Shown here in pieces: positions 1-64,000 of a stretch of DNA of 64,000 nt. A program made the position numbers and the translations under genes. Position 1 is the stretch's first letter. Each line of letters opens with the position of its first letter. Below the pieces are notes generated by a model. It was given only the letters and a program-made list of their open reading frames with translations, had not been told where the DNA came from and did not search any database. The DNA comes from Aliiruegeria haliotis (GTDB lineage: Bacteria; Pseudomonadota; Alphaproteobacteria; Rhodobacterales; Rhodobacteraceae): positions 1-64,000 of the forward strand of contig NZ_PVTD01000015.1 of NCBI RefSeq assembly GCF_003003255.1, in the 5' to 3' direction.

Positions 1-1
1 C

Positions 2-193
2 CCGCCCAGGGCGAAACGAAAGAAGCCCGCATCCTACAACAGGCGCCTCTACAGGAAGCGCCACCGCATCGAGAATGCCTTTGCTCGCTTGAAGACTTGG
101 CGCCGCATCGCCACCCGCTACGACAGATGCGGAGACCTGTTCCCGTCTGCCATCTGCATCGCAGCCATCGTCTTCTTTTGGCTGCCAAAATGA
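2..193 (+). CDS. IS5-family transposase, C-terminal part (cut by window edge)
   Basis: The open frame enters from the left edge and ends at the TGA at 191-193, giving the last 63 residues of a DDE transposase. The segment YRKRHRIENAFARLK carries the conserved glutamate of the IS5 catalytic triad, and RIATRYDR plus the hydrophobic FPSAICIAAIVFFWLPK tail are typical of the IS5 C-terminus. It converges on the response-regulator gene that ends at 203. The rest of the element lies outside the window, so whether it is intact cannot be judged. Confidence 0.85.
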   Translation, partial: PPRAKRKKPASYNRRLYRKRHRIENAFARLKTWRRIATRYDRCGDLFPSAICIAAIVFFWLPK

Positions 194-202
194 GTCCTGA
201 CC

Positions 203-1255
203 CTAGTTCGCCAGGCGGGCTTTCGGATCTTTCAGCTTGCGTCGGTATTCTGTCGGAGACAGGCCCACTTCTTTCTTGAAAGCCTTGCAGAAGTAATTTG
301 CATCACTGAACGAAAGGTCGAGTGCGACATTGCCGATCGGAAGATCGCTGCCGCCCAAAAGCTCCTTGGCCCGGGTGATGCGCTGCTCTCTGATATAGGA
401 GACGAAAGTGGCGTCCATTTCCTTTCGGAATAGCCGGCTCAGGTAGCACGGGCTGATATGGGCAAAGTTCGCCGCACCCTCGAGGGTGACCCGCTTATGA
501 AGGTTGCGCTCGATGAAGTTCAATACATCCTGAACATGGTCCGATGTGCGCGCACCACCCTGGCCCTTCACCTGGAAAAGTTGGTCGACGACCTGGAAGG
601 CAAGCTCCTGCACCTGGAAATGGCTTTGGATGTCAAGATTCTGGTCCAGGAGATGCCGGATGCTCCCGGCAAGTTCGGGCGTCACCTCCAGACCACGGGA
701 TTGCAGGCTGTCTGTCAGAGCATCGAACAGGTCTCGCACAGCGCGATGCAAAGGCGCCCCTTCCGTGCCGAAAATATCCTGCAAGTGGCTGCGCGCCATC
801 GAGAGGCAGTCGCGGTAGCGGTTCTCGTCGGCCAGTCGCGCAAACTCGTCGGTCGCCTTGCGAGCTTCCTGTTCTTGCCGCGGCGCGGCGTCGCCAATGC
901 AGGCCGTCACGGCACTCAGAAGTTCCGCGGTTCTGATCGGCTTGAGCAAAAAATTGTCGGCCTTTAAGTGAATCGCCTCTTTCATGATGTCGAAATGGTC
1001 ATAGGCGGTAAGGATGATGACGCGCGTCGGAAGCCCGCGGTCGCGGATGATCTGGATGATCTCCAGACCGTTCGGACGCGGAATGCGAATATCCACCAAC
1101 ATAAGGTCGATATGCGTCGTCTCGATCAGTCTGACCGCCTCGGCTCCATTGCGCGCCTCGCCGACGACCCTTACGCCGTCATGCTTTTCTTCGAGGATTT
1201 TTCGCAGCGCCCTGCGCTCCAGTTCCTCGTCCTCGACGATCACGACATCGAACAT
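203..1255 (-). CDS. Response regulator with AraC-type DNA-binding domain (YesN-like)
   Basis: 350 residues from the ATG at 1255, chosen because the receiver domain starts right there (MFDVVIVEDEE). An in-frame start at 1345 would overlap the kinase gene and add 30 residues of no known domain. The receiver domain (about 1-120) has acidic EDEE, the phospho-acceptor in LMLVDIRIPRPNG (Asp55) and the conserved lysine in NFLLKPI. The C-terminal 100 residues form an AraC double helix-turn-helix ending near FCKAFKKEVGLSPTEYRR. It is the last gene of the microcompartment block, 43 bases after the sensor kinase. It probably activates the divergent promoter region at 16164-16823; that target is inferred. 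Confidence 0.9.
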   Translation of the reverse strand: MFDVVIVEDEELERRALRKILEEKHDGVRVVGEARNGAEAVRLIETTHIDLMLVDIRIPRPNGLEIIQIIRDRGLPTRVIILTAYDHFDIMKEAIHLKADNFLLKPIRTAELLSAVTACIGDAAPRQEQEARKATDEFARLADENRYRDCLSMARSHLQDIFGTEGAPLHRAVRDLFDALTDSLQSRGLEVTPELAGSIRHLLDQNLDIQSHFQVQELAFQVVDQLFQVKGQGGARTSDHVQDVLNFIERNLHKRVTLEGAANFAHISPCYLSRLFRKEMDATFVSYIREQRITRAKELLGGSDLPIGNVALDLSFSDANYFCKAFKKEVGLSPTEYRRKLKDPKARLAN

Positions 1256-1298
1256 TTTCTGTCTCTCGTTTCCTGTTCGCATGTCCGGTCGGTAAAGC

Positions 1299-2678
1299 TC
1301 ATACGGCCCCCGGATCAAAGTCGACCGGAAGCCGCAGACGAACAAGCGTTCCCTTGCCGTCGCGATAGGGGCTCACGATCTCAAGCCCATGATCCTCGCC
1401 GTAGTAATGACGCAACCGGCTATCGATGTTGCTGATGCCAATGCTGCGGCGCTTTCCGTCGCCCGCGGTTCCAGCCAGTGCCTGCATCTTGCGTTCGTGC
1501 GTGATGCCTTCACCGTTGTCGCTGATATCCACGACGACATCCGATCCCGTCAAATTCGCCGAAATCTCTATCAGACCGTCGCTTTCGCAAGGCTCGATGG
1601 CATAGTTGATGCAATTCTCGACAATCGGTTGCAGCGCCATGAAAGGACAGGACACATCGCAGACCTCATCCGGAAACGCGATCTTGAAGGTAAAACGATC
1701 CCCAAGGCGAACCTGCAGCAGATAGAGATAGTTTTTTACGTGCTCCAGTTCGGTGCCGAGCGACACGAAGGGCGATCCGCTCTTGCGAAGGATATACCGC
1801 ATCATGTCGGCGAAGGCATGAACCGTCGATTCCGTCTGCTCGGCATCCTCGACGAGGGCCAGCCTGCCGATCGTGTTGAGGACGTTGAACAGGAAATGCG
1901 GGTTGACCTGGTATGAAAGCGCCTGAAGTTCCGCCTCCCGGAGAGAGCTTTCCAGTTCTGCCCGAAGCTTGGATTCCTCCATCAGTTTCAGCTGGTTACG
2001 ATAAAGTTCCTCGGAGATTGTCTTGTTGTAGCTCTCTTCCACGATATAGGAGGCGAAGTAGTGGAGCGAATAGGCCGCCGCGCGCAGCTGTTCGTAGGTG
2101 ATCTCGCCGGTCTGCCCAAAGAGACCAAGCAGTTCCTTGTTCTCTCGCCAGGCCTGCTCTGTCGGGAACAGCCCGGAGAGGTCCATCAGATTGGGCATCG
2201 TTTCGCCGGGCGCCAGTTTCACTTGTCCACAGGTTGCCGCTCCCAGATATTCGCCGCGGATCGAAATCGGCGCGGAAAAATCCATCAGCCCGCAATGGCA
2301 TTTGTAGATTGACGGCTCACCAGTCGACAGTGCCGCCTGACCGCCGACCGCATCACAATGGAAACACCGTTGCTGCCACTCGGGGTGCTTTCGGATCGCA
2401 TTGCAAAAGGAACTGAACCCGCTCGGCTTGGTGATCGGTTCGCCCTTCGGGTCGACGATCACCATAGCAACGCCGACGGCCGTGCTGAAATTGTCCTGAA
2501 TTTTCTGAAGCGTCTCGACGCTCATCAGGTCTTCCAGCTTGCGCCGACGCGCCTTCTTCGCAAGCAGGTCATCGCCCATGAGCGCGAAATCGGGATCTGC
2601 CGGCGCGCGTGGCTCCAAAGCGGGAGGACTCAGTGGCAGGCTCTGCGCAGCTCCTTGGTCCGATCCGTCCGTTCCCAT
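1299..2678 (-). CDS. PocR-domain sensor histidine kinase (LytS/YehU type)
   Basis: 459 residues. The start at 2678 has a GGAGG ribosome site 8 bases upstream. It overlaps the 3' end of the SAM synthetase gene by 49 bases, suggesting coupling. Residues about 50-205 are a PocR ligand-binding domain with several cysteines (C92, C105, C108, C127, C129, C150). PocR was named from the propanediol-utilisation regulator and is thought to sense small hydrocarbon derivatives. A coiled linker (215-255) leads to the His_kinase box QVNPHFLFNVLNTIG (His261) and a HATPase domain with ENCINYAIEP, DNGEGI and GIGISNIDSRL. No membrane segment is evident, so it probably senses a cytoplasmic ligand such as 1,2-propanediol (inferred). 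Confidence 0.9.
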   Translation of the reverse strand: MGTDGSDQGAAQSLPLSPPALEPRAPADPDFALMGDDLLAKKARRRKLEDLMSVETLQKIQDNFSTAVGVAMVIVDPKGEPITKPSGFSSFCNAIRKHPEWQQRCFHCDAVGGQAALSTGEPSIYKCHCGLMDFSAPISIRGEYLGAATCGQVKLAPGETMPNLMDLSGLFPTEQAWRENKELLGLFGQTGEITYEQLRAAAYSLHYFASYIVEESYNKTISEELYRNQLKLMEESKLRAELESSLREAELQALSYQVNPHFLFNVLNTIGRLALVEDAEQTESTVHAFADMMRYILRKSGSPFVSLGTELEHVKNYLYLLQVRLGDRFTFKIAFPDEVCDVSCPFMALQPIVENCINYAIEPCESDGLIEISANLTGSDVVVDISDNGEGITHERKMQALAGTAGDGKRRSIGISNIDSRLRHYYGEDHGLEIVSPYRDGKGTLVRLRLPVDFDPGAV

Positions 2679-3781
2679 GCGAAATCCTCCACTTCGCGCC
2701 CAAAATGACCGTAGCTCGCGGTCTTGCCGAAGATCGGACGTTGAAGATCCAGGGCTTCAATCATCCCGGATACGGACAGAGGGAAGATCTGGCGGATAGC
2801 CCGCTCCAGTGAGTCCGTATCGACATCGCTGTCGGCCGGGACCCTAACACCAATCATCTCGGGGGTGAATTGCCCGATTGCGAAGGCAAGCGAAACTTCG
2901 CAACTGGGCGCAAGCCCTGCGGCAACCACGTTTTTGGCAATGTATCGCGCCATATAGGCCGCTGTGCGATCGACCTTGGTCGGATCCTTGCCCGAGAAGG
3001 CGCCGCCACCGTGCCGCCCGATGCCGCCATAGGTATCGACCATGATCTTGCGTCCGGTCAGTCCGGTATCCGCCGCCGGTCCTCCGTCCACGAAACGTCC
3101 GGTTGGGTTGATCAGCACCCGCGTATCGTGACGCAGCCAAGGCCCAAGCACCGGGACCAGCACGTGCTCGATCACCCCGCGCAACATCTTCTCCCGGGGA
3201 ATGTTCGGATCGTGCTGGCAGGACAATACGAGACTCGTGAGTTCGACCGGTCGGCCGGCATCGTCGTTGCGAAAGGTGACCTGCGCCTTGCCGTCCGGAC
3301 GCAGCCAGGGCAGTTGCCCGCCATGGCGCAGTGCCGCCAGCGTTTCAGTCAAGCGGTGCGCATAGTGGATCGCCGACGGCATGCAGGAGGGGGTTTCGTC
3401 ACAGGCATACCCATAGAAGATCCCCTGATCGCCGGCGCCGAGCGCCTCATTGTTGTCGGCACCATCGACACCTTGCGCGATATCGGGAGATTGCGCCTGC
3501 AAGTCTCTCAGGATGAAGCAATTATCGGCATCGAAGCCGAGCGCGGGGTCGCTATAGCCGATCCTTCGCAGCACCGACCGCACGACAGGTGGAATGTCCA
3601 CCCGCGCCGTCGATGTGACCTCTCCTGCGACATGCAGCGTGTTGCCCGACGCAAGTACTTCAACGGCCACGCGCGCCGTCGGATCCTGCGCCAGATAGGC
3701 GTCAAGAATGGCATCCGAGATCTGGTCGCAGACCTTGTCAGGATGGCCTTCGGTTACCGATTCCGAGCTCACATAGGTCAT
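2630..3781 (-). CDS. metK: S-adenosylmethionine synthase
   Basis: 383 residues from the ATG at 3781, which has GGGAGG upstream and matches the family N-terminus (MTYVSSESVTEGHPDK). The enzyme makes SAM from methionine and ATP. Visible motifs are GHPDKVCDQISDAILDAY, GAGDQGIFYGYA, the P-loop-like GGGAFSGKDPTKVDRT and IFGKTASYGHFGR. The gene lies between the glycyl-radical activase and the sensor kinase, so the operon supplies its own cofactor for the radical SAM step. No encapsulation-type helix is seen at either terminus. A housekeeping copy probably exists elsewhere in the genome, but that cannot be seen here. Confidence 0.95.
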   Translation of the reverse strand: MTYVSSESVTEGHPDKVCDQISDAILDAYLAQDPTARVAVEVLASGNTLHVAGEVTSTARVDIPPVVRSVLRRIGYSDPALGFDADNCFILRDLQAQSPDIAQGVDGADNNEALGAGDQGIFYGYACDETPSCMPSAIHYAHRLTETLAALRHGGQLPWLRPDGKAQVTFRNDDAGRPVELTSLVLSCQHDPNIPREKMLRGVIEHVLVPVLGPWLRHDTRVLINPTGRFVDGGPAADTGLTGRKIMVDTYGGIGRHGGGAFSGKDPTKVDRTAAYMARYIAKNVVAAGLAPSCEVSLAFAIGQFTPEMIGVRVPADSDVDTDSLERAIRQIFPLSVSGMIEALDLQRPIFGKTASYGHFGREVEDFAWERTDRTKELRRACH

Positions 3782-3810
3782 CGCCTTCGCCTCCCGACCG
3801 GATTTCTGTG

Positions 3811-4728
3811 TCAACCGCCGACCACGCAGGTCAGCCCTTTGGCCTCAACCAATGTCACGAATGGCGCCATGTCCGCCGGTTTCAGATCGGGCACGCCGTT
3901 CATCGGATAGTCCTGGCCGAGCAGCGCGTATTTGTTCTCGCCATAGCTGTGGTAGGGCAGCAGGTGCACCGTATCGACGCCGGGCATGTAGGTGGCGAAG
4001 GTGCTGATATTGTCGATGGCCTGCGCGTTGTCATTGACACCGGGCACGACCGGAACCCGCACCACTGTATGAGAAAGCGTCGCAATGCGTAGCGCGTTTT
4101 CAAGGATGATCCGGTTGTCGACACCTGTATTGGCGCGGTGTACGTCGGGATCAATGGATTTCAGGTCCATAAGAACGGTATCGACATGCGGGATCACATC
4201 GGCGACCGTTTCGGGCGAGGCGCAGCCGGTGGTTTCCATTGCCGTGTTCCAGCCCTCCGTGTGGCAGGCCTTGAGCAACTCGCGGGCAAACTCGCCCTGC
4301 ATCAACGGCTCGCCCCCCGAAAGCGTCACCCCGCCACCCGACCGCCGGTAGTGGGTCGCGTCCCGGCGTAGCACCTGCATTACCTGCTCGACGCTCATCC
4401 GCTTGCCGGCAAGCGTCAGCGCATCGGTCGGGCAGACCTCCACGCACTTGCCGCACTTGATGCATGCGTCCCGGTCGACGAAACCCGGGTTTGCTCTCGA
4501 AAGCGCCTGCACGGGGCAAACCGGCTGGCAGGCGCCGCATTTGATGCAGCTGGCATCGCGATAAAACAGATCCGGCTCTAGGGACTGCGATTCCGGGTTG
4601 GAACACCATTTGCAACGCAACGGACAGCCCTTGAGAAAGACGATGGTGCGCACGCCGGGCCCGTCATGCAGAGAATAACGCTGGATGTCGAAGACGATGC
4701 CTTCGCAGTCGAAATCGGGGGTGCTCAT
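3811..4728 (-). CDS. Glycyl-radical enzyme activating enzyme (radical SAM)
   Basis: 305 residues, an activase of the PflA/CutD/DhaB2 type that abstracts hydrogen from the glycine of the partner dehydratase encoded at 13004-15544. The SAM cluster motif is C35-PLR-C39-KW-C42 (CPLRCKWC). It is followed by two ferredoxin-like 4Fe-4S clusters, CIKCGACQPVC and CIKCGKCVEVC, which distinguish dehydratase/decarboxylase activases from PflA itself. GGVTLSGGEP is the conserved glycine-rich strand. The AAGGA ribosome site upstream supports the start. It lies 30 bases before the SAM synthetase gene. Confidence 0.95.
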   Translation of the reverse strand: MSTPDFDCEGIVFDIQRYSLHDGPGVRTIVFLKGCPLRCKWCSNPESQSLEPDLFYRDASCIKCGACQPVCPVQALSRANPGFVDRDACIKCGKCVEVCPTDALTLAGKRMSVEQVMQVLRRDATHYRRSGGGVTLSGGEPLMQGEFARELLKACHTEGWNTAMETTGCASPETVADVIPHVDTVLMDLKSIDPDVHRANTGVDNRIILENALRIATLSHTVVRVPVVPGVNDNAQAIDNISTFATYMPGVDTVHLLPYHSYGENKYALLGQDYPMNGVPDLKPADMAPFVTLVEAKGLTCVVGG

Positions 4729-4782
4729 CGGTTTTCCTTGTCTTTTCTTGTTCTTTGGCTGCGCATTGCTGCGGGTGTTCGG

Positions 4783-5085
4783 TCAAAAAACGGTTGGCTG
4801 CCCGGCCTCGATGGCCTCCATCGCCGCTCTCACGGCAGATGTTTCACCAAGCACGGCGAGGGTCGTGGTGGTCTGCGGGCAGGTTCCGTTGAGTTCGACG
4901 GTGAAGACATCGGCAGCCTTCTCCGCCACATCGGCAAAATAGAAGAGATCGGGCACCGAGGTCTGCACCAGCCCCATGGCGGACACCGGATGCGCCTCCA
5001 CCCATTTGCGCACCTGCGGCGAGACCCGCCGCTGGAGCATGTCCATGACGCCATTCTGGGGAGAATTGATGATGCGTGCATTCAT
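4783..5085 (-). CDS. BMC-domain shell protein, GrpU-like
   Basis: 100 residues with one BMC domain starting with N-terminal MNARIINSP and a central MGLVQTSVPDLFYFADVAEKAA. The pore-region segment LNGTCPQTTT carries a single cysteine. GrpU shell proteins of glycyl-radical microcompartments bind an iron-sulfur cluster through such a pore cysteine, so an Fe-S role is possible here. The match is from recalled family features and cannot be scored. A PduU/EutS-type hexamer is the main alternative. It lies 15 bases after the PduP-like gene and 54 bases before the activase. Confidence 0.7.
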   Translation of the reverse strand: MNARIINSPQNGVMDMLQRRVSPQVRKWVEAHPVSAMGLVQTSVPDLFYFADVAEKAADVFTVELNGTCPQTTTTLAVLGETSAVRAAMEAIEAGQPTVF

Positions 5086-5100
5086 TGTGGCTCTCCCGTC

Positions 5101-6783
5101 TCAGCGCACGTTCAGCGCTTCGACCATCACGCAGCGGCGCTTGCGAGCGAAGGAGCGGGCAGAGGTCAGCCCCTCGCCGGTCGGTCCGGCAATGGTGAAG
5201 GTTCCGAAACCTTCGCCGCCGACACCGATCCCGGCATAGGACGGGCCATTCTTGACGAAGATCGTGGTCTGGATGAGCTTGGCCATCCTGGTCAGCTTCC
5301 GAACATTGGTCGAATGCATCATCGCCGTGTGCCGGTTGCCACCCTCGAGCGCGACGGCGAGGTCGATCGCCTCATCGACATTCGCGGCACGGACCACCGG
5401 CAGGATCGGCATCATTAGTTCCTCGACGGCAAAGGGGTGATCCTTGCCGGTCTCGACGAGGATCACCTTCGTATCGTCACCGGCGGAAATCCCAACTTCC
5501 CTGAGCAGATGCACCGCACTCTTGCCGACGCAATCGGTGGCCAGGCCGCCATTTTCGTTCAGAACCCGTTCTTCCAGGCGCGCAATCACCGCCGGGTCGG
5601 AGATCAGCATCGCACCGCATTTCTGCATTTGCTTGATAAGGTAATCGGCCACCTGATCGACGACGATCAACTCCTTCTCGGCGATACAGGGCAGGTTGTT
5701 GTCAAAACCGCAGCCGTTGATGATGTCTTGCGCCGCCTTGTCAAGATCGGCTGTCTCGTCCACCACGACGGGCGGATTGCCAGCGCCCGCGCCGATGGCC
5801 TTCTTGCCGCTGGACATGACCGTCTTGACGATGCCTGGGCCGCCTGTGGCAACCAGCATCCGCACCAGCGGGTGAGACATCATCGCGTTGGTGTTCTCGA
5901 TCGAGGGTTTCTGCACCGTCACGATCAGGTTTTCCGGGGCGCCAAGCGCGGCAAGCTTGCGGTTCAGCAGCTTGATCAGCAACAGCGATACCCTGGCGGC
6001 GCGCGGGTGGACGCTGAATACGACAGAGTTGCCCGCGGCAAGCATCCCGATAGCGTTGCAAATGATCGTCTCGGTCGGGTTGGTCGTGGGCGTGATAGCG
6101 CCGATCACGCCGAATGGCGAGTATTCCACCAACGTCAGCCCACCATCGCCACTCTGCGCGCCGGTGCTCAGATCTTCCACGCCGGGTGATTTCTCGGCGG
6201 CGAGCCGGTTCTTGATCACCTTGTGGGCCGCGTTGCCCATGCCCGTCTCGTCGGCCGCCATGCGGGAGATCCGGTTGAGGATCGCGGGGTCCAACGCGAC
6301 CGCGCGAATGCCATCGACGAAGTTTCGCCGGGCTTCCATCGAGCAGAAGAGATATTGTTGTTGCGCAGCATGGGCGGCCTCGACCGCAGCGGTCATGGTG
6401 TCGAACACACCGTCACCGAGCGCGGTGAAACCTGTCTCGGAGAGCGCTTCGATATCCTCTGCAACGGTTTCCGCAGCCGGGAGTTCCTGGGGATCCAGCT
6501 TCTGGCTGAGCGCGCGGACGACGAGATCACTCACCATGGTATCGGTCGTGTCGTCCCCGGTCTTGGCCTTCGTCCAGCAGCAGCGCTTAGATCCCGGCAC
6601 ATAATCGGGCGTTGCACCCTTGGCTGCATCATCCTGGATCCCGGCTAGCAAATCGGCGACCAGTTCTGCCGCGAGCCCCGAGGAAGTTTCGGCGGGTTGT
6701 GCAGCCTGGGGGGTCGCCGGGGCGCTCCCAAAGCCGGCAAGGACCCGATCCACGGTGTTGGTGATTTCTGCGTCTTTCATCAT
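5101..6783 (-). CDS. pduP: CoA-acylating propionaldehyde dehydrogenase (PduP-like)
   Basis: 560 residues, converting propionaldehyde, CoA and NAD+ to propionyl-CoA inside the compartment. Residues 1-20 form an amphipathic helix (TNTVDRVLAGFG) typical of an encapsulation peptide, and a second helix AAELVADLLAGIQ lies near 38-50. A flexible linker leads to the aldehyde dehydrogenase core from about 100. The core shows ITPTTNPTET, the GAGAGNPPVVVDETAD loop and the catalytic Cys366 in FDNNLPCIAEKE. The start overlaps the stop of the GlcG-like gene by 4 bases. The long N-terminus (about 95 residues before the core) is longer than in enteric PduP. Confidence 0.92.
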   Translation of the reverse strand: MMKDAEITNTVDRVLAGFGSAPATPQAAQPAETSSGLAAELVADLLAGIQDDAAKGATPDYVPGSKRCCWTKAKTGDDTTDTMVSDLVVRALSQKLDPQELPAAETVAEDIEALSETGFTALGDGVFDTMTAAVEAAHAAQQQYLFCSMEARRNFVDGIRAVALDPAILNRISRMAADETGMGNAAHKVIKNRLAAEKSPGVEDLSTGAQSGDGGLTLVEYSPFGVIGAITPTTNPTETIICNAIGMLAAGNSVVFSVHPRAARVSLLLIKLLNRKLAALGAPENLIVTVQKPSIENTNAMMSHPLVRMLVATGGPGIVKTVMSSGKKAIGAGAGNPPVVVDETADLDKAAQDIINGCGFDNNLPCIAEKELIVVDQVADYLIKQMQKCGAMLISDPAVIARLEERVLNENGGLATDCVGKSAVHLLREVGISAGDDTKVILVETGKDHPFAVEELMMPILPVVRAANVDEAIDLAVALEGGNRHTAMMHSTNVRKLTRMAKLIQTTIFVKNGPSYAGIGVGGEGFGTFTIAGPTGEGLTSARSFARKRRCVMVEALNVR

Positions 6784-7283
6784 CTCTTCTCCGTCTTCGG
6801 GCCTGGGCCCGCCTGTTCGAATGCTTCGCCCAGGGCATGCCGGGCAATCTCCATATCTTCATTCACGCTTCCGCCGCTGATGCCGATGGCACCGCACAGC
6901 CGGCCCTTTCGGGCAAAGGGGATGCCACCGCCAAAGACCACCACACGTCCACCCAGATTGGCCTCCACGCCAAAGAGCATCTGGCCGGGTGCGGCCAGTT
7001 GGCCGAGCGCGTCCGTTCCCATGCGGAAGGCCGCCGCCGTCCATGCCTTGTCCGTGGCAAGCTGGGCCGAGGCCGGAAGGATGTTCGCCATACTGTGAAA
7101 CAGGATCTGGCGACCTTCCCGATCGGCCACGGACACCGCGACCGGCACGCCGATAACGCGCGCATGCTCCTCGGCCCGGGCCGCGATCCTACAAGCCTCG
7201 GACAGCGTGACATCTCCGGAATCCGAATACAGTGACGCGAGTGCTTCACCGAGAAGCCGGTCAATGATCGCTGCCGTCTGCAT
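6780..7283 (-). CDS. GlcG/HbpS-family protein (PduO C-terminal-like)
   Basis: 167 residues from the ATG at 7283, which has AAGGAGG upstream; an in-frame extension to 7349 has no ribosome site. The domain shows the family pattern VSVADREGRQILFHSM, DKAWTAAAFRM and VVFGGGIPFARKGRLCGAIGISGG. GlcG/HbpS proteins, also found as the C-terminal domain of PduO and alone in several microcompartment loci, can bind haem; their role inside the compartment is not established. It is coupled to the downstream PduP gene (6780-6783 overlap) and follows the vertex-protein gene by 22 bases. Confidence 0.8.
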   Translation of the reverse strand: MQTAAIIDRLLGEALASLYSDSGDVTLSEACRIAARAEEHARVIGVPVAVSVADREGRQILFHSMANILPASAQLATDKAWTAAAFRMGTDALGQLAAPGQMLFGVEANLGGRVVVFGGGIPFARKGRLCGAIGISGGSVNEDMEIARHALGEAFEQAGPGPKTEKR

Positions 7284-7305
7284 CACGCCCTCCTCCTTGC
7301 CCCGC

Positions 7306-7572
7306 TCAATGCGTCTCGACCGTGTCCACGATGCCGACGATGCTGGCATCCGCGACCGACCCGTCGAGCGATTCCGTCATCCGTGCCGCGCTGCTGGTGG
7401 TCACGATGACGATCTCGCCATGCCCTGCACCAACTGTGTCGACAGCAATCTCTGTGAAGCCGTCAGGCTCCGTTTTCTCGTTGAGCCGGGCCACGATCAG
7501 CAGTTTCGAGCCCGAGAGGCTCTGGTCCTTGCTGGTGGACACCACGGTTCCGATAACGCGTCCCAGATGCAT
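7306..7572 (-). CDS. eutN: BMC-P vertex protein (EutN/CcmL family)
   Basis: 88 residues from the ATG at 7572, preceded by a GAGAGGAAG stretch; the frame is open further upstream but only as a shadow of the next gene. MHLGRVIGTVVSTSKDQSLSG, the central GFTEIAVDTVGAGHGEIVIV and the C-terminal VADASIVGIVDTV are the EutN/CcmL fold. Members form pentamers that close the twelve vertices of a microcompartment shell. It is the only BMC-P gene in the locus. It lies 10 bases after the flavoprotein gene. Confidence 0.93.
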   Translation of the reverse strand: MHLGRVIGTVVSTSKDQSLSGSKLLIVARLNEKTEPDGFTEIAVDTVGAGHGEIVIVTTSSAARMTESLDGSVADASIVGIVDTVETH

Positions 7573-7582
7573 CTTCCTCTCC

Positions 7583-8371
7583 TCACTCCCGCACGAGCTG
7601 AACGCTGCGCGCCCGCAATTCTTCCGCCGCCAGCGGTGTGACCAGCACGTTCCTGGCAAGGCGAAGTGTGTCTGACGCGACGGTCTTCGCCTCGTTCCAA
7701 CCAAAGACCCGCCGCTCGGCACGTTCGACCGGTGTGGACGGAACAACCGGCGCTGGCATTGCCGAGCCAGACACGGCTTCGGCCAAGCGCGAAGCCCAGA
7801 CAAATTCGACACCGAAGGCTTCAAGTCGCTCCAATTGCCCGGCCAGCATGGATTGATAGGCGGGCGTGCCGCCAAGGCCGCGCGCCAGCCGTTCCCGATT
7901 CGCCGGGCAGCATCCGTCACGTGCGGCGATGACCCGCTTGCCGCGCTCCAAGGCGCCAGACAGCAGCCCCGGCAATGCGCTATCGGCCAACCCGCCGGCC
8001 ACGCGCGCCGCCAATGGCAGGCTCAGGGCCGGGACCAGCACCAACGCATGACGCATCAGGCAGGCCTCGATCTCTTCAGGCGACAGCGCGGCATCGCTTG
8101 GCACCAAGGGTTCAACCCCGCCGGCCAGCCCGCGCAACTGCTCGGCGCCGATCAGCCCACCGGCACACGTGCTACGCCAGATCTCCAGCCGCCAGCCCCT
8201 GGCCGCAAGCTGCGCCATCGAGGCGGTCGCCCCGCGCAGGCCCAGATCCGTTCCCGACAGCAACACGAGCGCCGAACGCGCGCGTATCCGCAGCCGCTCC
8301 ACGATGCGGTCCGAGAGCAGATCCAGCAGCGCCTTCTGCACCAACAGGTCGAGATCCGGGCGGTCAGACAT
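7583..8371 (-). CDS. Flavoprotein-fold protein of the microcompartment locus
   Basis: 262 residues from the ATG at 8371, which directly follows the EutJ stop at 8373. A hydrophobic strand ARSALVLLSGTDLGL, the ARGWRLEIWRSTC helix-strand pair and MRHALVLVPALSLPLAARVAGG resemble the flavoprotein (PpcDC/dihydromethanopterin reductase) fold annotated in glycyl-radical and Pdu-like loci. A flavin redox or cofactor-recycling role is inferred; no substrate can be named. The position between EutJ and the vertex protein marks it as part of the compartment operon. Confidence 0.65.
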   Translation of the reverse strand: MSDRPDLDLLVQKALLDLLSDRIVERLRIRARSALVLLSGTDLGLRGATASMAQLAARGWRLEIWRSTCAGGLIGAEQLRGLAGGVEPLVPSDAALSPEEIEACLMRHALVLVPALSLPLAARVAGGLADSALPGLLSGALERGKRVIAARDGCCPANRERLARGLGGTPAYQSMLAGQLERLEAFGVEFVWASRLAEAVSGSAMPAPVVPSTPVERAERRVFGWNEAKTVASDTLRLARNVLVTPLAAEELRARSVQLVRE

Positions 8372-8372
8372 T

Positions 8373-9203
8373 TCAGGCCGCCTCTGGATACATGGCGATG
8401 CCCAGCGGCGTGACCAGCAGCGGCTCTGCCGGTTTAACCACTTGCTTGCCAGTCTGGTTGGCGAAAACGTCCTTGAACTCGCTGAAGGCGCAGGCGCCGC
8501 CGACCACATGGATTGTGATGATCTCGGGGTAGTCGACCAGCACGCTGTTGACGATAGAGGCCATCTTGTCGACCACAGGCCGCACCAACGCGAAAACATC
8601 GCGTTCGCTGTCGGAATCGAGCTTTTCCGCTTCTGCTTCGGCAAAGGAGATGCGCTTGGCCCCGGCCAGAACCAGCGTCATATGGGTACCCCCGGTCGCC
8701 TCGTCGAAGGAGGCCAGCACCTCGCCGCCCCGCAACACGCTGATCCCCGTGGTCCCGCCGCCCACATCGACAACGGCTCCGTCCCGCAACCCAAGAAAAC
8801 GGGCGGCAGCGGTGGGTTCGTCAACGATCTCGGCCAGTTCAAAGTCGGCCGCCTCGACCACGTTTCCGATTGCCTTGGAACTCCCCGGATGGATACCCGG
8901 CGGGATCGCGGCGGCGGCGCGGGTCAGTGGCCGGCCGAGACGCGCCTCCAACTCTTCCTTCATGTTTCGAACCGCGTGAACGGCGCCCATGTAGTCGACC
9001 ACGATGCCGTCCCGAACGACGCTGGAGCGGTGGGTGATCCCGGCAACGGGGCGGTTCTGGGCGTCAAGCACGGACAGGACGAGATTTGCCGTGCCAAGGT
9101 CGACTCCTACCTTCAGCGGCCCGTCCGCCCATTGCTCAACCGGGGCTGTGGAGCGGAACCGGATCAACCCGGCGAATTCGCGCAATGTCAGCTCGGTGTT
9201 CAT
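8373..9203 (-). CDS. eutJ: EutJ-like Hsp70/actin-fold protein
   Basis: 276 residues from the ATG at 9203; the frame extends to 9242 without a ribosome site. The actin-like ATPase core shows phosphate-1 VGVDLGTANLVLSVLD, AAAAIPPGIH, IVDEPTAAARFLG, phosphate-2 AVVDVGGGTTGISVL and the adenosine motif IHVVGGACAFSEF. The Hsp70 substrate-binding domain is absent, as in EutJ. EutJ proteins are thought to act as chaperones or reactivators in microcompartment loci. It lies between PduL and the flavoprotein with almost no spacing. Confidence 0.9.
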   Translation of the reverse strand: MNTELTLREFAGLIRFRSTAPVEQWADGPLKVGVDLGTANLVLSVLDAQNRPVAGITHRSSVVRDGIVVDYMGAVHAVRNMKEELEARLGRPLTRAAAAIPPGIHPGSSKAIGNVVEAADFELAEIVDEPTAAARFLGLRDGAVVDVGGGTTGISVLRGGEVLASFDEATGGTHMTLVLAGAKRISFAEAEAEKLDSDSERDVFALVRPVVDKMASIVNSVLVDYPEIITIHVVGGACAFSEFKDVFANQTGKQVVKPAEPLLVTPLGIAMYPEAA

Positions 9204-9219
9204 GGATCGCTCTCCCGTC

Positions 9220-9897
9220 TCAGGCCCTGACGATCCGAACACGGTCGTCGTTCTTCAGGCCCAGCCCGTTGGCTTCCTCCACGTCGATATGCAGCTCCAA
9301 TGTCGATGCTTCGGCGGTCCGGATGGCTACGTGGTGCAGCACGCCACCGCGCTCGCCCTCGGCCAGCACATCGACCTCTTCACCATTGACCAGGCCGAGC
9401 CTGGCGGCAGTCTCGGGCAGCATGTGGATATGACGCTGGGCGATGATCAGCCCGCTTTCCGTTTTCACCACCCCGTGCGGGCCGACAATCTCGACGCCTG
9501 GCGTATTCTCCAACTCGCCGGACATTCGCATCGGCGGGTGGATGCCGAGCACGAAGCCATCGGCCTTTGAAATCTCGACCTGCGTTTCCTTGCGCAGGGG
9601 GCCGAGAACACGCACCTTGCCGATCTCGCCCTTGGGGCCACGCAGGATGACGGTTTCCTCGGCCGCATACTGGCCGGGTTGCTTGGACGCCTTCTTGCGG
9701 GTCAGCACCGCGCCCGGGCCAAACAGCGCGTCCATGTCTTGCCGGGACAGGTGAATGTGACGGTTCGAAACGCCAACCGGAACCAATGCGGGATCTGTTC
9801 CGCTGCTGTCACCCGTTGCGGCTTGAACAGCGGCCGCGCGGCCCTGTTCGAGCAATTCGGCGACGATCCGGTCAATCAGGCTGTCTGTGGCTGCCAT
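9220..9897 (-). CDS. pduL: Phosphate propanoyltransferase
   Basis: 225 residues from the ATG at 9897. The enzyme swaps CoA for phosphate on propionyl-CoA, regenerating CoA inside the compartment. Residues about 4-20 (TDSLIDRIVAELLEQGRAAA) are an amphipathic encapsulation-type helix. Two PduL domains follow, with the paired zinc-binding histidines in SNRHIHLS and IIAQRHIHM. The product feeds the kinase encoded at 17841. Upstream in-frame codons to 9966 are low-complexity and lack a ribosome site. Confidence 0.95.
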   Translation of the reverse strand: MAATDSLIDRIVAELLEQGRAAAVQAATGDSSGTDPALVPVGVSNRHIHLSRQDMDALFGPGAVLTRKKASKQPGQYAAEETVILRGPKGEIGKVRVLGPLRKETQVEISKADGFVLGIHPPMRMSGELENTPGVEIVGPHGVVKTESGLIIAQRHIHMLPETAARLGLVNGEEVDVLAEGERGGVLHHVAIRTAEASTLELHIDVEEANGLGLKNDDRVRIVRA

Positions 9898-9981
9898 CTT
9901 CCTGTCCTGTGTCTCTTGTTTTCTTGGATCCGGATGGTTGGTCCGGCCGCCATGGAACCAATCCACGGCGGCCGACCCTTC

Positions 9982-10473
9982 TCAATGAGCGGTCGTTGCC
10001 GGTTTGCGGGGCTGCCGCGCCGGCGTCTTCTTGACCTCTTCGGTCTTTTTGGCCGGGGCGGCCTCGGTCGCCGGTTTGGCGGCGGTCGGGGCCGCAGCTT
10101 TTTCCGGTGCCTTTTCGGGAACCGGCTCGGGCTTGGGCGCTTCGGCCGGTTTGGCTTCGGCTTTCGGCTCAGGATCGGCCGGGCGGCCGATTGTGTCGAC
10201 GCTGCCCACCAGCCCGTCGATCCCCTCGCCGGGCCGCGCGATGACCTTGGTGGCAATGACCCGGTTGACCCGGCTCGCGGCCATCTCTCCGGCAGCAACA
10301 GCTGCCTTCATCGCGCCGACCTCGCCCTGCAGCTTGACGGTCATCATGCCACCGCCCTTTGCTGACTCGTAGCCCACCAGCTCGACGTTCGCCGCTTTCA
10401 CCGCCGCATCCGCGGCTTCGACGGCGGCGACAAGTCCGACGGTTTCGATCAATCCCAGACTTTGCTGTGACAT
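9982..10473 (-). CDS. BMC-H shell protein with long C-terminal tail
   Basis: 163 residues. Residues 1-88 are a canonical PduA/EutM-type BMC domain (SLGLIETVGLVAAVEAADA, then SRVNRVIATKVIARP). Residues about 95-163 are a low-complexity tail rich in Ala, Pro, Lys and Glu, predicted to be disordered. Tails of this kind on hexamers may face the cytosol or lumen and recruit other proteins. The gene sits 23 bases after the BMC-T gene. Loss of the tail would leave a standard 94-residue shell protein. Confidence 0.9.
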   Translation of the reverse strand: MSQQSLGLIETVGLVAAVEAADAAVKAANVELVGYESAKGGGMMTVKLQGEVGAMKAAVAAGEMAASRVNRVIATKVIARPGEGIDGLVGSVDTIGRPADPEPKAEAKPAEAPKPEPVPEKAPEKAAAPTAAKPATEAAPAKKTEEVKKTPARQPRKPATTAH

Positions 10474-10496
10474 GATGGTTCTCCTTGCTCAGCCGA

Positions 10497-11318
10497 TCAG
10501 ATGTAGGGCGTGGTCGAGGACACCAGAGGTGCCGCATCGAGCGTGCCCAGGAGCTGCTTTCCGACATCGCGCGCCGCCTGGATCGACTGGCGAACGGCAC
10601 CGGAATCCCCGCTGAAGGTGAAGATCACCTCGTTGGAGAAGCTCGTGCCCTTGGCAGGCGAGGCATAGCCCACCGCCTCGACCGTCGCGGCCTTGGCTGC
10701 GGTATCGGCCAGCATGACGCCGATGGCCGCCGGGGCGCCGACGGTAATGCCGAAAGCCTGCCCGACCGGAGCGCCAAACGCCTTGTTCAGCGCGAAACTG
10801 GCGCGGGCGGTGTACTGGAACTCCAGGTGTCCGGCCGGCGAGCCATAGACATCGCCAAAGGTGCGTTCCAGTTCGCTCAGCGTGACCTCGACCGCGCGGC
10901 GGGCGTCAGAGACGTCCTGTGCACCGAAGAGGATCAGGCAGCCATGCCCGGCCCCGCCTTCGGTGTCGCGGGCCAGTTCGATCAGCACAACCTCGCTGTT
11001 GGTGGCCTTCACCGCCTCATCAGCGGCGAAGATGTGCGGGCCGGCACCGGTGCGGGCGCCGACGATACCGATCGAGCGGTATTTCTTGTCGATGCCCATC
11101 TGCTCATGCAGCAGCGGGTCGACATTGGCGATCACCATTCCGATGGTGCTGCCGATTGCGGTGCCCACGAATTCGGTCAGCGTACATTGTGCTGCCGGTT
11201 TGGCGGGCGCCGCGGGAGCCTCGGCCACAGGCGCGGCCGGGGCTGCCGGGGCGGCGGCATCGCCACCCATCTTGCGGAGAACGTCCCCCATCAATTGTTC
11301 GACAAGATCGTCTTTCAT
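10497..11318 (-). CDS. pduB: BMC-T shell protein (PduB-like)
   Basis: 273 residues with two tandem BMC domains (about 55-150 and 160-265), forming trimers in the shell. The N-terminal helix DDLVEQLMGDVLRKMGG, followed by an Ala/Pro-rich linker, mirrors the PduB N-terminus that links cargo or core to the shell. Recognisable segments are SIGIVGARTGAGPHIFAADEAVK, VGAPAAIGVMLADTAAKAA and VEAVGYASPAKGTSFSNEV. It is flanked by two BMC-H genes in the same operon. Confidence 0.92.
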   Translation of the reverse strand: MKDDLVEQLMGDVLRKMGGDAAAPAAPAAPVAEAPAAPAKPAAQCTLTEFVGTAIGSTIGMVIANVDPLLHEQMGIDKKYRSIGIVGARTGAGPHIFAADEAVKATNSEVVLIELARDTEGGAGHGCLILFGAQDVSDARRAVEVTLSELERTFGDVYGSPAGHLEFQYTARASFALNKAFGAPVGQAFGITVGAPAAIGVMLADTAAKAATVEAVGYASPAKGTSFSNEVIFTFSGDSGAVRQSIQAARDVGKQLLGTLDAAPLVSSTTPYI

Positions 11319-11345
11319 GACCGATCCTCCTTTGTTTCTCTGGGA

Positions 11346-11639
11346 TTACTCGGCTGCCACGGCGGCGGGATGCGGAAGGATCCGCTCCACTTCGGTGTGC
11401 GGCCGCGGGATGACATGGACCGAGGCCACGGTGCCAACCTTCTCGGCAGCGACCGCGCCGGCATCAGTGGCGGCCTTCACCGCACCGACATCGCCGCGAA
11501 CCATCACGGTGACGAGGCCGGAGCCGATCTTCTCATAGCCGACCATGGTCACGTTGGCCGATTTCACCATGGCGTCCGCCGCTTCGATCGCGCCGACCAG
11601 ACCTTTGGTTTCGACCATTCCCAGTGCTTCCTGTTGCAT
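11346..11639 (-). CDS. BMC-H shell protein (PduA/EutM-like)
   Basis: 97 residues from the ATG at 11639, chosen because AGGAG lies just upstream; another in-frame ATG is at 11657. The sequence is a standard hexameric BMC domain: [43 protein letters not shown] and [14 protein letters not shown]. This is probably the main facet protein of the shell. It follows the alcohol dehydrogenase gene by 82 bases and precedes the BMC-T gene. Confidence 0.93.
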
Positions 11640-11721
11640 CGTATTCTCCTTGCTCACGATGTTCCGATTGTCAGTAAGTTGCTGTTTCGTCTTTGGGTTT
11701 CCTGCGTTGGCTCATCCTCCC

Positions 11722-12846
11722 TCACTCCTGTCCGACCAACCTGGCGAGCAGGGCATCCAGCTCGGCATGTATCGGTTTGCGTGGGTTGCTGGCCGTGCAG
11801 GCATCGGCCAGGGCTGCCGCGGCGATCTCGGACCGTCGGCGGCTGAATTCTGTCAAATCGCACGCCATCGCCCGGAGCGAAGTGGGCATACGAAGTTGCC
11901 TGTTGAGCGTCTTGATCTCGCGGATCAGCGCGCAGACACCGGCCCGGGTGCTGGGCACATCGAGCCCGAGGTGACGGGCGAGGCGGGCGTAACGTTGTGC
12001 GGTCGCGGGGTGTTCGGCATTCCAGGCGATCACGACAGGCAACAGCAGCGCATTGGTGCGGCCATGCACAAGGTGCAGCGTCGCGCCAAGCGCATGGGCC
12101 AAGCCGTGGTTGATCCCGAGGCCCGCAGCCGTGAATGCCAACCCGGCAAGGCAGGAGCTTTGATGCATCGCATCGCGCGCTTCCATGTCATCACCATTGT
12201 TGTAAGCGCGAGGCAGATAGGTGAATGCGAGGTCTAGCGCCTTCTCGGCACAGGCATCGCTGAAATGGGTGGCGCCGGTCGAGACAATCGCCTCGATGGC
12301 ATGGGTGATCACGTCCATGCCTGTATCGGCGGTTACGGATGCAGGCGCAGTGCGGACCAGCTCGGGGTCGAGCAGGGCGATGTCCGGAACGAGATCATTG
12401 GAAATCAGTGGGAACTTTCGGCCGCGTTCCGGGTCGGAGACGACTGAGAAAGCCGTGACTTCGGATCCGGTGCCGCTCGTGGTCGGAATGGCGACGAGGC
12501 GGATCTGTCGCTCCGGCGCCATTTCCCGAAGGATTGCCAGCATCGCCTTGGCCGCGTCGATGGGCGAGCCGCCGCCGAGGCCGATCAGCACGTCCGGCTC
12601 GAAGGCTCCGAACTGTCGGGCACCGGCGGAGACCGTCTCAAGCGGGCTTTCGGGAACGGCGTTGGCAAAGACCTCGACGGCGCATCCGTCGAGAAAGCCG
12701 CGCACCCGGTCCAGCGCTCCAGAGGAGGCCATGAAGGCATCGGTCACGATCCCGACCCGCTGACCGCGGAAATCGTGCAGGCGCTCCAGCAATCCTGGGC
12801 CGAAGACGATTTCAGTCTTTGGAAAGAAGCTATTGTAGCGGGTCAT
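11722..12846 (-). CDS. pduQ: Iron-containing alcohol dehydrogenase (PduQ-like 1-propanol dehydrogenase)
   Basis: 374 residues from the ATG at 12846. Reduces propionaldehyde to 1-propanol and so recycles NADH to NAD+ for PduP inside the compartment. NAD-binding LIGLGGGSPIDAAKA and IPTTSGTGSEVTAF are present. Metal ligands are visible in DVITHAIEA and GINHGLAHALGATLHLVHG. It lies directly after the dehydratase, separated by a stem-loop at 12966-12989. The protein is typical in length for group III alcohol dehydrogenases, and no encapsulation helix is apparent. Confidence 0.88.
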   Translation of the reverse strand: MTRYNSFFPKTEIVFGPGLLERLHDFRGQRVGIVTDAFMASSGALDRVRGFLDGCAVEVFANAVPESPLETVSAGARQFGAFEPDVLIGLGGGSPIDAAKAMLAILREMAPERQIRLVAIPTTSGTGSEVTAFSVVSDPERGRKFPLISNDLVPDIALLDPELVRTAPASVTADTGMDVITHAIEAIVSTGATHFSDACAEKALDLAFTYLPRAYNNGDDMEARDAMHQSSCLAGLAFTAAGLGINHGLAHALGATLHLVHGRTNALLLPVVIAWNAEHPATAQRYARLARHLGLDVPSTRAGVCALIREIKTLNRQLRMPTSLRAMACDLTEFSRRRSEIAAAALADACTASNPRKPIHAELDALLARLVGQE

Positions 12847-12965
12847 CTGGTTTCCTGTGCGGGCCTGTTCGGGCCTGTGTGTGATCGGGTTTCGGTGTGT
12901 CGGTGGACGCGACCACCAACGGCCAAGTGAGGGGAGGCAGCCGTTGGTGTCGCGACCGTGGAGGC

Positions 12966-12989
12966 CCCGCAGGTTTGAGAACCTGCGGG
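12966..12989 (-). terminator. Intercistronic stem-loop after the dehydratase gene
   Basis: A perfect 10-bp inverted repeat (CCCGCAGGTT / AACCTGCGGG) with a 4-base loop lies 14 bases beyond the dehydratase stop. There is no T-run after it, so it looks like an mRNA-stabilising or attenuating hairpin rather than a full terminator. It would allow higher yield of the enzyme message than of the downstream shell genes. Confidence 0.6.
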
Positions 12990-13003
12990 ATCCCTTGGGA
13001 GGA

Positions 13004-15544
13004 TCAGAACTTCTGTTCTGTGCGGCTGATGATGTCGTCCTGCACTTCCTTGGCGAGCACGACGAACTGAGCGCTGTAGCCGGCCACGCGGACAACGAGG
13101 TCCTTGTGTGCATCCGGGTTCTTCTGCGCTTCGATCAGCGTGTCCCGATCGATCACGTTGAACTGCACATGCATGCCCTTGTGATCGAAGTAGGAGCGCA
13201 CCAGCGAGGCAAAGTTCTGCAGACCTGAATCTCCTTCGAGTGCGGAGGGCAGGAACTTCTGGTTGTAGAGCGTTCCGTTGGAGGCAATGAAGTGGTCGAG
13301 CTTGGCCACCGAGTTGGCAGCTGCCGTCGGCCCGTTCACGTCCTTGCCCTGACGCGGCGAGACACCATCGGCGAGCGGCGCCTTGGCCGGGCGGCCATCG
13401 GGCAGCGCCGAGACATCCTTGCCGAAGAGCACGTTGGCCGAGACCGGGTAGATGCCGGCCTGGAACTGACCACCGCGCGGGTTGGTGTATTTCTCCACCT
13501 CCTTGCAGTAGGTCTGCGCGCAGCGACGGGCGATGAGGTCGACGGCGTCGATGTCGTTGCCGAAAGCCGGGGCGCTGTCGAGCAACCGCTGGATCTGGGC
13601 AAATTTCGACGTATCTGCCGGGCCGCCCGTGTCGTTGGCCAGCGTGGCGTAGACCTCGTTCTTCAGCGTCGCCACATCGGTGGAGCCACTATGGGCCAAC
13701 ACCTTCTGGACAGCGGCGTAGACACGCTCCTCGGTCATGTCACCTTTCATTGCCGCCGCGGGGTTCGCCTCGCCCACGGCCATGCCAAAGTTGGCATCCA
13801 GAGCCTCCTTCAACTCGGCGATGGAGATCTTCTTGTCGTCAAAGACGAACTTCTTCATCGCGTAGACCGAGTCGCCGGTGTCGGCGACACCGAAAGCCTG
13901 TGGGCCGGTGAAATTGTAGATCGCACCACCTTCCTGCACCGACATGCCGCGTCCCATGCAATCGTCGACCATGGCCGACTGGAAGGGCAGCGGGGCGCGC
14001 TCGGCATGGGCGAGGTCGACACAGTTGTCGGCTTCGACCAGGTAACGGACGAAATACGACATCTGGGCCTGGTAGGCTTCGTAGAAATCGTCGATCGACG
14101 CCCACTCGGTCATCGGCTTGGTCACCGGACCGAGCTGCTGATCGCCAACCTTGCCGGCGTTCATGGTGATTTCCATCACCTTGGCAACGTTGAAGAAAGC
14201 GGCGTCATGCCAGCCTTCGGTCTTGTGGATTGCCTGCGGCTCCACGCAACCGACGATCCCGTAGTCGCGGGCATCTTCAAGCGAGACACCACGGTTTTGC
14301 AGCGATGGGATAATCACCTCGTCATTGTAGACCGCCGGCACACCAAGCCCGAGCCGCACCACTTCGGCGGCGCGATAGAGGAAGGCATCCGGAGAGCCCT
14401 GCCAGACACGGATCGAGAAGGACGGCGCGGGCAGACGGACATGGCTAACCGCCTCCATACACATGTAGGAAACCTCGTTGGTGGCATCGAGCCCGTCCGG
14501 GGTCTGGCCGCCGACGCAGAGGTTCTGGAACACCGCGTAACCGGCAAAAGCCTGGGCCGAAACCTCGTCGCGAGTCTTGTTCACGTCGTTCAGCTTAATC
14601 CAGATACAGTCGATCAGTTCCTGCGCGAAGGCGCGGTCAATGCTGCTGTCGGCCTGAAGGAACGGGTTCATGTACTGGTCGAACCGGCCCGGAGAGATCG
14701 AGTGACCGCTGGATTCGATCTGCAACATGCACTGAACGAACCACATCGCCTGGCAAGCTTCCCAGAAGGTCCGGGCACCGTGCTCGGGCACACGGGTACA
14801 GTTCTTGGCGATCTGTTCCAACTCCGCCTTGCGGGTCGGGTTGCTTTCGGCTTCCGCCAGTTCGGCGGCCTTGGCGGCATAACGATGAGCGAAGTTGATC
14901 GCGGCGCTGTAGCTGACGATGACCGCGTTGTAGAATTGCTCCTTGCGGATCGAAGCCGGGTCCATGGGATCGAGCTTCTCAAGCTCCATCACGGCATCGG
15001 CGATGACACCTCGGAAACCTTCGTCGAGGATCTTGCCATAGTCGACGCAGACATGGCCGACGCCACCGTAGAAGTAGTTACCGACCGTGAAGACACCGGC
15101 TGCCTGGCAATCCTTGGCTTCCTTGGACATGTAGGACGACGCGAGATCGCTCGTGGTCTTGCCGGGCCAGTATTTGAAGGCCTCGTGCAGTTCGGCGGCG
15201 GTTTCCTTCGGGATCTCGAACGGGTCGGCCACGCGATTCGCCATGGTGTCGAACTCGGCCTCAACCCAGTCGAAGGAGAATTCCGGGCAGATCTCGGTCG
15301 AACGCGGGTTCTTGGTGATGGAGCCGACGATCAGTTCATCGTCGCGGATCGTCACCGGAAGCTCGTTGAAGATCTTCTCGGCCGCCTTGGCGCGCCGTGT
15401 GATCGCAGGCAGGCCTTCGCTTGCCTTGAAAGCTTCGGTGACCAGCACTGCGCGCTCGGACTCCACATGGGGCCGCGCGTTGAGGATCTGGTCCTTCAGA
15501 CGCTTGATGCGGTCTGTCGGTTGGGAAAATCCCTTCTCAATCAT
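13004..15544 (-). CDS. Glycyl-radical 1,2-propanediol/glycerol dehydratase
   Basis: 846 residues from the ATG at 15544, which has GGAGGAAACC immediately upstream; an ATG 8 codons earlier lacks this. With this start the residues known from Clostridium butyricum glycerol dehydratase fall at identical numbers: His164, Ser282, Cys433 and Glu435 (GCVEP) and Asp447. The radical glycine (VRVAGYSAQF) is Gly822 instead of 763, because about 59 residues are inserted near 587-645. The signature therefore fits a diol dehydratase, not CutC or PFL. The product from 1,2-propanediol is propionaldehyde. The protein has no N-terminal extension, so the insertion (with helix EERVYAAVQKVLAHSG) may carry the encapsulation signal; that is inferred. 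Confidence 0.95.
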   Translation of the reverse strand: MIEKGFSQPTDRIKRLKDQILNARPHVESERAVLVTEAFKASEGLPAITRRAKAAEKIFNELPVTIRDDELIVGSITKNPRSTEICPEFSFDWVEAEFDTMANRVADPFEIPKETAAELHEAFKYWPGKTTSDLASSYMSKEAKDCQAAGVFTVGNYFYGGVGHVCVDYGKILDEGFRGVIADAVMELEKLDPMDPASIRKEQFYNAVIVSYSAAINFAHRYAAKAAELAEAESNPTRKAELEQIAKNCTRVPEHGARTFWEACQAMWFVQCMLQIESSGHSISPGRFDQYMNPFLQADSSIDRAFAQELIDCIWIKLNDVNKTRDEVSAQAFAGYAVFQNLCVGGQTPDGLDATNEVSYMCMEAVSHVRLPAPSFSIRVWQGSPDAFLYRAAEVVRLGLGVPAVYNDEVIIPSLQNRGVSLEDARDYGIVGCVEPQAIHKTEGWHDAAFFNVAKVMEITMNAGKVGDQQLGPVTKPMTEWASIDDFYEAYQAQMSYFVRYLVEADNCVDLAHAERAPLPFQSAMVDDCMGRGMSVQEGGAIYNFTGPQAFGVADTGDSVYAMKKFVFDDKKISIAELKEALDANFGMAVGEANPAAAMKGDMTEERVYAAVQKVLAHSGSTDVATLKNEVYATLANDTGGPADTSKFAQIQRLLDSAPAFGNDIDAVDLIARRCAQTYCKEVEKYTNPRGGQFQAGIYPVSANVLFGKDVSALPDGRPAKAPLADGVSPRQGKDVNGPTAAANSVAKLDHFIASNGTLYNQKFLPSALEGDSGLQNFASLVRSYFDHKGMHVQFNVIDRDTLIEAQKNPDAHKDLVVRVAGYSAQFVVLAKEVQDDIISRTEQKF

Positions 15545-15572
15545 GGTTTCCTCCAGGCGATTTGCCATTTTC

Positions 15573-16163
15573 TCAGGTCAGGGTTTCAGGTGCGATGCGC
15601 TGCACGAAGCCGCGCAGCAGTTCGGGGTGCCCCGGCCAGGCCGGGGAGGTCACAAGGTTGCCGTCGGTGACGGCCTGCTCGGGCGCGACCTCAACGAACT
15701 GGCCGCCAACGGCGGTGATTTCAGGAGCCACTGCCGGATAGGCGGTGAGCCGGCGCCCTTGCAGGATGCCAGCGGCGGCAAGGATCTGTGCGCCATGGCA
15801 GATCGCAGCGACGGGGCGTGCATCGGCGTCGAAGGCGCGCACGATATCGAGCACCCGCTGGTCAAGCCGCAGATACTCGCAGGCCCGCCCACCGGCGATA
15901 TAGAGCCCCGCATAATCGTTCGGCTCCACCATCCCGAAGTCGGCAGTCAACCGAAACAGGTGGCCCGGTTTCTCGCTGTATGTCTGGTCGCCTTCGAAAT
16001 CATGGATCGCCGTCTTGACGACATCGCCCTTGCGTTTACCGGGGCAAACGGCATCGACGTCCATTCCCAGCATGATCATCGCCTGAAACGGCACCATCAC
16101 TTCATAATCTTCGGAATAGTCTCCGACGATCATCAATATGCGGGCTGGTTTCGAGCAGGTCAT
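15573..16163 (-). CDS. DJ-1/PfpI-family protein
   Basis: 196 residues from the ATG at 16163; the longer frame to 16229 lacks support. It is a DJ-1/PfpI glutamine-amidotransferase-like fold with the nucleophile elbow [14 protein letters not shown] (Cys after the isoleucine) and acidic [17 protein letters not shown]. It is the first gene of the block, 28 bases before the dehydratase. DJ-1 homologues occur in other glycyl-radical loci; aldehyde or glyoxal detoxification or protein repair is suggested but unproven. Confidence 0.85.
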
Positions 16164-16823
16164 TTGGGACTCGGTTACGATGGTATTTTCGACCTCGTAT
16201 AAGCTGATCCCAAAAGCCGACTTCCTCAACGCGAGGAAATTGACAAACGAAGGGAAAAAATTGCCAAGCAGTCAGAATCAATCTAATCGCCCGTTTTGAA
16301 AGGATTTTTCCAAAAGGTCCTGAAAACCGGGCGTTGTGGTCGAGGACAAGCCGTTTCCGAACGGGTAAAAATTTGCACTCGGCACGTGCGTTTTTTTGCC
16401 ATTTATCCGACCGTGAGTACTACGATGCACCTGCCTCCGGTGACGGACAAACGCTCCATCGGAAATGCTGAAGCCATTTTCCACATATATATCAATATTA
16501 TAGAGGGAAACTGTCTACCTTATGCGGATGGAAGCCCGGACCGAAGGAGGCAGACAAGAATCCCCCAATCTTTGGCAAGTCCGTCTCGTTGACGGTGCAA
16601 TTCACTGCTCTGTAAGTTCCGTCACCAGCGCCCCCTGATCGGAGGCTATTCGTCACCACCAGACCATGGCGACGAGAGTCGGAAATTCACCTTGGAAATT
16701 TCATTTCCGAGAGCGAATTCCCTTTGGCTGAAATGATCGGTCCAATGCGACGGCGCAAGAAAAACGAGGAGCGGCAGAATTCCAGAAACCTCCGGAACTG
16801 TCGGAAACGGAAGAGAGGATGAA
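16164..16823. promoter_or_regulatory. Divergent control region of the microcompartment locus
   Basis: 660 bases without a convincing gene separate the minus-strand block from the plus-strand permease/kinase/reductase block. Promoters for both must lie here. An AT-rich stretch is at 16475-16505. A small palindrome GGAAAT-TTC-ATTTCC is at 16694-16708, about 115 bases upstream of the permease. The permease start at 16824 has GAGAGG upstream. No sigma-54 -24/-12 pair or confident regulator site was found by eye. Confidence 0.5.
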
Positions 16824-17735
16824 ATGACTGCTATTGGACTACTCGCCGCCTTTGGCGCGGGAATTTTCGGCGCCGCGATCGGCGCGTTGCCCGCCTTCGC
16901 CTTCGTTGGCCTTCTGACACTTTTTGGCGTAGGCATCCAACTCGCGATTGCGCCTGAGGCCACCGACTTCTTCAATATCCCCTTCGGCGTCTTCGGCCCG
17001 CATGTCGGCGGCTTCGCTTCGGGCGTCGCCGCAGCAGCCTATGCCGCCAAGAAGGGCAAGCTCGACAGCGGCCGCAACATTGTCACCGCCGGCATGGGCC
17101 TAAACGCACCCGACGTGCTGCTGGTCGGGGGTATTTTCGGCATTCTCGGCTATGTCATCATCTTCTTCATCGCCAGGATCCCCGGCTTCGGCGACGGGCT
17201 GACCTGGACCGACTATCCCGGCATCACGGTGGTGATCTCCGGCTTCATCGCGCGGTTCCTATGGGGGAGCTGCGGCTTCTGCGGCAAGGCAGAAGAAGGG
17301 CGGAAGTTCTTCCAGCCCACCGACGCTACCAAGTGGTTGGCCTTCCAGAGTGATTTCGGGCAGCTCACCATGATTGGGCTGGGCGGCGGGCTTATCGCCG
17401 GCTGGCTCGGCGTTACCTATGGTACGCCCGGCGCATTGTTGGCCTTCGGTGTCTCGGCCGCCAGCTTGATGTTCCTCACCGTCGGCGTGCTGACGCCGGT
17501 GACCCACCACATCACCCTGCCCGCCGCCATCGTCGGCGCCGCCTCCGGCAGCCTGATCTGGGCCGCGTTGGCCGGTTTGCTCTGCGCGTTTCTGGGTGAG
17601 TTCTTCGCACGCGCCTTCCTCGACCATGGCGACACCCATATCGACCCGCCGGCCTGCACAATCGCTGCCAGCACCATGTTGTTCAACTTCCTGACGGCCA
17701 TCGGGATGTGGGCTGCACTGCCGATGCCGGTCTGA
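16824..17735 (+). CDS. Unidentified polytopic membrane protein of the propanediol locus
   Basis: 303 residues, almost wholly hydrophobic with about eight membrane segments (for example near 4-26, 98-118, 128-150 and 230-262). The segment GPHVGGFASGVAAAAYAAKKG and a cysteine-containing loop LWGSCGFCGKAEEG are notable. I do not recognise the family. It is the first gene of the divergent block, ahead of the kinase, so a diol or lactaldehyde channel or permease is a reasonable guess from context only. A terminator-like hairpin follows it. Confidence 0.75.
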   Translation: MTAIGLLAAFGAGIFGAAIGALPAFAFVGLLTLFGVGIQLAIAPEATDFFNIPFGVFGPHVGGFASGVAAAAYAAKKGKLDSGRNIVTAGMGLNAPDVLLVGGIFGILGYVIIFFIARIPGFGDGLTWTDYPGITVVISGFIARFLWGSCGFCGKAEEGRKFFQPTDATKWLAFQSDFGQLTMIGLGGGLIAGWLGVTYGTPGALLAFGVSAASLMFLTVGVLTPVTHHITLPAAIVGAASGSLIWAALAGLLCAFLGEFFARAFLDHGDTHIDPPACTIAASTMLFNFLTAIGMWAALPMPV

Positions 17736-17792
17736 CGCGCCATCGAGGTCAACTGTGCGGACAAGCCCACGGCAGTTGATCGGACTTCAACA

Positions 17793-17826
17793 GACCGGCG
17801 CGGTCAGACGCGTCGGTCTTGCTTTT
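17793..17826 (+). terminator. Rho-independent terminator or attenuator
   Basis: Inverted repeat GACCGGCGCG / CGCGTCGGTC (one mismatch) with a 6-base loop, followed by a T-rich TTGCTTTT tract, lies between the membrane-protein gene and the kinase gene. It would reduce read-through into the kinase. Confidence 0.6.
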
Positions 17827-17840
17827 CCAGAGAAACCTTC

Positions 17841-19049
17841 ATGATCCTCACTATCAACTGCGGCAGTTCGAGCCTGAAATACAAGCTTTATCCTTCCGAC
17901 CTCTCAGACGTTCTGGCACAGGGATTGATCGAACGGATCAGCGCTGCGAATGCGTCGTGTTCCCACGAGGCGCGCGGGCAGAAGGTCAGGTTGACCCCGA
18001 ACCTTCTCGACCAGTTGTCAGCATTCGAGCTGATGGTTTCCAACCGGACCGACCCCGAGATCGGCGTGATCGCCAGCCTGGAGGCCGTGACGGGCATCGG
18101 GCATCGCCTGGTTCACGGGGGGACCGAGTTCACCGGATCGATCGTCGTTGGAAATGACGCGATGGAGCGGCTTCGCAAATGCGCATGGCTCGCGCCGCTT
18201 CACAATCCGGCCTGCATTGCCGGTATCGATTTGGCACGCGATCTTATTCCCAATGCCCCGAATGTCGCGGTGTTTGACACCGCGTTCCATCAGACCCTTC
18301 CAGCCAAGGCACATACATACGCCTTGCCCTACGAGCTTTGCACCGATCACGGCATTCGGCGCTTTGGCTTCCACGGGATCTCCTGCCAATTCGTTAGTCG
18401 TGTTGCCGCCCAGGTCCTCAGCCGGCCGATCGAGGATCTCTCCATGGTGGTCTGTCACCTTGGCAACGGCGTCACGATCGACGCCGTTCAGGGCGGGCGC
18501 TCGGTCGATACAAGTCTCGGCTTCGGCACGTTCAGCGGCATCCCTATGGGCACGCGGTCCGGCGACTTCGATCCGGCCATTGTCTTTCACCTGGTGAAGA
18601 CGCTCGGCATGTCGATCGAGGACGTGGAGAAGATGTGCTACACGCAAAGCGGGCTGCTGGGCTTATCCGGCCTGAGCAACGACATGCGCGAAATACTGGC
18701 GGCCGCCTCCAACGGAGACACGCGATGCAGCCTAGCGTTGGACAGTTTCGTGTACAGTATCCGCAAAACCATCGGGGCCTACGCCGCGGCGATGAACGGG
18801 CTGGACGTGTTGGTGTTCACCGCCGGAATCGGGGAGAACAGCGCGACGATCAGATCGCGCATCTGCTCCCGCCTGGGCGTTCTGGGCATCGCAATCGACG
18901 AGCGGACCAACGAGATCGCCGGCCCTGAGCTTCCCAATATCACCGCCGCAGACGCAAGCGTGACGACCCTCGTCATCCCCACGGACGAGGAAAGGATGAT
19001 TGCCACTGAAGTCCGCACCCTGATGTCCCGCCACCAATCGGCGGCATGA
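17841..19049 (+). CDS. Acetate/propionate kinase family protein
   Basis: 402 residues of the AckA/TdcD/PduW family, which makes ATP from propionyl-phosphate delivered by PduL. It has the N-terminal NCGSSSLKYKL, APLHNP, HLGNGVTIDAV with DTSLGF, MGTRSGDFDPA and the C-terminal FTAGIGENSATIR. The usual FHGTSH motif reads FHGISC, so the second histidine is replaced by cysteine while the first is kept. It sits between the unidentified membrane protein and the lactaldehyde reductase. Confidence 0.9.
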   Translation: MILTINCGSSSLKYKLYPSDLSDVLAQGLIERISAANASCSHEARGQKVRLTPNLLDQLSAFELMVSNRTDPEIGVIASLEAVTGIGHRLVHGGTEFTGSIVVGNDAMERLRKCAWLAPLHNPACIAGIDLARDLIPNAPNVAVFDTAFHQTLPAKAHTYALPYELCTDHGIRRFGFHGISCQFVSRVAAQVLSRPIEDLSMVVCHLGNGVTIDAVQGGRSVDTSLGFGTFSGIPMGTRSGDFDPAIVFHLVKTLGMSIEDVEKMCYTQSGLLGLSGLSNDMREILAAASNGDTRCSLALDSFVYSIRKTIGAYAAAMNGLDVLVFTAGIGENSATIRSRICSRLGVLGIAIDERTNEIAGPELPNITAADASVTTLVIPTDEERMIATEVRTLMSRHQSAA

Positions 19050-19067
19050 GGCGCGCTCCGGCGCGCC
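19050..19067 (+). other. Intercistronic hairpin
   Basis: A perfect 7-bp stem GGCGCGC / GCGCGCC with a 4-base loop begins one base after the kinase stop. No T-run follows. It may mark a message-processing or stabilising point before the reductase gene. Confidence 0.45.
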
Positions 19068-19160
19068 CATCGGGACCAAGACCCCATCAGGCCTACAGGC
19101 CGACCGTTTGCAGGCCATACACCCCGGCCCTGCACCGGAATGAAACCACAGGAGACACAA

Positions 19161-20309
19161 ATGCCACGAATGATCCTCAACGAAACCGCATATTTCGGCG
19201 CTGGAACACGCTCGGAACTCGTAGCGGAGGTCCAGCGGCGCAACTACAATAAGGCCCTTATCGTCACCGACAAGGTTCTGGTCGAGGCCGGCATCGTCAG
19301 CAAGGTCACCGATCTGATGGATGAGGCCGGCCTGACCTACGAGATCTTCGACGAAGTCATGCCAAACCCTACCATCGAATGCGCCTTGGGCGGGATCGAG
19401 GCATTCAAGGCGGCGCAAGCCGATTACCTTGTCGCCATAGGCGGCGGTTCGCCGCAGGATGCCTGCAAGGCGATCGGGATCGTGATCGCGAACCCCGAGT
19501 TCGCCGATATCCGCTCGCTCGAAGGCGTGGCGGACACCAGGAACGCAAGTGTGCCGATCATTGCCCTGGGCACCACCGCGGGCACAGCGGCCGAGGTGAC
19601 GATCAACTACGTGATCACCGATCTGGAAAATCGCCGCAAGTTCGTCTGCGTGGATCCGCATGACATCCCGCAGGTGGCGATCATCGACAGCGAGTTGATG
19701 GCATCCATGCCAAAGGCGCTGAAAGCCGCCACCGGGATGGATGCGCTGACCCATGCCATCGAGGGCTACATCACCCAGGCGGCCTGGGAATTGACGGATG
19801 CGTTGCACCTCAAGGCCATCGAGATCATCTCCCGGTCGCTACGCGCCTCCGTCGCGGGTGACCCCGAAGGCGTAGAAGGCATGGCGCTCGGCCAGTACGT
19901 CGCCGGCATGGGGTTCTCCAACGTCGGTCTCGGCCTGGTTCACGGCATGGCACACCCACTGGGCGCCTTCTACGATACGCCGCATGGTGTGGCCAATGCG
20001 ATCCTTCTTCCGACCGTCATGACCTACAATGCCGGTTACACCGATGAAAAGTACCGTGACATCGCACGGGCGATGGGCGTCACTGGTGTCGATTCCCTGA
20101 CGCTGGCCGAAGCGCGCAAAGCGGCGGTGGACGCGGTGCAGCAGCTTTCCACCGACGTGGGCATTCCGACAAAGCTCACCGAGGTGGGCGTTCTCGCACA
20201 CGACGTCGATGCGCTCTCGGACTCCGCGATGGCCGACGTTTGCACCGGCGGCAATCCGCGCCCGGCCACGCTTGAAGACGTCAAGGCGCTCTATCGCGCG
20301 CTGCTCTGA
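19161..20309 (+). CDS. fucO: Lactaldehyde reductase (FucO-like iron alcohol dehydrogenase)
   Basis: 382 residues from the ATG at 19161, chosen for the AGGAGA ribosome site; this equals the usual FucO length. The enzyme interconverts lactaldehyde and 1,2-propanediol with NADH. Visible are GGGSPQDACKAIGI, ALGTTAGTAAEVT, the metal-binding ATGMDALTHAIEGY and GLGLVHGMAHPLGAFYDTPHG. Together with the dehydratase it implies that lactaldehyde from a deoxysugar (fucose or rhamnose) is the source of propanediol. No sugar-cleaving enzyme for that step is in this window. Confidence 0.88.
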   Translation: MPRMILNETAYFGAGTRSELVAEVQRRNYNKALIVTDKVLVEAGIVSKVTDLMDEAGLTYEIFDEVMPNPTIECALGGIEAFKAAQADYLVAIGGGSPQDACKAIGIVIANPEFADIRSLEGVADTRNASVPIIALGTTAGTAAEVTINYVITDLENRRKFVCVDPHDIPQVAIIDSELMASMPKALKAATGMDALTHAIEGYITQAAWELTDALHLKAIEIISRSLRASVAGDPEGVEGMALGQYVAGMGFSNVGLGLVHGMAHPLGAFYDTPHGVANAILLPTVMTYNAGYTDEKYRDIARAMGVTGVDSLTLAEARKAAVDAVQQLSTDVGIPTKLTEVGVLAHDVDALSDSAMADVCTGGNPRPATLEDVKALYRALL

Positions 20310-20382
20310 GCCACGGCTCCCTCCTTCGAAACGTTCCATCGTACCGTGCCGCATTCCGCGTGTTGGGACATGCCACAAGACA

Positions 20383-20413
20383 GCCTGTCGCAGCAACTGC
20401 GGCAGGCCTTTAA
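20383..20413 (+). terminator. Rho-independent terminator after fucO
   Basis: Inverted repeat GCCTGTCGCAG / CTGCGGCAGGC with a 3-base loop followed by CTTT lies 73 bases after the reductase stop and 11 bases before the IS6 element. It ends the divergent block. Confidence 0.7.
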
Positions 20414-20423
20414 GGGACAAGAA

Positions 20424-21241
20424 GGTGGTGTCAGACAAATTCGAACCAGTCTCTGCAACGGCGGATCGCTGTCCCTTATGCCGCGCCAAGTTGACGCCAC
20501 TCTGCGAGGGCGGCGGCACGGTTCTTCTTGAAGTTCGCTCGTGAGTGGAAGCTTCTCTCCGAGTTGAAATGGTTGAAGACAGAGGCGTGGATGGCGGCGA
20601 ACAGCTGCAAACTTCGGATTCTCCGAAAACGCTGCATTGCCCGTTCTCGTCGTCGGAACGGCAGGTGCGAATTCTCAGCCCGGTTGTTCAGCCAACGGCC
20701 GGTTTCTTGCAGCGCCCAAGCGCCAATCGCCTTCAAGACCGCCCCGTAAGAGCGAAGCAAATCAGTGACGATGGTCTCCGGCCGACCGTAGGGGCGCATT
20801 GTTTTCTTGAGGAATCTCAATGCCGCCTTCTTGTCCCGCCTCTTCGTCACGAAACTTTCCAAAACCTCGCCTTCGTGGTCGACGGCCCGCCAAAGGTAGT
20901 GGTGCTCGCCGTTGATCTTCACCAACATCTCGTCCAGATGCCAGCGCCACTGCGGTCCGGAACGCAGTCGCTCAGCGCGTTTCTGGCGGATCTCAGACGC
21001 GAACATCGGCCCGAACCGATGCCACCAGAAACGGACGGATTCATGGCTGACATCGACGCCACGCTCGTGCAATAGGTCCTCTGATTTTCGGAGCGACAGC
21101 GGGAAGCGAACGTAGAGCATCACAGCCAGGCGGATGATCTCGCGGTTCGTCTTGAAGCACTTGAACGGGTCACGTTTTGCCATCTGGGAACGCTACTCAG
21201 CCCCCTGCCCCGCCAAAAAACCAAGTTGCTCTGACAAGACC
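20424..21241 (-). mobile_element. IS6-family insertion sequence, copy 1 (818 bp)
   Basis: The ends were set by comparing both copies in this window: each end reads GGT, two variable bases, then TGTCAGA (20424-20435 and the complement of 21230-21241). It contains one transposase gene. The 8-base flanks GACAAGAA and CCAGCATG do not match, so there is no target duplication. The right flank lies inside otnI. IS6 elements move by replicative transposition, and adjacent deletions are usual, which fits the missing otnI sequence. Confidence 0.85.
20476..21183 (-). CDS. IS6-family transposase, copy 1
   Basis: 235 residues with an N-terminal helix-turn-helix (LSLRKSEDLLHERGVDVSHE) and a DDE core: WHLDEMLVKI (first Asp), ETIVTDLLRSYG (second Asp) and NNRAENSHLPFRRRER (Glu). 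Full length for the family and free of stops, so probably active. It is about four-fifths identical to the copy at 44551-45258. Confidence 0.95.
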   Translation of the reverse strand: MAKRDPFKCFKTNREIIRLAVMLYVRFPLSLRKSEDLLHERGVDVSHESVRFWWHRFGPMFASEIRQKRAERLRSGPQWRWHLDEMLVKINGEHHYLWRAVDHEGEVLESFVTKRRDKKAALRFLKKTMRPYGRPETIVTDLLRSYGAVLKAIGAWALQETGRWLNNRAENSHLPFRRRERAMQRFRRIRSLQLFAAIHASVFNHFNSERSFHSRANFKKNRAAALAEWRQLGAA

Positions 21242-21413
21242 CCAGCATGGTCAAACCGGTCTCGTTGAGAGCCGCCGCGACCTCCCGGGCCGGGACGTCA
21301 AAGGGCCAGTGGCATTCGACCGCGTCGAACCCGGCGGATTTCGCGGCACGGATCGCCTCGGGCAGAGCGCGTTCGATCCAGAGGAATCCCAGATTGGCGG
21401 AAAACCGGGTCAT
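21242..21413 (-). pseudogene. otnI: otnI remnant, cut by IS6
   Basis: The ATG at 21413 lies one base after the otnC stop and encodes the first 57 residues of a 2-oxo-tetronate isomerase (TIM-barrel start MTRFSANLGFLWIERALPEA, then AGFDAVECHWPFD). The frame then runs into the IS6 end at 21241. About 200 further residues expected for the family are absent. The isomerase normally works with OtnK and OtnC in four-carbon sugar-acid catabolism, so this operon has lost that step unless another copy exists. Confidence 0.85.
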
Positions 21414-21414
21414 G

Positions 21415-22068
21415 TCAGTCTTCCCACTCGACATTGAACGTGCGGACCAGCCCGCCGATCTCGGCCTCGGAGAGCATGTTCGGGTGAAGCCCCCGGGTCA
21501 GGATGGCGAGTTTTGCTGTCTCTTCGAGTTCTTCCATCGCATAGCAGGCCGCCTCGATATCCTTGCCCGCGACGACCGGACCATGATGGGCCAGAACTAC
21601 CGCGCTGCGCTTGCCCGCAAGTCCGCGGATCGCGTCGCCCATCGCAGGATCCCCGGGCATGAAATAGGGCAGCAGCTTCACCTTGCCGAGCTTCATGATG
21701 CCATAGGCGGTGAGCGGCGGAAGCATGTTGTCCGGGTCGGTCTCGGGCAGCATCGACAGCGCGACCGAATGGGTCGAATGGAGATGCACCACTGCACCGG
21801 TCTGCGCAGGCCGCGTCTCATAGAACGCCGCGTGCAACGCCACCTCCTTGGTGGGTTTGTCGCCATCGACATGCCGCTGGTTCTGATCGAGCACCGAAAG
21901 CCGGGCCGGGTCGAGCCGGCCGAAACAGCTTCCGGTCGGCGTAACCAGCAGGCGGCCATCTTCCATCCGGGCCGAGATGTTGCCGCTGGCGCCGGGGGTC
22001 AGACCGCGGTCGTAGAGCGATTTGGCAAACAGGCAGACCTGTTCGCGCAGGCGGGCCTCGGCGCTCAT
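21415..22068 (-). CDS. otnC: 3-oxo-tetronate 4-phosphate decarboxylase (class II aldolase fold)
   Basis: 217 residues from the ATG at 22068, overlapping the otnK stop by 4 bases (ATGA). It has the class II aldolase/adducin pattern: GLTPGASGNISARM (phosphate site), VTPTGSCFGRLDP, the zinc ligands in VVHLHSTHS and VLAHHGPVVAGKD. With OtnK upstream it should decarboxylate 3-oxo-tetronate 4-phosphate to dihydroxyacetone phosphate. A fuculose-phosphate aldolase is the main alternative, but the OtnK partner argues against it. Confidence 0.9.
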   Translation of the reverse strand: MSAEARLREQVCLFAKSLYDRGLTPGASGNISARMEDGRLLVTPTGSCFGRLDPARLSVLDQNQRHVDGDKPTKEVALHAAFYETRPAQTGAVVHLHSTHSVALSMLPETDPDNMLPPLTAYGIMKLGKVKLLPYFMPGDPAMGDAIRGLAGKRSAVVLAHHGPVVAGKDIEAACYAMEELEETAKLAILTRGLHPNMLSEAEIGGLVRTFNVEWED

Positions 22069-23342
22069 GTCATCGCCTTGAGCCTGGCCAGCGCCTCGGC
22101 GAAGAAGCCCTCGGAACCGAAATTGCCAGATTTCAGCGTCATGGCAATCTGCCGCCCGCCGGACATGCACCAGGTCCACGGCACGCCGGGGGCGATCTCC
22201 TCGCCGACCTCCATCGCGGTCACACCGAGCGCCTTGGTCACCGCGCCGGAAGTCTCGCCACCGGCAATGACGAAACGGCGGGTACCGCCGTCGCGCGCAT
22301 CGACCGCGAGCTGCGCCAACGCCGCCTCGACCAGCGCGCCGGCCCTGGCGCCGCCAAGCTCTGCCTGTACCCGCGCCACCTCGTCCGGTTCGGCGGTGGC
22401 AAAGACGATCTTGGCGGTATCGGCAGGTTGCGCGGCAAGCCACTCCCGGGCGAGCTGAACACCATCGGCAGCCAGCGCCAGCGGATCGAGCTTGAAAGCC
22501 GCCGCCTGCGGCAGGAAGGCGGCCACCTGCGCCCGCGTCATCGCCGAACAACTGCCCGAGAGCACGATGGCGCCCGGTCCGACCTGCGGCGGCGCGGCGC
22601 GTTTCGCCGCCTCGGTGATGAGGCCCTCGCGCAGGTAGATGGCAGGGAGCGGCATGGCGACGGCGCTGCCGCCGGTCATCAAGGGCATGTCGCGGCAGGC
22701 CTCGGCGATGACCTGAAGATCCGCGTCGGCCACCGCATCCACCACCACATGGGACACGCCCTCGGCGGCGAGCATGTCGAGCCGCGCCTTCAGCGCCTCG
22801 GCCCCGCGGGCAACGGTCAGCCGGTTGACCAGCCCCACCGCGCCTGTCACCTGCGGCGTCAGCAGGCGCATCAGGTTGCTATCCCGCATCGGCGTCAGCG
22901 GGTGATCCTTCATCGGGCTCTCGGCCAGCGGCAGTTCGCCGACGAAAAGGTTGCCCATGAAGATCGACCGGCCATTTTCGGGGAACGCGGGGCAATAGAT
23001 CGTCTGACTCGCGCCAAGATCGGCCATCAGCGCTTCGGCCACCGGGCCGATATTGCCGTCGGCCGTGCTGTCGAATGTCGAACAATACTTCCAGAAATAC
23101 CGCCGCGCTCCGGCCCGTTTCAGCCAGTCCAGCGCCGCGCAGGTCTCGGCCACCGCCTCGTCCACGGGTTCCGTGCGGCATTTGAGCGCGATCACCTCGA
23201 TCCCCGCCAGGTCACACGCCTCTGGCGCCGTGTCAGGAACCCCCATCCGCAAGGAGACTCGCACACCGCTCCGCGCCAGCAATCCTGCAAGATCCGTAGC
23301 CCCGGTGAAGTCGTCTGCGACGCAGCCCAATTCGACGCCCAT
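22065..23342 (-). CDS. otnK: 3-oxo-tetronate kinase (four-carbon acid sugar kinase)
   Basis: 425 residues from the ATG at 23342, which has AGGAGA upstream. The N-terminal DUF1537 half starts GCVADDFTGATDLAGLL and contains KYCSTFDSTADGNIGP and CPAFPENGRSIFMGNLF. The C-terminal nucleotide-binding half has VLSGSCSAMTRAQV and VIAGGETSGAVTKALG. The enzyme phosphorylates 3-oxo-tetronate (from erythronate or threonate) for OtnC. No tetronate dehydrogenase is present nearby; it may have been lost with otnI. Confidence 0.93.
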   Translation of the reverse strand: MGVELGCVADDFTGATDLAGLLARSGVRVSLRMGVPDTAPEACDLAGIEVIALKCRTEPVDEAVAETCAALDWLKRAGARRYFWKYCSTFDSTADGNIGPVAEALMADLGASQTIYCPAFPENGRSIFMGNLFVGELPLAESPMKDHPLTPMRDSNLMRLLTPQVTGAVGLVNRLTVARGAEALKARLDMLAAEGVSHVVVDAVADADLQVIAEACRDMPLMTGGSAVAMPLPAIYLREGLITEAAKRAAPPQVGPGAIVLSGSCSAMTRAQVAAFLPQAAAFKLDPLALAADGVQLAREWLAAQPADTAKIVFATAEPDEVARVQAELGGARAGALVEAALAQLAVDARDGGTRRFVIAGGETSGAVTKALGVTAMEVGEEIAPGVPWTWCMSGGRQIAMTLKSGNFGSEGFFAEALARLKAMT

Positions 23343-23392
23343 ACCGTTGTCTCCTGTGCTGTGGCGGTTCAAACCTCTTTCGCCCGGAAAAA

Positions 23393-24142
23393 CTACCTCA
23401 GATGGGCTTCCACTCTCCCAAGCCCCTCGATATCTCCTCGCAACACGGTTCCTGCCGGTAAGAGGGTCATCGGATGAAGCGAGCCTGTGATCAGGGTCTG
23501 ACCCGCACGGATTCCGCCGCAGTGATCGCCCAATATGTCATACAACAACCTTAGCGCCGCTATTGCCGAACCGCCGGGAACGCTGCCATCGTTCTCGAGA
23601 AGAACAGCGTCCCCACAGGCCATGCTGGCCGACACACTGTCAAAATCGCTGCCATCCCATCCGTTGATCGGCGTGCCGAGGATCAATGCGTGGTTAATAC
23701 CCAAATCTGACAGTTTGACGAACGGGTCGGCCGCGAGCGGCCCGGCGATCCGGCTATCAACCAGCTCGATGACGGGCCGAGGACGGAAAAAGGCCTCGGG
23801 TCGCGCGGGGAACCCGTCCTCGGGGAGATCCTGAAGTATCTCGAATCCCACTTCCAGTTCGACGCCAAGCGTATCGTTGACCTCGTGCCGTGATCCGCTG
23901 GCAAACACCCGGCTTGCGAGTATCGGAGCAATGGCAGGTGGTTGGTCGCCTTTTGGCGGAGCAATCTTGAAGCCGCCAACCGGTCCGAGCCGGAAGGAAA
24001 CCTTTTGCTGCACCGCCCAGGCATCTGCGTGCGTGGTCGGGATTGGGCCCGCCGGCTCGAACCGCGTCCCTGTCTCCAGAGCGCGGATCAGTGCATCTGT
24101 GTAACTTTGCAAATTTCTCGTCCTTGAGTCATTCCCAGCCAT
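23393..24142 (-). CDS. Hydratase/fumarylacetoacetase-superfamily protein (MhpD-like)
   Basis: 249 residues resembling 2-keto-4-pentenoate hydratases and decarboxylases. Markers are THADAWAVQQKVSFRLG, GGFKIAPPKG, the metal site VELEVGFEIL and the tail LITGSLHPMTLLPAGTVLRGD. It lies 50 bases ahead of otnK in the same direction, so it likely acts on a 2-keto acid made in the same pathway. The exact substrate is not evident. The start has no strong ribosome site. Confidence 0.8.
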   Translation of the reverse strand: MAGNDSRTRNLQSYTDALIRALETGTRFEPAGPIPTTHADAWAVQQKVSFRLGPVGGFKIAPPKGDQPPAIAPILASRVFASGSRHEVNDTLGVELEVGFEILQDLPEDGFPARPEAFFRPRPVIELVDSRIAGPLAADPFVKLSDLGINHALILGTPINGWDGSDFDSVSASMACGDAVLLENDGSVPGGSAIAALRLLYDILGDHCGGIRAGQTLITGSLHPMTLLPAGTVLRGDIEGLGRVEAHLR

Positions 24143-24187
24143 CGCCCGAACAGCGATTGCAAGGCGCTTGCCGCTGTCTGTCCACAG

Positions 24188-25069
24188 TCAAGCGGCCGCT
24201 TCGACCGTGATGCCCGCGCGGGCCATGATCTCGATCAGGGCATCGTCGATCTCACCCGGGGCAACCCGACAGGGCGCGCGGGAGGGGCCAACCTGCTCAC
24301 CCTGGAGGGCAGCGGAGCGTTTGGTTACAGTACCGGGATTCCCGTAAGCCAGCATGTCGCGCAGAATGCCGACCGCCTCCTGATGCGCCCGTGCCTCCTC
24401 GACCCGGCCATCACGATAGGCCTTGACGATGCCGTAGACATGAGCCGGTGCCACATTGGAGAATCCGGACACGAACCCTTCCAGCCCCAACTCCAGACCG
24501 GCAAGGATCAATCCGTCGGAACCTGTCATGGTCTGGATGCCGGGTTGGGCAGCGAACCCCTTGACCTTGTCCAGCTTGCCGGAGCTGTCCTTGATGGCCG
24601 CGATGTTCTCGTGCTTCGCCAAGCGCCCCACGGTCTCGGCCTCCAGGTCGTTTCGCGCCTTGCCGGGGATGTTGTAGAGCACCAGAGGCAGGGCGGAAGC
24701 GTCGGCAACCGCCTCGAAATACTCCGCCATGCCCTCCTGCGTGACATCGACGAAATAGGGCGTCAGCATGGAGACCGCATCCACCCCGACCTCTGCATAG
24801 GCGCGGGTCAGCTCCGCGGTGTCGGCCACCGCACCGAAGGCAGTGCCAGCGATGACCTTGCTGCCGCGGGCGGCACTCACGGTGGCCTCTGCCACCTCCA
24901 CCAACTCCGCCCGGCTCAGGGCGTAGAACTCGCCGTTGGTGCCGCCGCAGAAGATGCCACCTGCCCCGGCATCGAGATGGCGGGCGACCTGTTCGGCCAT
25001 GGCGCCGGGGTCGAAAGACCCGTCTTGCTGCATCGGGGTGACGATGGCGGGGATGACGCCTTTGAACAT
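24188..25069 (-). CDS. DapA/NanA-family aldolase or dehydratase
   Basis: 293 residues with an AAGGAG ribosome site. It is a dihydrodipicolinate-synthase-like TIM barrel: GVIPAIVTPM, GGTNGEFYALSRAE, the Tyr in LVLYNIPGKA and the Schiff-base lysine in IAAIKDSSGKLDK. The usual GTTGE motif reads GTNGE, seen in members acting on sugar acids such as 2-keto-3-deoxy acids. With the TRAP transporter and hydratase this suggests cleavage or dehydration of an imported sugar acid. Confidence 0.87.
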   Translation of the reverse strand: MFKGVIPAIVTPMQQDGSFDPGAMAEQVARHLDAGAGGIFCGGTNGEFYALSRAELVEVAEATVSAARGSKVIAGTAFGAVADTAELTRAYAEVGVDAVSMLTPYFVDVTQEGMAEYFEAVADASALPLVLYNIPGKARNDLEAETVGRLAKHENIAAIKDSSGKLDKVKGFAAQPGIQTMTGSDGLILAGLELGLEGFVSGFSNVAPAHVYGIVKAYRDGRVEEARAHQEAVGILRDMLAYGNPGTVTKRSAALQGEQVGPSRAPCRVAPGEIDDALIEIMARAGITVEAAA

Positions 25070-25070
25070 G

Positions 25071-27029
25071 TCAGTCTCCTTGGGTGACCGGAACGGGTTT
25101 CGCGCGCAGGCCGCGACTGAAAAGGCACCAGCCCATCAGCCCGACCAGCCCGGCGCACAGAGCGAACCAGAGAACACTGTCGCTCGGCTGGATTATGATG
25201 GCAAAGCTCAACGCTCCGAAAGCGATCCGTTCGGGCAGCCACAGAACCCGGCCCAGCCAGTTCTGCAGGAACACGGACCAGCTGAACGTGGCGATGATCA
25301 TGCCGATGAAGGCCACCGCGACGCTCATCGTTCCTGCCTGACCAAGGATCGCCTCGTCGCGGATGAACCCGAAGGGGATCACGAACATCACCAGCCCGTA
25401 GAAGAAGGCGAGCATGCCGGTCTTGAGGATGTTGCCGCCGGACAAGCCAGCCGCCGCGTAGGCTGTCAGGGCCACCGGAGGTGTCACCATCGAAAGCACG
25501 CAATAGTAAAGGATGAAGTAGTGCGCGGAGAGAGTCGGCACGTCGAGCGCCGTCAGGGCCGGCACGAACAGCACCGAGCCAACGATATAGGCCGCGACCG
25601 TCGGCATCCCCATGCCCATGATGATGCAGCCGAAGATGATCAAAACCAGCGACAGGAACAGGTTGCCGTCCCCCAGTTGCGACAGCACACCGACGAATTT
25701 CAGCACCAGCGAGGACTGGATGGCGATAGCCATGACGATCCCCACCGATGTACAGGCCACTGCGATCTCCGCCGCTTGTCGGCCGGAAATCGGCATCATC
25801 CAGGCCAGATCCTTGAGAGCCGGACGCGTATGCGCACGCAGGAACGGTGCGGCCAGGGCAACAGCGATGCCGATGATCGCGGCGTAGTTGGCAGAGTAGC
25901 CGGCAAAAAGAGCGATGATGAGGGAGATCGGCCCGGCCAGAAGGTGCAGGCGCGGCCCAAGCGGCGGCACTTCGCGTTCCACCCGCTTTAACGCCCCGAG
26001 CTTTCTCGCCCGCAGGTCGATGGTCATGAACAAGGCGAAGTAGAAACCGATCGCCGGAATGAGGCCGGCCATTGCCACCTCGATATAGGGGCGGCCAAGG
26101 ATCTGAGCCATGACAAACGCAGCCGTGCCCATGATCGGCGGCATCAACTGTCCGCCGGAGGACGAGATCGCTTCGGTAGCCGCCGCCTGTTCAGGGGTCA
26201 GCCCGCCGCGCCGCATCAGCGGAATGGTCAGCACCCCGGTTGTAGTAACGTTTGCCACTGCCGAGCCTGAGACGGTGCCGAACATCGCCGAGCCGATGAC
26301 CGCGGATTTCGCGGCACCGCCGACCATGCGACCGGTAATCCGGAAGGCAAGGTCAATAAAGACTGCGCCACCGCCAGTCATGGTGAAGATCGCACCGAAC
26401 ACCACGAAGAAGGTGATGACATTGAGGCCGACCTGCGCTGGCACATCGAAGATGCCATTTGTCTGCATCGACAGGATGTCCGTCGCCTCGTCTACCGAGA
26501 AGCCGGAGAAGGACAGCGCACCTGGAAACCAGTTGCCAAAGAAGGCGTAGAAAAGAAATACCACCAGCAGGATCAGCAGAACCAGCCCGACCTGCCGCCG
26601 CACCGCCTCCAGCAGCACGATCGTTCCCGCAAAGAAGGCCAGCTTGTCGGTGAAGAACACTTCGTCGATATACTGCATACGGGTTTGCAACCTGATCGCC
26701 TCGCTCGCGTAGTGGGCGCAAAGCGCGAGGCAGGTCGCCACCATGATCCAATCCAGTACGTCCAGCAGCCGCGGCGGGATCGTACTGCCGGCGAACCAGG
26801 CCGAACTATGCATCGGTTTGGCCAGCAGAACGATGGCCACCGTGACATAGACATGGAACGGGATGATGGCCATCTGCTCGATCGGGCGGAAGAAGTTCCA
26901 CAATACCGCAGTCACATAGGCACAACACAAACCCGTCAGGACGACACCGCGCAGGCTGCGCAAATCCATACGGTCATCGAGCGGTGAGGAGATATCCTCG
27001 TGGGCATTGGGATTGGCGGTGTCGACCAT
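25071..27029 (-). CDS. TRAP transporter fused permease (TAXI type)
   Basis: 652 residues from the ATG at 27029. It joins the small (4-TM, about 30-190) and large (12-TM, about 230-600) membrane subunits in one chain, as is usual for transporters with TAXI-type binding proteins. The large-subunit signature GGAVFIDLAFRITGRMVGGAAK, GSAVANVTTTGVLTIPLM and MGMGMPTVAAYIVGS are visible. It imports a carboxylate by a sodium gradient. The binding protein is encoded at 27487-28473, with a cupin gene between. Confidence 0.93.
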   Translation of the reverse strand: MVDTANPNAHEDISSPLDDRMDLRSLRGVVLTGLCCAYVTAVLWNFFRPIEQMAIIPFHVYVTVAIVLLAKPMHSSAWFAGSTIPPRLLDVLDWIMVATCLALCAHYASEAIRLQTRMQYIDEVFFTDKLAFFAGTIVLLEAVRRQVGLVLLILLVVFLFYAFFGNWFPGALSFSGFSVDEATDILSMQTNGIFDVPAQVGLNVITFFVVFGAIFTMTGGGAVFIDLAFRITGRMVGGAAKSAVIGSAMFGTVSGSAVANVTTTGVLTIPLMRRGGLTPEQAAATEAISSSGGQLMPPIMGTAAFVMAQILGRPYIEVAMAGLIPAIGFYFALFMTIDLRARKLGALKRVEREVPPLGPRLHLLAGPISLIIALFAGYSANYAAIIGIAVALAAPFLRAHTRPALKDLAWMMPISGRQAAEIAVACTSVGIVMAIAIQSSLVLKFVGVLSQLGDGNLFLSLVLIIFGCIIMGMGMPTVAAYIVGSVLFVPALTALDVPTLSAHYFILYYCVLSMVTPPVALTAYAAAGLSGGNILKTGMLAFFYGLVMFVIPFGFIRDEAILGQAGTMSVAVAFIGMIIATFSWSVFLQNWLGRVLWLPERIAFGALSFAIIIQPSDSVLWFALCAGLVGLMGWCLFSRGLRAKPVPVTQGD

Positions 27030-27036
27030 GATGCGA

Positions 27037-27414
27037 TCAGTCCTTTTCTTCGGGCCGGATGTTGTCGACCTGTCCGTAGATGAACATGGCGTCGATGTAG
27101 CCGCCTTCTTCGTATTCGAAGACATGCCACTCATTCTCCGGGAAGTGCAGCAGCGTACCGCCGGTCAGCGCACGCTTACCGTCGGCGCAGTCGTCGGTGG
27201 TGCCAAAGCGGACCCAGCCCCCCTTGCTTTCGAGGATATACACACATTCCTCGGCATGGCGATGCGGCGACATCGGGCCGTAATCACCACAGTAGCGGCC
27301 AAAGGCCACTGTCATTTCACCGCTCACGATAGGGCCATCCTTGCCGGTCGCCTTGTAAACGACACGCCCGGGCAAGACGTTGGCGGGAAGCGACTTCACT
27401 TCAACCACATCCAT
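27037..27414 (-). CDS. Small cupin-domain protein
   Basis: 125 residues from the ATG at 27414, with AGGAGAG upstream. A single cupin barrel with the metal-binding PHRHAEECVYILESKGG and later LLHFPENEWHVFEYEEG. Such proteins in transporter operons are often sugar-acid isomerases or metal-dependent lyases, for example of the KdgF type, but the substrate is not identifiable. It lies 7 bases before the TRAP permease gene. Confidence 0.85.
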   Translation of the reverse strand: MDVVEVKSLPANVLPGRVVYKATGKDGPIVSGEMTVAFGRYCGDYGPMSPHRHAEECVYILESKGGWVRFGTTDDCADGKRALTGGTLLHFPENEWHVFEYEEGGYIDAMFIYGQVDNIRPEEKD

Positions 27415-27440
27415 GGAACTCTCCTGATGTTTTGGTGGCA

Positions 27441-27470
27441 AGAAAACGGCCCGGCCAGATGGCCGGACCG
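27441..27470 (-). terminator. Attenuating terminator between TRAP binding protein and cupin genes
   Basis: On the minus strand the repeat CGGTCCGGCC / GGCCGGGCCG (one mismatch, 4-base loop) is followed by TTTTCTT. It sits 17 bases after the binding-protein stop, so the message for the binding protein should exceed that for the permease, as is common for TRAP systems. Confidence 0.7.
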
Positions 27471-27486
27471 CTTCGGGAGGGGTGGG

Positions 27487-28473
27487 TTATTTCAGCCAGC
27501 CGCGTTCGCGGTAATAGCGCTCGGCACCGGGATGCAGCGGCACAACGTGGTAGTCGGGCTGAATGAAGGCCTCGGGATCCCAGGTCGCGAAGGCTTGGTT
27601 GGCTGCGGCCAACTCATCCTGGTTCTCGATGATCGCCTTGGTGACCTGATAGACGACTTCCTCGTCCACATCCTTGTTGACGATCATGTCGTTGAGGGCG
27701 GCCGGGGCGGTGTAGTCGGCATCTTGTCCGTCATAGGATCCCGCCGGCATCGTGGCGGCAACGTAGCCCACATCCTTCATCGCCGCGAGATCGCTTTCCG
27801 ACCAGGTCAGGAAGGTCATCGGCTCGGCCAACATCACCTCGGTCAGATCCGGGTTGCCGATCGGCCCTTGCGTGAAGATGCCGTTGGCAAAGCCGTCCTG
27901 AACCCGCTGGCCCATCTGCGACGACGGCACCTGCACGACGTGGCCGGCGTCACGGTGAGCATCGAGATCCGTACCTTGTGATTTCAGATAGAGGTCGAGC
28001 ACGACGGGATTGATGGAGCCGGTCGGTTCAACGAGAACCTTGACCGGATCGTCGCCTGTGAGCGCGGCGGCAACTGTGTCGGCGCCAGACTTCTCAACAT
28101 ACTCGCTTGCGCCAGCAGCAACCAGGTAGGCAACCTGCATGCCGGAGAAGACTAGGCGGTTGTTTTCCTGTTTCTTGCCTTCGAAGTCGAGAATGCCAGC
28201 GGCGCCCCAAGCCACCGGAAGGCCATTGGCAAAGCCGAAGTCAGTCTTGCCCATCGACGTGGCGGCCGTGTTGGCGACCGACCCGCCGCGCGGGATGATC
28301 TCGATATCGAGATCGGTGGCCTTTTCAATAACTGCCTCAAACAGACCCGCATAGAGATAGATGCTCGAACCCGGTTCCTCTGCCTGCATCTTGATCGTTT
28401 CCGCTGTCAGGCTCGTCGCCGCCAGCATGGCCGCGGCAGCAACACCCAGACCGATAGTCGAACGCATCATCAT
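27487..28473 (-). CDS. TAXI-family TRAP substrate-binding protein
   Basis: 328 residues from the first of three tandem ATGs (28473), which has AGGGAGGAAACG directly upstream. A signal peptide of about 23 residues ends at an ATSLTA-like site. The mature protein has the TAXI pattern: GSSIYLYAGLFEAVI, IIPRGGSVANTAAT and KTDFGFANGLPVAWG. It captures the substrate in the periplasm for the fused permease. It is the first gene of the minus-strand operon and is divergent from the GntR gene, whose paired palindromes lie in the shared promoter region. Confidence 0.93.
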   Translation of the reverse strand: MMMRSTIGLGVAAAAMLAATSLTAETIKMQAEEPGSSIYLYAGLFEAVIEKATDLDIEIIPRGGSVANTAATSMGKTDFGFANGLPVAWGAAGILDFEGKKQENNRLVFSGMQVAYLVAAGASEYVEKSGADTVAAALTGDDPVKVLVEPTGSINPVVLDLYLKSQGTDLDAHRDAGHVVQVPSSQMGQRVQDGFANGIFTQGPIGNPDLTEVMLAEPMTFLTWSESDLAAMKDVGYVAATMPAGSYDGQDADYTAPAALNDMIVNKDVDEEVVYQVTKAIIENQDELAAANQAFATWDPEAFIQPDYHVVPLHPGAERYYRERGWLK

Positions 28474-28542
28474 CGTTTCCTCCCTTGAGATCATCATAAG
28501 TTGCACGCCACATCTATCGTCATCCGAACATATGTGTCAACC

Positions 28543-28563
28543 AAAATGAATTATTTTCATTTT
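28543..28563. promoter_or_regulatory. Inverted repeat in the TRAP/GntR promoter region
   Basis: AAAATGAA and TTCATTTT form an 8-bp inverted repeat around a 5-base AT spacer, directly next to the first GntR-type palindrome. It may be part of the binding-protein promoter or a second operator. Confidence 0.4.
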
Positions 28564-28574
28564 TGGCATGCCAA
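28563..28574. promoter_or_regulatory. Candidate GntR operator 1
   Basis: Perfect 12-base palindrome TTGGCATGCCAA. The core TGGCATGCCAATTG is repeated at 28635-28648, 71 bases away, about seven helical turns. It is 90 bases upstream of the TRAP binding-protein start. Confidence 0.7.
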
Positions 28575-28634
28575 TTGGGCGATAAGTGGTGTGCAACTCG
28601 TACTTCACAAATAGAAACGGGCAGGCTATTATTC

Positions 28635-28644
28635 TGGCATGCCA
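28635..28644. promoter_or_regulatory. Candidate GntR operator 2, over the regulator start codon
   Basis: Perfect palindrome TGGCATGCCA, sharing 14 bases with operator 1. The regulator's ATG (28639-28641) lies inside it, so binding would block expression of the regulator itself. Confidence 0.65.
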
Positions 28645-29430
28645 ATTGATCCAGTGACCACCGATACCGTCCAGAACGGCCCCCTCCGCCCCTCTCGCGT
28701 TCTCGCTGAGCGGATCGAGACAGAAATACTTCCGCATGTCGCAGTTGGAGAACGCCTGCCGACCGAGCGGGATCTTTCGGACAAGTTCGGCGTTGGCCGG
28801 ACGATCGTCCGCGAGGCCCTCCTGGTGCTTGAGCTCAGCGACCTGATCGTGACCCGAAAGGGCTCAGGTTCCATCAAGCTGAAGTCCAAGGCACACACAT
28901 CCGCCGCCACTCCCCTCGCCGAGCCCGAGATCGGTCCCTTCGAGTTGATCCAAGCGCGCCTGACCATCGAAGGCGCCGTTGCCGCGCTGGCCGCCAACGT
29001 CGCCACCGCGACGGACCTGCGGCGCATGAAGACCTCGCTGGAAGAGCACACAAGCATCCTGCAAGGCCCTTTGACTGACGAAACCTTTCACAAGGTTATG
29101 GATGTAGACAGCCGGTTTCATCTCGAAATCGCGGAAAGCACGCATAACCTCGCCCTGATCCGAAGCGTCGACTTCGTGCGCCGCTATGTCGGCAAGACCC
29201 GCGAGTGGGAAGTGTTCCTGGAAATCTACGAGCGTGACCGGGACCAACTCGAACTTGCTCTGGAGGAACACAGAACGATCTTGGAAAAACTGATGGCGCG
29301 GGATGCCCCGGGGGCGCAAACTGCAATGCGTGCCCACATATTCCGCAAATGGGGCGGCTTACGTGGCGAGCTTGAAGCGCGCGGCATGCCTCTCGATACG
29401 CGGCTCTTCGAAATCACCGTCGAGATCTGA
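28639..29430 (+). CDS. GntR-family regulator, FadR/FCD subgroup
   Basis: 263 residues. The N-terminal winged helix has LPTERDLSDKFGVGRTIVREAL, and the C-terminal FCD domain (about 105-235) shows ARLTIEGAVAALAA, the metal-binding DSRFHLEIAESTHN and EEHRTILEKLMARD. It is divergent from the sugar-acid uptake and catabolism operon and very likely represses it, released by the imported acid or an intermediate. No clear Shine-Dalgarno sequence precedes the ATG; operator 2 occupies that area. Confidence 0.92.
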   Translation: MPIDPVTTDTVQNGPLRPSRVLAERIETEILPHVAVGERLPTERDLSDKFGVGRTIVREALLVLELSDLIVTRKGSGSIKLKSKAHTSAATPLAEPEIGPFELIQARLTIEGAVAALAANVATATDLRRMKTSLEEHTSILQGPLTDETFHKVMDVDSRFHLEIAESTHNLALIRSVDFVRRYVGKTREWEVFLEIYERDRDQLELALEEHRTILEKLMARDAPGAQTAMRAHIFRKWGGLRGELEARGMPLDTRLFEITVEI

Positions 29431-29665
29431 TTGGTCGCGCATCAGCGTAGTAAGAGTATGGCTTCTTTGATCGCCGATCAGAGTCGGATTCCAAGGTCAG
29501 CTGATCAGTTCGGGAGAATATTTCAATCCTAAAGATGCGCTTCGTGGTGATCAACATGGCGCACCGTCACGGTACGATCACTCAACCAATCCTAGCGCAT
29601 CCCAACAGCGAAGGTGCAACGGAACCTTTGATTCCCAATGCTCCTACTGGTGGACTCTTAGAACG

Positions 29666-29698
29666 TTGATGTGGCGTTGATGTAAAACGCGACATCAA
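29666..29698. repeat. 13-bp inverted repeat
   Basis: Arms TTGATGTGGCGTT and AACGCGACATCAA pair at 12 of 13 positions around a 7-base loop. Its first arm recurs without the partner near 52213. No T-run follows on either strand, so it is not an obvious terminator. Confidence 0.55.
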
Positions 29699-29787
29699 TT
29701 ACCCGATCGGCCGAGGTCGAATTCAAGTCTTTGATATTGTGTTGAATTTACGATTGCAGGGCTCGATACCGATGATACTTGCTTGGT

Positions 29788-29801
29788 TTGGTGTACACCA
29801 A
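29788..29801. promoter_or_regulatory. Perfect 14-base palindrome, orphan operator candidate
   Basis: TTGGTGTACACCAA is a perfect palindrome of the TTGG-N6-CCAA kind, like the GntR operators at 28563 and 28635 but with a different centre. No gene starts beside it, so it may be left from a lost gene. Confidence 0.4.
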
Positions 29802-30138
29802 TGATTGCTCAATGAGGCAGTCCCGTCACCCGACCAAATCACTCAGATGACTGAGCCGAGCCCAAAGGCGACGATGCTGCAGCATGGGTGAACTGGTGCT
29901 TTGCGGACATTCCCGACCTTCGGCCAATCGCTCGGACACGCGAGAACGGCCCTAAACTGTCGTTCGCGGTTAGGTTTCGAACGTCTGGTTGGACGGCAAC
30001 AGCCCGGCCGAACCTTGGAGGTCGTGGAGCAGCATCAATCGGAATAGCGGTTTCGCTTCAGATCAATCGCATGCATCGAATGGCAATGCTACAAGGAGAC
30101 CTCCGATCCGAACACGGTAACAGACCCCTTTCTTCGGA

Positions 30139-31935
30139 TCAGTTTGTCGGCGAATAGAAGATCGGTGATCCCCAGGCCCGCTCCTGGATAACCGCCGGAA
30201 CATCTTCCAGAAGAGGCCGGTTGTTGCGCACAGCATCATAGGTCGACCAGCGCGGGGTCGGGATTTCGAGCACTCGGGCATAATAGAAGGCAATGGCCTG
30301 CGGGTCGTAGTCGTCATCCGTCCAGCTTCCCATCAGCGCGGGCGCTCCGATATCGTTGGTGAACATGGCCGTTTCGAGATCCACCGTGTTGCCTACCGGT
30401 GGAAGCTTGCCGGTGGCCGGATCGATATCTCGTCCCGAGGACCAGACAACGTCGATGATCTTCTCGTTGGTATCACCGTACTCATCGACCCACCCCTTGA
30501 TAATCTGGATTCGGTCCAGATTTGCGCCCATCGGATCCTTCTCTGCATGGACAGTGAAGGTCGGCGCCGCAATGAGCGGTGGCATGTTGCCCCCCATGTG
30601 GGTCCCGAGCAGGTAACCCTCCTGAGCCATCGCCAACGGGTCCGCCGGATCGGACAGCCCGACGCCGCCGAACATGCGGATCTTGATACGCGGACCGGAG
30701 GTGGCAAAGGTCTCACGCCGCTTCATGGCGTCCCAGATCGCGGCACGGGTGTTCTCCGTGGCCCAGACGCCAGCGAGAGATCCGATCGAGAGGTCCTTGC
30801 CGTCGATCCATCCGGCCACGCTGCCTGTGCGACGGCGTTCGACACTACCGTCCTCGGGCCCATGCGCACCGATGAAACTGTCCTCGGCGACCGCCGACAT
30901 CATGCCGTTGTGGTTGTCCGTCCCGCCGATGAAACCGTATTTGAATGGGTTCACGCCAAGCGTGAACTCGTATCCAATCCCGTCAATCAGCCCGCCACGG
31001 ACAAAATCGCGTTGGTGGAAGATGCGGCCGGAATTCTTCTGGATCGAATCCGCATTCTCGAATCCGGCGAACTCGTCGGCAGCCCAGAACTTGCGGTGCA
31101 CCTCGGAGTTGCCCTTCACCTGCATCATCTCGATCAATGGCTCGTAGGCCTGCCGGGTACGGGCGTATTCGAGATCCATCGCCTCACCGAAGCTGTCACT
31201 GCTTGGGAACATCCGGCCTTTCGAGGCATTGGAGTTGTGGGGGATTGCGAGCAGCCGCCGTCCCTCGGCCTCTTGCGTCTTCATCCAGGCCCAGAGGTTC
31301 TCCTCTTCGTTGATGTCAATGTAACTCGGCACGCTGGCGGGCACGTTGTTGTCACGGAAGAGCACATTGCGATGCAAGTTGGCGCCATTGGGAGCGGCCG
31401 ACCATTCAAAGCCGATCAGCGCGGTGAAAGTGCCGGGGTCATTCGCCTGCTCGGCAGCCTCGACAATCACCTGCCACGCCGACTTCGACGTCTCTGGTCC
31501 GGCGAAGAAGGGCGGATGCTGAGGAGTCGCTGAGCGGTTCGAAGAGACGACGTACTTGATGAACCATTGCTGGCGCTCCTCCAGGCTTTCCAGCCCGCGA
31601 AGCGCGACGAGATCCTCGTTGTCGTGACCTGGTGCGTCCTCGAACAGGGTCGAATACATCTCGCCGAGATACTCCGCGTGATCTGTGACAGCAGCGAAAT
31701 CGAGCGGTCGCTTGTGCTGAGCGGTCGTGCCGTCCGGCAAGGTCACCGGCTCACCCCGCGCGAAGGCAAGGCTATCCGCCGGCATCAGGCGGGTCCCACC
31801 AATGAAGGCGTCGAGCGAAAAAGCCGTGTGCAGGTGGGTCTCGCCGAAATAGGCGTTTCGCAACGGGTTGGGCTCGGCAACGGCGAGGCTCGCCGTAGCA
31901 ATCATCGCAACGGTCGAAAAAAGGTGTATGCGCAT
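30139..31935 (-). CDS. DUF3604 secreted protein 1
   Basis: 598 residues from the ATG at 31935. A short signal peptide (about 1-20, ending AVAEP) is followed by a PHP-like metal-dependent fold: FGETHLHTAFSLDA, FAAVTDHAEYLG, LLAIPHNSNASKG and IGGTDNHNG carry the likely metal ligands. DUF3604 proteins have no established activity; the ligand pattern suggests a phosphoesterase or hydrolase. The gene follows the second DUF3604 gene by 4 bases, and the two are clearly paralogous. Confidence 0.9.
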   Translation of the reverse strand: MRIHLFSTVAMIATASLAVAEPNPLRNAYFGETHLHTAFSLDAFIGGTRLMPADSLAFARGEPVTLPDGTTAQHKRPLDFAAVTDHAEYLGEMYSTLFEDAPGHDNEDLVALRGLESLEERQQWFIKYVVSSNRSATPQHPPFFAGPETSKSAWQVIVEAAEQANDPGTFTALIGFEWSAAPNGANLHRNVLFRDNNVPASVPSYIDINEEENLWAWMKTQEAEGRRLLAIPHNSNASKGRMFPSSDSFGEAMDLEYARTRQAYEPLIEMMQVKGNSEVHRKFWAADEFAGFENADSIQKNSGRIFHQRDFVRGGLIDGIGYEFTLGVNPFKYGFIGGTDNHNGMMSAVAEDSFIGAHGPEDGSVERRRTGSVAGWIDGKDLSIGSLAGVWATENTRAAIWDAMKRRETFATSGPRIKIRMFGGVGLSDPADPLAMAQEGYLLGTHMGGNMPPLIAAPTFTVHAEKDPMGANLDRIQIIKGWVDEYGDTNEKIIDVVWSSGRDIDPATGKLPPVGNTVDLETAMFTNDIGAPALMGSWTDDDYDPQAIAFYYARVLEIPTPRWSTYDAVRNNRPLLEDVPAVIQERAWGSPIFYSPTN

Positions 31936-31939
31936 CAAC

Positions 31940-33859
31940 TCAATCCTTTGTTGCGGTGTGCCACATTGGAGAAGAATAGGCCCGTTCCTGGGTTATCATT
32001 TTGGCTTCGTTGGGCATTTCGACGCCAAAACGTACGGCGTCATAGGCTGTCCAACGCGGCGTCGGGATCTCGATGACGCGGGCATAGTAGAACGCGCTCC
32101 GGGCAGGATCCCAGTCGGGATCTTTCCAGACGGTGCCCAGTTCGGACGCCCCGATGGTATTGGTCCAGGCCGGGATCGACAGGTCGACCGTATTCCCGAC
32201 TGGTGGGAGCATGCCGTCGGCTCCCGGCACGCGTTCATCGGACCAGGCAACGTCATACACCCGTTCATGCTGCTCCCCGTTTTCGTCGAGCCACCCCTTC
32301 ACGATCTGGATTCGGTCCAGGTTCGCGCCCATCGGATCGCGCAGCGCATAGACCAGGAAGGAAGGCGCTCCCTCGCCGGCCGGCAGGTCTGCACCCATGG
32401 GCACGCCCTTGGTGTAGCCAACCAGAGCAAGGTCGCGACGGAGTGCGTCCGTCGCTTCGAATAACCGTCCGCCAAAGAAGCGGACCCGAATCCGCGGCCC
32501 GGTGGTAGCATAGCTCTCGCGGCGTTTCATGCCGTCCCAGATCGCCCCGCGCGTGTTGCTTTCAGCCCAAACCGCCGTAAGGCCGCCGGTGATGTATTGA
32601 TGGGACATGAGCGCGGTCGACCCATCGGCAAAGGTCTTGGATACGTGATCGGCGCGGTGCGGGCTCGGCTCGTAGGCCGTGAACTTGCCATAGAAATTGT
32701 CATTCTCCGGCGCGGTCAGCCCGGTATGGGTGTCAGAGGCGCCGACAAGACCGAACTTGAAAGGGTTCACTCCCAGCTCGGATTCCAGTGCAAGGCCACG
32801 TCCGAGGCCGGAGCGAACATACTCGCCTGGTAGCATGTCGGGTGTCTTCATTTCGGAGGCGTCAAGATTGCCGTAATCCCAGGTCTCGAAATCCGCAAAC
32901 GCGTCATCGGGAGAGAGCATCGGATGCGCCTCTCCGTCGCCCTTGATCTGGGTCGCCTCATAGAGCGGTTCCCATTTCTGACGGGCTTCTGCGTAAGCTG
33001 CATCGAGTTGGGCCCCGTCGGCAAAGTCATCCTTCAGAGAGAACATCCAGCCATTTGACAGATTTCCGTTATGGGGGATGGCCAGTACGTTGCCGCCGGT
33101 CAGTTCCTCGTAGTTCTCCATCCAGGCCCAGAGGTCGCGCGGGTTAGGCGAGCCGATTGGAGGCGTCGTGGTATAGGGTACTATCTGACCGGCGCGTTCC
33201 GGCCCACCGCGGAAAATGACATTGCGGTGCAGGTTGTTGCCTTGCACCAGCGAGGTCCATTCATAGGCGATGAATGTGGTGAACTGCCCGGGATCGTTAA
33301 ACTCCTCCGCCGAGGCGATGATGTCGTCCCAGACCCGGGCATATGCGGGGTTGCCGGGTTGGTAGTTCAACGCTGGGGAGACCTCGCCCTGCGCGAAGGC
33401 CGCCACGAGTTCCTGCGCCGCTCGCATGGCGGTCTCGCCGCCGGCATTGAATTTTTCATTGAAATAGCGCCCCTGTTCGTCGGCCATTATATTCGGAGCA
33501 CCGCCAATGATATCGGTAATTGCCCCCATAGCATCAGAGTGATCCGTGATCATGAAGAAGTCGAGCGGCCGGGATAGCTTCACCGGTTGGCCTGTGTTCG
33601 AGGTCACCTGATCACCCCGGGCAAAGCGATAGGCATCGCGGGGCATGAGACGCGTACCGCCGCCGCCGGCGTCCCCGGACAGTCCGGTATGCACATGAGT
33701 GTCGCCGAAGAAGACTTGGGTGGGATAGGACCGGTCTGCATAAGGCGAATAGGGCCGACCGGCCGGTCCGTTCAGCCCCTCGGGATCTATCGCATCCTGG
33801 GCGGAGCCGAGACCTGCTGTAGAGGCCAGAACTGTGACGAGTAGAAATCGTAAAAACAT
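31940..33859 (-). CDS. DUF3604 secreted protein 2
   Basis: 639 residues from the ATG at 33859, which has AGGAG about 12 bases upstream and begins a signal peptide (FLRFLLVTVLASTAGLGSA). The PHP-like ligands recur in order: FGDTHVHTGLSGDAGG, MITDHSDAMG, VLAIPHNGNLSNG and VGASDTHTG. C-terminal segments ATTGPRIRVRFFGG and MGANLDRIQIVKGW match paralogue 1 closely, so this is a tandem duplication kept as a pair. The neighbouring outer-membrane-channel gene suggests periplasmic processing of an imported ester. Confidence 0.9.
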   Translation of the reverse strand: MFLRFLLVTVLASTAGLGSAQDAIDPEGLNGPAGRPYSPYADRSYPTQVFFGDTHVHTGLSGDAGGGGTRLMPRDAYRFARGDQVTSNTGQPVKLSRPLDFFMITDHSDAMGAITDIIGGAPNIMADEQGRYFNEKFNAGGETAMRAAQELVAAFAQGEVSPALNYQPGNPAYARVWDDIIASAEEFNDPGQFTTFIAYEWTSLVQGNNLHRNVIFRGGPERAGQIVPYTTTPPIGSPNPRDLWAWMENYEELTGGNVLAIPHNGNLSNGWMFSLKDDFADGAQLDAAYAEARQKWEPLYEATQIKGDGEAHPMLSPDDAFADFETWDYGNLDASEMKTPDMLPGEYVRSGLGRGLALESELGVNPFKFGLVGASDTHTGLTAPENDNFYGKFTAYEPSPHRADHVSKTFADGSTALMSHQYITGGLTAVWAESNTRGAIWDGMKRRESYATTGPRIRVRFFGGRLFEATDALRRDLALVGYTKGVPMGADLPAGEGAPSFLVYALRDPMGANLDRIQIVKGWLDENGEQHERVYDVAWSDERVPGADGMLPPVGNTVDLSIPAWTNTIGASELGTVWKDPDWDPARSAFYYARVIEIPTPRWTAYDAVRFGVEMPNEAKMITQERAYSSPMWHTATKD

Positions 33860-34094
33860 CAAAGCCGAAACTCCTGTCTTGTTCAATCCTAAGAAGGTAG
33901 CACGGCGATGTCCTTTTCGTTGCATCGCTTTGTCCGACTGACCGAAGGCAATGAAGGCGGGCAGGCTGCGAACGGACGAAATGATCTAGAAACCGGCAAA
34001 ACGGGATTCTTCGTATTTACCGGATAGTAGAGTGCATGTTCGGGACAACCATGCCTTTCTTGAAAGAGAGTTCGTCTTAAAGGTCTCACAGGGC

Positions 34095-35072
34095 TCAAAA
34101 CACGAACCCGAGCGTCAGCCAAGCCTTGTCGCTCTCGAAGCGTCGTCGCGCACCGCTCTCGACGATATACTTGGCCTTCACGTTCATTGGTGTGTTTCCG
34201 ATCATCGTGGACCATGTCCAGATCGGTCCGATCCCATAGACCTCCGCCTGCAGGCTGTCTGCCCCGGTCACCGTGCGCATGTTCTCTGCGCCCGCACCGC
34301 TGTCATCATCAAGCTGGCGATAGGCATTACCGGTCACGCCGACAGCCATCTTGTTCGAGAAATGCTGCATCACCGTCCCCTCGAAATGGGCTTCGGGCGC
34401 GCTCTGATACTCGGTGGCTTCGTTCTTTGCGCTGAAGGTCACACCAAGCGAACCAGTAGGTTCCATCCCCTTCATCGGATCAAACCAGGTCAAGGACCAG
34501 GTCGGGTCGAATGCGAAACGGTTCTTGCCGGTGCTGAGCACGTCGATGTTGCGCCCCTGAACATCGATCGAGGCAGTGTCATAGGCACCAGTCGGCAGGA
34601 AGAACTGCAAAGCCAAGGTCTGGTGCAGGTTGCCTTTTGTCCAACCAAAGATTGGCGCGATTGTGATGTCGGAAAACGAGTTTTGCTGGTCACTGAGCCC
34701 GCCCGTAAACCCACTCGCGATCTCGCCGTTGAGATCCATACTGGACCATACAAAGGGGATGTTCAGATTGAGTCCGACGCGCGCGCCGGCCAGTGACGCG
34801 TCGAACACGCGCGTCGCATTGAACTTGTAAAGCGTGACGTCCAGAGACGGGTTTTCCAGAATGGCGCCCCCCATGGACACACTCGGCGCCGAACCGCTGA
34901 AATGCACGAAATCATTGTTGATGTAAGTCCCCGTCGGAGGCAGCACGCCCGCCATGCTGTCGCGGCTGCCGAGAAGGTAGGTCTAAAGTCCTCCCTCGAC
35001 AGCATACGCTTGCTGCCCGCAAATCGATGACAATAGAATGATTGCAGCTATCCGAGAGCAACTGTTGGTCAC
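34095..35072 (-). pseudogene. Outer-membrane channel of the SphA/MetA-degradation type, interrupted by an amber codon
   Basis: From a GTG at 35072 the frame encodes a good signal peptide (residues 1-24, ending GQQAYA) and then VEGGL, a TAG at codon 30 (34983-34985), and TYLLGSRDSMAGVLPPTGTY, the usual start of this beta-barrel family. The rest (about 295 residues) is open and ends in the barrel signature WLTLGFVF. Without the TAG the gene would be complete. Initiating inside at 34955 would lack any export signal. A sequencing error or a true nonsense mutation are both possible. Confidence 0.75.
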
Positions 35073-35687
35073 CTCTGACGCCTCTGATTTCTTTGATTCC
35101 CGACGAGGGAACCTGTCCACGCATGAGTTATCTAACATAGAGTCCCGCAATAATCTGTCGTCCGAGCGTCAATGGGGGAAGGGTGCATTTCGACAAAACT
35201 GGAGATACGCGGGGCCTTTGTCGAGAAACACAACGTATAGCCACATTCTAGGAGTCAAAGCGGTCACTCGTTGACTAAATGGCGAACTTCCGCCTTCCGC
35301 CCATCTAAACTGATCGTGCGAACGGCCGCTACCGAGCGCAAGCCGTCATCCGAGAGTTTCCATCAGATGTCTCCAAGGTCGGCATAGCTTCCGTTCGAAC
35401 AGGCCGCAGCATTCGGGACTCTGGGCTCACAGCCGACTTGCGGCAGCGCAGAGCGCTGCACTTGAAATGCCCTCTGAGAGCGGACATCGGCGCCGTGTAG
35501 GTTATTCTCGATCTTCAATCAGTTAACCCGATCAGCGGACCTTCGACGGCTGAAAGCGGGCGCCGGTCGAAAAGGCCCGGAATGACGGTACCGAGCCTGA
35601 AGCCGACTTCGGAACAGAGCGTGGAAATTCACAGCAAGGGCGGAAAGCTGTCGCTCGCGGAGAAATGAGGCCATGATCGGCGATCTC
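35073..35687. other. 615-base gene-free stretch
   Basis: No frame shows family features or a credible start. The sequence resembles the decayed intergenic DNA seen at 29431, 40364 and 50105. It separates the DUF3604/channel genes from the phosphatase gene. Confidence 0.4.
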
Positions 35688-37352
35688 TTAGTCCACGATC
35701 TCTCGCAGGACAGTGCCCGAAGCGCCGCTTGGTTGTGTCGTGGTGAATATGTCCGCCAGTGTCACGGCTACATCTGTCGTCGCAACCCTGCGAGTGATCC
35801 GCTTTGCTTCGATGCCGGGTCCGGCGAAGATGATTGGCACGTGGGTGTCATAGCGCCATGGCGATCCGTGCATGACCGCGATTGCGCCCGGATCGAGCAG
35901 GAAGGAGTACGGTGATTGCACCACGTAAACGTCACCGGATCGGGCCGGATGGAAGTTCCGCCGGATCGGCGCCTCCAGGAAGTCCCCGCGCTGCTCGGGG
36001 AACGGCACGCTTGGCATCGCCATGGCGATACCGGGTTGCGCGTTGAGCCGGTCGACGATCAGCCGCTCGATCACGCGGGTCTCGGCCCCGGCTGCGGCAA
36101 TCGCCTCGTGGTCCAGATAGATATATGGCCGGAAGAACGCCTTGATGGCATCCTGCACACCAAGCTCGGCCGCAATCTGGGCGTTCAGACTGTCCTCCAG
36201 CGCCGTGTGTCCGTTCCGCGCGGTCTCCATGCCCAGGTCGATCATGTGTTCCGGCATCTCCGGCATGCCGTGATCCGCCGACAGCACGTAGAGCACCTTG
36301 TCCGCGCCGATCTCAGCATCGAGAAAGGCAAAGAGATCGGCGAGGGTGCGGTCGAGGGTTCGAACCATCTCCTCGTTCTCGAGGCTCGACGGGCCGAAGA
36401 AATGGTTGGTTGCATCCACGCCAGAGAAACTCAGTCCGAGAAAGTCCACCGCGTCATCCTTGCCGAGCGTCTCGCCGAGAACCGCGGCCTTGCCGAAGGA
36501 GGCCGTGAGCTGATCTCCGAGCGGGCTCAGCAGGACCTGCGTGTAATAGAGGCCGTCCTCGGGAGCGCCATAGGGATGCGGAAAGCTGCGCCCGAAGCCC
36601 TTGAGATCGGTCTCGTAGGGCCGGTCGTCATTGTCGGCCAGCAGATAGCTGTCGATGGGGTCGCTCAGCGTCCATTCGGTCCCGATCGCGGCATCGGCGG
36701 GACGGTCCGCGTTCCACGCGATCACCCAGTCCGGATAGGCATCGTAGTAATAGCTGCTGGTCTGGAAGGCCCCGGTCTCCGTCGCCATCCAGAAGGCCTT
36801 GCCCACATGGCCGGCCATGGCAACCGCCGAGCGATCCTTGCCGGAAATGCCGATGATCTTCGACTGGCCATTATTCGATTTGTAGAGCTCGTCTCCGAAG
36901 GTCGTGGCGAGGAGATTTGCCGGCGACCGGCCGGAGGTGGCCGCGGCGGCTTGCGTGGGATCAAGCTGGTCGCCATCGCCGTCAAAGCCGGGCACCGGCA
37001 GGGTCACATGTTCGGGATCTTCGATGTTGTAACCCAGACGCCCGTCGGAGCGGTTGTACCAGGCGTTGCCGATCATCCCGTGCTCGGAGGGATGGGCGCC
37101 GGTGGCAAGGGTGGCATGACCGACAATCGTCTCGGTATTGGCATGAAGGTGATGGGCATCGGTGTACCAGACGCCGCCTTCCATCAGGCGGCGGAAGCCA
37201 TCGGGGCCGAAACTGCTTTCATAGCGGCTCAGGAGATCTCCGCGCAGACCATCGACCGTGATCTGGACGATCAGCGTGATGTCCCTAGCATGGGCCGCGG
37301 GGGCGAAGATCGTCCCTGCCACGAGGGATGCCGCGAGAAGTGATCTGAACAT
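35688..37352 (-). CDS. Alkaline phosphatase-superfamily phosphodiesterase/phosphatase (PafA-like)
   Basis: 554 residues with a signal peptide (about 1-22, ending AAHARD). The metal site begins QITVDGLRGDLLSRY. The threonine nucleophile lies in HANTETIVGHATLATGAHPSEHG. Further ligands are in FSGVDATNHFFGP, LSADHGMPEMPEH and a C-terminal MHGSPWRYDTHVPIIF. This places it with PafA-type phosphatases or nucleotide pyrophosphatases of the periplasm. It is downstream of the sulfatase gene, with a stem-loop between them. Confidence 0.9.
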   Translation of the reverse strand: MFRSLLAASLVAGTIFAPAAHARDITLIVQITVDGLRGDLLSRYESSFGPDGFRRLMEGGVWYTDAHHLHANTETIVGHATLATGAHPSEHGMIGNAWYNRSDGRLGYNIEDPEHVTLPVPGFDGDGDQLDPTQAAAATSGRSPANLLATTFGDELYKSNNGQSKIIGISGKDRSAVAMAGHVGKAFWMATETGAFQTSSYYYDAYPDWVIAWNADRPADAAIGTEWTLSDPIDSYLLADNDDRPYETDLKGFGRSFPHPYGAPEDGLYYTQVLLSPLGDQLTASFGKAAVLGETLGKDDAVDFLGLSFSGVDATNHFFGPSSLENEEMVRTLDRTLADLFAFLDAEIGADKVLYVLSADHGMPEMPEHMIDLGMETARNGHTALEDSLNAQIAAELGVQDAIKAFFRPYIYLDHEAIAAAGAETRVIERLIVDRLNAQPGIAMAMPSVPFPEQRGDFLEAPIRRNFHPARSGDVYVVQSPYSFLLDPGAIAVMHGSPWRYDTHVPIIFAGPGIEAKRITRRVATTDVAVTLADIFTTTQPSGASGTVLREIVD

Positions 37353-37377
37353 GAGCCGGGTGTCCCTTTCTGAACGA

Positions 37378-37403
37378 GACGCGGCCGAGGAACCGGCCGC
37401 GTC
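37378..37403 (-). other. Intercistronic stem-loop between sulfatase and phosphatase genes
   Basis: Perfect 10-bp stem GACGCGGCCG / CGGCCGCGTC with a 6-base loop. The minus-strand continuation has only a weak T tract, so it may stabilise or attenuate the message between the two esterase genes. Confidence 0.55.
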
Positions 37404-37465
37404 GGTATGCGTCTGTGTCGGGAGATATTGCGCCGCTCGGGCGGCGCCACGTCTTTTCGAGGCTG

Positions 37466-39106
37466 CTACTGCCAGGAGGTGAAAACCTCTCGCGCCAGCT
37501 CGCTTTCCGGACGCAGGTTCTCGATGCCTTCATAGGGCATGCCCGTGCCAAGCGGCAGATGCGGGTATTTCGCGATCATCTTCTGGTGCCGCTTGACCAT
37601 GTCCTGGAAGGAGGCTCCGGACCAGAGCGCATTCCCGATCTGGGCATGTTCCTCGCGCGGGTCGCGCAGGATGTTGTAGACGGGTGCGGCCGCCCCGGGC
37701 ACGCCGGGCGCAGGCAGGTGCATCTTGAACTCCTGCTTCACGACCGAGCGCATGATCGCCCCTTCGTAGACATACACATAGTCGCGCCGCGAGTTGCCCT
37801 CACCTTCGAGCAGCAGGGGCGTCTGGTCGACCCCGTCGATGATCCGATCCCGCGGGATGTAATCCATCGCGTTGCCGATCCGCGCGAAGGTCGTGAACAG
37901 GTCCGACACATGCACGATGTCGCCCACGGCGCTGTCCGGTGCGAGCACGCCCGGCCAGCGGATGAAGGCATCCGTGCGCACGCCGCCTTCGAGATGCTGT
38001 GTCTTGCCCCCCCGGTAGATCAGCTGGTTCAACCCCGACGTGCCCTCGTAGTGATACATCAACCCGTTATCGGCCATCAGCATGACGATGGTGTTGTCGG
38101 CCTCGCCAGTCTCGTCGAGCCTGGCCAGGAGATCGCCGATCCAGCTGTCCAGGAGCTGCAGCTTGTCGGCATGGAAGCCGCCATTTCGGGAGATGGCCTG
38201 TTCGGGATAGGCGAAGTTCAGCGGGTAGAGCGGCCAGTATTGCAGGAAGAACGGTTCGTCTTCCGCGGCCAGACGGTCGAGCTGTTCGAGGATCTGGCGC
38301 TGGTAGCGCTCGTTCATTTCCTCGTACTTGGCCTGTGTCCATTCCTCGCCCGGCTCCATGTCCACCTCGCGGGCCATGCCCCCGGCTTCGGCTTCGACAC
38401 CCGTGACAAGGCCGTAGGGCCGGAAGCGTTCGTCCAGCCCGAACTGGTTCGACTGGCCGGACAGATGGTAGCCCAGCATGTTGTTGGCGTCCTTGGCCTC
38501 CCGGATCATCAGGCTGAGCTGCACCTGCTGGTGCAGCGGGAAGGCCGCCCAGTCGAACCCCTGGTTGTGCGGATAGGCCTGCTCGATATCGCCCTGGTGC
38601 CACTTGCCAACATGGGCGGTGTTGTAGCCGGCCTGCTTCAACACTTCCGCAAGGGTCACCTCCTCGGCCGGCAGGCCCTCACCGACAAGCGCAACCTTCA
38701 CCTCCTCGACCCCGGCGCGAATGGGGTGCCGCCCGGTCAGGAAGGCCGTGCGGGTCGGGGTGCAGGACGGTTCGGTGTACATGCGCATCAGGGACAGGCC
38801 GTCCTGCGCAAGCTGGTTGATGTTCGGCGTGTCGATCCCGGTGACGTAGTTGAGCTTTCGGCTGCCCATCTGGCCGAAGCTGACATCGTCGATCAGGATG
38901 TAGAGGATGTTCGGAGGCTTGCCACCATTGGCCTCCCAGATCTCGTTCAGGCGCCCATCGATCCGTTCATCCTGTTCAGCCCAGGCCTCCCCGAACTGCG
39001 CTTCGAGATATCGGTATTCGCCATCGCGGATGATTTCCCCCTCCTGCGCGAGAGCTGGAGCCGTGGCCAGCACGCAGAGTGCTGCCAATGACAGAGTTTT
39101 CTTCAT
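37466..39106 (-). CDS. Type I sulfatase (arylsulfatase family), secreted
   Basis: 546 residues from the ATG at 39106 with AAGGAA upstream and a signal peptide (1-20, ending PALAQ). The formylglycine motif reads SCTPTRTAFLTGRHP (C-x-P-T-R), and metal ligands appear in ILYILIDDVSFGQMG and LMADNGLMYHYEGTSG. HVGKWHQGDIEQAYP holds the conserved Lys-His region. It hydrolyses sulfate esters in the periplasm after activation by a formylglycine-generating enzyme. The divergent AraC gene probably controls it. Confidence 0.92.
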   Translation of the reverse strand: MKKTLSLAALCVLATAPALAQEGEIIRDGEYRYLEAQFGEAWAEQDERIDGRLNEIWEANGGKPPNILYILIDDVSFGQMGSRKLNYVTGIDTPNINQLAQDGLSLMRMYTEPSCTPTRTAFLTGRHPIRAGVEEVKVALVGEGLPAEEVTLAEVLKQAGYNTAHVGKWHQGDIEQAYPHNQGFDWAAFPLHQQVQLSLMIREAKDANNMLGYHLSGQSNQFGLDERFRPYGLVTGVEAEAGGMAREVDMEPGEEWTQAKYEEMNERYQRQILEQLDRLAAEDEPFFLQYWPLYPLNFAYPEQAISRNGGFHADKLQLLDSWIGDLLARLDETGEADNTIVMLMADNGLMYHYEGTSGLNQLIYRGGKTQHLEGGVRTDAFIRWPGVLAPDSAVGDIVHVSDLFTTFARIGNAMDYIPRDRIIDGVDQTPLLLEGEGNSRRDYVYVYEGAIMRSVVKQEFKMHLPAPGVPGAAAPVYNILRDPREEHAQIGNALWSGASFQDMVKRHQKMIAKYPHLPLGTGMPYEGIENLRPESELAREVFTSWQ

Positions 39107-39391
39107 GGCATTTCCTTCTTTAACTGGGATCACGTGTCAGTCTCGTCCGCTTGCAACCCGCGCGCGATCAACTCATGGCACGCGCCCGATATCGATTTGT
39201 CCTGTGCGGCGGCATAGTCGCCAAGCTCTTGCCGCTCGCCAATCGTCAGAAACGTGACCACTCGTACTGTCCGGGCAGTGTCAGGTGGGAGCGGAGGCCT
39301 GCCTCCAACCCGTCGATGGTCACATCTTTCAGCCAGTGTTCAATTCCTGTGTCGCGAGTTATCCTTGCCGGAAAACTACCTGTGCGGGAAA

Positions 39392-40363
39392 ATGGACCAC
39401 ATCAAAAAACAGCCAACTGCTGCCGGGACGCTCCCGAACGACACCGTCGAGATGTGCCTTGCCGATCCGAACCTGCTCGACCGGGTGTCCACCTGGAGTC
39501 TCGATTTCCGGCAGCTCGAACCGGGTCCCATGACAACCAGGATCCGGCTTCGGCAGGGGCGTGTCCTGAACCTTCTGGAGATCGCGATGGACCGTGCTGT
39601 CCATCAAACCGGACTGGCCCCGCCCGGGACGGTTTCATTCGGAATCCCCCTCAGCGAAGGCATCAACCATTGGCACAATCGGCATCCGGACCCGGACGGG
39701 CTGTTGTCGTTCGGCACGACAGATGGCTTCGAGGGGGTGAGCAACGCCTCTTTTCAGGGGCTGACCCTGTCCGTGGATCAGTCAGCAATTGAGGCGCTGT
39801 GCGCGTCCCTCGGTGTCCCTTTTCCGACCTCCTTGGCTGCTGGAGGCGTGGTGGCCGACACTGCCGGACATGCGTCCTTGCCTTCTATAACCCGAAAGGT
39901 CCTCGCCTATCTGGACGGTGGATCCCCGTCATGTCGGAACACTGAGGAAGAGATCCTCGCGGCTATGCTGAACACTTGCGCGTCGCACCGATCAATCACC
40001 GATCGCAGCACAGCGCACGCAAGGGCGCGCGCGCTTCGAGTTGCATTGGAGTTCATGGAGCAAAGCGCAGAGGAAAATCCACCTCTCAGCCTGATCTGCG
40101 AGACTGCAGCGGTTTCCGAACGTACCTTGAACCGTGCCTTCAATGAACGCTTCGGCGTCGGCCCGAAGGCGTATCTACTGCGATTGAGACTGGGGAGGGT
40201 GCATCAGGACCTCTTGCGACACGATCCAGCAGAGTTGGTTTCGTGTATCGCAAACCGTTGGGGTTTTTGGCACATGGGCCAGTTTGCAAAGGACTACCAG
40301 GCCCACTTTGGAAAGCTGCCCTCGGACACGCTCCGCCAAACCACGACCCATAGACCAGTCTAA
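39392..40363 (+). CDS. AraC-family regulator
   Basis: 323 residues from the ATG at 39392; the frame is open back to 39254, but the upstream residues are low-complexity. The C-terminal AraC domain has two helix-turn-helix motifs: NPPLSLICETAAVSERTLNRAF and the second ending FWHMGQFAKDYQAHFGKLPSDTLR. The N-terminal half (about 30-180) is a degenerate ligand-binding domain. It diverges from the sulfatase and phosphatase genes across a 285-base promoter region. Confidence 0.85.
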   Translation: MDHIKKQPTAAGTLPNDTVEMCLADPNLLDRVSTWSLDFRQLEPGPMTTRIRLRQGRVLNLLEIAMDRAVHQTGLAPPGTVSFGIPLSEGINHWHNRHPDPDGLLSFGTTDGFEGVSNASFQGLTLSVDQSAIEALCASLGVPFPTSLAAGGVVADTAGHASLPSITRKVLAYLDGGSPSCRNTEEEILAAMLNTCASHRSITDRSTAHARARALRVALEFMEQSAEENPPLSLICETAAVSERTLNRAFNERFGVGPKAYLLRLRLGRVHQDLLRHDPAELVSCIANRWGFWHMGQFAKDYQAHFGKLPSDTLRQTTTHRPV

Positions 40364-41209
40364 GACCTGCCTCCCGCCGTCGTACGGGTGACGAAGCAGC
40401 GATCGACCACTTGCTCGGCTCTTGTCCAGATGCGCATCGGCGGAAAAGTTGTCACTTGCCGACGGCACCCACCCTCTGTCCGGTTCCACATACAAAACGA
40501 ATTTTATCTTTTACCCGCCAAGCTGCAGAGCATTCGGTTGCGATCAAAGGGCGGGTCTTGGCCGTTTGTGCTCGTTTGCAGCCGGCGTCAGAAAGTCAGG
40601 TTTTTTGCGCAACTCAGACATCTGGCGCAGGTACAGCGAACGACCGGCTTCGAGATAAGCTAATGTGGCGGCGTTCAATGGCCGCTTTCGGGAAATCGCA
40701 CTGCACTGCCGCGACGTAGTCCGAGATTTGATGGGCGCGCGGCCCCATAATTCGCTGCGTCAGCATCAGGCTGCTTAGTCCGCATGAGAGACACCCGATG
40801 CGCGCGCGGCGAACGACTGGTTCAGATTCGGAGCTATGCGACCCGGCTCAATGACCGGTTTGCGGAACTCGTGCTGCGGTGCCGCGCCGATCCCTGCATC
40901 TCGGGTGCCACGCGGACGCAGATTTCACTGCACCAGCATCAGGCGGCTTCGCCCGGGGAACACCCATTCAAAGTCCACGCTTCGAAGGTCGACTTCTTGC
41001 AGAAACGGCCGATTGGGACCGCCGATCCGCGCGTTTGGGCGCGAAGGTCGGCTTTCGCAAGAAGCTGACCTTAAATAGAATTGGCTCTAGTCCCGAGTTG
41101 CGGACGTTTCTGCCGCTCACCTTACCCACCCCGTCAGGCCGCTTCCTGCGCAAAGCGGACACTATGCCTGAAGTACGTTTCGTCCGGTTGTGGAGTATTG
41201 GCAACGGGC
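40364..41209. other. 846-base gene-free stretch
   Basis: Only short frames without starts or domains. A degenerate repeat core (AATGACCGGTTTGCGGAA at 40849 region) matches copies in other intergenic stretches. It looks like decayed DNA between the AraC and the CadC-like genes. Confidence 0.4.
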
Positions 41210-42730
41210 TCAGTCTGGAACTCCCACTGCTCTTAGAGCATGGCACAGCAACAGCGACGTGGACTCCCAAGCCAACCAGTTTTCAGTTAGACTTTGCCAT
41301 TGCAGGATCTGGAAATCGGGGTATTCCGCCAAGAATCGTTTGGCTGAGGATTTCGCGTCATCCAAGCGGCCCAGTTCATACTGACAAGTAATTAGGCACA
41401 TCTGCAAGAATGCGTTGGACGGATGTTTAGCAAGACCCTGCCTTGAGGCATTCAGGCACTCGGCGTATTTCCCTTCAACTAGCAGTGCCTTGCAGATTGC
41501 CATGTCGCATCGGAAGCTCTGCGGATCGTCAGGTGACAAGTTGAGCGAGGTGTTGGCATAGGAAATCGCTCTATCTGGATCGCCGTGGTAGGACTCCATC
41601 AGTGCTAGGCTGGCCCATGCCCAGGCAAAACTCGGACATTGCCTTGTCGAGTCCTCAAGTAGCGAAATCGCGCGTCTTGCCTGATCGCTCATGAAACCGA
41701 TGACATAACCTGCGTATGCCCCCGTCTCGGCGTCAACGTCAGGGTTCACAAGAGCTGCCTCAGCAAGACGCAGCGAGTGCCTTCGCTGTTCGTTGGTTGG
41801 CGACGCGAAGCGCCAGCCGATGAGTGTTGTGCACCAAGCACGGACTGCCATCGCACGGCCATAGTCCGGCGCCCGAGCGATGGCTGCATCCAGCAGTTCG
41901 ATCGCGGCCTGAATGTCCTGTCCGTTCAGTGCTGCTCTCGCTCTCAAGTAGAGATCGTATGCGGTTTGGTCGCGCGGCGGCTTACGGCTTGATCGCCGAA
42001 TTTCGGCACGCTGGATCTCAGACCCGATCCGACCTGCCGTCTCGGCGGCGATATCGTCCTGAAGTCGGAAAACTTCTCCAAGATCGGTTTCGTAGCGGCT
42101 CGCCCAGATTTGGATGGCATCGTTGGTGTCTACAAGGCGAACCGTCACGCGGACCCGGCCTTCTGCACGGCGGATGCTGCCTTCGAGAATGTAGCGCACG
42201 CCCAACTCTTCTCCGACCTGACGGGGATCGAATTCTCGATCACGGTATCGAAATGAGGAATTCCGGGCGATCACAAAAACCCACGGTACAAACGATAGCG
42301 CGGTAATGATCTCTTCGCTCAATCCATCCGCGAAATAATCTTCTTGAGCGCTACTCGACATGTTGGTGAACGGAAGGACAGCGATCGAGGGCCGGTTGAA
42401 ATAGTCGCGACGGTCAATGGAACCAATAAGCTCAATGCCACCAATGTACTTGTACCCCTGCCCACGGACCGTTTCGATAAATCTTGGTCGTTTTGGGTCG
42501 TCGTCGAGAGCCTGCCGGATGTCATGGACGTATTCCTTTACCAACCCCTCGGTTACTGCGAGATCGGCCCAAATCTCGTCCAGTATCGTTTCCTTCGTCA
42601 TCACGCGATTGGGATATCGCACCAACAGGTTCAGCAGCTTTGTCGCTTTGGAGCCGAGTTGGATCGGTCGTTCGCCTTTCCACAGGCGCCCGTCAGATAG
42701 ATCGAACCGAATTTTTTCCCTGTTTGTCAT
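41210..42730 (-). CDS. CadC/OmpR-type winged-helix regulator with TPR domain
   Basis: 506 residues from the ATG at 42730. Residues about 1-100 are an OmpR/PhoB-type winged helix ending in RFIETVRGQGYKYIG. Next comes a TolB-like segment (SIAVLPFTNMSSSAQEDYFADGLSEEIITAL, described here by its start at about 115) as in adenylate-cyclase-linked regulators. The C-terminal half consists of TPR-like repeats (for example PDDPQSFRCDMAICKALLVE). No membrane segment is evident, so it is a soluble variant. It diverges from the small secreted protein at 43003 and may control that pair. Confidence 0.88.
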   Translation of the reverse strand: MTNREKIRFDLSDGRLWKGERPIQLGSKATKLLNLLVRYPNRVMTKETILDEIWADLAVTEGLVKEYVHDIRQALDDDPKRPRFIETVRGQGYKYIGGIELIGSIDRRDYFNRPSIAVLPFTNMSSSAQEDYFADGLSEEIITALSFVPWVFVIARNSSFRYRDREFDPRQVGEELGVRYILEGSIRRAEGRVRVTVRLVDTNDAIQIWASRYETDLGEVFRLQDDIAAETAGRIGSEIQRAEIRRSSRKPPRDQTAYDLYLRARAALNGQDIQAAIELLDAAIARAPDYGRAMAVRAWCTTLIGWRFASPTNEQRRHSLRLAEAALVNPDVDAETGAYAGYVIGFMSDQARRAISLLEDSTRQCPSFAWAWASLALMESYHGDPDRAISYANTSLNLSPDDPQSFRCDMAICKALLVEGKYAECLNASRQGLAKHPSNAFLQMCLITCQYELGRLDDAKSSAKRFLAEYPDFQILQWQSLTENWLAWESTSLLLCHALRAVGVPD

Positions 42731-43002
42731 GACTATGGCCGCACTGAACTGGCTACTCTTTGATAGTATCACACCCGACGGTCCGGCGCGCCGATTGTCA
42801 GCCTTCCGAATGTCTGCATCTCAACGAAGGCGATATGGATAGATGAAAAGCCCATCCAGTCTCGTGCAGGGTCTAGAAGTTCAGGACCATCCACACGAAT
42901 CCACAATAATTCCACCTGCATCCAACGACAGCGGCAAACCTCGGGTCCAGAATAGGGCCAGGCTTCTCGGGGTTTCTGAGTGGCCATCACTCAAAGGAGA
43001 AA

Positions 43003-43296
43003 ATGATGTCCCGATTGAAATTGACGGCAGCGTTCGTTCTTTTCGCATTGAGTGCGCCGCTCCAGGCCCAAGTATTTGAGCGACCGGAGCCCAAGGTCGG
43101 CTTCGCTTATCCGGATGAGTACTGCACGAACCGTGGTGTTCGCGTCGATGTCCATGGCTTCGCGTGCCTCAGAGTCGACGGAGGATCATTCTTGGCTAAG
43201 TGCGAAATCTCCCTCAATAATCCAGTCTGGCGCGCTACGGGAGAGTCCTGCGAGCCGGATCCGAACTCTGAGAGTCACTCAGTACTCCCAAACTGA
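43003..43296 (+). CDS. Small secreted Cys-containing protein
   Basis: 97 residues, with AAAGGAGAAA just before tandem ATGs and a signal peptide of about 22 residues (ending APLQAQ). The mature part has four cysteines. Its segment with two cysteines 14 residues apart (YC...FAC) followed by NNPVWRA matches the N-terminal region of the next gene's product (HC...SAC, then NSSAWHG). I do not know the family. It probably forms a unit with the protease-like gene 94 bases downstream. Confidence 0.8.
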   Translation: MMSRLKLTAAFVLFALSAPLQAQVFERPEPKVGFAYPDEYCTNRGVRVDVHGFACLRVDGGSFLAKCEISLNNPVWRATGESCEPDPNSESHSVLPN

Positions 43297-43390
43297 GACT
43301 ATCAGTTGACGCTTTCATTGGCGGGGCCCCTGTAGAGCCGGCCCATTCCAACGCAAAGTACATGATTTCACTTCAATACGTGAGGAGGAA

Positions 43391-44191
43391 ATGTTGCGAG
43401 TAGCAATGTCAGCAGCAGTTGCTCTTGTTTCGGCCAGTGCGACCGCGGACTCACAACCATACGAACGCTTCGCTTCTCAAACGGGAGTCGGTCAGCCGCA
43501 CTACCACTGCAAAATCAAGGACTCCAGGGCAAGAATCCAGGATTCTGCCTGCCTAGCCAACGGAAGGCCATTCTTCGAGGCTAACCACGACAATCCACTC
43601 AACAGTTCAGCATGGCACGGGTTCGGGAGATCTCAGAGCGCAAGCGCCACAGGTGACCGCGGCAATCATACCCTTCCCCGACGAATGGTGTTGCCCGTGG
43701 TCGAGATCCGCGACGTTTTCGAACCATACGCTTCGTATTGCCGCCGTTATCCAGGCCACTGCGATCTGTCCGGCGCGGGTGTTTTGGAACTCAATCCGGA
43801 TTCAATTCGCTCCCTAGAATTAGCTAATTCGAGTGTCAACCTTGCGATCAACATCGGCGCCAGCGATAGAGATCTTTACGGTCATGAAGATTATTGGGAA
43901 TACCCATCGCGCGGGATAGGCGATTGTGAGGACATCGCTTTATTCAAGAGGGAACACTTGGTTCGGTTGGGAATACCACGTGGTGCAATGACAATTGCCC
44001 TTGTCCATCATCGGAAAGAATTGTTTCCGCATGCGGTCTTGATGATCGAAACCACAAAGGGCACCTATTTACTCGACAACTTGGAAAACGAAGTCGTTCT
44101 CTGGTACGAAGCGCCTTACAACTTCGAGGCCCGCGAAAGAGCGGGTGGCTCTTGGGAACGGTATGATCAGAGAATCTGGAAGTACGAGTAA
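43391..44191 (+). CDS. Secreted transglutaminase-like cysteine peptidase (BTLCP family)
   Basis: 266 residues with GAGGAGGAA before the start and a signal peptide of about 20 residues. Residues about 30-80 form a Cys-pair domain shared with the preceding small protein. The catalytic domain (about 100-262) has the BTLCP pattern: DYWEYPSRGIGDCEDIALFK (Cys after GD), LFPHAVLMIETTKGTYLLDN (His, Asp) and the closing WERYDQRIWKYE. Such enzymes process adhesins in the periplasm, as LapG does. The usual partner genes are not in view. Confidence 0.88.
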   Translation: MLRVAMSAAVALVSASATADSQPYERFASQTGVGQPHYHCKIKDSRARIQDSACLANGRPFFEANHDNPLNSSAWHGFGRSQSASATGDRGNHTLPRRMVLPVVEIRDVFEPYASYCRRYPGHCDLSGAGVLELNPDSIRSLELANSSVNLAINIGASDRDLYGHEDYWEYPSRGIGDCEDIALFKREHLVRLGIPRGAMTIALVHHRKELFPHAVLMIETTKGTYLLDNLENEVVLWYEAPYNFEARERAGGSWERYDQRIWKYE

Positions 44192-44403
44192 GGATATTGC
44201 CGGCCCAACCAAGCTACGGAATGGTTTGGGAACAGATATTTGCAGACATCCAACAAGAACTCTCAAATGTATGAAAGATCGGCGAAACTGCCGATTGTCT
44301 AAACCGCGGCATTGGTCAATATGGGCTCTGAACAGACGCTGCGTCCAGATGTAAGGAGCGTCCGGTCAGGGATGGCGGACGATTGCTGTCGCCCGCCAAA
44401 GCC

Positions 44404-44497
44404 TCAAATGTCTATCTTTTCGGCGATGCTCAGCTCGTCATCGAGCTCGACACCGAGGTGTCTGACTGTGCTGTCCACCTTGGTGTGCCCAAGCAGG
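44404..44497 (-). pseudogene. Tyrosine-recombinase C-terminal remnant, cut by IS6
   Basis: Read leftward from the IS6 end, the frame gives LLGHTKVDSTVRHLGVELDD and then ELSIAEKIDI and a stop at 44404. This is the last box of a phage-type integrase, with the LLGHTK motif near the catalytic tyrosine position. Everything upstream is missing, presumably removed with the IS6 insertion. Confidence 0.8.
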
Positions 44498-45315
44498 GGT
44501 GCTGTCAGACAAATTCGAACCGGTCTCTACAAGGGCAGGATCGCTGCCCCTTATGCCGCGCAGAGACCGCGCCACTCGGCAAGAGCGGCGGCACGGTTGA
44601 ACTTGAAATTCTGTCGTGAGTAAAGGTGGCGCTCCTGGTTGAAATGATTGTGGACCGAGGCGTGGACGGAAACGAATATCTGCAAACTTCGCATACGACG
44701 GAAGCGCTGCATTGCCCGTTCTCGTCGTCGGAATGGCAGGTGTGAGTTCTCCGCCCTGTTGTTGAGCCAGCGGCCAGTTTCCTGCCGATCAGCCGCGCCG
44801 ACCTCCTTCAACGCCGCTCCGTAGGACCGGAGCTTGTCCGTTACGAAAACATGCGGTCGACCATTGCGCTTCATTGATTTCTTTAGGAATTTCAATGCAG
44901 CCTTCTTGTTCCGCCGCTTCGTCACGAAGCTCTCGAGCACCTCGCCCTCGTGATCGACGGCCCGCCAGAGGTAGTGCCGCTCGCCATTGATCTTCACGAA
45001 AACCTCGTCCAGATGCCACTGCCATTGCGGCCAAGCCCGCATCCGTTCGGCGCGCTTTCGACGGATCTCGGCTGCGAACACCGGGCCGAACCGGTTCCAC
45101 CAGAAACAAACGGATTCGTGGCTGACCTCGATCCCGCGCTCGTGCAGCAGATCTTCGACATTCCGAAGTGACAGAGGGAAGCGAACGTACATCATGACCG
45201 CAAGGCGGATGATCTCCTCGCTCGTCTTGAAATACTTAAACGGGTCGCGTTTCGTCATCCGGAGACGCTACTCAGCCCCCTGCCCCGCCGCAAACCGGTT
45301 TGCTCTGACATGACC
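44498..45315 (-). mobile_element. IS6-family insertion sequence, copy 2 (818 bp)
   Basis: Same end rule as copy 1 (GGTGCTGTCAGA at 44498-44509 and its partner at 45304-45315) and the same length. The flanks CAAGCAGG and TCTGCCTT are not a target duplication. It is in the same orientation as copy 1, so the two enclose a 23-kb segment. Its left end cuts an integrase remnant. Confidence 0.85.
44551..45258 (-). CDS. IS6-family transposase, copy 2
   Basis: 235 residues with the same helix-turn-helix and DDE layout as copy 1: WHLDEVFVKI, HVFVTDKLRSYG and NNRAENSHLPFRRRER. No stop codons. The roughly one-fifth difference from copy 1 indicates separate arrivals rather than a recent duplication. Confidence 0.95.
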   Translation of the reverse strand: MTKRDPFKYFKTSEEIIRLAVMMYVRFPLSLRNVEDLLHERGIEVSHESVCFWWNRFGPVFAAEIRRKRAERMRAWPQWQWHLDEVFVKINGERHYLWRAVDHEGEVLESFVTKRRNKKAALKFLKKSMKRNGRPHVFVTDKLRSYGAALKEVGAADRQETGRWLNNRAENSHLPFRRRERAMQRFRRMRSLQIFVSVHASVHNHFNQERHLYSRQNFKFNRAAALAEWRGLCAA

Positions 45316-45442
45316 TCTGCCTTTGTTAGTTCTTGCCCTTGTGTCAACGAATCCTGAGGTGGAACGTGCGTAAGAGCGATTGCTCAAAGGATTTGCGCGA
45401 AGGAAGGCATTTCGGATGAACGGATTGCAAAGCCATAGACTT

Positions 45443-45457
45443 CTGACATTCTGTCAG
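45443..45457. promoter_or_regulatory. Candidate TetR operator 1
   Basis: CTGACATTCTGTCAG, a 15-base palindrome of the form CTGAC-N5-GTCAG, centred 20 bases before an identical half-site pair. Confidence 0.75.
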
Positions 45458-45462
45458 TTGTA

Positions 45463-45477
45463 CTGACGCCATGTCAG
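45463..45477. promoter_or_regulatory. Candidate TetR operator 2, over the start codon
   Basis: CTGACGCCATGTCAG has the same CTGAC-N5-GTCAG pattern. Its centre falls on the TetR start codon (45471-45473), exactly two helical turns from operator 1, which fits autorepression by two dimers. Confidence 0.75.
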
Positions 45478-46136
45478 AAATGCAGATCGCCGATTCTACT
45501 AACCCAACGGTTAGACCCATGCCGCCAAGCAAGGCTGCGATGACGCGGTCTGCCATTCTTGATGCCGGGTCCGATTTCCTAAGGACACGTCCGTTTCGCG
45601 ATCTCACCGTCGGCCTTCTCATGGCCGGTACGGAGTACAGCCGCCCAACATTCTATCTCTATTTCAACGATCTCCATGGACTGATGGAGACTCTCCTGGG
45701 CGAGGTGAAGGGCGAAATCGTAGACGGTGCCCGAGCTTGGCTTTCCAATGAGGGCAATGCGATTTCCGGACTTCAGCAGAGTCTCGCGGCACTGGTCGAA
45801 GTTGCCCATGAGCACGGCACAATCCTCAAGGCGGTCGCGGATGCAGCGCCCAGCGATGCGCGGCTCGAACGTGTCTGGGATACATTCCTCGCATCCTTCG
45901 ATGAAGTTGTTTCGGCCCGTATCGCACAGGACCAGGCGGCTGGTCTCACCCCAGAATTCGATCCGCTTCCGGTAGCTCGTGCCCTGAACAGAATGGACGC
46001 CGGCGTCCTCATTCAGGCGTTTGGTTCTGTCGAGAAGGCCGAGAAAGACAAGGTGCTTTCGGCGATCATGCGGATTTGGCTCTCGACGCTTTATCCGTTT
46101 GACGCGACAGCGTCGCTTGAACGGATCGGGGACTAA
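45471..46136 (+). CDS. TetR-family regulator
   Basis: 221 residues. The N-terminal domain (about 22-70) has AMTRSAILDAGSDFLRTRPF and the recognition helix YSRPTFYLYFNDLHGLMETL. The C-terminal domain resembles TetR_C proteins acting on lipid or hydrophobic ligands. Two operators lie at its start. It is followed, 64 bases later, by the DUF1254 gene, which is its probable target. Confidence 0.9.
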   Translation: MSEMQIADSTNPTVRPMPPSKAAMTRSAILDAGSDFLRTRPFRDLTVGLLMAGTEYSRPTFYLYFNDLHGLMETLLGEVKGEIVDGARAWLSNEGNAISGLQQSLAALVEVAHEHGTILKAVADAAPSDARLERVWDTFLASFDEVVSARIAQDQAAGLTPEFDPLPVARALNRMDAGVLIQAFGSVEKAEKDKVLSAIMRIWLSTLYPFDATASLERIGD

Positions 46137-46200
46137 GCATCCCCCAATGGCAAAAGAGGAAGCTTGGTATCAAGCCAATCAACGAAAGGGAGGAATACAA

Positions 46201-47760
46201 ATGGCGTTTGCAAGATCACTGGCCGCTGCGGCCGGTTTTGCCACTATCACGGGGGGGCTCTGGGTCGCGCCACTGACGGCGCAGGAAGTGCCAACCATGG
46301 AGATGACGACAGAAATCCCAGAGGGTGTGACAACACCCGACAACCTGCAGACGCGGGTGGGCGAATTGAATTTCTTCGACGGTGTGCCCGATGTGGAGTC
46401 TGCGCAGAAGATTTACAACCTGCTGGACTTTACCCACGCCTATCAGGCCGTGCTCGACGGCACCAAGATCGCCTCGATGCAGGCGATGCGAAACGGCATT
46501 CTGGAATTCGGCCCTGCCAACACCACGGCGATCCTGTTCGAAGGGCTGATGGATTCCAAGGCGCTGTTCCTGACAGCGAACACCACCAGCGTCTACATGA
46601 CGGCGTGGCTGGAGATGGGCGACGAGCCCATGGTGATCGAGACGCCGCCGAATGTGCTCGGCTTTCTCAACGATGCGTGGTTCCGCTATGTCGTCGATTT
46701 CGGCAACCTCGGGCCGGATGAAGGACAAGGCGGAAAGTTCCTGATCCTGCCCCCCGGCTACGAGGGCGACGTGCCAGAGGGATATCACGTTGCCCAGTCG
46801 AACACCTATGGCAACTGGGTGCTGTGGCGCGGCTATCAGGAAAACGGGACAACCGAAAAGGCGGTCTCGCAGACGAAAGAAATGTTCAAGATGTATCCGC
46901 TGTCGCAGGCGGATAATCCCCCGGAGATGAACTTCGTCAACGTTTCTGGCGAGTTGTTCAACACGATCCACCGGATGGACACCGAGATCTTCGAAGAGAT
47001 CAACGCAGTTATCCAGCGCGAGCCGCTAATCGGCGAGCGGCCCGAACTGCTGGGCCACCTTGCCGCCATCGGGATCAAGAAAGGGGAAGAGTTCGCACCG
47101 GATTCCCGTATGCAGCCGATCCTCGAAGCGGCAGCCGCCGCCGGTGCGGTGACGGTCAAGACACTGATCTCCAAGCCGCGCGACGAACGCTTCTACTGGT
47201 ACCCGGGCGAAAGCTATTGGCAGACGGCTTTTCCGGGAGGCGCCTATACCTGGGAACTGGACGGTGTGACGCTGCACGACATCCGCGCGGCCTTCCACTT
47301 CTATGCCACCGGCATCACCCCGGCGATGGCCCTGAAGAAGGTCGGCAAGGGCTCGCAATATGCCTTTACCTACCGCGACTCGAACGGCAACCCGCTGGAT
47401 GGCGCAAAGACCTACCGCGTCCACGTTCCGGCGGATGTGCCGGCCAAGGACTTCTGGTCCTTCACGCTTTATGACAACCAGACCCGTTCGATGCTGCAGA
47501 CCGACGCCCAGTTCCCGGCGATCGGCAGCAACGATACCGGTCTCGCACAGAACGAGGACGGCTCCTACGACATCTACTTCGCGCCGGAAGCACCCGAGGG
47601 CAAGGAGAGCAACTGGGTCCAAACGGTGCCCGGCAAGGGCTGGAACACAATCTTCCGGCTCTACGGCCCGCTGGAGCCGTGGTTCGAGCAGACGTGGCGT
47701 CCGGGTGACATCGAGCTGATCAGCTTTGCGTCAACCGGTGAAGAATGCTCTTGCGAGTAG
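46201..47760 (+). CDS. Secreted DUF1254/DUF1214 protein
   Basis: 519 residues from the ATG at 46201, with AAAGGGAGGA upstream and a signal peptide (about 1-28, ending PLTAQE). The DUF1254 domain (about 70-200) contains TPNNTTAILFEG-like ANTTAILFEGLMDSKALFL, and the DUF1214 domain (about 390-510) has FWSFTLYDNQTRSMLQT and YDIYFAPEAPEGKESNW. The function of this widespread family is unknown. It lies downstream of the TetR gene and is probably under its control. Confidence 0.88.
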   Translation: MAFARSLAAAAGFATITGGLWVAPLTAQEVPTMEMTTEIPEGVTTPDNLQTRVGELNFFDGVPDVESAQKIYNLLDFTHAYQAVLDGTKIASMQAMRNGILEFGPANTTAILFEGLMDSKALFLTANTTSVYMTAWLEMGDEPMVIETPPNVLGFLNDAWFRYVVDFGNLGPDEGQGGKFLILPPGYEGDVPEGYHVAQSNTYGNWVLWRGYQENGTTEKAVSQTKEMFKMYPLSQADNPPEMNFVNVSGELFNTIHRMDTEIFEEINAVIQREPLIGERPELLGHLAAIGIKKGEEFAPDSRMQPILEAAAAAGAVTVKTLISKPRDERFYWYPGESYWQTAFPGGAYTWELDGVTLHDIRAAFHFYATGITPAMALKKVGKGSQYAFTYRDSNGNPLDGAKTYRVHVPADVPAKDFWSFTLYDNQTRSMLQTDAQFPAIGSNDTGLAQNEDGSYDIYFAPEAPEGKESNWVQTVPGKGWNTIFRLYGPLEPWFEQTWRPGDIELISFASTGEECSCE

Positions 47761-48267
47761 TCAGTACCTGACCTTCGCGCACATTGGCTTGGGCGGTGTC
47801 TCAATGGCGGCGCCCAAGCTTGGTTTACCTGAATGCGGGCATCCGAGCATGAGCATCAAATGGCGCAAGGTCGGCAAAGCTGCCTCTGGCGCGATCCGCA
47901 GCATTTGGAACTATGGGCTCGTCGCTGGCGTTCGCTGCGTCTGGGACCAAGGTCCGCCGTCGGGATAGGCGTGCCAACGAACTCATGCCGCATCCGCGAA
48001 ATCAACAAGTGGCCCCAACGGCAGCACTGCGCAGGAGGCGGTCGGTCGGTGTGGATGAATGGACCGGCGGCTTTGCCGACTATGGGGACATCTGACGAAA
48101 AGGCTCAGATGTCCGCTGTGCGCGAAGCGTGTCGGTAAGAAGTTGAGCAACGTCATGGCCCGAAAGTTACCCCCGTGGTATTTTTCCACCGCTCATTTCG
48201 CCCGGCCGTTCTTCGTTGCGGTGGGGGCGGCAATTGTTCGGTAGGCAGTCGTGCGAGGAGTTGGATT
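47761..48267. other. 507-base gene-free stretch
   Basis: Nothing gene-like is evident; several short frames carry no recognisable motif. Some segments look like decayed coding sequence. Confidence 0.35.
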
Positions 48268-49212
48268 ATGTCGTTTCTATCTACATCCGCCGTTGCGATT
48301 ACATTCTTCCTTTTCCTTGGATCGCAAGTCTCAGGCCTTGAGGAACTCCCGTTCGACCATTTGGTTGTGGAGGCACGGATCGAGAAGCCGTCCAACTTGT
48401 TGTCCTACGGTCATGGTGCTCTTTGGGCCGTGTCCCGTTTTGAAATAGTCAGGATTGATCCAATAAACTTGCGCGAAGTGCGCCCAATAGTCGGGACAAT
48501 GACTTCATATCCGGCTTTCGGGATTGGCGAAGGAGCCGCCTGGGTCGCGCAGGTCAAGGATGGGACGCTCTACAAGCTGGATGGCAGGTCCGGCGACCTG
48601 CTTCTCTCGGTCCGGGTTAATGCGTCCTACGCGCAAAGCGGTCTTGCCTTCGGCGACAACGCTGTCTGGTTGCTGACACTGGGAGACAATCAGGCGTTGG
48701 CGAGGGTTCTTTCTGCTTTTGACGTCGAAACCGGCAACGTGCGTAGCCGTCTTGATCTTCCAGCGCAGGGTTTCGGCGTCTCATATGCCAACGGCAACGT
48801 GTGGGTGACATCCCAGTCGGGAAATGAATTGTACCGTGTAGACCCCGCCGCCAACGCTATCCTTTCCACGATCCCGCTTCGCGACCGGCCCGGCCCCGTT
48901 GCCGTGGGCGGCGATAGTGTTTGGGTTCTCAATCTCGGCGACGGCACGGTTCAGAGAGTTGACGCAACAACGGGTGTTGTCACTGCAACGATAGAAACTC
49001 CCCTTCCGCGAGCAGACAGCCATATTGCGTTCGGAGGTGGGTATCTGTGGATCACACCCGACAAAAAATCGCCCCTGATACAGATCGATCCAAACACCAA
49101 TGAGGTTCTTCGGAGCTACCACGGCGCATTTCCAACTGGCTTGGATTTTGGTGATGGCGCGATTTGGGTGAGCGAACGGAACCACATTTTGCGCCTTGTG
49201 CCACCGGAGTAG
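48268..49212 (+). CDS. Secreted beta-propeller protein (YncE/Vgb-like repeats)
   Basis: 314 residues from the ATG at 48268, which has GAGGAG upstream; a longer frame to 48175 adds no domain. An N-terminal signal peptide ends near GLEEL. About six repeats follow with the pattern GALWAVSR, GAAWVAQVKDGTLYKLDG, NAVWLLTL, NVWVTSQSGNELYRVDP, DSVWVLNLGDGTVQRVD and GYLWITPDKKSPLIQID, typical of a lactonase-like propeller used for binding. No catalytic residues are apparent. Confidence 0.85.
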   Translation: MSFLSTSAVAITFFLFLGSQVSGLEELPFDHLVVEARIEKPSNLLSYGHGALWAVSRFEIVRIDPINLREVRPIVGTMTSYPAFGIGEGAAWVAQVKDGTLYKLDGRSGDLLLSVRVNASYAQSGLAFGDNAVWLLTLGDNQALARVLSAFDVETGNVRSRLDLPAQGFGVSYANGNVWVTSQSGNELYRVDPAANAILSTIPLRDRPGPVAVGGDSVWVLNLGDGTVQRVDATTGVVTATIETPLPRADSHIAFGGGYLWITPDKKSPLIQIDPNTNEVLRSYHGAFPTGLDFGDGAIWVSERNHILRLVPPE

Positions 49213-49283
49213 ACCCCCTGCCCAACCGCAGTCTCAAGATCCCGTTCATGCTCGCGGATCCGTGGCAGATCTCAATTGGCTTG

Positions 49284-49985
49284 TTAGTTGCTGGTGCTCA
49301 GCCCGCAATCGGTAGCGGCCTTTGGGGATGTCCAACCCCTCCTGATTGCGTCGGCTCTTTCCTTGATCTTTGGATGGCTACCGCCGTCATGGTCAATCAG
49401 GTTTCGGGATACTGACAGGGCATCATTGAGCGAAACGCCCAACACACGAAGACCTGCACCCGCAAACGCATCCGCTTCCAATTCTGCCCACGGCCCGCAG
49501 ACTTGGTCCAGATGGTCGCAATGGTGGTGTCCAAGTTCATGGAGTATCGCAAAGGCCGCTCCGGGTTTGCCGAATTGGCTATCGATGTTCCTGTCAAAAA
49601 GAACGACCCTCCGGCCTTCGCACGCACCCGCCATAGCATTGTGCCCAATGTTCACCAGCATCGGGACCACGTCGCAATCTTCGGCTTCGATCTCCAGTGC
49701 CTCACATGCAGTCCGAATGAGTTGCCGGTATCTTCTTGGTGCAGGTTGTACTTCGAAGAAATCTGTTCTGTAGAACACCACAAGCTTGCCATCTGGCGTT
49801 TCGAAACACTGGTTGATCACACCCGCGCCTCCGCTCGGATCTTGAACACATGGCGCGGAATAGTTCGGTGTTTGCCGGGTCTCGATTTCTTGTCCGATGA
49901 CCTTGCCATCGAGAGTTGAAGTTAAGTCAACTAGAGAGACAACTGATGCGGAGGCCAGCAACCGACCAAATCTGCAGATGCTCAT
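49284..49985 (-). CDS. Secreted zinc metallopeptidase-like protein (HExxH)
   Basis: 233 residues from the ATG at 49985 with AAGGAGGAG upstream. A probable signal peptide occupies about 1-25. The zinc motif is AFAILHELGHHHCDHLD (HELGH), and the third ligand is probably in AELEADAFAG, as in M48-like or gluzincin families. LVVFYRTDFFEV and DHDGGSHPKIKERADAI (a common M48 tail) support this. Its ATG overlaps the stop of a 40-residue secreted peptide gene, so the two are translated together. Confidence 0.82.
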   Translation of the reverse strand: MSICRFGRLLASASVVSLVDLTSTLDGKVIGQEIETRQTPNYSAPCVQDPSGGAGVINQCFETPDGKLVVFYRTDFFEVQPAPRRYRQLIRTACEALEIEAEDCDVVPMLVNIGHNAMAGACEGRRVVLFDRNIDSQFGKPGAAFAILHELGHHHCDHLDQVCGPWAELEADAFAGAGLRVLGVSLNDALSVSRNLIDHDGGSHPKIKERADAIRRGWTSPKAATDCGLSTSN

Positions 49986-50104
49986 CGTTGCTCCTCCTTC
50001 AACCAAAGCCCTCCCAACCTGGCCGTATCCCCTTCATCGGAAGCAACCGTCGCCGAGACGAAAAGAGAGATCGTCAAAACAATGGTTTCTAGGGCACGCC
50101 ACAT
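49982..50104 (-). CDS. 40-residue secreted peptide coupled to the metallopeptidase
   Basis: AAGGAGGAGGAG precedes the ATG at 50104. The product starts MWRALETIVLTISLF, a good signal peptide ending near SATVAS, followed by about 18 residues (DEGDTARLGGLWLKEEQR). The stop TGA shares bases with the ATG of the metallopeptidase (ATGA, 49982-49985). It may be a propeptide-like inhibitor, a secreted signal or simply a leader for coupling; none can be decided. Confidence 0.6.
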   Translation of the reverse strand: MWRALETIVLTISLFVSATVASDEGDTARLGGLWLKEEQR

Positions 50105-50464
50105 CTCCTCCTCCTTTCTCTACGTCGAAGATTGTCGATGCGGGGCCAAGGTTACCGAGATTGCATATCGGTCGCCATGACATCGCTCAACGCGAGTTCC
50201 CCACATTCGCGAAACCGGACCTTGCCCAAATCAGGATCAACGACCGCTTTGCGCAATTAGCGGACGTCATGTCGTCTCTGGATTGCCCCGACGCGGGGAC
50301 ATATCCCGAAAGTCGAGTTTGCCGACGGTTCGGTCATCTGAGCGTTTTGATCGGATGTCGGCTATGAAGTCCAATTGAAGGTGGGTCGCTTGAGGCGCGT
50401 CAAGGCAGGATTGCCCGACGTGGTGTAACATTTTGGCGTTCACGACAGCTATGCGGAGGCCACA
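50105..50464. other. Gene-free stretch with dispersed intergenic repeat
   Basis: Contains a degenerate repeat (TTGCCCAAATCAGGATCAAC, then GACCGCTTTGCGCA, 50222-50255), similar to one at about 51673-51703. A plus-strand gene begins at 50465. Confidence 0.4.
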
Positions 50465-50845
50465 ATGAGACAGTTATTCAAGATTGTAGCGTTGAGCGCG
50501 TCTACGATCCTGTTGGCAACGGCGACGTTTGCTACCGGAGGAGGATATTCGGAAGTCACGGATAAGGCGTCTTTCGAGGAGAAATTTGTTGGTGTGAAGA
50601 TCATGGACCCAGAGGACGACGCGAACTATTTCGTTGTTCGAGATGACGGGTCAATCGAAGGTGTCTGGAACGGCAAGGAACTAAAGGGCGAATGGCGTTG
50701 GGAAGACACCTACTTCTGCCGTTCGCTATCTGCACCGCGACCAGCCCCCGAAGATTGCCAATCTTGGTCGATCTCAGAGGGAAAGGCCCGTCTGGTTCGC
50801 AATCGCGGTGACGGCGACGAAACCATCTACGCGCTCGGCAAGTGA
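50465..50845 (+). CDS. Small secreted protein of unknown function
   Basis: 126 residues with a signal peptide (about 1-23, ending TFATGG). The mature domain (about 30-125) is beta-rich with two cysteines (TYFCRS and PEDCQSW) and the segment YFVVRDDGSIEGVWNGKELK, which recalls small secreted DUF995-like or calycin-like proteins. I cannot assign it. No obvious operon partner. Confidence 0.7.
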   Translation: MRQLFKIVALSASTILLATATFATGGGYSEVTDKASFEEKFVGVKIMDPEDDANYFVVRDDGSIEGVWNGKELKGEWRWEDTYFCRSLSAPRPAPEDCQSWSISEGKARLVRNRGDGDETIYALGK

Positions 50846-51143
50846 CGAGAAGGCCAGACATTGTCCGCAATCTGCCCAACGGCCGGACCGCGCAGATTGC
50901 GGTCTGTTAAAGCGGGCGAATGGACCGTCTGGTTTGCCGACGTTGCGGTCATCTGACTAGATTGCTCGAGCGTCGGGTCCGAACGGACACTGACGAGCAC
51001 TGCGGCCGAAAAACGACCGTGTCGTGGATACCGACCGCTGATCGCTTCGCATAAACGCTCACGGCAAAGACATGCAACGCGTCCGCGTCGCTCAGTGCAT
51101 TTGCGCGGCAATCAACCTAGCCATTGCAAGCCACACTCCGCGT

Positions 51144-51551
51144 CTACTTCTGGATCGATTTTAGATAGTAGACGAGCGACAGGATGCGTCCGCTGGCAAC
51201 CATTCCAGCCGTCTCTCCGCGCTGGCTGGTCGCCGAAGATTGAAAACGCTCACCCCAGATGGGCATCGCACTTCCGTGTGCCCGCACTCCATCACGGCCA
51301 TCAATCGTCGTCAGAACCGCTTCGTAAGGGAAGTCGCCGTCATTTCCTTGCGACAGCTCCAACAGACTTGGGGTGGAAATACTCAGGAGGTCCGCAAGGG
51401 GACCGTCGCCCAATGCACTCTCGCCATGACAACCGGCGCAAGCGACAAGATACTCCTGCTTGCCAAGCTCAACCACTCGCTCTTGTGCAAGCACCACCGC
51501 CGGTACGAGCAAAGTGCAAAGCCCTGCGATGAAAGAAATCAGTTTGTTCAT
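51144..51551 (-). CDS. Secreted c-type cytochrome, single haem
   Basis: 135 residues from the ATG at 51551, with GGAAGGAG upstream and a signal peptide of about 21 residues. The haem site is CAGCH in YLVACAGCHGESALGDGPLA, and a distal ligand methionine may be in GSAMPIWGERF. It is a small class I cytochrome c. No oxidase or dehydrogenase partner is in the window. Confidence 0.9.
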   Translation of the reverse strand: MNKLISFIAGLCTLLVPAVVLAQERVVELGKQEYLVACAGCHGESALGDGPLADLLSISTPSLLELSQGNDGDFPYEAVLTTIDGRDGVRAHGSAMPIWGERFQSSATSQRGETAGMVASGRILSLVYYLKSIQK

Positions 51552-52023
51552 GTTCAACTCCTTCCAAACTGAAACAGGTAGTGGAATTATCGCACTAGAA
51601 AGACGGAACTGTCGCTGAGCTATATCAAGCCAAAGTTGCCGTCGAACTGGCTGGCCTTCACCAAAACGGACATTGCCCAAGTAAACGCCAACGACCGCAA
51701 AGCGCAGACAGCTGCCACCAACGGAAGGGCTATGCACGGCTACGGGGCCCGTACAGCCGTCGCTGGCCGAACAGAGGTGATGCGACATCGACAAATGTCT
51801 GCAATCGGAACTCCTCGCCTACTCAAAACGATTCGATGTAGTTCGCAGTTGAGTCCGATTCCGGCCGTGGTCCGGCGCGTGGAGAGCTGACTGGCGGTGT
51901 GTGCTGCGAATGCCACAGTGCAAGACCGTTGCAGATGCTTCCACAGTGCTTCCACGAGAATACCAACGCAGGAGCGCGGAACCGTTCTAGAAACACTATA
52001 TAGCTGATTTTAGGTATTTTTCT
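51552..52023. other. 472-base gene-free stretch before the island
   Basis: Includes the second well-preserved copy of the intergenic repeat (about 51670-51705). No gene recognised. It ends at the tRNA-Met fragment, so this is the chromosomal flank of the island. Confidence 0.4.
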
Positions 52024-52072
52024 TGGTTGCGGGGGTAGGATTTGAACCTACGACCTTCAGGTTATGAGCCGA
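52024..52072 (-). other. 3' half of a tRNA-Met gene, likely attachment site of the island
   Basis: On the minus strand the sequence runs from a CAT anticodon (52064-52066) through a variable arm and T-loop GGTTCAAATCC to CCCCCGCAACCA at 52024. The 5' half does not follow in the adjoining DNA. Such a fragment arises when a tyrosine integrase inserts an element into a tRNA gene: the fragment stays at the far end from the restored tRNA. The element should therefore extend rightward from 52073. Confidence 0.8.
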
Positions 52073-52270
52073 TAATACAACGATTCCAATACGTTAGTGA
52101 AATCAGGCGCTTAGCTGGTAAGCCTTTGATTTCGCAAATTTCCTTTCCCGGCGCTGGGCGGCGTTGGACGATTTCCGGGTGCACCGGACGGAGAAAAACG
52201 GCGTATGCGGGTTGATGTGGCGTTGAGTTGACCATGGCAAGATGGCGATCAATGCAATCAGTTCGGCCAA

Positions 52271-52513
52271 ATGTTGCGTCGTTTATTGGGGGATGCGGTC
52301 ACACTTTGCAGTTGTGGCCATTCCTGCGACGAGAGCGCCTTCAAAGCGATGGCCTGGAGGCCGAAACGTGGAGAATTTTCGGATCAAGAGACGTTCCGTT
52401 TCGCCGGTGAAACAAACCCTGACGAAATGGCCGAATTTCCGGAGGGATCGAATGCTCCCTTGCACATCTTCAGATCGGAACGCATGATCAGCCCGAAGAG
52501 GCGAGACTGTTGA
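52271..52513 (+). CDS. Possible small protein coupled to the winged-helix gene
   Basis: 80 residues, with three cysteines close together (CSCGHSC) near residue 13-19. The frame ends with TGA at 52511-52513, which overlaps the TTG start of the next gene (TTGA), an arrangement typical of coupled genes. No ribosome site is clear and no family is recognised. It might be part of the defence operon or only a chance frame. Confidence 0.4.
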   Translation: MLRRLLGDAVTLCSCGHSCDESAFKAMAWRPKRGEFSDQETFRFAGETNPDEMAEFPEGSNAPLHIFRSERMISPKRRDC

Positions 52514-53157
52514 ATAACCTACATAAATCTACGGACCGGCAAAGTGCTGTTCGGCTACTAGCCTGCATAGACGCAGGTGGCCACGAGCCGCTTCACGGCC
52601 AATGGGATCCGGAAGTTGTCGCCGTGCTCGAGGGGCAAGCGCGTCTGCAGGCATTCGACTTTTGGATGCGGTATCCGGATTACCTCGCGAACGAACTGCT
52701 CGATGAGTTCGAAGGTGGCGGCGGGAACGATCTGATCGAGATCGCAAAAAAAATCTTTGACGATCGGGAACCAGACCTGAGACATCTGCCGATGGTTCGC
52801 TATCATTTCGGAGCCTTCGAGCCACTCGACAACGCGCTGGCGATCCTCCGAGCTGGTGATCTTATTCGCATCAGGCGGACAGGTCAGCCAGGCCATGTGC
52901 GGCAACATATCTACCTTCTCACGCAAAAAGGGCGTTCCGCGATGGCAGAATTGGCGGCGGCGGCACCGGAACTCGCGTGGTATCGTGAGCGGGCGAAACT
53001 CGTTGCGCGTGTCGCCGGCAGGCTAGGAGGCACAGCCTTAAAAGATCGTCAGTACCTCCAGGAAGAGTACGCCGAGACCGACCTGTCGCGCCCGATTCAG
53101 CCGATAGCTGAGCGCGTAAAGAAGCGGTTGAGTGACCTGTTAGAGGAGAGCAGCTGA
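52510..53157 (+). CDS. Winged-helix protein, candidate ABC-3C middle component
   Basis: 215 residues from a TTG at 52510. A helix-rich N-terminus is followed (about 100-150) by a winged-helix pattern DNALAILRAGDLIRIRRTG and QHIYLLTQKGRSAMAEL. Middle components of ABC-three-component defence systems are small winged-helix proteins placed before the ATPase, which fits this position and size. Its stop overlaps the ATPase start (TGATG at 53155-53159). The assignment is by architecture, not by a sequence match. Confidence 0.65.
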   Translation: MNNLHKSTDRQSAVRLLACIDAGGHEPLHGQWDPEVVAVLEGQARLQAFDFWMRYPDYLANELLDEFEGGGGNDLIEIAKKIFDDREPDLRHLPMVRYHFGAFEPLDNALAILRAGDLIRIRRTGQPGHVRQHIYLLTQKGRSAMAELAAAAPELAWYRERAKLVARVAGRLGGTALKDRQYLQEEYAETDLSRPIQPIAERVKKRLSDLLEESS

Positions 53158-55084
53158 TGAGTGGAAGCTGGCTGGAAGAGATCTCCGCCAAGACAAACCT
53201 AACGCTCGAGCAGGCCAGTGTTCGGCTTCATCGGTGGGGGGTTGTTCCTGATCGACCGGCCCGTCCCGCCCGGTCAATCGTGATAGAGCGTATTGCCTTT
53301 TCAGGCGAAAAGAAGGGCAAGACGACGGGAACAATCGACTTCGAATGGGCCGATGTCGGCCCCGGGGTTTGGGCCGTCACTAGCGATCGCAACTTGGTCG
53401 GCAAGTCCACGGTGTTGGAGGTCGTGCTGTGGTGCCTCAGAGGCTCGCCCAAGAACCTTCAAGCCGATGTGCGTGGCTGGCTAGCCAAGGTTCGCTTGGA
53501 TTTTGCAGTAGACGATGAAAGTTACCGAGTCGCTTTCGAATTGAAGGATGATCGGCCTGTTGGAAGGCTTGAGCGTCGCGCACCGAACGGCACGTATCAC
53601 CAGCTCGACGAATTCGCTTCAGATGATGGTTTCGAACTCGTTGTATCGCGTTTCATGATGGACGCGCTCGATCTCGACCCATTGCCAGCCATGCAGGGTC
53701 GCGACGGGGAGAAGGAGGTGGTTCAGCATGGATGGGCCGCGCTCTCAAATGCGTTTTATTTCGGAGGTGACCACAAGATTCTTCTGGGAGATACGTCCAT
53801 GGCTGGGCTCCCAGCCAGAATGCTCCAGATGTATATCGGGCTACCATGGGCCAGCACGAAAACCTTCGTTGCCACTGCCAGCAAGGAGATCGAGCAGAAG
53901 CGCGCAAAGGCAGAGAAGGCGCTGGAGCGTTCGAGATCGGAGGCGCAGGTGGCCCGCGCGCGCCTGGAGGCGGAACTGGCTGCAGCGCAAAAAAACCTAG
54001 CGGACCTGCCTTCGGAGACGACTTCGGCTGAGGCCCTGAACAAGGCCGGCGAGGCCGTTGCGGAGGCGACGCGCCGGATGTCGGAGTTGCAGGCTCGTGC
54101 AGCGGACGTCGAAGCTGATGCAGATCGTGTGCGCCGTGTCGCGATGGATGACGAGCGCGCCGTACGGGATCTTCGTGAAACGATCGTGGCCACCCAGTTC
54201 TTCAACGGATTGAACCCGGAGTGCTGCCCCCGGTGCGAAACCCATGTTACGAAAGCCCGAGTAAGGGCGGAGACAACAGAACTCGTCTGCTCACTGTGCG
54301 CCGAGAGTATTCCGGAGGATCGCTTCGAAGACTTAAGCGAGACGCTCCACGAAGCGGAAGCCCGTGCAGTCGCTTCGAAGGCTCCGCTGACCGTGCAGCA
54401 GAGGATGCAAGAGCCTCCAAAACAGCTGCTCAAATTGCGACGAGATCACTCACGGATGCGCGAACATCCCTAGATGAGGCGACAAAAGGAGCGGATTTCT
54501 CCGCGCGCCGGAAAGCCGAATTGACCGTCGCCCGCCTTGAAGGCGCGCTTGAAGAGCGAAGCGCAATCCCTGAGGAATCCGAGGCTCATCCAGATGCCGC
54601 GCTGATTAAGGCGGCGGTGAAGGAAACCGAAAAGGCCTACAAGGCTGGGCGGACGGATATTCTCAATGCACTGAATGACGAGATCTTTCTTCTCGGCCGG
54701 CGATTGGGCATCGAAGCTTTGGAAAAGGTCGAGTTGAATAGCAATAGCTCTCTTAGAGTTTGGAAAGGGGGAGCCGCCACGTCCTTCTCCAGCGTGACGG
54801 CCGGGGAACGTCTAAGACTTCGTCTTGCGACTGCGATCGCACTTCTGCGAGTCGGGCGTCAGATGGGAATTGGTCGCCATCCGGGTTTGCTGATCATCGA
54901 CTCACCTGCATCTGAGGAAGTGAACGAACTCAACCTTCAAGCGCTTCTAGGCGAACTTCGCATTATTGCCAAAGATACGGAGGGGCTTCAGGTATTCGTG
55001 GCTAGCGCGAACCCAGACGAGATTGTGCAGGCGCTTGGCCAAGAGTGCTGCCGCATTGCCCGAGGCGAGAGCTATGTGTGGTAG
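53157..55084 (+). pseudogene. SMC/Rad50-like ABC ATPase with zinc-hook cysteines, frameshifted near 54380
   Basis: The N-terminal half (frame from 53157) carries a Walker A VGKSTVLEVV (preceded by a variant loop SDRNL), a long coiled coil from about 240, and the zinc-hook pair CCPRC and CSLC around residues 362-388. The C-terminal half, in the next frame and ending at 55084, has the ABC signature SVTAGERLRLRLA and Walker B GLLIIDSP. The coiled coil runs from HEAEARAVASK into SADRAAEDARASKTAAQ across a one-base loss near 54380. Together about 640 residues. A real frameshift, sequencing error or recoding are all possible. Confidence 0.75.
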
Positions 55085-55105
55085 CCACCTTCGCCGGCGG
55101 TCCAA

Positions 55106-57019
55106 ATGAGTGTGACCGCCGCACTCGAGGCGAGCTTGCGAGCCAGACAGGTACCAACTCTGGTCGAATTGGGTGGCGTTCCCGCGATCCTCGCCGATCG
55201 GGACGCCATCATTGATAGTCCGTTTTTCGACATTCTGTTGCAGAGCATTGGTGCCGGGGGATCCGAAGATCACGCAGCCCTGCTCGATTTTGTGATCGAC
55301 GGGTTTCTGGCGCAACAAAAGCCACTCGTCTTCCGAGACGCGGTGAACTCTCTCCTCGCCAATCGCGACCTGCGACAGATCACACGCCCGAAACTTGTAG
55401 GTGCGCTGCAAGCTCGGATCGATGGCAAAGCCATGGACGACCAGGCGTTGCTGGCCGCATTCGCGTTGGAGGGCCTGTTTCAACTGGCGTTGGATGACGA
55501 TAGCACGCGATGGCGTACGCTCATTGTCTTGAATGACTTGCAGAGCGATGATCCAGGCATCTTCGTGCGACATGCGGCGAAAATTGCCGGGGTAGCGTAC
55601 CATCACTGGAGAGAAACAAGCCTTCGCGATGCGTTGGTTCGTCTTCAGGCGAATGACGAGGCAGAGGATGAGGCGACTTTCGAACTGGCGATGATTGCCT
55701 TCGCGGATGCCTTGAATGGCCACACCGAGGCTGATGTCGGCACAGGCATGCGCGAGGCACGCGGGCTCTTCAAGAGTGTCTTGCGCCGCAATCCAGCTCG
55801 GCTTGACGCCTCAATATACGTTGCCGTCATCGACGTGGTCCTCGCCTTCACTACGAAAGTGAGCGGAGGGCTTGGAGTTCATGTGGAAACCCTCGGTCGA
55901 TTGCTCGCGGAGCGGCATGATCAGCTTGGAATGGGCGACGTTCCGGGTTGGTTGGAGCCGCGTGTTGATCGCGAAGTCGAATGGTGGCAGCTCCTTTGTG
56001 TGATGCGATCGGTGGCTTCCAGCATCTGCCGACCAAGTTGGCTTAACGCCGGTCGCGTGATGGAGCAGGTCCTTGCGGTGTATGACGCCGAACAAACGAT
56101 CGCCGTCGGCGGAGGATTGAATATCCTATTTGCACCGAAGATCGAAGCGGCCTTCATCCGAGAACGAGGACTCGCGGGTCACCTCCATGAACTTCTGGCC
56201 GACAGCGAATGGGCTCCCGAATATCGCCCAATTGCTGAGAAGCTTTGTGAACGAATTGCGCTCAGCGCCGCAGGAGATCCACCATCGCGACTAGAGTGGG
56301 AGGGTGGCAATTTCCCGCGGCTCAGCGCCATCCTCCAAGATTCTGACGCTTCGAGCCGCATTCCAGACGATATGGCCGTCGTTCTGGAGAGGTCTCTTGC
56401 CGACAAAAATGCTGCGGAAAGCGGGAAGCACCTGCCGGACGTCCAGAAGATCTGCAAGCGAATCTCTGGGGATTTCGTCGACGCAATCGACTACCGAGGC
56501 GAAATTAAGCATGCCTACGACCAACTCATTCGGCAGGTTGTTGTCTTCTGCGAGGATAGGCAGCATGCCGACTTGGCGCAACTCGGCGAGCGGGGAGCTT
56601 ACCTTCGAAGTGCAGACGCTGTGGAAAACGATCTGCAGCGTGATCTGAGAGAATGGCTTCGCGGAAACATGTCGCCGGTGAAGGTTCTTCCGGAGGTGCC
56701 CGGAATCGCCGCAGGGCGGTCAGATCTTTATGTGGACTTCGGAAATACACAATTCATCATAGAGTTGAAACGACACTTTGGAGCGGTCGATGCTGACGTG
56801 GCCCGTACCTACCGGGCACAGGCGGTTGCCTACCAGGCCACTGGGCCGAAGCTAGGGGTGCTCGGGATCCTCGAACTCGCCGAACGCCCTGGTCCTCCCC
56901 CGAGCCTGACCGAATGTGTATGGACAGAGGCCTATGTACCTGAAGGCAGTCATCTCACCCGTCATCTCGTTGTCTTTCGAGTGCCAGGGATGCTGAAGAC
57001 GCCATCCAGACTTAAGTAG
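55106..57019 (+). CDS. Large effector protein with C-terminal PD-(D/E)XK nuclease
   Basis: 637 residues. Residues 1-520 are helical without a recognisable domain. The last 120 residues have a nuclease core: GRSDLYVDFG (Asp), FIIELKRH (E-x-K) and YRAQAVAYQ (helix with Gln), the order of PD-(D/E)XK enzymes. It starts 21 bases after the ATPase frame ends. In ABC-three-component and Lamassu systems a nuclease effector partners the SMC-like ATPase; this pairing suggests abortive or DNA-degrading defence. Confidence 0.75.
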   Translation: MSVTAALEASLRARQVPTLVELGGVPAILADRDAIIDSPFFDILLQSIGAGGSEDHAALLDFVIDGFLAQQKPLVFRDAVNSLLANRDLRQITRPKLVGALQARIDGKAMDDQALLAAFALEGLFQLALDDDSTRWRTLIVLNDLQSDDPGIFVRHAAKIAGVAYHHWRETSLRDALVRLQANDEAEDEATFELAMIAFADALNGHTEADVGTGMREARGLFKSVLRRNPARLDASIYVAVIDVVLAFTTKVSGGLGVHVETLGRLLAERHDQLGMGDVPGWLEPRVDREVEWWQLLCVMRSVASSICRPSWLNAGRVMEQVLAVYDAEQTIAVGGGLNILFAPKIEAAFIRERGLAGHLHELLADSEWAPEYRPIAEKLCERIALSAAGDPPSRLEWEGGNFPRLSAILQDSDASSRIPDDMAVVLERSLADKNAAESGKHLPDVQKICKRISGDFVDAIDYRGEIKHAYDQLIRQVVVFCEDRQHADLAQLGERGAYLRSADAVENDLQRDLREWLRGNMSPVKVLPEVPGIAAGRSDLYVDFGNTQFIIELKRHFGAVDADVARTYRAQAVAYQATGPKLGVLGILELAERPGPPPSLTECVWTEAYVPEGSHLTRHLVVFRVPGMLKTPSRLK

Positions 57020-57073
57020 CCGTCACCAACTAACACGACCACTGTACCGGGTGGCGCGCCCTCGTCCCCTTTC

Positions 57074-57101
57074 CGCCACCCTGCGCCACCCCGCCACCCC
57101 T
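57074..57101 (+). repeat. GCCACC-rich repeat upstream of the integrase gene
   Basis: 27 bases (57075-57101) are identical to 59774-59800 in the stem-loop repeats before alpA. A partial opposite arm (GGGTGGCGCG) lies about 25 bases upstream. It sits 69 bases ahead of the integrase start. Confidence 0.65.
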
Positions 57102-57169
57102 TGCTTTGTGCATCACTTGATATCGGCGCGAATCTACGCGTCATGTCAGAGACAAAGGAGGCGAGTTGC

Positions 57170-58432
57170 ATGGTCAACCGACTGCGATTGAATGAGAAAG
57201 CCGTTCGGGATGCCGAACCGGCAGTGGGGCGGGACTACCAGATCTTCGACACAGAGGTTCGCGGGTTCGCGGTCTGCGTCTACCGCTCAGGGAGTCGGGC
57301 GTTCACGCTGGACTACCGCCATGCCGGTCGGCAGCGGCGGATGACGATCGGGCGTTGGCCAGAATGGTCGACAACTGCGGCGCGGGAGCGGGCAAAGGAC
57401 CTGCGGCGGGAGATCGACGCCGGGTCGGACCCGCTCGCCCAGCGCGAACTGGGACGCGAGGCGCCGCGGTTTCAGGATCTGATCGACCGCTATGTCGAGG
57501 TGCACCTGCCGAACCTGGCGCCGACCAACGCCTCGGACCAAAAGTCGATGCTGAAGAAGCTGGTGGCCCCCGACTGGGGCAACCGGCTTGTGACCGAGAT
57601 CACGCCCTACGATGTCGAGAAGCTGTTGAACAAGATCGCCGCCGGTCGGTCGCGGCCTTCCAAGACAAAACCCAACAACCGGGCCCGCAAGCTGCAGGGG
57701 TCGAAACCCACGCCGATCCGGGCCAATCGGACCGGTGAAGTGCTGCGGAAGATGTTCACCTATGCCCAGAGCTGGGGTTGGAGGGAGGACAATCCGGCCT
57801 CTGGCTTTCGCCGCCGTATCGAGAACCCGCGCGAGCGGTTCCTGAGCCAGCAGGAGATCCGCAAGCTGGCTGCAGTGCTCGATGCCGCCGAAGATCGCCG
57901 CGCAGCCGACATTATCCGGATGTGCATGCTGACGGGCGCCCGGGTTGGTGAGGTCCGGCAGGCACGGTTCGAGCATTTCAATCTCGAGCACCTGAGTTGG
58001 TCGAAGCCGGCCAGCATGACCAAGCAGCGCAAGATCCACCGCCTGCCGATCTCGGATGAAGCGGCGGCCATCGTGCGCCAGCGCCAGATGCTGGTGCCCC
58101 GTGGGAGCCCATGGTTGTTCCCCGGGGACGTGCCGGGCCAGCCAGTGCAGGAAATCCGTCGGTTCTGGATCCACATCCAGAAGGAGGTGAACATCCCAGA
58201 CGTTCGCATCCACGACCTGCGCCACACGTTCGCTTCTCTGCTGGTCAGTGGCGGCGCCTCGCTGGAAATGATCGGCAAGCTGTTGGGGCACAGCCAGGTG
58301 CAGACAACTCAGCGCTATGCCCACCTGATGGACTCGCCGCTGCGCGCCGGTGTCGATGCTGTGGCAAGCGCCTTCCGGCCGCGGCCGAAGCTGGTGCATG
58401 ACGCCGAGGAGGAGGCACGGAGGACGGGTTGA
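57170..58432 (+). CDS. int: Tyrosine-type integrase (P4-like, DUF4102)
   Basis: 420 residues from the ATG at 57170, chosen for AAGGAGG upstream. The N-terminal DUF4102 domain has FDTEVRGFAVCVYRSGSRAF and RRMTIGRWPEWSTTAARERA. The catalytic domain shows Arg in LTGARVGEVRQARF, HDLRHTFASLLVSGG, LLGHSQVQTTQRYAHL with the Tyr nucleophile. It is probably the recombinase that used the tRNA-Met site. The defence operon lies between it and that site. Confidence 0.95.
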   Translation: MVNRLRLNEKAVRDAEPAVGRDYQIFDTEVRGFAVCVYRSGSRAFTLDYRHAGRQRRMTIGRWPEWSTTAARERAKDLRREIDAGSDPLAQRELGREAPRFQDLIDRYVEVHLPNLAPTNASDQKSMLKKLVAPDWGNRLVTEITPYDVEKLLNKIAAGRSRPSKTKPNNRARKLQGSKPTPIRANRTGEVLRKMFTYAQSWGWREDNPASGFRRRIENPRERFLSQQEIRKLAAVLDAAEDRRAADIIRMCMLTGARVGEVRQARFEHFNLEHLSWSKPASMTKQRKIHRLPISDEAAAIVRQRQMLVPRGSPWLFPGDVPGQPVQEIRRFWIHIQKEVNIPDVRIHDLRHTFASLLVSGGASLEMIGKLLGHSQVQTTQRYAHLMDSPLRAGVDAVASAFRPRPKLVHDAEEEARRTG

Positions 58433-58459
58433 TCCCGTCCGCGTTGCTACCCGGCTCCG

Positions 58460-59056
58460 TCAGGCAGATGTGCGCAGCATTTTCCAGGCAGGACTGAGGC
58501 GCCGTCGGATCGTCCTTTCATCCGAGACGTCCCCACTCTCGGTATTCATGGCAAACCATTCCTGAATCCGGCCGATCCACTCCGCCTGGGTCGCCGGGAC
58601 GCCTTGTTCATGGACCGTCAGGATCTCGGCAAGGAATGCGTCGTCCCAGTTGTATCTCGGACTCGCTCCGATGTTAGCTGCTGGGCGGCGCAGCAGGTCA
58701 TGCTGGTCTTCGAACCGCTGAACGTCCTCGCCTCGGATCATCAGGTCGGCCAGCATCACCTCGATCCCGTCTTCGGGATCCGTAATGAGGCACCAATCAG
58801 CTTCCCCGGCAGCTCGAACGCTCTTCACCCTTCCACTTGGAAGAGAAGTCTCGTACCGGCGGAACATAAGCAGGATATCGGCCACCGACACGGAGACGAA
58901 GCCGGCGAGCGTTCTTGTTTCACAAAGCGCCCAACGAATTCCCGTCACTACGTCGAAATAGCCAACAGACGCCCAACCGGCGATGTCCGCCAGTGCGCAG
59001 TCCCAACGTGCCGTGACTTCGTTCAGGGAATAAAATGCTCTCCGGGGTAGTGCCAT
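58460..59056 (-). CDS. Element protein of unknown function with N-terminal helix-turn-helix-like region
   Basis: 198 residues from the ATG at 59056, with GAAGGAG upstream. The start (ALPRRAFYSLNEVTARWD, then ADIAGWASVGYFDVV) resembles a small DNA-binding helix-turn-helix, and the end (EWIGRIQEWFAMN, DERTIRRRLSPAWKML) recurs in mobile elements of alphaproteobacteria. Convergent with the integrase gene. A regulator or replication accessory is possible. Confidence 0.7.
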   Translation of the reverse strand: MALPRRAFYSLNEVTARWDCALADIAGWASVGYFDVVTGIRWALCETRTLAGFVSVSVADILLMFRRYETSLPSGRVKSVRAAGEADWCLITDPEDGIEVMLADLMIRGEDVQRFEDQHDLLRRPAANIGASPRYNWDDAFLAEILTVHEQGVPATQAEWIGRIQEWFAMNTESGDVSDERTIRRRLSPAWKMLRTSA

Positions 59057-59495
59057 GCTCCGCTCCTTCGTCAGACACACGTAGTCGGCCCGGAAAAAAC
59101 CTGGGCAGGTGCGGTGTCCACATTGTTTTGGGGCCAGCCCGCTCGCGTCCTTGTCCATCGCCGGATTGCGCAGCCTGTTCGAGATCTGGCTGAGCTGGAA
59201 TTCAGCGCCGCCATCGCGATTCTGCAAGCCAACTTCGCTGGGGATATCGTCGACTTTGTTCTTGACCTGTTCCGCAACTGGTCATTGCCAATGGCTTACG
59301 CCCGGACTGCGGCCTCACGTCGCCCCAGCGCTCCGCCCGTTAACAAAGGTTAACGAATTCAATAGATCGCACGCCTCCAGTCCGCGGGCGCTTCCCCGCC
59401 ATCCGGACAAATCCGCGCTCCCTTTTAACATGGTTTGCCCGGTCCGAGGGATGTCGCTGCCGGGCGTCCGCGCGTGTCCCCGGGTGCAAAAACGC

Positions 59496-59600
59496 GTTTT
59501 CGCCAGAACCTCAACAAAACAAGGGGTGGCACAGGGGTGGCGCTTCAATGCCACCTTGCGCCACCCCGCCACCCTGTCGATCTGCCATCGGTGTTTCACG
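59496..59600 (+). repeat. Direct repeat copy A with 18-19 bp stem-loop
   Basis: Arms 59523-59541 (GGGGTGGCACAGGGGTGGC) and 59550-59567 (GCCACCTTGCGCCACCCC) pair around an 8-base loop with few mismatches. The flanks (TTTCGCC... and ...GTTTCACG) also match copy B, 224 bases further on. Confidence 0.75.
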
Positions 59601-59720
59601 TCGTTCGACGGCGCTGGGCAGCATTCACAGGTGCGTAAATCCTGAAGCTCGACCCCGCCCGGCCCGCATTTGGACCTCCCATGTCGGGCAGCCACCACAG
59701 CGAACGGCCTCAAACAGGCT

Positions 59721-59826
59721 CTTTCGCCCGAAGATCAAGAAAACAAGGGGTGGCAAGGGGGCGGCGTTCCAATGCCACCCTGCGCCACCCCGCCACCCCT
59801 GCTGATCTGTTTTCGCTGTTTCACGC
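59721..59826 (+). repeat. Direct repeat copy B with 18-19 bp stem-loop
   Basis: Arms 59747-59765 (GGGGTGGCAAGGGGGCGGC) and 59774-59791 (GCCACCCTGCGCCACCCC) pair around an 8-base loop. It ends 38 bases before the alpA start. Part of it equals the repeat before the integrase gene. Confidence 0.75.
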
Positions 59827-59863
59827 CATCCGCCCACGCCGGGCGGCAAACAGGAGGACAGCA

Positions 59864-60109
59864 ATGCTTCAGCAATCAAACAACACGGAAAAGGCAAATC
59901 CGAGGGTGCTTTCAGGCTGGATCAGCCGCGGAGAGCTCGCCACCGAACTTGGGGTGTGCGTCGATACGCTTGGGCGCTGGGAAGCCCGTCGGACAGGGCC
60001 GCCCTGCGTGCGCGCGGGCCGAAAGGTGCTCTACCGCCGGGCGGTCGTTCAGCGTTGGCTCGAGAACCAGGAAACCCCGCCGACCAGCAAGAAGCGGGGG
60101 CGGAAATGA
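59864..60109 (+). CDS. AlpA-family excisionase/regulator
   Basis: 81 residues from the ATG at 59864 with CAGGAGGA upstream. A MerR-like helix-turn-helix: ISRGELATELGVCVDTLGRW, then VRAGRKVLYRRAVVQRWLE. Such proteins activate integrase or act as excision factors. Its stop overlaps the next gene (ATGA), beginning a chain of coupled genes. Confidence 0.88.
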   Translation: MLQQSNNTEKANPRVLSGWISRGELATELGVCVDTLGRWEARRTGPPCVRAGRKVLYRRAVVQRWLENQETPPTSKKRGRK

Positions 60110-60360
60110 TGCGGGCCGCGTCACTGCGCCGCCAGCCGTACGCCCAGCGCCGCGAGGATCCGTCTCCAGCCTGGGCGGTATGGCGCGACGCCCGCCTGCG
60201 GGAAGCACTCGATGTTGCCGCTGATGTCGCCCATCACCGGGAAAGCCCCGTCCTGTTGGCCTATCGGGTCATCCAGGCGAATAGCGCGGAGCGCATCGAC
60301 CGGATCAGGGCGCATGTGTTCGCAACCCTCCTGCAAAAGAAACTGGAGGGGCGGCTATGA
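60106..60360 (+). CDS. Small element protein of unknown function
   Basis: 84 residues, starting at the ATG of an ATGA overlap with alpA (60106-60109). It is Arg- and Ala-rich and mostly helical (DARLREALDVAADVAHH, then ERIDRIRAHVFATLLQKKLE). The family is unknown. It overlaps the VRR-NUC gene by 4 bases at its end. Confidence 0.7.
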   Translation: MMRAASLRRQPYAQRREDPSPAWAVWRDARLREALDVAADVAHHRESPVLLAYRVIQANSAERIDRIRAHVFATLLQKKLEGRL

Positions 60361-60767
60361 CGAAGCGCTGTCATCCCGAGGCCGACACCCAGCGCGCCAT
60401 CGTGCACGCCCTGCGAGTCGTTCTGCCCCACGGTTCCATCGTGCACCACTCGGCGAATGAGGTGACTTCCGGCAACCGAAGCGCTCGATCCCGCCAGGCG
60501 ATCCTCCAGGGCATGGGCGTTCATCGTGGCTTTGCCGATCTAATCGTCCTCTCCGGCGGCCGGGTGCTGTTCCTTGAGGTCAAGAGCCAGACCGGGCGCC
60601 TCAGCCCGGCACAGGCGGATTTTCGGGATGTCGTTCGCGACCAGGGCTTCGCATGGGCCCTGGTGCGGTCGGTCGACGATGCGCTGGGCGCGCTGGCCGA
60701 GCACGGGTTCACAGCAAGGGCGAAACCACCCTGCGTGCAATTTCGATCCAGGAGGGTCGCGCGATGA
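60357..60767 (+). CDS. VRR-NUC domain nuclease
   Basis: 136 residues. VRR-NUC pattern: EADTQRAIVHALRVVLPHG, GMGVHRGFADLIVLSGGRVLFLEVK (Asp and E-x-K, given as GFADLIVL and LFLEVKSQ) and LSPAQADFRDVVRDQG. These stand-alone nucleases are common in phages and satellites and may cut Holliday junctions or act in replication. Four-base overlaps with both neighbours. Confidence 0.9.
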   Translation: MTKRCHPEADTQRAIVHALRVVLPHGSIVHHSANEVTSGNRSARSRQAILQGMGVHRGFADLIVLSGGRVLFLEVKSQTGRLSPAQADFRDVVRDQGFAWALVRSVDDALGALAEHGFTARAKPPCVQFRSRRVAR

Positions 60768-61750
60768 GCCACAATGCCACCAACTGGGCCATTCAACAGC
60801 GCGGGCTGAAACCCACTACCAGGATCGTGCTTTGGCATCTGTGCGATCGGCACAATCCCGATTTCGGCTGCTTCCCCTCCCAGCACCAGCTGGCGCATGA
60901 CTGCGAGATCAGCCGATCAACCCTGAACGTGCATCTCGATCGGCTTGAGACAGCCGGTCTGATCCGTCGGGTGACCTGTTTCGATCCGGTCACCCAGCGC
61001 CGCAGGCCAACACGGTACTTCCTCGGGTTTGAAGCACCGCCCTCGCCGGAGAAAACAGACCCATGTCCGGAAACCGGAGACGGGCTTGAAGGGCTGGAAA
61101 CACCATCCGCCCCAGCAGGTGAATGTCGGCCAAAAACGGTGGATGCGGCAATGCCATGTCCGGATATCGGACACGGAGCCATGTCCGATTTTTGCGCAGA
61201 GCCATGTCCGGAAAAAGACCAAAGCCGTGTCCGGAATCTGGACAATAACCCTGTAAGGGAACCTTTAAGTAAACCAGTAAAGGAGGAGGAGGACGCGCAG
61301 GCGCGCGATGCCATTTTCGATGAGTTTTTTGGGAAGCTGCTCGGGGCGCTGGGTTTCACTCCGGAAAGCGCGCTTCCGGGCTGGTGGCAAGGCTGGCCAG
61401 CCCGCGAACATGTGCGCCGCTGGCGCGACGACCTCCGTCTGAGCGAAAGCAAGATCCTCGAAGTTGCGGCCGCCACCCGCCGTGACCATCCCGCCCCGCC
61501 GGACGGCCCCAAAGCGCTGGACCGTGCGATGGAGCGAGCCTCGGCCCCGACGTCGTCGAAAGCAGGGAAACGCAGAAAGCGCGTGGCCGCCCCACCACCC
61601 ACCGAGGATGAGCTGGCTGGCTTCTATGCCGACATGGTCAACGCCGATGGCTACCTGCCGCCCAGCGCCATCTCCAGCCGGGTGTGCGAGATGCTGCTCG
61701 TCCGCGGACTGGTGACACCAGAACGGCTCCGGATGCGGGGTGTGCTATGA
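60764..61750 (+). CDS. Winged-helix replication initiator, lambda-O-like
   Basis: 328 residues from the ATG at 60764, with CCAGGAGGG upstream and an ATGA overlap. Residues about 10-90 are a winged helix like that of plasmid and phage initiators (TTRIVLWHLCDRHNPDFGCF, SQHQLAHDCEISRSTLNVHL, LETAGLIRRVT). A low-complexity linker (about 95-170) follows, then a C-terminal domain. The linker-coding DNA contains five iteron-like repeats and then AT-rich DNA, the layout of the lambda O gene with its internal origin. Initiator function is inferred from this. Confidence 0.75.
   Translation: MSHNATNWAIQQRGLKPTTRIVLWHLCDRHNPDFGCFPSQHQLAHDCEISRSTLNVHLDRLETAGLIRRVTCFDPVTQRRRPTRYFLGFEAPPSPEKTDPCPETGDGLEGLETPSAPAGECRPKTVDAAMPCPDIGHGAMSDFCAEPCPEKDQSRVRNLDNNPVREPLSKPVKEEEDAQARDAIFDEFFGKLLGALGFTPESALPGWWQGWPAREHVRRWRDDLRLSESKILEVAAATRRDHPAPPDGPKALDRAMERASAPTSSKAGKRRKRVAAPPPTEDELAGFYADMVNADGYLPPSAISSRVCEMLLVRGLVTPERLRMRGVL
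61063..61240 (+). repeat. Iteron-like repeats and AT-rich stretch inside the initiator gene (candidate origin)
   Basis: The core GCCATGTCCGGA recurs starting (at ATGTCC or GTGTCC) at 61063, 61156, 61181, 61203 and 61227. The last four are 22-25 bases apart, close to two helical turns. They fall in different reading frames of the gene, so the conservation is of DNA. At least two copies are dyads (GTCC-N7-GGAC). An AT-richer segment follows at about 61241-61285. Confidence 0.65.
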
Positions 61751-62457
61751 CCGTCCATTCCCGTTTCAATCGCAACAGCGCCGGGACCAGACGAGCGCTG
61801 GGCGTGCAGGCGCTCCTAGAATGGGCCTTCCGGGTCGAAAAGGCACAGCTGGAGCTCCCCATGCCGCCCGACGAGGTCAGCGAAGGTCACGGCTTCGGCC
61901 TCGAATACGTCCTGCTCCAGCGTGCACAACTCGGGTGCCAGGTTGACGGTGGTCGCTACAAGCCGGAGGCCAGCACCCACGAGGATGCCGAAACCATCGC
62001 GGCGATCGTCGGGGGGCTGCCAGATGATCTAGGCGGCCGGCGCATGGCTATCCGCATCGCCGAACTCGCCCGCGCCGGGCTGACACCGGACTGGATTCCC
62101 TGCGCTGTCCCGCGCTGCGTTCCGGTAGAAACCCGGCGCAATCAGCATGGCGAGCGGTCCGTCAATGTTGTTGTCGCCACCGAGCGTGTTCTCTACCGGG
62201 GCCGCTGGCGGACCGTCGATGTGCTGGCCTGTCCGGTGAGGTGGGTGCCGCATCCGGATCAGATCGAGGGAGCGAGACGGGCCTACGTGGATTGGTGGTG
62301 GGCGCTGGGCTGGATCCGGGACGGGTTGGCAACCTCCAGGTTGCTGAGAGAGATCGACGTCTCTGCGGCGATGCCAAAGTTCGAACCGTGGAATGTTCGA
62401 GGGCCAAGTGGATCGACGCAACGTAAGGTCATGCACCCGGCCAAAATGGGTCGGTAA
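61747..62457 (+). CDS. Element protein of unknown function after the initiator
   Basis: 236 residues from the ATG at 61747, in an ATGA overlap with the initiator gene. A hydrophilic protein with conserved-looking segments (RVEKAQLELPMPPDEVSEG, VPRCVPVETRRNQHG, RVLYRGRWRTVDVLACPV). I do not recognise the family. Its coupling suggests a role with the initiator, perhaps like a phage antitermination or replication accessory protein. Confidence 0.75.
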   Translation: MTVHSRFNRNSAGTRRALGVQALLEWAFRVEKAQLELPMPPDEVSEGHGFGLEYVLLQRAQLGCQVDGGRYKPEASTHEDAETIAAIVGGLPDDLGGRRMAIRIAELARAGLTPDWIPCAVPRCVPVETRRNQHGERSVNVVVATERVLYRGRWRTVDVLACPVRWVPHPDQIEGARRAYVDWWWALGWIRDGLATSRLLREIDVSAAMPKFEPWNVRGPSGSTQRKVMHPAKMGR

Positions 62458-62879
62458 ACGGCCGCAATGGGTTCGGACTCGATTGGAGCAGCCGTTCGCT
62501 GCAGCCGGCACAAGGGAACGGTCAGCGGACACTGCGGACTTTTGCAGGCGCAGCGGGTGCAGGTGCAGAGTGCCGAAGATGATGCTCGCTATTGCGGCAC
62601 CGAGATTTCGGCGGCGCAGCGACTGTCCCGGGACCAGCCATTCGATGGTGTCAGCGTCGGTCGAATCAAAACCTCCCATTCGCTGCGGTCGGGGTCAACA
62701 ATCGAGATGGGGAACCGATCTGCCGTACAAGGACCCCATCCCGAAGGGCATATCTTTCCGCGCCCCAGACCTTCTTGTACCGCGATAAATTCGCACGGGT
62801 TTTCGAGCCTTCAATCTGATGTTGTGGAGTTGGCATCAGCAGGTCGGCACGACGGCGCCAAAGGACGTGACGCAAGCAC
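62458..62879. other. 422-base gene-free stretch
   Basis: No convincing gene. A minus-strand frame here (from about 62679) is shadowed by the preceding gene and shows no family features. It may hold the element's downstream boundary, but no attachment-site copy was found. Confidence 0.4.
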
Positions 62880-63956
62880 TCAAGGCGCGCGGAGGGTTTC
62901 TCTCAAGGCAGACACCGCGGCTTGCAGGTCGTTCTCAAGGTTCGGAACGAAAGTCTGACGAACCGCAAGATTCAACGCTTCGTCTGCAGCGGTTTCTTCC
63001 GAGTTCACGGGGCCCGAAAGGCGTTCAAATTCTTCGAAGGCCTGAAGAATCTGCAGCGGCTCGCGCAGGATACCCTGAACGGTCATGCTGATCGACATGT
63101 GCTCGACCTGGTTGTTGTTCTCAGGCGGGCCGACATATCGTGGCGCAAAACCAGACACTCCCCAGATCGCAGAATTATCCTGGGCCATTCCGGTGTCATA
63201 TTGCCAGATGGTCCCGACATGAAACCGCTGGGCGAAGCCGTGATTGAACAGCTTGATATGTGTCAGGGGGTTGCGGCGCGACGATCCGACGACGAGCTGC
63301 TGCCAAAGATAAAGAGCGGCCTGCTCCTTGCTGCGGATGTGCTCGGATGTCTCAAGCATGTGTTCCCGCGGCACCTCGTCGATCAGTCTGATGGCTGGCT
63401 CGAACAAATCCAGGGCCGTGTCGAGAGCTGTATCGTCAGCACCGGGTTCGGAAACCTTGAAAGCGTGGAAACGGGTATAGGCGACGCCGAGAGCGTCGAT
63501 ATATGGTCGGCCTTCAGTCGATGCGAGCGCAGCAACAACCCGATATGGCGTCCAACCATCGACGCGCATCTGGTCCGTCTCCACATCCCAGAAGGTTGAC
63601 GGGATCTGGCGACCCGCCCCCTTGGTCCGGAACGCCAGTGCATTGAGATGCTCCGCGTAGTTCAGCAATTGGTCTACTGTTACCTCTCCCGCATCCAGGC
63701 GGGTGAGGTGTCCTGAGGTTGCAATGTCGCCGAGCAGTGGCTCCGCGCTCAGACCGGCATCTGTCAAAGCCCGCTCCACCCTGCTGCGGGGCGGAACAGG
63801 CGTTGACGGCGCGTCGTCAGCATCAAGCGCGATCGAGCGCCCATCCAATCGTCGCTCCGGCATCCCGAAGAACAGGAACCGAACCTGCGGAACAGACAGC
63901 AGGGTGATGACAAGGACCACGCCTATCAGCAGAGCCGCCCATTTCAATGATCCCAT
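62880..63956 (-). CDS. Membrane-anchored protein of unknown function
   Basis: 358 residues. One N-terminal membrane segment (about 5-25, WAALLIGVVLVITLLSV) is followed by a large soluble domain with well-defined segments (RIPSTFWDVETDQM-like IPSTFWDVETDQMRVDGWT, EQAALYLWQQLVVGSSRRN, WQYDTGMAQDNSAIWGVSGF). Family not recognised. Convergent with the element genes. Whether it belongs to the element or to the chromosome is unclear. Confidence 0.75.
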   Translation of the reverse strand: MGSLKWAALLIGVVLVITLLSVPQVRFLFFGMPERRLDGRSIALDADDAPSTPVPPRSRVERALTDAGLSAEPLLGDIATSGHLTRLDAGEVTVDQLLNYAEHLNALAFRTKGAGRQIPSTFWDVETDQMRVDGWTPYRVVAALASTEGRPYIDALGVAYTRFHAFKVSEPGADDTALDTALDLFEPAIRLIDEVPREHMLETSEHIRSKEQAALYLWQQLVVGSSRRNPLTHIKLFNHGFAQRFHVGTIWQYDTGMAQDNSAIWGVSGFAPRYVGPPENNNQVEHMSISMTVQGILREPLQILQAFEEFERLSGPVNSEETAADEALNLAVRQTFVPNLENDLQAAVSALRETLRAP

Positions 63957-64000
63957 GTCCCGGCCATCCCTGCGATGGGTTGTCTAGTCGGTAAGAGCAT

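Follow-up and report, generated by a model that had tools for sequence, protein, structure and literature searches.

What do the overlapping genes that lie between a tRNA fragment and an integrase gene in Aliiruegeria haliotis encode, and could their products still work together? We analysed a 64,000-nucleotide stretch of this genome (positions 1 to 64,000 of contig NZ_PVTD01000015.1), hereafter the window. A preliminary description had proposed that a small winged-helix protein, a zinc-hook SMC-like ATPase and a 637-residue protein with a C-terminal nuclease form an anti-phage operon of the ABC-three-component (ABC-3C) or Lamassu type, carried as cargo, and could not place the proteins in a named subtype. 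Profile searches against Lamassu models supplied the names: all three proteins gave near end-to-end matches to the PADLOC models PDLC03853 (LmuA), PDLC03864 (LmuB) and PDLC03872 (LmuC), with LmuB of the window matching in two frames. Pfam and NCBIfam named none of the three above a cut-off. On these sequence matches, the three-gene operon lmuC-lmuB-lmuA is a Lamassu phage-defence system of a family that is already catalogued. Very likely, the window copy is a Lamassu operon (ABC-3C, DdmABC-like) carried as cargo by a phage-like element that occupies a tRNA-Met site, and a frame change in lmuB has left it inactive or almost so.

An operon of lmuC, lmuB and lmuA

The features discussed below are as follows.

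52025 to 52069, no strand assigned: 45 bases identical to the 3' end of tRNA-Met(CAT), a probable remnant of the attachment site at the left edge of the carrier
52510 to 53157, + strand: lmuC, 215 aa, TTG start, middle component; PADLOC LmuC E 2.3e-82
53157 to 54473, + strand: lmuB, first piece; PADLOC LmuB E 1.8e-126, model 6-445 of 657
54419 to 55084, + strand: lmuB, second piece, in another frame; PADLOC LmuB E 1.9e-71, model 433-657
53157 to 55084, + strand: lmuB as a broken whole
55106 to 57019, + strand: lmuA, 637 aa; PADLOC LmuA E 5.3e-155
57101 to 58432, + strand: tyrosine integrase of the carrier; Pfam Phage_integrase E 8.8e-24, PHROG integrase E 2e-71
59681 to 62457, + strand: phage-type genes by PHROGs matches (excisionase-like HTH, endonuclease-type, replication-initiation O-like, and two of unknown function)

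The operon has the features of Lamassu and other ABC-3C systems, namely an LmuB ATPase of ~650 aa with a short coiled coil, LmuC and LmuA in the same operon. The small winged-helix protein is LmuC, the middle component that some Lamassu systems lack; its AF2 model (pLDDT 88) is compatible with a winged helix. The overlapping-gene operon proved real, but lmuB lies in two frames, and we rejected an 80-residue Cys-rich frame at 52271, offered earlier as a possible fourth member. This frame looks like a chance ORF: no match to it in the loci compared fell below E 0.41, and an ORF as long arose in 27% of 1000 simulated stretches. Low G+C content was also considered as a sign of foreign DNA and was dropped because the 49-52 kb region upstream is equally low (55-56%, vs 54-59% in the operon).

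The operon lies in a phage-like carrier

The operon sits where it had first been placed, between a probable attachment-site remnant and an integrase gene. The 45-base fragment at its left exactly matches an intact tRNA-Met gene on contig C4 of the same genome and a third copy on contig C19. The first 98-193 bases to the right of the window fragment are 81% like those beside the C19 copy and 73% like those in a kin element. On C19 the fragment occupies positions 191-235 of the locus taken, and the 81% likeness spans the adjoining 98 bases; a sister element may occupy the same kind of site there. The phage-type replication genes at 59681-62457 lie in a stretch in which we identified no structural genes up to 64000, so the carrier may be either a satellite or a prophage. 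Its right end could not be located before position 66287, where the contig stops.

Three near-identical, GC-rich direct repeats of ~26 bases occur at 57075-57101, about 59550 and about 59774. They precede the integrase gene and the excisionase-like gene, matching copies stand just before the integrase gene in kin genomes, and they are possible arm-type integrase sites.

The site had been called a usual place for cargo. Three same-genus stretches with the same kind of integrase do carry other genes beside it, as read from their translations: five ORFs in one (L143), where they separate a tRNA fragment from the integrase gene, metabolic-looking genes in the second (L142) and a GroEL-like gene in the third (L144). 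Neither L142 nor L144 yielded a tRNA fragment, so the cargo-place reading has direct support from one of the three.

Relatives are widespread and patchily distributed

A scan of genome contigs with an LmuC alignment gave 114 relatives, and we retained the best 80; a scan of viral contigs gave three. The viral contigs were identical to parts of three genomic loci (L057, Paracoccus sanguinis; L062, Altericroceibacterium endophyticum; L072, Aureimonas sp. Leaf427). These three loci therefore belong to predicted proviruses, and the total of 83 loci comes down to 80 distinct ones. By organism names, the best 80 of 114 come from Pseudomonadota, Actinomycetota, Acidobacteriota, Planctomycetota, Bacteroidota and Spirochaetia, the Spirochaetia locus (L116) consisting of lmuC and a stub of lmuB only. 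Of the 83 loci, 65 (64 of the 80 distinct ones) have the complete set, with every gene at full length and all read from one strand in the order C-B-A. The remainder include loci at contig ends (L067, L080, L095, L133, L135) and split or partial genes; in L114 a transposase follows 163 codons of lmuA. A lone lmuC, with neither lmuB nor lmuA, was seen at 7188-7835 of a 15.8-kb contig of Rhodoblastus sphagnicola (L070).

LmuA relatives were found on 37 plasmid records, 11 of them covering at least 80% of the query; phage records gave no LmuA match, and a single LmuA query gave none in genome contigs or viral contigs. Among six plasmid neighbourhoods, lmuC and lmuB precede lmuA in five, and the sixth (L051) holds the end of lmuB and a split lmuA. 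The nearest LmuA relatives among the loci compared are 54-60% identical (L053-L057, from Sulfitobacter, Roseovarius, an uncultured Rhodobacteraceae bacterium and Paracoccus). LmuA matches occurred in five of 295 genomes of the window's family, its own included. With the PADLOC LmuA model (E 1e-10), the window genome stood alone among 385 of its class, and the LmuB model matched in nine of 398 genomes of its phylum. One of the five family matches, L022 (7794-8987), had the look of a domain swap: the C-terminal 221 residues of an LmuA, 73% identical to the window protein, stand in frame behind a protein that is YHS-like by translation. No lmuB or lmuC was found within the 17 kb taken, and we read the locus as a deletion relic of the same system.

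The preliminary description had held that homologues never lying near defence genes would refute its reading, and this was not what we saw. Flanks of sufficient length were available for 54 loci; among 73 of their 479 flanking ORFs, taken from 11 of these loci, some matched genes of defence systems already known (GajA of Gabija, type II methyltransferase, type IV restriction), in per-family counts that overlap and have no background control. Three consecutive ORFs of ~270-290, 356 and 304 codons recur before lmuC in L074, L077 and L078 and after lmuA in L110.

LmuB lacks the catalytic glutamate and changes frame in the window

The anatomy ascribed to the ATPase in the preliminary description is present, in a gene that is split. 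The first piece of lmuB encodes the variant Walker A SDRNLVGKST, a coiled coil and the CPRC/CSLC zinc hook; the second encodes the returning coil, the ABC signature region and the Walker B LLIIDSP, and runs to the end of the gene. Past the zinc hook, at about 54380-54400, the conserved sequence switches frame, and the two Walker motifs are therefore read in different frames.

Intact copies exist: in five relatives one uninterrupted frame of 683-754 codons spans the entire model, and 72 of the 83 loci (best 80 of 114 LmuC matches plus three viral) have a full-length lmuB. Rhodovulum strictum DSM 11289 (L063) and Sulfitobacter sp. M05 (L053) are examples of environmental organisms with an intact relative. 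In 73 LmuB rows (two duplicates), the hook cysteines, the N-x-x-G-K of Walker A and the Walker B Asp were kept in all 73. The residue after this Asp was Ser in 71 rows, Ala in two and Glu in none, and the window piece likewise has Ser at the position of the catalytic Glu. Substitution of this Glu is reported as general for LmuB.

Five of the 83 loci have lmuB in two pieces (L067, L083, L092, L102 and L109); outside them it is split in the window, L023 and L047 (a Roseovarius plasmid). The "partial" lmuB genes of L094 and L122 are single frames that narrowly miss the full-length cut-off. Other split genes among the 83 loci are lmuA in L083 and L122 and lmuC in L055, and lmuA is also split in L051, outside this set. 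These numbers lean toward excess damage to lmuB; they are small, and we claim no bias.

Alternative explanations

How is the frame change in lmuB to be read? If it were a mere sequencing or assembly error, the operon would be intact and active. The genome is a draft in 33 contigs, both lmuB pieces match the model with their motifs kept and no other stops, and lmuA and lmuC are undamaged, all of which would fit an error. Against this stand the copies of lmuB in two frames elsewhere in the family and a completeness rating of 99.97%, which has little bearing on single bases; we regard an error as possible and rather unlikely. A programmed change, by ribosomal frameshifting or by separate production of two cooperating halves, could appeal to the position of the break, which leaves the whole hook in the N-terminal half and Walker B in the C-terminal half, and to the two-piece genes in the seven other loci named above. 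The breaks in those copies, however, fall elsewhere, at model positions ~46, 117-156, 238, 278, 297, 566 and 597, compared with ~420-428 in the window, a scatter that points to independent decay or sequence errors rather than to a programmed shift. Moreover, between 54297 and 54520 the C-half frame of the window gene lacks any ATG, GTG or TTG codon. Because the breaks vary in place and lmuB is full length in those 72 loci, we reject programmed frameshifting, and consider any form of two-part expression very improbable. The window copy is a probable relic, with a broken sensor gene, lmuB, and an effector gene, lmuA, that is still open; as a whole, the operon is a decayed member of a known defence family.

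A different objection concerns function, in that the operon might serve housekeeping DNA repair of the Rad50/SbcC type. LmuB shares ABC and zinc-hook anatomy with Rad50 and has weak PDB matches to Rad50 (best E 0.001). A match to a housekeeping repair family had been named in advance as grounds for abandoning the defence reading, but the Rad50 model scored 19.1 bits against LmuB, far below its cut-off of 1087. The patchy distribution of LmuA in the family and the mobile context of the operon (plasmids, viral contigs and phage-type carrier genes) also speak against repair, the least probable of these alternatives. Our preferred reading remains a Lamassu defence operon.

LmuA has a predicted C-terminal nuclease

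The AF2 model of LmuA (pLDDT 86) has a helical part at ~1-390, a low-confidence linker, helices at 421-501 and a predicted nuclease at ~507-637. Residues E507, D540, E553, K555, Q572 and Y576, which we take to form a PD-(D/E)XK motif pattern, occur without exception in the 70 LmuA rows (one duplicate) that were selected for reaching the C-terminus. Motif conservation and predicted topology together point to a PD-(D/E)XK-type nuclease, in line with the nuclease first ascribed to the end of this 637-residue protein. Foldseek found nothing at E 0.001 or better with either LmuA or LmuC, whole-protein LmuA searches being dominated by matches to the helical part; a profile of the nuclease domain found no PDB sequence; sequence profiles found no solved Lamassu chain; and Pfam named nothing useful in 53 LmuA members.

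The motifs, at 507-576 of 637, place the effector domain C-terminally behind a helical N-terminus, whereas an N-terminal effector is a usual, non-defining layout for Lamassu. A nuclease of this type fills the C-terminal slot in 72 of 77 loci with LmuA (one duplicate). One exception is the LmuA of L103 (Actinoplanes sp. TFC3; 12578-15573), in which the nuclease profile finds nothing, Pfam names none of the pieces, and the terminal 183 residues share 42% identity with a domain encoded by the neighbouring gene. By eye, this C-terminal domain presumably carries nucleotide-cyclase-like motifs. Exchange of effectors in the slot rests on this single case, which is contested because the PADLOC LmuA model spans the whole protein, aligning over residues 6-675 of 676. 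Tentatively, the branch may be reversed with respect to the reviewed layout, with LmuA docking by its N-terminal helices on an LmuB whose hydrolysis is crippled by the Walker B change from Glu to Ser, and with its C-terminus serving as an exchangeable effector slot; we hold this somewhat less probable than its contrary. A literature search that did not include the key structural papers found no Lamassu with a C-terminal effector, and we do not claim that the layout is unpublished.

A model for intact relatives

Three papers on Lamassu describe LmuB and LmuC as sensors of DNA ends or structures that switch on LmuA (PMC10586767, PMC12904381, PMC12799240). By analogy with the Lamassu literature, LmuB, as a small Rad50-like ATPase, would dimerise through its zinc hook and survey DNA, together with LmuC, for ends or odd structures made by phages or plasmids. 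ATP binding would engage the LmuB heads, and the substitution of the catalytic Glu would be expected to slow hydrolysis, making engagement a nearly one-way switch. LmuA, docked via its N-terminal helices, would then be released or rearranged, and its PD-(D/E)XK domain might cut DNA, so that the phage is stopped or the cell killed. The conserved active-site residues and the predicted fold of LmuA are compatible with such cleavage; docking, activation and an abortive outcome are suppositions of the model. In the window copy, the sensing step of LmuB and LmuC should fail as a consequence of the frame change, and this copy is probably dead.

Comparison with known systems

Wadjet (JetABCD) has an SMC-like ATPase and a nuclease effector in common with the window operon (PMC10586767), but the first LmuB piece reached only E 0.13 against a JetC model, and neither LmuA nor LmuC matched any Jet model. 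Lamassu type II adds LmuC, as does the window operon, and a representative, the operon of Janthinobacterium agaricidamnosum DSM 9628, protected E. coli from phage (PMC8565338); this operon may or may not be of the same branch. DdmABC, or Lamassu with a Cap4 effector, shares a Rad50-like LmuB with an altered Walker B Glu, LmuC and a nuclease effector (PMC10586767). There are two differences: Glu is replaced by Gln there and by Ser in the window family, and the effector is N-terminal there, whereas the window family has a C-terminal PD-(D/E)XK-type domain behind helices. More generally, that review places LmuA effector domains N-terminally and docking C-terminally (PMC10586767). What was unrecognized at first pass is now placed in a catalogued defence family, with counts that describe the Lamassu branch of the window operon: the zinc hook is kept and the catalytic Glu is lost in every row examined, and the predicted nuclease lies at the end opposite to that in the reviewed layout.
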